Below, piece by piece: positions 1 through 12,875 of a stretch of DNA of 12,875 nt. Origin of the DNA: Candidatus Lithacetigena glycinireducens (GTDB taxonomy: Bacteria; Coprothermobacterota; HKB111); NCBI GenBank assembly GCA_018725485.1, contig QLUP01000015.1, positions 1-12,875 of the forward strand. Reading direction: 5' to 3'. Position 1 is the first letter of the stretch; every line of letters starts with the position of its first letter. A program made the position numbers and the translations under genes. Under the pieces are notes generated by a model. That model did no database searches. It was given only the letters and a program-made list of their open reading frames with translations, and was not told where the DNA came from.

Positions 1-129
1 AGTATCCTATCCTTGCCATCACCTGTCTATGAAGATAAGGCATGGCATGAGACCTATCTGCTTGGTACCGGTGAGATTCCGGTAGGCGAATCGTCCTCAG
101 AACTGTTCGGAGGACGTCTATGGGAATAA
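1..129 (+). CDS. tnpB: TnpB-related protein, C-terminal end (copy 1, cut by window edge)
   Basis: This is the last 42 codons of a TnpB-related gene whose body lies left of the window. The DNA of 1-120 matches 4561-4680 of the complete copy except for one base seen (T at 78, C at 4638, in a hairpin loop). Reading in the frame of the complete copy gives a tail containing PSPVYEDKAWHETYLLGTGE and ending FGGRLWE at the TAA of 127-129. Copy 1 has GGG at 121-123 where copy 2 has GG, so copy 1 stops here while copy 2 reads on for about 35 more codons. This tail is coded over the guide-RNA scaffold, so its exact residues may matter little. The gene is identified only through the copy in the window. 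Confidence 0.8.
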   Translation, partial: SILSLPSPVYEDKAWHETYLLGTGEIPVGESSSELFGGRLWE

Positions 130-137
130 AAGTCCGT
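61..137 (+). ncRNA. Guide-RNA (omega/reRNA) scaffold at the element right end, copy 1
   Basis: Two hairpins are visible. TACCGG (66-71) pairs with CCGGTA (79-84). CGTCCTC (92-98) pairs with GAGGACG (110-116). Both stems are kept in copy 2, and the one substitution between copies in this part falls in a loop. TnpB nucleases are known to use an RNA made from the 3' end of tnpB and the element right end, with the guide read from the flanking DNA. By that rule the copy-1 guide would start at about 138, inside the phage structural gene. Transcription and exact ends are inferred. Confidence 0.5.
109..122 (+). promoter_or_regulatory. Ribosome binding site and ATG supplied by the element end
   Basis: GGAGG (109-113) sits six bases before ATG (120-122). 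Both lie inside the transposon right end, in the 3' strand of a scaffold hairpin. The ATG opens a frame that continues without a stop into the Ig-domain gene. In copy 2 the equivalent ATG is followed at once by GAA TAA because one G is missing, so only copy 1 makes an open fusion. Whether it is used is untested. Confidence 0.5.
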
Positions 138-3050
138 GGTTTTAGGAACGGTGTGGGACCTACTATTACCAATAATCAAAAAGGTGATGATATATGGAGG
201 AGCACAAATAATGGTGTGTATGATGTTGATTTTGCAGATACCGGTGGAGGTAATTTATCACATTTTCAGACTAAAGTTTGTACTGCAGTAGCACAAGGTG
301 GAACTGTCCTACAAGACTGGACAACAGTAGTCTCAAATATAAGTGTGCCTTCTTATACTACAGACTGGTCTTTGCCTACTTCTACTTGGGAAGCTCTACA
401 ACAAGGCACTAACTATGTGTCAGTAAGAGTATATGATAATGTTGGTAATTTTAGCGTACTTATAGATGCTTTTTATGTTAAAAAAGATACTACACGGCCA
501 GTAGTTAATGTTGAACCGGATGTTTGGACGCACGAGGAAGTTGAAAGAGAAGGACAAATTGTTGCTCTTTCTGGAATTGAGAAGGTAGAGTGGTCAGTAG
601 TTAAATCTCCATCAACTTCTACTGTTATTTTTAGTGAGAAGAATCAACTTAAGACAAGAATACTTCCGGATAAAGAAGGTCAATATACAATAAGACTGAC
701 TGCTTGGAATAAAGCAGGGAGCATTGGTCGTAGTAGTTTTAAATTGAATTGGTTTCTTCCTGTTAATATAGACAAAATTACTATTGAAAAACCGTTGAAG
801 CCTGCTGAACCTATTAGAAAAATAGATAAAGTCACATTAGTAAAGATAAAAGATGAATTAGTTAGGGATGATGAGATAACTACTGGGGAAGAGGATTTAT
901 TAGAAACTATTGATGAAATATTAAAAATTATTGAAGAAGGTGAGTTATATTTAGAGGATTATTTAAAAGATACTTATATAGATTTGAATGATCTTGATGA
1001 TGATGATGATGTAGAATTTTTGCGGGAAGCACTAAGAGATATTGGTGAACCTAGAATTCAGCAATTGAATATTCCTACTCCTGAAATAGAGAGGATAACA
1101 TTTCCTGCGTATAGTGCAGCAAAGGGTGATCAAGTTAAGAGGAAATCTAGTAAGGCAAGATGCAGGGGTGATATAAATTTGTTAGAGATGAATGTTATTT
1201 CTCCGTCCCAAGAAGAGTTAAAGAAAAATCCGGATGCGAAAAGTCAGTTTAATATTTCGTTGCGGTATGATGCTAATATTGATGTTATTGTTGATATTTA
1301 CGAAAAAATGGCTGAGGATAGTTTGATTAGGTCTTCTGCTACAAAGAGGTTTTTTAAGGAGCTGGAAATAGATATTAAAGATTCGTTAAATACTGAGTAT
1401 TATTCGTTACTTAGAGAGATGAGGACGGAATTGGAAGCTATAAGAGATTTTGTTAAGGAAGAAGCTAATAATCCTGATAATTTGTTAGGTCTTCCTGCTA
1501 TATATACGGGTGTGCCACCTGTATCACAATTACCTATAGATTTACCAACTGAGATTCCAGACCAATTAAATCAACTACTTGGCAGAAGATATTTAGATCC
1601 AATTCTTAAGAAAAGGAGAGAGGCAATAAGTAAATTAATTTCTGAGAAAGAGGTGGAAATAGATGGGGTAACTGTTAAACATGATGTTTTAAGAGGAAGA
1701 ATTAATAGTGAAAAGGATAAATTAGATACGTTAACAAATGAATATAATGGAATAATAGGTAGATATAATTATTTAAGTAATGCTCAAAGCAAGAGAAAAT
1801 TAACACCACAGGAGGAAGAGGAATTTGGAAAGTTAAAGGAACGACGCTTGGCAGTGAATAATGAAATGGGAGTGACCAGGAATAATCTGGAAAGAGATAC
1901 TAGGGCGTATAGAAAGATGAAAACTACCGTTGGAAGTATCACAGCTTCTCTTATGGATAGGGCTTTTTTAGAAAAGGATCTTGCACAAAAATTAATTTGG
2001 GATATTAAAGCTACAATAATGGATTCTCTTCATAATAGTATATGTTGTTTAATTAAAACCTATATTTTGAAAGATATAAAAGATTGGTTTGTTAGGGGAA
2101 AAACTTTTGAGGAATTTCATAAATTTTTAGATGAGAATATAAGGTTTATTGATGATAATACAAGAGTTTTAAAACAAGTTCTTGTCTTGTTACAATTTTT
2201 ATATAGAGAGCAAACGTTAGATATTAAGAAGTCTTTGGATGCATTAAAAAAGATTCTTGATCCTATAGCAGAGGGAATTATGTGTAGTTTATTGATGACT
2301 TATAGATCCGTGTCCAAGAGAGTTATTGATGGTATTGTGACACCAATTAGGAGGATTGCTAAAAAGAATGAGAAATGCTTTCCTTCTCATAAAATTGTAG
2401 AGCTTATAATGGATGCTTTAAATAAATTAGACCAAAAAGTAGTAGATAATTTTTTATTATGGTTTAAGACACAACAAGTTAAGTTTAAGGTGCGGGAGAA
2501 GAAGAGCCATAGATTTTGGAAGAGAAGGCTTTGTGCTGATATGATTCATGCTATAAGGTTGATACTTGCTTATTCTGATTATTTTAAAAAGGTGATGGAA
2601 GATGCTAAAAAAATTGATTATAATGAGTTTGCAGAATATATAAATAAGTCTATAACTAATTTATTGCTACAAAGTGTACTACTTAGTACTACTTATAATA
2701 AAAATACTAGGATGGTTGAGCCAATTGTGGATATATTAAGATATTGCGAAGGAACATTGCCATCTTATACTCCTGAGAAAATAACTACCAAATTAGAAAG
2801 ACCAGCTGAGGCAGGGAAGGTTTTTATTTATGTGGTAAGTTCTTTTGGGTTTACTGGTGGTCAAAAGATAGAGATAACCGATTGTACGATAGTAGAGCAT
2901 TGTATTGTTGATAAAATTAGGGTAGAAATCGACAAGAATGACATAGTTCCTAGATCTCTTAATAAAATTTACTTGCGTGGTGATTTTGAAGGATGGGTAC
3001 TTAAAAATTCGTTTCCCGCGGGTTCGGTTGTTTCTATTGTGGGGAGTTGA
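120..3050 (+). CDS. Large Ig-domain phage structural protein, N-terminus replaced by transposon sequence
   Basis: A 976-residue frame. The first ~13 residues (MGIKVRGFRNGVG) come from the element right end, so the original start was probably upstream and has been lost. Residues ~14-127 form an Ig-like beta domain with GDDIWRSTNNGVYDVDFADT and a closing VSVRVYDNVGNFS. Residues ~128-215 look like a second, diverged Ig-like domain ending in FKLNWFLP. Then come a charged linker with an Asp run (~290-297), a long alpha-helical and coiled-coil-rich middle (~350-890, strongest ~530-620), and a small C-terminal beta domain (~900-976) ending FPAGSVVSIVGS. It lies directly upstream of the portal gene, so a virion role such as fibre, neck or portal-vertex protein is inferred from context only. 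No enzymatic motif is recognised. The last residues may come from the left end of the second element. Confidence 0.7.
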   Translation: MGIKVRGFRNGVGPTITNNQKGDDIWRSTNNGVYDVDFADTGGGNLSHFQTKVCTAVAQGGTVLQDWTTVVSNISVPSYTTDWSLPTSTWEALQQGTNYVSVRVYDNVGNFSVLIDAFYVKKDTTRPVVNVEPDVWTHEEVEREGQIVALSGIEKVEWSVVKSPSTSTVIFSEKNQLKTRILPDKEGQYTIRLTAWNKAGSIGRSSFKLNWFLPVNIDKITIEKPLKPAEPIRKIDKVTLVKIKDELVRDDEITTGEEDLLETIDEILKIIEEGELYLEDYLKDTYIDLNDLDDDDDVEFLREALRDIGEPRIQQLNIPTPEIERITFPAYSAAKGDQVKRKSSKARCRGDINLLEMNVISPSQEELKKNPDAKSQFNISLRYDANIDVIVDIYEKMAEDSLIRSSATKRFFKELEIDIKDSLNTEYYSLLREMRTELEAIRDFVKEEANNPDNLLGLPAIYTGVPPVSQLPIDLPTEIPDQLNQLLGRRYLDPILKKRREAISKLISEKEVEIDGVTVKHDVLRGRINSEKDKLDTLTNEYNGIIGRYNYLSNAQSKRKLTPQEEEEFGKLKERRLAVNNEMGVTRNNLERDTRAYRKMKTTVGSITASLMDRAFLEKDLAQKLIWDIKATIMDSLHNSICCLIKTYILKDIKDWFVRGKTFEEFHKFLDENIRFIDDNTRVLKQVLVLLQFLYREQTLDIKKSLDALKKILDPIAEGIMCSLLMTYRSVSKRVIDGIVTPIRRIAKKNEKCFPSHKIVELIMDALNKLDQKVVDNFLLWFKTQQVKFKVREKKSHRFWKRRLCADMIHAIRLILAYSDYFKKVMEDAKKIDYNEFAEYINKSITNLLLQSVLLSTTYNKNTRMVEPIVDILRYCEGTLPSYTPEKITTKLERPAEAGKVFIYVVSSFGFTGGQKIEITDCTIVEHCIVDKIRVEIDKNDIVPRSLNKIYLRGDFEGWVLKNSFPAGSVVSIVGS

Positions 3051-3056
3051 TAACTG

Positions 3057-3087
3057 TTGACAATTTTATAGTTAAGTATGCTAATAT
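3057..3087 (+). promoter_or_regulatory. Sigma-70-like promoter in the element left end
   Basis: A perfect TTGACA (3057-3062) is followed by GCTAAT (3080-3085, 17-base spacer) or TAATAT (3082-3087, 19-base spacer). It lies just inside the element and points toward the tnpA relic and tnpB, so it probably drives tnpB. It does not overlap a phage coding region. Confidence 0.5.
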
Positions 3088-3088
3088 G

Positions 3089-3124
3089 TAGCAAAGGGCT
3101 TTTCTATAGCAAAGGGCTTTTCTA
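3089..3124 (+). repeat. Two tandem 18-bp repeats in the left end
   Basis: TAGCAAAGGGCTTTTCTA occurs twice in a row (3089-3106 and 3107-3124). It lies between the predicted -10 box and the tnpA relic. Short subterminal direct repeats of this sort are plausible recombinase binding sites in IS607-type ends, or a regulatory site in the leader. The assignment is inference. Confidence 0.6.
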
Positions 3125-3142
3125 TAGTATATGAGGATAGCT

Positions 3143-3172
3143 ATGAAGTTAAGTGTGTGGGCTACAAAATGA
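3143..3172 (+). pseudogene. tnpA: Nine-codon relic of an IS607-type serine recombinase gene
   Basis: ATG at 3143 opens MKLSVWATK and stops at TGA 3170-3172, preceded by GAGG (3134-3137). The peptide matches my recollection of how IS607 TnpA proteins begin: a MerR-like DNA-binding segment that opens MKLS.WA.KMG and continues into a TAWRW motif. Here the frame ends where the helix should continue. The stop overlaps the tnpB start as ATGA, an arrangement known for tnpA/tnpB pairs. The simplest reading is an internal deletion of nearly all of tnpA. A short leader peptide that helps tnpB translation is the alternative. The protein match is from memory, not from a search. Confidence 0.55.
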
Positions 3173-4797
3173 CTAAGATATATCGTACTTATCAATGTAG
3201 AATAGTTGTTACCCCGGAAGAAGATAAATTACTCTCTTCCTATGCTTTACTTTATAACAGAGTAGAACGAACTCTATTTGCAAAACTTCAAGCTGGTAAA
3301 GATCCAGTCTGTCTTAAAAGAGAGTTTCTACTTAAGTTTGGAATTACTGCAAGACAGTTTAATTCTATATTGCTGGAACTGAGAGGTAAGATAGCGTCTA
3401 TTAAAGAACGTAGAGTCCAACTTATCAAGGAACTCAAGCAGAAGATTGCTAGGGCAAAGAAAGTTCTCTTGAGGACTACTGATCAGACAAAGAAGCACCA
3501 CAAGCAACGAAGACTCTCTGCCCTACAAGAACGACTTAGACAACTCAAGGAAGATGATCAAGTTCGGTTGTGTTTTGGTTCTAAGAAGTTATTCCATAAG
3601 CAGTTCTATCTTAACAACTATACTTCTCACGAGGAATGGCTTAGGGATTGGCAGGCAGCTAGGAATAATCAGTTCTCTATTGTTGGCTCAAAGGGTGAGA
3701 CGGCTGGTTGCCAGAGTTGTGTAGCGGTAGTAGATGAGGAGGGAAATATAACACTAAGGCTACGACTTCCTAATTCTATTGGCAAGTATTTAACAATTAG
3801 TGGTCTTTATTTCAAACATGGTCATAACACCATAGTTTCTGCTATTGGTAGGAATCTTTCTAGTGATAAGAATGACTGGCAGCCTATTAACTACCGGTTT
3901 GTTAGAGATAGTAAAGGTTGGAGACTATTTGTATCTGTCTCTCTACCAAAAGTTACTATCAAGTCACATAGAGGTCTTGGGGTAATAGCAATTGATATAA
4001 ACGCAAACCACCTTGCTATTTGTGAGACAGATAGATATGGTAATCCAACTGCTTTCTTTTCTGTCCCTTGTCCTACTTATGGTAAGAGCTCAGAGCAAAG
4101 AAAAGCTATTATAGGAGAGGCCATCAAACAAGTAATAGCCCTTGCTGTTAGTAGATCAAAACCTATCGTTATTGAGAGACTAGACTTTCAAGCAAAGAAG
4201 TCAGCTCTTGAAAAGCAGTCTAGAAAGTTTGCTCGTATGCTATCTGCTTTTGCTTATGCACAAGTCCAGGTTCTTATTAGGGCACGAGCTTATGATGCTG
4301 GTATTGAGGTGTTTGAGGTTAACCCTGCTTGGACATCGGTTATTGGCAGTTATAAATTCAAGGATAGATATGGGATGTCAGAGCACAATTCAGCTGCTCT
4401 GGTCATTGGAAGAAGGTTTCAACGCTTCGGGGAAAAATTGCCTTCTCAGCTCTATAGCACCCTATCGCTACCTGCAAGGAATCGCGGTGGGCATGTCTGG
4501 ATCTTATGGGCAATAGTTACCAGGAAGCCAGCAGCACATGTAGTGCACAGGCAGTCGGAGAGTATCCTATCCTTGCCATCACCTGTCTATGAAGATAAGG
4601 CATGGCATGAGACCTATCTGCTTGGTACCGGTGAGATCCCGGTAGGCGAATCGTCCTCAGAACTGTTCGGAGGACGTCTATGGAATAAAAGTCAAAAGAA
4701 GGAAACGAAGTGGGTGAATTTTGACGAAAGTCAAAAGGAGGAGCGAAGCGGAGGAATTTTGACGAAAGTCCATAGTTTTAGGAACGGTGGAGGATAA
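3169..4797 (+). CDS. tnpB: TnpB-related RNA-guided nuclease-like protein
   Basis: ATG at 3169 is preferred over the GTG at 3157 because it overlaps the relic stop (ATGA) and starts a normal TnpB opening, MTKIYRTYQCRI. The protein has 542 residues: an N-terminal RNA/DNA-binding half containing FGSKKLFHKQFYL and HEEWLRDWQAARNNQF, then a RuvC fold. RuvC-I is IAIDIN (D276). RuvC-II is IVIERLDF (E336). The third motif reads GMSEHNSAALVIGRR, with H406 where classical TnpB has Asp. No Cys4 zinc ribbon is seen between motifs II and III. These traits fit the group usually labelled IS200/IS605 accessory, TnpB-related. After ~G420 the frame runs over the guide-RNA scaffold and through two mini-repeat units to a TAA at 4795-4797, so the last ~35 residues are probably an artefact of a one-base loss plus the insertion. 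Nuclease activity cannot be judged from sequence. Confidence 0.85.
   Translation: MTKIYRTYQCRIVVTPEEDKLLSSYALLYNRVERTLFAKLQAGKDPVCLKREFLLKFGITARQFNSILLELRGKIASIKERRVQLIKELKQKIARAKKVLLRTTDQTKKHHKQRRLSALQERLRQLKEDDQVRLCFGSKKLFHKQFYLNNYTSHEEWLRDWQAARNNQFSIVGSKGETAGCQSCVAVVDEEGNITLRLRLPNSIGKYLTISGLYFKHGHNTIVSAIGRNLSSDKNDWQPINYRFVRDSKGWRLFVSVSLPKVTIKSHRGLGVIAIDINANHLAICETDRYGNPTAFFSVPCPTYGKSSEQRKAIIGEAIKQVIALAVSRSKPIVIERLDFQAKKSALEKQSRKFARMLSAFAYAQVQVLIRARAYDAGIEVFEVNPAWTSVIGSYKFKDRYGMSEHNSAALVIGRRFQRFGEKLPSQLYSTLSLPARNRGGHVWILWAIVTRKPAAHVVHRQSESILSLPSPVYEDKAWHETYLLGTGEIPVGESSSELFGGRLWNKSQKKETKWVNFDESQKEERSGGILTKVHSFRNGGG
4560..4787 (+). ncRNA. Guide-RNA scaffold region of copy 2, enlarged by mini-repeats
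   Basis: The 3' part of tnpB and the right end carry the same two hairpins as copy 1 (TACCGG/CCGGTA and CGTCCTC/GAGGACG, at 4626-4676). In copy 2 a 77-bp insertion (4694-4770) sits between the hairpins and the terminal GTTTTAGGAACGG. If this is the TnpB guide RNA, the insertion adds two more stem-loops between scaffold and guide. The guide would start at about 4788 and cover the portal ribosome binding site and start. Exact 5' end unknown. Confidence 0.45.
4691..4770 (+). repeat. Two tandem units of a 38-39 bp structured mini-repeat
   Basis: Relative to copy 1, copy 2 has 77 extra bases between AAAAGTC and CATAG. They consist of a 39-bp and a 38-bp unit, both fitting AAAAG.AGGA..CGAAG.GG..GAATTTTGACGAAAGTC with gaps. 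Each unit can form a stem of GTCAAAA with TTTTGAC (4691-4697 with 4719-4725; 4730-4736 with 4757-4763). Across the unit boundary TTTTGAC-GAAA-GTCAAAA (4719-4736) forms an alternative perfect hairpin. A third, diverged unit lies at 12126-12170. Confidence 0.8.
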
Positions 4798-4801
4798 CTT
4801 G
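4789..4801 (+). promoter_or_regulatory. Portal ribosome binding site and TTG start at the element boundary
   Basis: GGAGG (4789-4793), five bases, then TTG (4799-4801). This decides the portal start over the upstream in-frame GTG at 4787, which would place the ribosome binding site inside the coding region. The site begins one or two bases after the transposon end, so the insertion spared it almost exactly. Confidence 0.65.
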
Positions 4802-6436
4802 AGTTTTTTTGAAAAACTTGTAGAAAGAGTCAAAAATTTTTTTAATTTGAACCCTCAGATGGATTCAAAGAAGCGAGGGTTAGAGTTAAGAGTTAAAGCA
4901 AAGCCAAAAGTTACTAAATTTCCTTTTAAATTTAAGAGAGATACATCCTTTGAGAGTCATACTTTCAAGTATTCCTTTGATACTATTGCAATGGCTTGTG
5001 GAAAGGATTCTCTCCTAAATAGAGCGATTAATGTTTATATAGAGTTATTCTTGAAAGAGGGGTGGTTTATTAGTAGTGACAATGAAGAGTCAAGTGCTTA
5101 TATTAATAAAAGGATTAGTCTTTTTACTGAAACTACTGGCAAGCCGTTTAAAATTTTACTTGAAGAGATGGCTTTGGATTTAATAATGTTTCATAATGTT
5201 TTTTTATTGAAAGGCAGGAGTGATATAGTAGGGTTGAGAATTAAGAAGAAGATTACTGGGGTCAACAATAAGAAACCAATTGCTGGGTATTTTAGAATAA
5301 ATCCTGAATATGTCAGTATGCAGAGGGATGTGAGTGGGCGGGTTATTAAATATGAGGTAAGAATACCAGGAGAAGATCCACAATATTTTGACGCTGAAGA
5401 TATTATTCATATGTATTGTAGAAGAGAAACGGGAGCTCTCTTTGGCACTTCATTTCTTTTATCGGTTTTGGATGATATAGAGGCATTAAGAGAGATGGAG
5501 AGTAGTGTTATAAAGCTTATTCAGAGAAACCTGTTTCCATTTATTAAGTATAAGGTTGGATTACCTCAACCTGGGTTGGAAGCATCAGAGGAAGAACTTA
5601 CTAATGTTAGGAAGAGTATAGAGGAAAACCCTGTTGATGCTGTGGTAGTAATGCCCGAGAGGCATGATATAGATGTAATAGGATCTCAAGGGGTTGCTCT
5701 GAATATAAATGACTATATTAATCATTTTCTACAAAGGATAATGTTTTCATTGGGATTTTCTGGCTCAAGGGCTACTGAGATTTCTATAAAAACTGCTACT
5801 AGCGATTTATTTGATAGAGTTAGGTCGTATCAAACTCTTTTGTCTATATTTATTAACGAGTTTATAATTAGAGAGTTATTATTAGAGGTAGGCATAGATG
5901 TAATAAATGATTCTAAAAAGTCTGTTTTTTTTAAGTTTAATGAGATAGATATAGATTTACAAATTAAAAAAGAGGTTCATTCTATTTACAAGTATGAACA
6001 TAATATTACTAGTGAAGATGAGACTAGAATTGCATTAGGATATAACATATTAGGAGATAAAGAAGAAAGGATGCACTTACATCGTGTAAAAATTCCGACT
6101 ATGTTAACAAGATATTCTGTTGGTACAAAGGATGATACAAAAGAAACCGATAATTTGTTGGTTCCTCAAAATCAACATAGTTCTGTTCCATCAGGTGAGG
6201 TTTTGATGGACATAATTAGGAAAGTTCTTTTAGAAAAGAGGGTGTTTGAGGTTCTTGATGAAAAATTAGAGGTGTTTGGCTTTTCTATTGAAAGTAGGAA
6301 AGAGGCGATGGCTTATTTAAATAGTTACTTTTGTGAAATTGAGGGTATTAGTGATTCTAATAGAGTTAAGGCTATTGGAGAATTTTATGTTAGGCGCCTG
6401 GTATCGGCTTTAGGTAGGGAAGGAGGGATAAATTGA
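4799..6436 (+). CDS. Phage portal protein
   Basis: The portal forms the ring at one capsid vertex through which DNA is packaged and the tail is joined. The 545-residue product (TTG start) has the feel of the HK97/SPP1-type portal families: a helical start, LLNRAINVYIELFLKEGWFI, a wing region with INPEYVSMQRD and VIKYEVRIPGE, the typical DIIHMYCRRETGALFGTSFL segment, and the stem/clip part around YKVGLPQPG and NPVDAVVVMPER. The position before protease, scaffold and capsid genes is the classical order. Its stop overlaps the next start (TTGA, 6433-6436), which suggests translational coupling. A terminase gene, usual just upstream, is not in the window; the large Ig gene and the transposon occupy that place. 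Class assignment is by pattern, not by search. Confidence 0.8.
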   Translation: MSFFEKLVERVKNFFNLNPQMDSKKRGLELRVKAKPKVTKFPFKFKRDTSFESHTFKYSFDTIAMACGKDSLLNRAINVYIELFLKEGWFISSDNEESSAYINKRISLFTETTGKPFKILLEEMALDLIMFHNVFLLKGRSDIVGLRIKKKITGVNNKKPIAGYFRINPEYVSMQRDVSGRVIKYEVRIPGEDPQYFDAEDIIHMYCRRETGALFGTSFLLSVLDDIEALREMESSVIKLIQRNLFPFIKYKVGLPQPGLEASEEELTNVRKSIEENPVDAVVVMPERHDIDVIGSQGVALNINDYINHFLQRIMFSLGFSGSRATEISIKTATSDLFDRVRSYQTLLSIFINEFIIRELLLEVGIDVINDSKKSVFFKFNEIDIDLQIKKEVHSIYKYEHNITSEDETRIALGYNILGDKEERMHLHRVKIPTMLTRYSVGTKDDTKETDNLLVPQNQHSSVPSGEVLMDIIRKVLLEKRVFEVLDEKLEVFGFSIESRKEAMAYLNSYFCEIEGISDSNRVKAIGEFYVRRLVSALGREGGIN

Positions 6437-7944
6437 AATTTTTTGAAGATTATGTTTTGTCTATTAAAAAGGAAAATATTTCTGCTAATGAGATGAGAGA
6501 TATCAAAGATATGTTTCTTTTGACTGAGAGTGAATCTATACATTTAGAGGTAGTCACGCGAAATGGTACTTTTTATCCACAAGAGTCGATGACAAAAATT
6601 GTTTTTAATGAGATAGGTCATCCTAGCGGGCTTGAATCGTGGACAAAACCTTATTATAAGCCAGTTCTGATAAATCACAATCAATATATTTCAGCATTAG
6701 GTAGGGTTTTTAGCACAGAGATAGGTATGGAAAATAATGTTAAATTTGTGAAGACTTATGCCTTAATCACCGATGAGGACGCCATTGCTAAGATTTTAAG
6801 TGGAATTTATTATACAGAATCCATAGGAAGTGATGTTAGTGAGGTGAGGTGTAGTATATGTTTACAAGATATAACTAAGGATTTTTGTGGTCATTTAAGA
6901 TTTCAGAAATATGAAGATGGTAAACTTTGTTACTGGATTATAAAGAAATTATGGTTTGAGGAGAAGAGTTATGTTAATATTCCTTCTGACGGTAGTGCTA
7001 AAACTGTGGGGGTACAGTTAATAAGTTCTGACGCTATGCCTAAATATATGAATTTATATGCTACTGATAAAAAGATCTCGGAATTTTATAAAATTGACAA
7101 TGGAGTGCACAAAGTTAGTGAAAATGCTTTTCTACTGAATAGTAGAGAGGCATTATTAAGAATATCTGAAAGTTTTACAAATAGGCGCTCATTTTTTTCT
7201 GGCGCTGAAGTTAAGGAGGATGGTGGTGATATGACTAGAGAAGAAAAAGCAACATTGATTAAAGAGGAAGAAGGTAAGCTCGAACCCGAACCTGCTACCA
7301 CTCCTACTACTTCTGACATTACTGCTCTAGATTCAGCTCCCGCTTCTACCCCCGATTCAACTTCTACAGACCCAATTCCTACTTCTACTCCTGATTTAAC
7401 TCCTACCTCCGATTCAACTTCTACAGACCCAATTCCTACTCCTACTCCTGATTTAACTCCCGATTTAACTCCTACAGATGAGATGAAGAAGGAATTAGAA
7501 ATGGTAAGGGAAGAATTAAATGATATTAAGAAGGAAAATGAAGATCTTAAGGGTTTGCTGATAGATATGCAGAAAAACGCTGTGGCAATGGAGTCTAAAT
7601 TACTACAAGAGAACGATAGAATTTTGAAGGAACTAGCTGATGAAAGAAAAATCTATATTGATATGATTACTGAAAATAATAAGGCGATTGTTGATTTTGG
7701 GGTTAATGTTTATAAGATGTTAGATGAAAGTAAAAATACGGAAGAAATATCTAAACAGGAAAATAGTAAGATTTTGTCTGGTATTTTGGAATTTTTGATG
7801 GAAAAATTATTGTCTATAATAAATGTTTCACAGATTGTAAATTCTGATCCTACAAAAATAGAGGAACAGCCTGCACTTACAAAAGATGAAAGGATATTAG
7901 AATCTGTGAAGTATTTTATGAAGAGAAAGGGATATAGAGAATAA
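6433..7944 (+). CDS. Prohead protease fused to scaffold domain
   Basis: TTG start with GGAGG at 6422-6426; 503 residues. The N-terminal ~220 residues look like a phage prohead (U35/gp21-type) serine protease: KPVLINHNQYISALGRV supplies the likely catalytic His (H82), and YYTESIGSDV the likely Ser (S130). Just after lies CSIC...CGH (C140, C143, C152, H154), which could bind zinc. Residues ~290-350 are a Pro/Thr/Ser/Asp-rich linker built of 19-residue repeats. Residues ~350-440 are a charged coiled coil (EMKKELEMVREELNDIKKEN) typical of scaffolds, followed by a helical, capsid-binding-like tail ending in a basic stretch (FMKRKGYRE). Protease-scaffold fusions that cut themselves out of the prohead are well known. 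An in-frame internal start at 7231 may make the scaffold alone. Catalytic residues are inferred. Confidence 0.75.
   Translation: MKFFEDYVLSIKKENISANEMRDIKDMFLLTESESIHLEVVTRNGTFYPQESMTKIVFNEIGHPSGLESWTKPYYKPVLINHNQYISALGRVFSTEIGMENNVKFVKTYALITDEDAIAKILSGIYYTESIGSDVSEVRCSICLQDITKDFCGHLRFQKYEDGKLCYWIIKKLWFEEKSYVNIPSDGSAKTVGVQLISSDAMPKYMNLYATDKKISEFYKIDNGVHKVSENAFLLNSREALLRISESFTNRRSFFSGAEVKEDGGDMTREEKATLIKEEEGKLEPEPATTPTTSDITALDSAPASTPDSTSTDPIPTSTPDLTPTSDSTSTDPIPTPTPDLTPDLTPTDEMKKELEMVREELNDIKKENEDLKGLLIDMQKNAVAMESKLLQENDRILKELADERKIYIDMITENNKAIVDFGVNVYKMLDESKNTEEISKQENSKILSGILEFLMEKLLSIINVSQIVNSDPTKIEEQPALTKDERILESVKYFMKRKGYRE
7231..7944 (+). CDS. Putative separately initiated scaffold protein nested in the protease gene
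   Basis: An in-frame ATG at 7231 (codon 267 of the protease gene) follows GGAGG at 7215-7219 with an 11-base gap, somewhat long, and lies exactly between the protease domain and the Pro/Thr-rich linker. It would give a 237-residue protein (MTREEKATLI...) made of linker plus coiled-coil scaffold. Lambda makes its scaffold Nu3 in this way from inside protease gene C, which is the model for this call. The alternative is that the GGAGG is chance in a Lys-Glu-Asp-rich segment. Confidence 0.45.
   Translation: MTREEKATLIKEEEGKLEPEPATTPTTSDITALDSAPASTPDSTSTDPIPTSTPDLTPTSDSTSTDPIPTPTPDLTPDLTPTDEMKKELEMVREELNDIKKENEDLKGLLIDMQKNAVAMESKLLQENDRILKELADERKIYIDMITENNKAIVDFGVNVYKMLDESKNTEEISKQENSKILSGILEFLMEKLLSIINVSQIVNSDPTKIEEQPALTKDERILESVKYFMKRKGYRE
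7354..7479 (+). repeat. 57-bp tandem coding repeat (Pro/Thr-rich linker)
   Basis: A 57-bp unit starting GATTCAACTTCTACAGACCC occurs at 7354 and again at 7411, followed by partial units of GATTTAACTCC. It encodes DSTSTDPIPTSTPDLTPTS-like repeats of 19 residues. The near-identical DNA of the two units points to recent slippage or unequal recombination. The linker would be flexible, and its length may vary among relatives. Confidence 0.9.
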
Positions 7945-7962
7945 AAAAAGGAGGGAACGTAT

Positions 7963-9144
7963 ATGCCATTATTTCCAGGTAGAAGTACGGCCACAAAAGA
8001 AAGAATAAGAAGCACTAACTCCAGGTTAGTTGTTTCCGAAGGAACGATATGTAGTGAGGTAATGCAAGTTGACCCGAATTTACCCAAAGCTTTTGATGAT
8101 TTTCTTGGTCCAGAATTTTTGCTTCCAAATAAAGGTGAGGTAAAAATTGGAAAGGGAAGAATAGTAGCACCTATGGCTCCGGGGATGATTGCTGGTAAGC
8201 AGACTCCTCCAAGACTTACACTTTGCAACAATGGAACTGCTAATGGGGCTTATACTCCTCAGCCAGCTAATTTTCCTTGTGGTATTGCTCCCTATCATTA
8301 TTATAGGGATGTTGCGGATAAATTTGGTGGAGGTGCGGTTGGCTTTTTAACTAGAGCTTTAATTGAGGTGCCTTGTGTAGTAAATGAAGCTGCTGCCGCA
8401 AATATTGGTACTGGTGTAGCATACGGTAGTCTTGTTGAAGGGGATTTTGTGAGAAGTGATACTAGAGGAAGATTTGTTGTTGCTAGTCCTAGTGATATTG
8501 CTGAGGGTAGAAGAGTAGTTGGAAGAGTAATTGCTATGATAACTTCTGTTCCTCCACTTGGATGGTTGGAGTGGGTTATGTTGGGCAGAGATATACTTAA
8601 GGAAGAAGGAGTGAGAGATATTAATTTTCCAACACTAAGGGAAAGTACATATAGTCCTCAAATGCAAGGAAAGCCTTTCCCTTATGATCCTACCTATGCG
8701 TGGCCTATTCATAGAGATGCAAGGGGGATAGAATTTCTTACTGATGGTAGTGTTTTTGGAGATATTGCTTATACTAACGAAATAGTTTTAAATGTTGATG
8801 GTTCTGTATACGCAAATCCAAATCCAGTGCCAGCTGTTGGTACGCGAGTAAGGTTATATGTAAGAAATGCGCCTATTTCTACAGTGGATAGAACTGGAGC
8901 AGCAAGAAGTCCTATAATTAGGATTGAGATTGGCGCAGGAGTGGTATGGACTGATATAACACCTGATTGTTCAGTTGATTATCTAACTGGAGAAATAATT
9001 TGGACAGTTGCTGCTGCTAGACGGGGTGCAGTAGCTGATGCTATTAGAGCAACTTATTTCAGAGGACCTGGTATTCCTGGTATTCCTAGAAACTGGAATG
9101 AGGATAGAGCTCTTGGCGCTGTAAGAATTTGGATGTTAATATAG
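7963..9144 (+). CDS. Putative capsid-associated (decoration or head structural) protein
   Basis: A 393-residue protein with a strong ribosome binding site (GGAGG 7950-7954) and ATG. It is rich in Gly, Pro, Val and aromatic residues with no coiled coil, signal peptide or membrane segment. A beta-rich middle section reads YGSLVEGDFVRSDTRGRFVV and GRRVVGRVIAMI, resembling the small beta-barrel folds of capsid decoration proteins. The C-terminal ~120 residues (VLNVDGSVYANPNPVPAVGT, CSVDYLTGEIIW) look like a second beta domain seen in virion proteins. I do not recognise the family. The place between scaffold and major capsid protein is the usual site of head decoration genes, and the function is inferred from that alone. 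A second capsid subunit is possible. Confidence 0.55.
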   Translation: MPLFPGRSTATKERIRSTNSRLVVSEGTICSEVMQVDPNLPKAFDDFLGPEFLLPNKGEVKIGKGRIVAPMAPGMIAGKQTPPRLTLCNNGTANGAYTPQPANFPCGIAPYHYYRDVADKFGGGAVGFLTRALIEVPCVVNEAAAANIGTGVAYGSLVEGDFVRSDTRGRFVVASPSDIAEGRRVVGRVIAMITSVPPLGWLEWVMLGRDILKEEGVRDINFPTLRESTYSPQMQGKPFPYDPTYAWPIHRDARGIEFLTDGSVFGDIAYTNEIVLNVDGSVYANPNPVPAVGTRVRLYVRNAPISTVDRTGAARSPIIRIEIGAGVVWTDITPDCSVDYLTGEIIWTVAAARRGAVADAIRATYFRGPGIPGIPRNWNEDRALGAVRIWMLI

Positions 9145-9171
9145 TTTTTAAAAAAAGGAGGGAGATATATT

Positions 9172-10230
9172 ATGAAGTTACGTGAGAGAGCAGCAGAGAT
9201 AATAAAAGGTAAACCGACCGAAAAAATAACGGTTCATGAGTTGCTATCTAGTGCAGATGCGAAAACCATTCTTCCTAAGATAGTACGATCTGAGGTTAAG
9301 GAAGGAGAAGAGCCTCTTTATCTTTTAACTGATATGCTTCAGAGGATTAATTTAGAGGAAGGAAAAATGATCGAAGTTCCTGTAGTTGGTCCGATGAAAG
9401 CAGGGGAAATTGTTGAGGGGGGAGCTTATCCTGGTGAAACCATTGATGTTGTCGCGGAAAGAGTTGCTATTGATTTGAAGGTAAAGAAGATAGGGTTAAT
9501 CTGTAGAATAACCGAAGAGACTATAACTCAGTCTCATTGGGATGTTATTGGAATAGTGATGAGAGAAGCCGGAAAGGCATTGGGTAGATATAAAGAACAA
9601 TTCATTTTAAGGGAAATGTCTCTTTATGGGAGAACTCTCTTTGACAACTCTCAAAGAGCAATTAGTCCGGCTCAAGGGACAACCGGTAGGAATAAGATAG
9701 GTGCCTTTAACAACACATTGTCTTATGAAGATTTTTTCGATATGGCAATTGCTCTTGTTGTTAATGGCTATGTTTTAACTGATATAATAATGCACCCTTT
9801 AATGTGGGTAAGTTATGCAAAAACTGGTTTGTTTGGTGGGTTGTCTCCTACTGGGTCGACAATGCCAGTAAATATTGCAAAACTGAAGGAACCTGCAGCT
9901 GTAATACAACCACAAATTCCTTTTGCGATAAAAGCAACTCTTTGTCCATATATTCCACTGGATAAGGAAAGCAGGACTTGTGATGTTATAGCTGTAGATA
10001 GGGATGAAATAGGTGTTATAGTTGTGAAAGAGGAAGCTTCTACTGAAGACTTCACCGATCCCTATAAGGATATAAGAGCAATAAAGGTAAGAGAATATTA
10101 CAATATCGGTATACTGAATGAAGGAAGAGCGATAGTGTTGGCCAGAAGGATTGTACTTACTCCTACCTATCCGTTTGACTATCAGATTACTTTACCGGTG
10201 AGTGATGCAAGAATTATTTCAGGTTCGTAG
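9172..10230 (+). CDS. Major capsid protein, HK97 fold
   Basis: This is the shell subunit: 352 residues, ATG with GGAGG at 9157-9161. The pattern is that of HK97-fold capsid proteins: a helical N-terminus (LRERAAEIIKGK), E-loop-like strands (MIEVPVVGPMKAGEIVEGG), a spine helix (WDVIGIVMREAGKALGRYKEQFILREM), and an A-domain segment with YEDFFDMAIALVVNGYVLTDIIMHPLMWVSYAKT. It ends with a C-terminal strand (VREYYNIGILNEGRAIVLARRIVL). There is no obvious long N-terminal delta domain, in agreement with the separate scaffold just upstream. It is followed by two perfect hairpins, as expected for a highly expressed gene. It stops at TAG. Confidence 0.8.
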   Translation: MKLRERAAEIIKGKPTEKITVHELLSSADAKTILPKIVRSEVKEGEEPLYLLTDMLQRINLEEGKMIEVPVVGPMKAGEIVEGGAYPGETIDVVAERVAIDLKVKKIGLICRITEETITQSHWDVIGIVMREAGKALGRYKEQFILREMSLYGRTLFDNSQRAISPAQGTTGRNKIGAFNNTLSYEDFFDMAIALVVNGYVLTDIIMHPLMWVSYAKTGLFGGLSPTGSTMPVNIAKLKEPAAVIQPQIPFAIKATLCPYIPLDKESRTCDVIAVDRDEIGVIVVKEEASTEDFTDPYKDIRAIKVREYYNIGILNEGRAIVLARRIVLTPTYPFDYQITLPVSDARIISGS

Positions 10231-10249
10231 TTTCTAATAAGTCGGTAAA

Positions 10250-10275
10250 CTGGAGCTCTCTCTTGAGAGCTCCAG
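10250..10275 (+). terminator. Perfect 11-bp hairpin after the capsid gene
   Basis: CTGGAGCTCTC (10250-10260), loop TCTT, GAGAGCTCCAG (10265-10275). There is no T-run directly after it, so it may act as an RNA stabiliser or processing site that protects the capsid message rather than as a terminator on its own. Confidence 0.7.
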
Positions 10276-10277
10276 AG

Positions 10278-10303
10278 TTATTCTTGTCGACAAGAATAAT
10301 TTT
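10278..10303 (+). terminator. Second perfect hairpin followed by TTTT
   Basis: TTATTCTTG (10278-10286), TCGA, CAAGAATAA (10291-10299), then TTTT (10300-10303) and at once the GGAGG of the next gene (10304-10308). The stem is AT-rich and the T-run short, so termination would be partial. It could also control access to the ribosome binding site. Confidence 0.55.
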
Positions 10304-10314
10304 GGAGGATTTTT

Positions 10315-10608
10315 ATGATCGAAAGAGAAATAGAAATAGAAAAAGAAGTAGAAAAGGAAATAGAGGTAAAGGAAATATCTGAAGTATCTGAAGAAGTGGA
10401 GAATTCAGAGAAAGAAGTAGAGAATTCGGAGTTGGTTGTTAGCTTGGCGGGAAGAGAGTTGAGCTATTTTGATGCTCAAACTGGGGTTAATCTTTTCCTG
10501 AATACGCCAATTGCAAGGATTGATAAAGGTCAATTCGCCGGAAAACTCGATGGGATTAAGGCAGCAGTGGATGCCGGGATATTGAAGATAGTAGCAGGCT
10601 CCCTGTAG
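10315..10608 (+). CDS. Small acidic protein of unknown function
   Basis: 97 residues with GGAGG (10304-10308) six bases before ATG. Residues 1-~40 are almost only Glu, Lys, Ile and Val (EREIEIEKEVEKEIEVKE), with a direct repeat EVENSE/EVENSE. This part should be a charged helix or disordered tail. Residues ~41-97 form a compact domain, SLAGRELSYFDAQTGVNLFL ... GKLDGIKAAVDAGILKIVAG. I do not recognise the family. Position between capsid and neck genes suggests a head-completion or minor head protein. Its TAG stop (10606-10608) is in the same frame as the following Ig/neck gene, with only 12 codons between stop and next ATG. Confidence 0.75.
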   Translation: MIEREIEIEKEVEKEIEVKEISEVSEEVENSEKEVENSELVVSLAGRELSYFDAQTGVNLFLNTPIARIDKGQFAGKLDGIKAAVDAGILKIVAGSL

Positions 10609-10627
10609 AAATGCCAATTCGAAACAA
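10605..10627 (+). repeat. 23-bp repeat shared with the right-edge element (copy A)
   Basis: The sequence from GTAGAAATG to CGAAACAA is identical at 10605-10627 and 12724-12746, with weaker likeness for about 20 bases more. Here it covers the stop codon of the small acidic gene and the leader of the neck gene. At 12724 it covers the start of the element gene. A 23-bp chance match in this window is very unlikely. Confidence 0.8.
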
Positions 10628-10644
10628 CAGATAAATGGAAACAA

Positions 10645-12138
10645 ATGCTGCAACAAAAAGTTCTCTTTGTAAAAGGAGTTTCCCCGCAACGGGAAGAGAC
10701 TAATGTTCCATTAGATAAAGTAATAGAGATTTTCTTTTCTGTTCCTCTTGATGTTTCATCTTTATCTCCAAAAACTATTATAGTAGCGGAGAATAATTTA
10801 CGACCGATTACGGGTAGTTTAAAATACTTTGCTACAGATTTTTCAGTAAAATTCACTCCAGACAGCAATCTTCTCCCGGAGACATCTTACCAGGTAACTA
10901 TAGTAGGCAAAAATGAAGGGGTTAGAGATGCATCTAGGAATTTATTTCTGCCAGCTAATTACAATTTTAGTTTTAGAACTGGACGAGTTTTTTTACTTGA
11001 ACCAAGTCTTTTATCTCCCGATGATCAATCTTCCCTTACTACAACCCCTACCTTTAGGTGGAGTATTGTGCCTGATGCTTTTTATCATATTCAAGTTAGT
11101 AATAGTAATACTTTTTCTCCTATTGTTTGGCCATTAGATAATATTGATCCACAAGGTAATTTTATTACTCCCGATATAAGCTTTGAACCTGGTATGTATT
11201 ATTGGAGAGTGAGGGCAGTCAAGGGTGGTGTTTTATCTAAATGGTCGCAAACATATAGATTCAGAATTATAGATGGGGATGTGAGAGTAGATGCTGGTGT
11301 TGAAAGACAATTTAGGGTTGAGAAAACTATTCCTTTTGATGGAGAAATGGATGTAAGCACTAATTTGAGTAGTTTAAAGATATTTTTTAGCGAGGATGTA
11401 AATAGTAATACTGTAGGGGCAAGTAATATTAATGTTGTGGGATTGCCATTTGATAAAGATATGTCAAAAAAAAGATTGTCTGTGGGTATTTCTGGAGCAA
11501 TTGGAAGTGGGATGTTATCAGAATATTATCTTTATCCTGGCTCTGGTTTTGTAAAAGATTATGAATATGTGGTAAAAGTGTTAAGTAATTCTGTTATGAA
11601 TATTTCAGGACATACGCTTTTGTCTGATTATATTTTTAGATTTTATACTCCACTGACTTATTATTATGTTGATAAGTCTCAAATTAGACTTGCTGTTGGA
11701 GATATTATAAAGGATAAGACAGATTTAGAAATAGATAGGGTAATTTATGAGGTTAGTAAAGATGCTTATTTGATGGCAGATGAACAAACAAAAAGAAATT
11801 TGGATAGTGGTGTAATATCAAAATATGTTAAGTGTTTTGTAAAGTGGGAAACGGTTTATAGAATATTAAATGGGAAGTTGATGGAAGTAATGTTGTCTAC
11901 TTCTATAACGCTTGGTGATTTTTCTGTTAGACAATCTTCCCCGGATATTGGTTTGATAAGATTTATAGTAGACAAAGCGAAAAAGGATGCTGATGAATGT
12001 GCAGAAAAGTTTAGTGATGAGCAGTTGGGTACTTACGTAAGAAAAATAGAGATGGCAATTAGGGACATCAATTACCCTTCTCTGAAAAAGAGGGAGCTTA
12101 TAAAGAATACAAGAACAGAAGGAAAGTTAAAAGGATGA
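10645..12138 (+). CDS. Ig-decorated head-tail adaptor (neck)-like protein
   Basis: 497 residues. Residues ~5-112 are an SbsA-type bacterial Ig-like domain (VSPQREETNVPLDKVIEIFF, ending NYNFSFRTG). Residues ~113-208 are FN3-like (LSPDDQSSLTTTPTFRWSIV, YYWRVRAVKGG). Residues ~218-340 are a second SbsA-type domain starting KTIPFDGEMDV. The C-terminal ~150 residues (RLAVGDIIKDKTDLEIDRVI ... LGDFSV ... KAKKDADECAEKF) are helical and resemble small head-tail connector proteins, which fits the place after the capsid gene. So an adaptor seems to carry an N-terminal, probably surface-exposed, Ig array. The start is doubtful: ATG 10645 has only a weak GGA upstream, unlike its neighbours, but the first Ig strand begins at once after it. 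The stop falls within a mini-repeat unit, so the last residues may be altered. Confidence 0.65.
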   Translation: MLQQKVLFVKGVSPQREETNVPLDKVIEIFFSVPLDVSSLSPKTIIVAENNLRPITGSLKYFATDFSVKFTPDSNLLPETSYQVTIVGKNEGVRDASRNLFLPANYNFSFRTGRVFLLEPSLLSPDDQSSLTTTPTFRWSIVPDAFYHIQVSNSNTFSPIVWPLDNIDPQGNFITPDISFEPGMYYWRVRAVKGGVLSKWSQTYRFRIIDGDVRVDAGVERQFRVEKTIPFDGEMDVSTNLSSLKIFFSEDVNSNTVGASNINVVGLPFDKDMSKKRLSVGISGAIGSGMLSEYYLYPGSGFVKDYEYVVKVLSNSVMNISGHTLLSDYIFRFYTPLTYYYVDKSQIRLAVGDIIKDKTDLEIDRVIYEVSKDAYLMADEQTKRNLDSGVISKYVKCFVKWETVYRILNGKLMEVMLSTSITLGDFSVRQSSPDIGLIRFIVDKAKKDADECAEKFSDEQLGTYVRKIEMAIRDINYPSLKKRELIKNTRTEGKLKG

Positions 12139-12176
12139 GCGTTAGCGAGGGAATTTTAACGAAAATCAAAAGGAGG
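12126..12176 (+). repeat. Diverged single mini-repeat unit at the neck-gene end
   Basis: The unit AAAAGGATGAGCG...GAATTTTAACGAAAATC matches those at 4691-4770. Its outer stem is GTTAAAA (12126-12132) with TTTTAAC (12154-12160), where the element copies have GTCAAAA with TTTTGAC: both sides changed together (C-G to T-A). A partial next unit AAAAGGAGG follows. The TGA of the neck gene lies inside it. Confidence 0.75.
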
Positions 12177-12234
12177 GGAATGAGGATAAGTTGCTTTTCT
12201 ATTGTAAGTAGACAAATGGAGGTGGCAATTTTTT

Positions 12235-12552
12235 ATGAAAGAATACATTAAAGATAAGCTATTAGAAATAAGCGCGGATATTAAAGAGATTAAGGAAAAT
12301 TTAAAAGAGATTAATAGCAGGGTAAGAACTAATATCACTGACATTGAATTGTTGAAGGAGAGAGATAAAGTGATCTTTGCCGATATTGATAGTAATAAAA
12401 AGGAAGTCAAAAATTTGGGAGAAGAGGTAAAAATTGTCGCCGATAAAGTTTTAAATTGGAGAGCTGTAATGTGGTTGCTAGCTATTTGCACCACGCTGGC
12501 TACGGCTACAAGCTCGGTGGTAATATTTTTGTCGCGGCTGATCGGGGGATAA
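12235..12552 (+). CDS. Coiled-coil, C-terminally membrane-anchored protein, XhlA/holin-like
   Basis: 105 residues with a GGAGGTGG ribosome binding site (12218-12225) and ATG. Residues 1-~75 are a charged heptad-rich coiled coil (ISADIKEIKENLKEINSRV, DIDSNKKEVKNLGEEVKIV). Residues ~76-102 are a single hydrophobic span (WRAVMWLLAICTTLATATSS, VVIFL) with a short RLIGG end. This order, coiled coil then C-terminal membrane segment preceded by Trp, is that of XhlA-type proteins that work with phage holins. It would sit in the host inner membrane. No lysin is seen nearby, and head genes are an unusual neighbourhood for lysis genes, so a tail or structural membrane-contact role remains possible. Confidence 0.6.
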   Translation: MKEYIKDKLLEISADIKEIKENLKEINSRVRTNITDIELLKERDKVIFADIDSNKKEVKNLGEEVKIVADKVLNWRAVMWLLAICTTLATATSSVVIFLSRLIGG

Positions 12553-12560
12553 GTAAGTTT

Positions 12561-12681
12561 ATGCTTAAATTGAGTGACGTTCGAAAATTTATCAATAAAA
12601 AAGACCCTCTGATTGTAGTGTCTGACCTACACATAGGGAGCCCCTACTTAAAGCACAAGGTTGAATTTATCAACTTCCTTA
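12561..12681 (+). pseudogene. Metallophosphoesterase, first ~40 codons, broken by an insertion
   Basis: ATG at 12561, nine bases after the preceding stop. The peptide MLKLSDVRKFINKKDPLIVV then SDLHIGSPYLKHKVEFINFL matches the start of calcineurin-like phosphoesterases, where D-x-H (here SDLHIG) supplies two metal ligands. The next motif (GD.xD) should follow within ~20 residues. Instead, after FLN the DNA changes into the hairpin CTACCCC...GGGG, and the chimeric frame stops at 12753-12755. The gene is therefore interrupted, and the remainder should lie right of the element, outside the window. It might have processed nucleotides or nucleic-acid ends for the phage. Confidence 0.6.
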
Positions 12682-12692
12682 ATTGTCAACTA

Positions 12693-12713
12693 CCCCTCCC
12701 TAAAAGGAAGGGG
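12693..12713 (+). ncRNA. Hairpin at the element left end, possible guide-RNA stem
   Basis: CCCCT and AGGGG close the hairpin; inside, CC pairs with GG beyond a C-A mismatch, and CTAAAAGG forms the top with a five-base loop. It is placed ahead of the AAGGAG and ATG of the next gene, as expected for a structured leader RNA. It is not followed by a T-run, so it is not a standard terminator. Confidence 0.45.
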
Positions 12714-12723
12714 CTTGTAAGGA

Positions 12724-12746
12724 GTAGAAATGCCAATTCGAAACAA
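12724..12746 (+). repeat. 23-bp repeat shared with 10605-10627 (copy B)
   Basis: Identical 23 bases starting GTAGAAATGCC. Here they overlap the ATG (12730) of the element gene and are joined upstream to AAGGAG, so this copy is the likely functional one and 10605-10627 the derived one. Confidence 0.8.
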
Positions 12747-12875
12747 ACAAGTTAAACAGGAGACTAGCTTGGACAAGGTCAGTCAGAGAAGTTTTAACGA
12801 CACTGGCCGTTTGAAGTCAGTTGAACCATCTGTACGTGGCAGTACACAAGATATGCAGGATGCTTCCCAAGTCCT
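12730..12875 (+). CDS. N-terminus of the right-edge element gene, possible IscB-like nuclease (partial)
   Basis: ATG at 12730 follows AAGGAG (12719-12724) by five bases, the best ribosome binding site in this stretch. The frame is open for 48 codons to the window edge: MPIRNKQVKQETSLDKVSQR, then a Ser/Asp/Arg-rich part ending RGSTQDMQDASQV. No conserved domain is complete. The low-complexity polar opening ending in SQV could be the leader before the PLMP-type N-terminal motif of IscB-like proteins, which would come just after the edge. That is a guess from arrangement (hairpin RNA upstream, insertion inside a gene). A different transposon protein is equally possible. Confidence 0.4.
   Translation, partial: MPIRNKQVKQETSLDKVSQRSFNDTGRLKSVEPSVRGSTQDMQDASQV

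Follow-up and report, generated by a model that had tools for sequence, protein, structure and literature searches.

Two right ends of one tnpB element lie on the same contig and differ by a block of extra bases: did a small repeat land in the guide-RNA gene of the longer copy, or did the shorter copy lose it, and can the enlarged RNA still serve as a guide? The window, meaning the whole stretch of DNA that was analysed, is the complete contig C57 (12,875 bases); the draft genome to which it belongs is a bin of 1.24 Mb, 204 contigs and 83% completeness. The contig carries phage head genes: a portal (PHROG 9232, E 2e-45), a head protease-like gene and a major head protein. The nearest named relatives of the portal are in Moorella phage MTATph1 (177 kb) and in a 217-kb Bacillus phage; at 32–38% only, its relatives are too distant for a comparison of occupied and empty sites, and a search made for the same comparison with the capsid protein found no close phage relatives. 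The two copies of the element are placed as follows.

3157..4797, + strand: tnpB-like open reading frame of the IS607-type element, copy 2 (NCBIfam TIGR01766; homology to the related element L033).

1..153, + strand: right end of copy 1 of the element, without the insert (stem 118–123/134–139; pseudoknot halves 102–108/146–152).

The TnpB frame scores 44 bits against NCBIfam TIGR01766, above the cut-off of 32, and falls below the cut-off of NF040570. D280 and E340 are conserved; beyond the RuvC core, which extends to about residue 430, the frame overlaps the omega-RNA and the insert. The best relative is a groundwater Nitrospirae element (L033, 60% identity); others share 41–48%, and those on viral contigs 38–42%. 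Directly upstream of tnpB in relatives L033 and L106 lies a 190-aa serine recombinase (PF00239, IS607 TnpA type). No such tnpA was found with the window copy or in the rest of the bin. Because its relatives bear the serine recombinase that marks IS607, the window element is classed as an IS607-type tnpB element without tnpA; assignment to IS200/IS605, considered first, was dropped on the same ground. Barring the lost tnpA and a clade-wide histidine at the third RuvC position, it is an ordinary member of the type.

That histidine (RuvC-III; SEHNSAAL, SVHQGAAL; window 4387–4425, residues ~411–423) is common to the window copy, L033–L043 and L106–L108, a clade that keeps the first RuvC aspartate and the glutamate. 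Thermus relatives L030, L031 and L069 have aspartate at the same position (SKDVAAAY); in one of these, Thermus phage Lalka8 (L030, PQ109075.1), the region 904–3074 has a TnpB-like gene with an annotated CRISPR-like repeat array less than about 20 nt behind it. The histidine raises doubt about RNA-guided nuclease activity: proteins that bear it are possibly guide-RNA proteins with an altered catalytic site, which would bind rather than cut. A tandem 18-mer, GCAAAGGGCTTTTCTATA, precedes tnpB at window 3105–3124, close to where the left end of the element is presumed to lie.

The genome holds only two right ends of this element, both on C57 (1–153 and 4561–4790). They are 97% identical over 130 nt (1–130 against 4561–4690), both run on to TTTTAGGAACGGTG (140–155 and 4776–4791), and they are alike up to GGTG, where they diverge. 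In both copies this terminal sequence also offers an RBS-like AGGA and a GTG start to the adjoining gene, the two neighbours being a 976-aa ORF and the portal gene. The left part of copy 1 falls off the contig, exactly the first 77 nt of which agree with copy 2 without a mismatch; such a start points to a break in the assembly graph (k=77), so copy 1 may be a full element.

What distinguishes copy 2 is exactly 77 extra bases at 4690–4766. Copy 1 has CTATGGGAATAAAAGTCCGTGGTTTTAGGAACGGTG here; copy 2 has CTATGGAATAAA and AGTCCATAGTTTTAGGAACGGTG with the 77 nt between them. The preliminary description had given the position and length of the extra bases correctly, as well as their division into two units:

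4690..4728, + strand: mini-element unit 1, 39 nt, AGTCAAAAGAAGGAAACGAAGTGGGTGAATTTTGACGAA (61.9 bits with a structure-aware model; alignment).

4729..4766, + strand: mini-element unit 2, 38 nt, AGTCAAAAGGAGGAGCGAAGCGGAGGAATTTTGACGAA, in tandem with unit 1 (61.0 bits with the same model; alignment).

Both units begin AGTCAAAAG and end TTTTGACGAA, and AAAAGTC/GAAAGTC leaves their boundaries uncertain by a few bases.

To place the units in the RNA, the right ends of related elements were searched for hairpins with a loop complementary to sequence further downstream. The search recovered the same pseudoknot architecture in the window copies and eight relatives, to which L107 was added by inspection. 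Ten sequences, ranging from this element to Streptomyces, were aligned with the hairpin between the pseudoknot halves cut out. In the pseudoknot and stem 1, 94.3% of cells are paired and 7 of 14 pairs change on both sides; this covariation score was reached in none of 500 shuffles, and slid registers drop to 30–56% paired. The right-end RNA has a conserved, covarying, guide-proximal pseudoknot. A search of the window against Rfam gave no family at gathering score and no match to RAGATH-18. The parts of the RNA in copy 2 are these.

4652..4676, + strand: omega-RNA stem 1 (CGTCCTC/GAGGACG, 7 bp), with the pseudoknot 5′ half ACTGTTC in its loop at 4662–4668 (covariation).

4678..4775, + strand: apical hairpin between the pseudoknot halves, stem CTATGG 4678–4683 / CCATAG 4770–4775, expanded by the insert.

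4782..4788, + strand: pseudoknot 3′ half GAACGGT; the end of the element (about 4789) and the putative guide come next.

The insert lies inside the apical loop of the last scaffold hairpin. The preliminary description had placed new stem-loops directly before the guide, between scaffold and RNA end; instead they sit at the tip of a hairpin whose stem is kept in both copies (CTATGG/CCATAG in copy 2, CTATGG/CCGTGG in copy 1). The predicted fold of 4677–4776 (−24.3 kcal/mol, z −5.2) has the closing stem CTATGG/CCATAG, with the two units stacked above it into a single long extension. The hairpin that separates the pseudoknot halves is 105 nt long in copy 2, as against 29 nt in copy 1 and 33–65 nt in nine relatives.

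A hairpin is present between the halves in all nine related omega-RNAs; its sequences are unrelated, and the repeat is in none of them. Since all nine lack it, copy 2 is, on this comparison, the derived, inserted state. The units are found in one of the two element copies in the genome and in 0/9 relatives, and so are not a feature of most copies, as they would be had copy 1 arisen by deletion; the earlier view that a small non-coding repeat landed in a guide-RNA scaffold fits these counts. Loss of the units from copy 1, by recombination between flanking AAAGTC sequences, could have been precise, given AAAAGTC and GAAAGTC on either side. It is nevertheless very unlikely: the relatives have a plain short hairpin, and the same units recur at unrelated sites on another contig, C79. 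Extremely unlikely, too, is an artefact of assembly or binning in which mis-assembly of phage repeats misplaced the 77 nt in the element. The assembly is a draft, and the contig starts inside the element with 77 identical nt, as for a k=77 graph break; yet both flanks of the insert are unique element sequence, and no other unit copy in the genome is identical to either inserted unit, so another locus was not their source. A search of open-access papers turned up no description of an insertion of this kind.

The inserted state of copy 2 bears on the protein as well. The preliminary description had the insertion extend the TnpB frame, and the frame is indeed longer; the insert length does not suffice for this, however. 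Overlap of the tnpB frame with the RNA is seen in seven relatives too, where the stop codon lies 24 to 125 nt short of the final pseudoknot half; in copy 1 the frame would end at a TAA inside the apical loop. Two changes combine to carry the frame of copy 2 further: a 1-nt difference (GGG to GG) and the 77-base (3n+2) insert. The extra 30-odd C-terminal residues would be a by-product, and are probably without consequence, because the C-terminal domain of ISDra2 TnpB is disordered and unnecessary for cleavage (PMC10097598).

Is the guide RNA of copy 2 still usable? Probably it is, the insertion being tolerated, if one may judge from omega-RNAs outside this clade, on which the argument for a 77-nt extension draws: ISDra2 and IS607 RNAs have a disordered, removable region or loops. 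In the ISDra2 omega-RNA the stem at the comparable position is disordered, and its replacement by GAAA raised activity (PMC10097598); in the IS607 reRNA disordered loops can be deleted without effect, and flexible loops tolerate change in the solved IS607-type complex (PMC11061315). The insert would lengthen the tip of a peripheral hairpin and spare the pseudoknot, stem 1 and the guide junction, so that guide function would probably be left largely unchanged. The earlier suggestion that the repeat could destroy guide function is unsupported, given that the lengthened tip is variable in every relative and that analogous omega-RNA regions are removable (PMC10097598, PMC11061315).

We regard it as unlikely that the insertion inactivates or weakens the guide RNA – through inserted stems that compete with scaffold folding, cuts by host RNase, or a clash with the protein – and that copy 2 is decaying. 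Decay would agree with the loss of tnpA, with a 105-nt hairpin that exceeds those of copy 1 and all relatives (29–65 nt) and with histidine in place of aspartate at RuvC-III. Against this, the CTATGG/CCATAG stem, all of whose pairs in copy 2 are Watson–Crick, is retained in the minimum-energy fold, and the histidine is no sign of decay because it is common to the whole clade, elements with an intact recombinase gene included. Copy 2 provides a natural experiment on how far the omega-RNA scaffold can grow between the pseudoknot halves.

Two known systems offer a comparison. As in ISFba1 TnpB with its RAGATH-18-derived RNA (IS607; PMC11061315), the gene for a RuvC-fold TnpB overlaps a right-end pseudoknot RNA, and as in the IS607 type (PMC11061315) a serine recombinase lies upstream, here in the relatives. 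The window differs from the ISFba1 type in having no RAGATH-18 match, no tnpA, histidine rather than aspartate at RuvC-III, and the unit pair in the apical loop. The guide-proximal pseudoknot is shared with the ISDra2 omega-RNA (IS200/IS605; PMC10097598, PMC8612924), which has a flexible, removable stem, 3b, between the halves. ISDra2 has a Y1 transposase, whereas relatives of the present element have a serine recombinase. We know of no natural repeat insertion in stem 3b.

The larger finding, absent from the preliminary description, is the self-nesting mobile family behind the inserted units. These are ~39-nt palindromes confined to C57 and C79, two of the 204 contigs. The structure-aware model, built from nine intact copies, gives nine matches (60–64 bits, far above chance) in the whole 1.24-Mb genome, three on C57 and six on C79, and these nine are the training copies themselves. 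An exact pattern has eight hits, its reversed control none, and 289 other genomes none. The remaining copy in the window is this:

12125..12163, + strand: third window unit, at the end of ORF 10645–12138 (60.1 bits; arm variant GTTAAAA/TTTTAAC).

Exact-pattern searches found nothing in IMG/VR or in 84,980 genomes (GTDB contigs); BLAST and pattern searches against further sets of 59 and 289 genomes were likewise negative, as was the model in 29 related element and phage loci. The second contig, C79, carries phage-like auxiliary genes (a methyltransferase, a COOH-NH2 ligase and an R2K ATP-grasp); two of its proteins had no match among phages, and a link between C79 and C57 through a common phage relative was not obtained.

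A unit has a 7-bp stem and an interior of ~21 nt, and begins AGTY and ends CGAA (AGTY...RACGAA), the right end CGAA being seen in 10 of 13 units. To the left, units are flanked by AA in 12/13 cases and by GAA in 9/13, against background rates near 0.12 and 0.03, in a count that treats nested units as independent though their targets are related; among targets that are not themselves units, AA is present in six of seven. The trinucleotides to left and right differ in 5 of 13 units and the bases shared at junctions vary from 2 to 6. The disagreement in these five means that no duplication is constant in length, and a target duplication of 3 to 6 bases was rejected, flanks matching inconsistently.

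Nests on C79 were parsed by bracket-matching of arms. At 4487–4602 the left arms GTC, GTT and GTC are followed by the right arms GAC, AAC and GAC, which pair last-in-first-out over three levels (C–G, T–A, C–G), with stem bases covarying at each level. Removal of the 77-nt child from the outer unit leaves a 37-mer that matches the intact units at C79:10283 and 5732 base for base; with six bases (AACGAA) in common at the junction, the cut can be made at any of seven adjacent positions to the same effect. A nest of one unit within another lies at C79 5608–5688, and an incomplete nest at C79 10254. In two cases the child entered its parent through the GAA loop at the tip, CGAA^GYG, parent tips pairing as AC-GAA-GT or GC-GAA-GC. 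What these phage-like contigs document is a mobile family of very short palindromes, nested in one another's loops and with clear junctions. Its nesting and target preference, like the inserted state and location of the pair in copy 2, are read directly from the letters of the two contigs.

Need the units be mobile at all? They might be 5′-leader or translation-coupling hairpins of phage operons, kept by selection and multiplied by unequal recombination, not transposition. Their left arm, GTCAAAAGGAGG, is a ribosome-binding site; several arrays end AAAAGGAGG a few bases before a start codon (C79:4624–4642 and 10354–10372; window 12165–12181), and some units provide the stop codon of the preceding gene. 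Recombination alone, however, leaves unexplained the exact nesting with the parent restored on excision, the insertion in the omega-RNA loop, and a minus-strand unit at C79:11820–11858 that lengthens an ATP-grasp gene, close to its start, by 13 codons in frame. We therefore think such an origin improbable.

Transposition, which we favour, would make the units non-autonomous mobile DNA, moved in trans by an enzyme that acts, perhaps on single strands, on hairpins with (G)AA targets; that the units insert into each other's loops and so form nested palindromes is seen in the sequence itself. The junctions, with no consistent duplication, insertion 3′ of a short target and hairpin ends, would fit the single-strand pattern of HuH/Y1 enzymes. 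A dedicated transposase for the units was not found; the only Y1 transposases of the bin are on C173 and C148, neither of which bears units, and the one on C173 adjoins an ordinary tnpB. With good though not full confidence, we propose that copy 2 of the tnpA-less IS607-type element bears in its omega-RNA loop a pair of mini-elements from a non-autonomous, self-nesting, trans-mobilized family, and that guide function is probably largely unchanged. A broader proposition is put forward only tentatively, and we doubt it ourselves: that the phage bears minimal mobile palindromes (39 nt), an independent class, which target (G)AA in exposed hairpin loops, prefer structured RNA genes and their own copies, and build up nested hairpins while sparing the fold of the host RNA. 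If true, the omega-RNA insertion would be one natural case of an RNA-fold-sparing transposon.

In size and setting the units resemble REP/REPIN and other short palindromic repeats. With REPs and REPINs mobilized by RAYT (PMC3116915, PMC3733652) they share their form as palindromes in the range of 20–40 nt that are dispersed, clustered, mostly intergenic and sometimes in genes. They differ in having no GTAG or unpaired CGTC tag and no linked RAYT, in being self-nested and on phage-like contigs, and in geometry, REPs combining a stem of 8–9 bp with a loop of 4–5 nt. Membership of the GTAG superfamily of REP/REPIN was rejected, as no GTAG occurs in the unit and Y1 genes are found only on the unit-free C173 and C148. 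REPs of the CGTC superfamily have an unpaired CGTC tag, an 8–9-bp stem, a 4–5-nt loop and a CCA-like tail (PMC3733652); this candidate was also rejected, for although the reverse strand of the unit reads TTCGTCAAAA, the GTC is within the 7-bp stem and the interior is ~21 nt. A MITE with terminal inverted repeats and target-site duplication was set aside because there is no duplication of constant length, flanks differing in 5/13 units. Rickettsia palindromic elements (RPE) and other bacterial MITEs are palindromic units that can sit in frame inside genes, RPE units being much longer than 39 nt; the present units differ from these in self-nesting and in lacking a terminal inverted repeat plus duplication. 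Judged by sequence, they are short palindromic (REP/MITE-like) mobile DNA of a new variant.

Several other repeats were noted on the two contigs. C79 (L011) has a run of about ten tandem paralogous small genes (4642–8471, 11334–11798 and 12571–12728; SKYYTLEEVRxIRxxISxLGER...) with variable heptad-like repeats in the middle; the two members scanned matched no Pfam family. Two more dispersed palindromes, at 2408–2429 / 5710–5731 and 4463–4486 / 5779–5802 of the same contig, adjoin the mini-element arrays: TAAGTCATGTCGACATGACTTA, and one with TTGTGCAGAATTCTTCACAA. In the window, an identical 23-mer, GTAGAAATGCCAATTCGAAACAA, is present at two gene starts (10605–10627 and 12724–12746).
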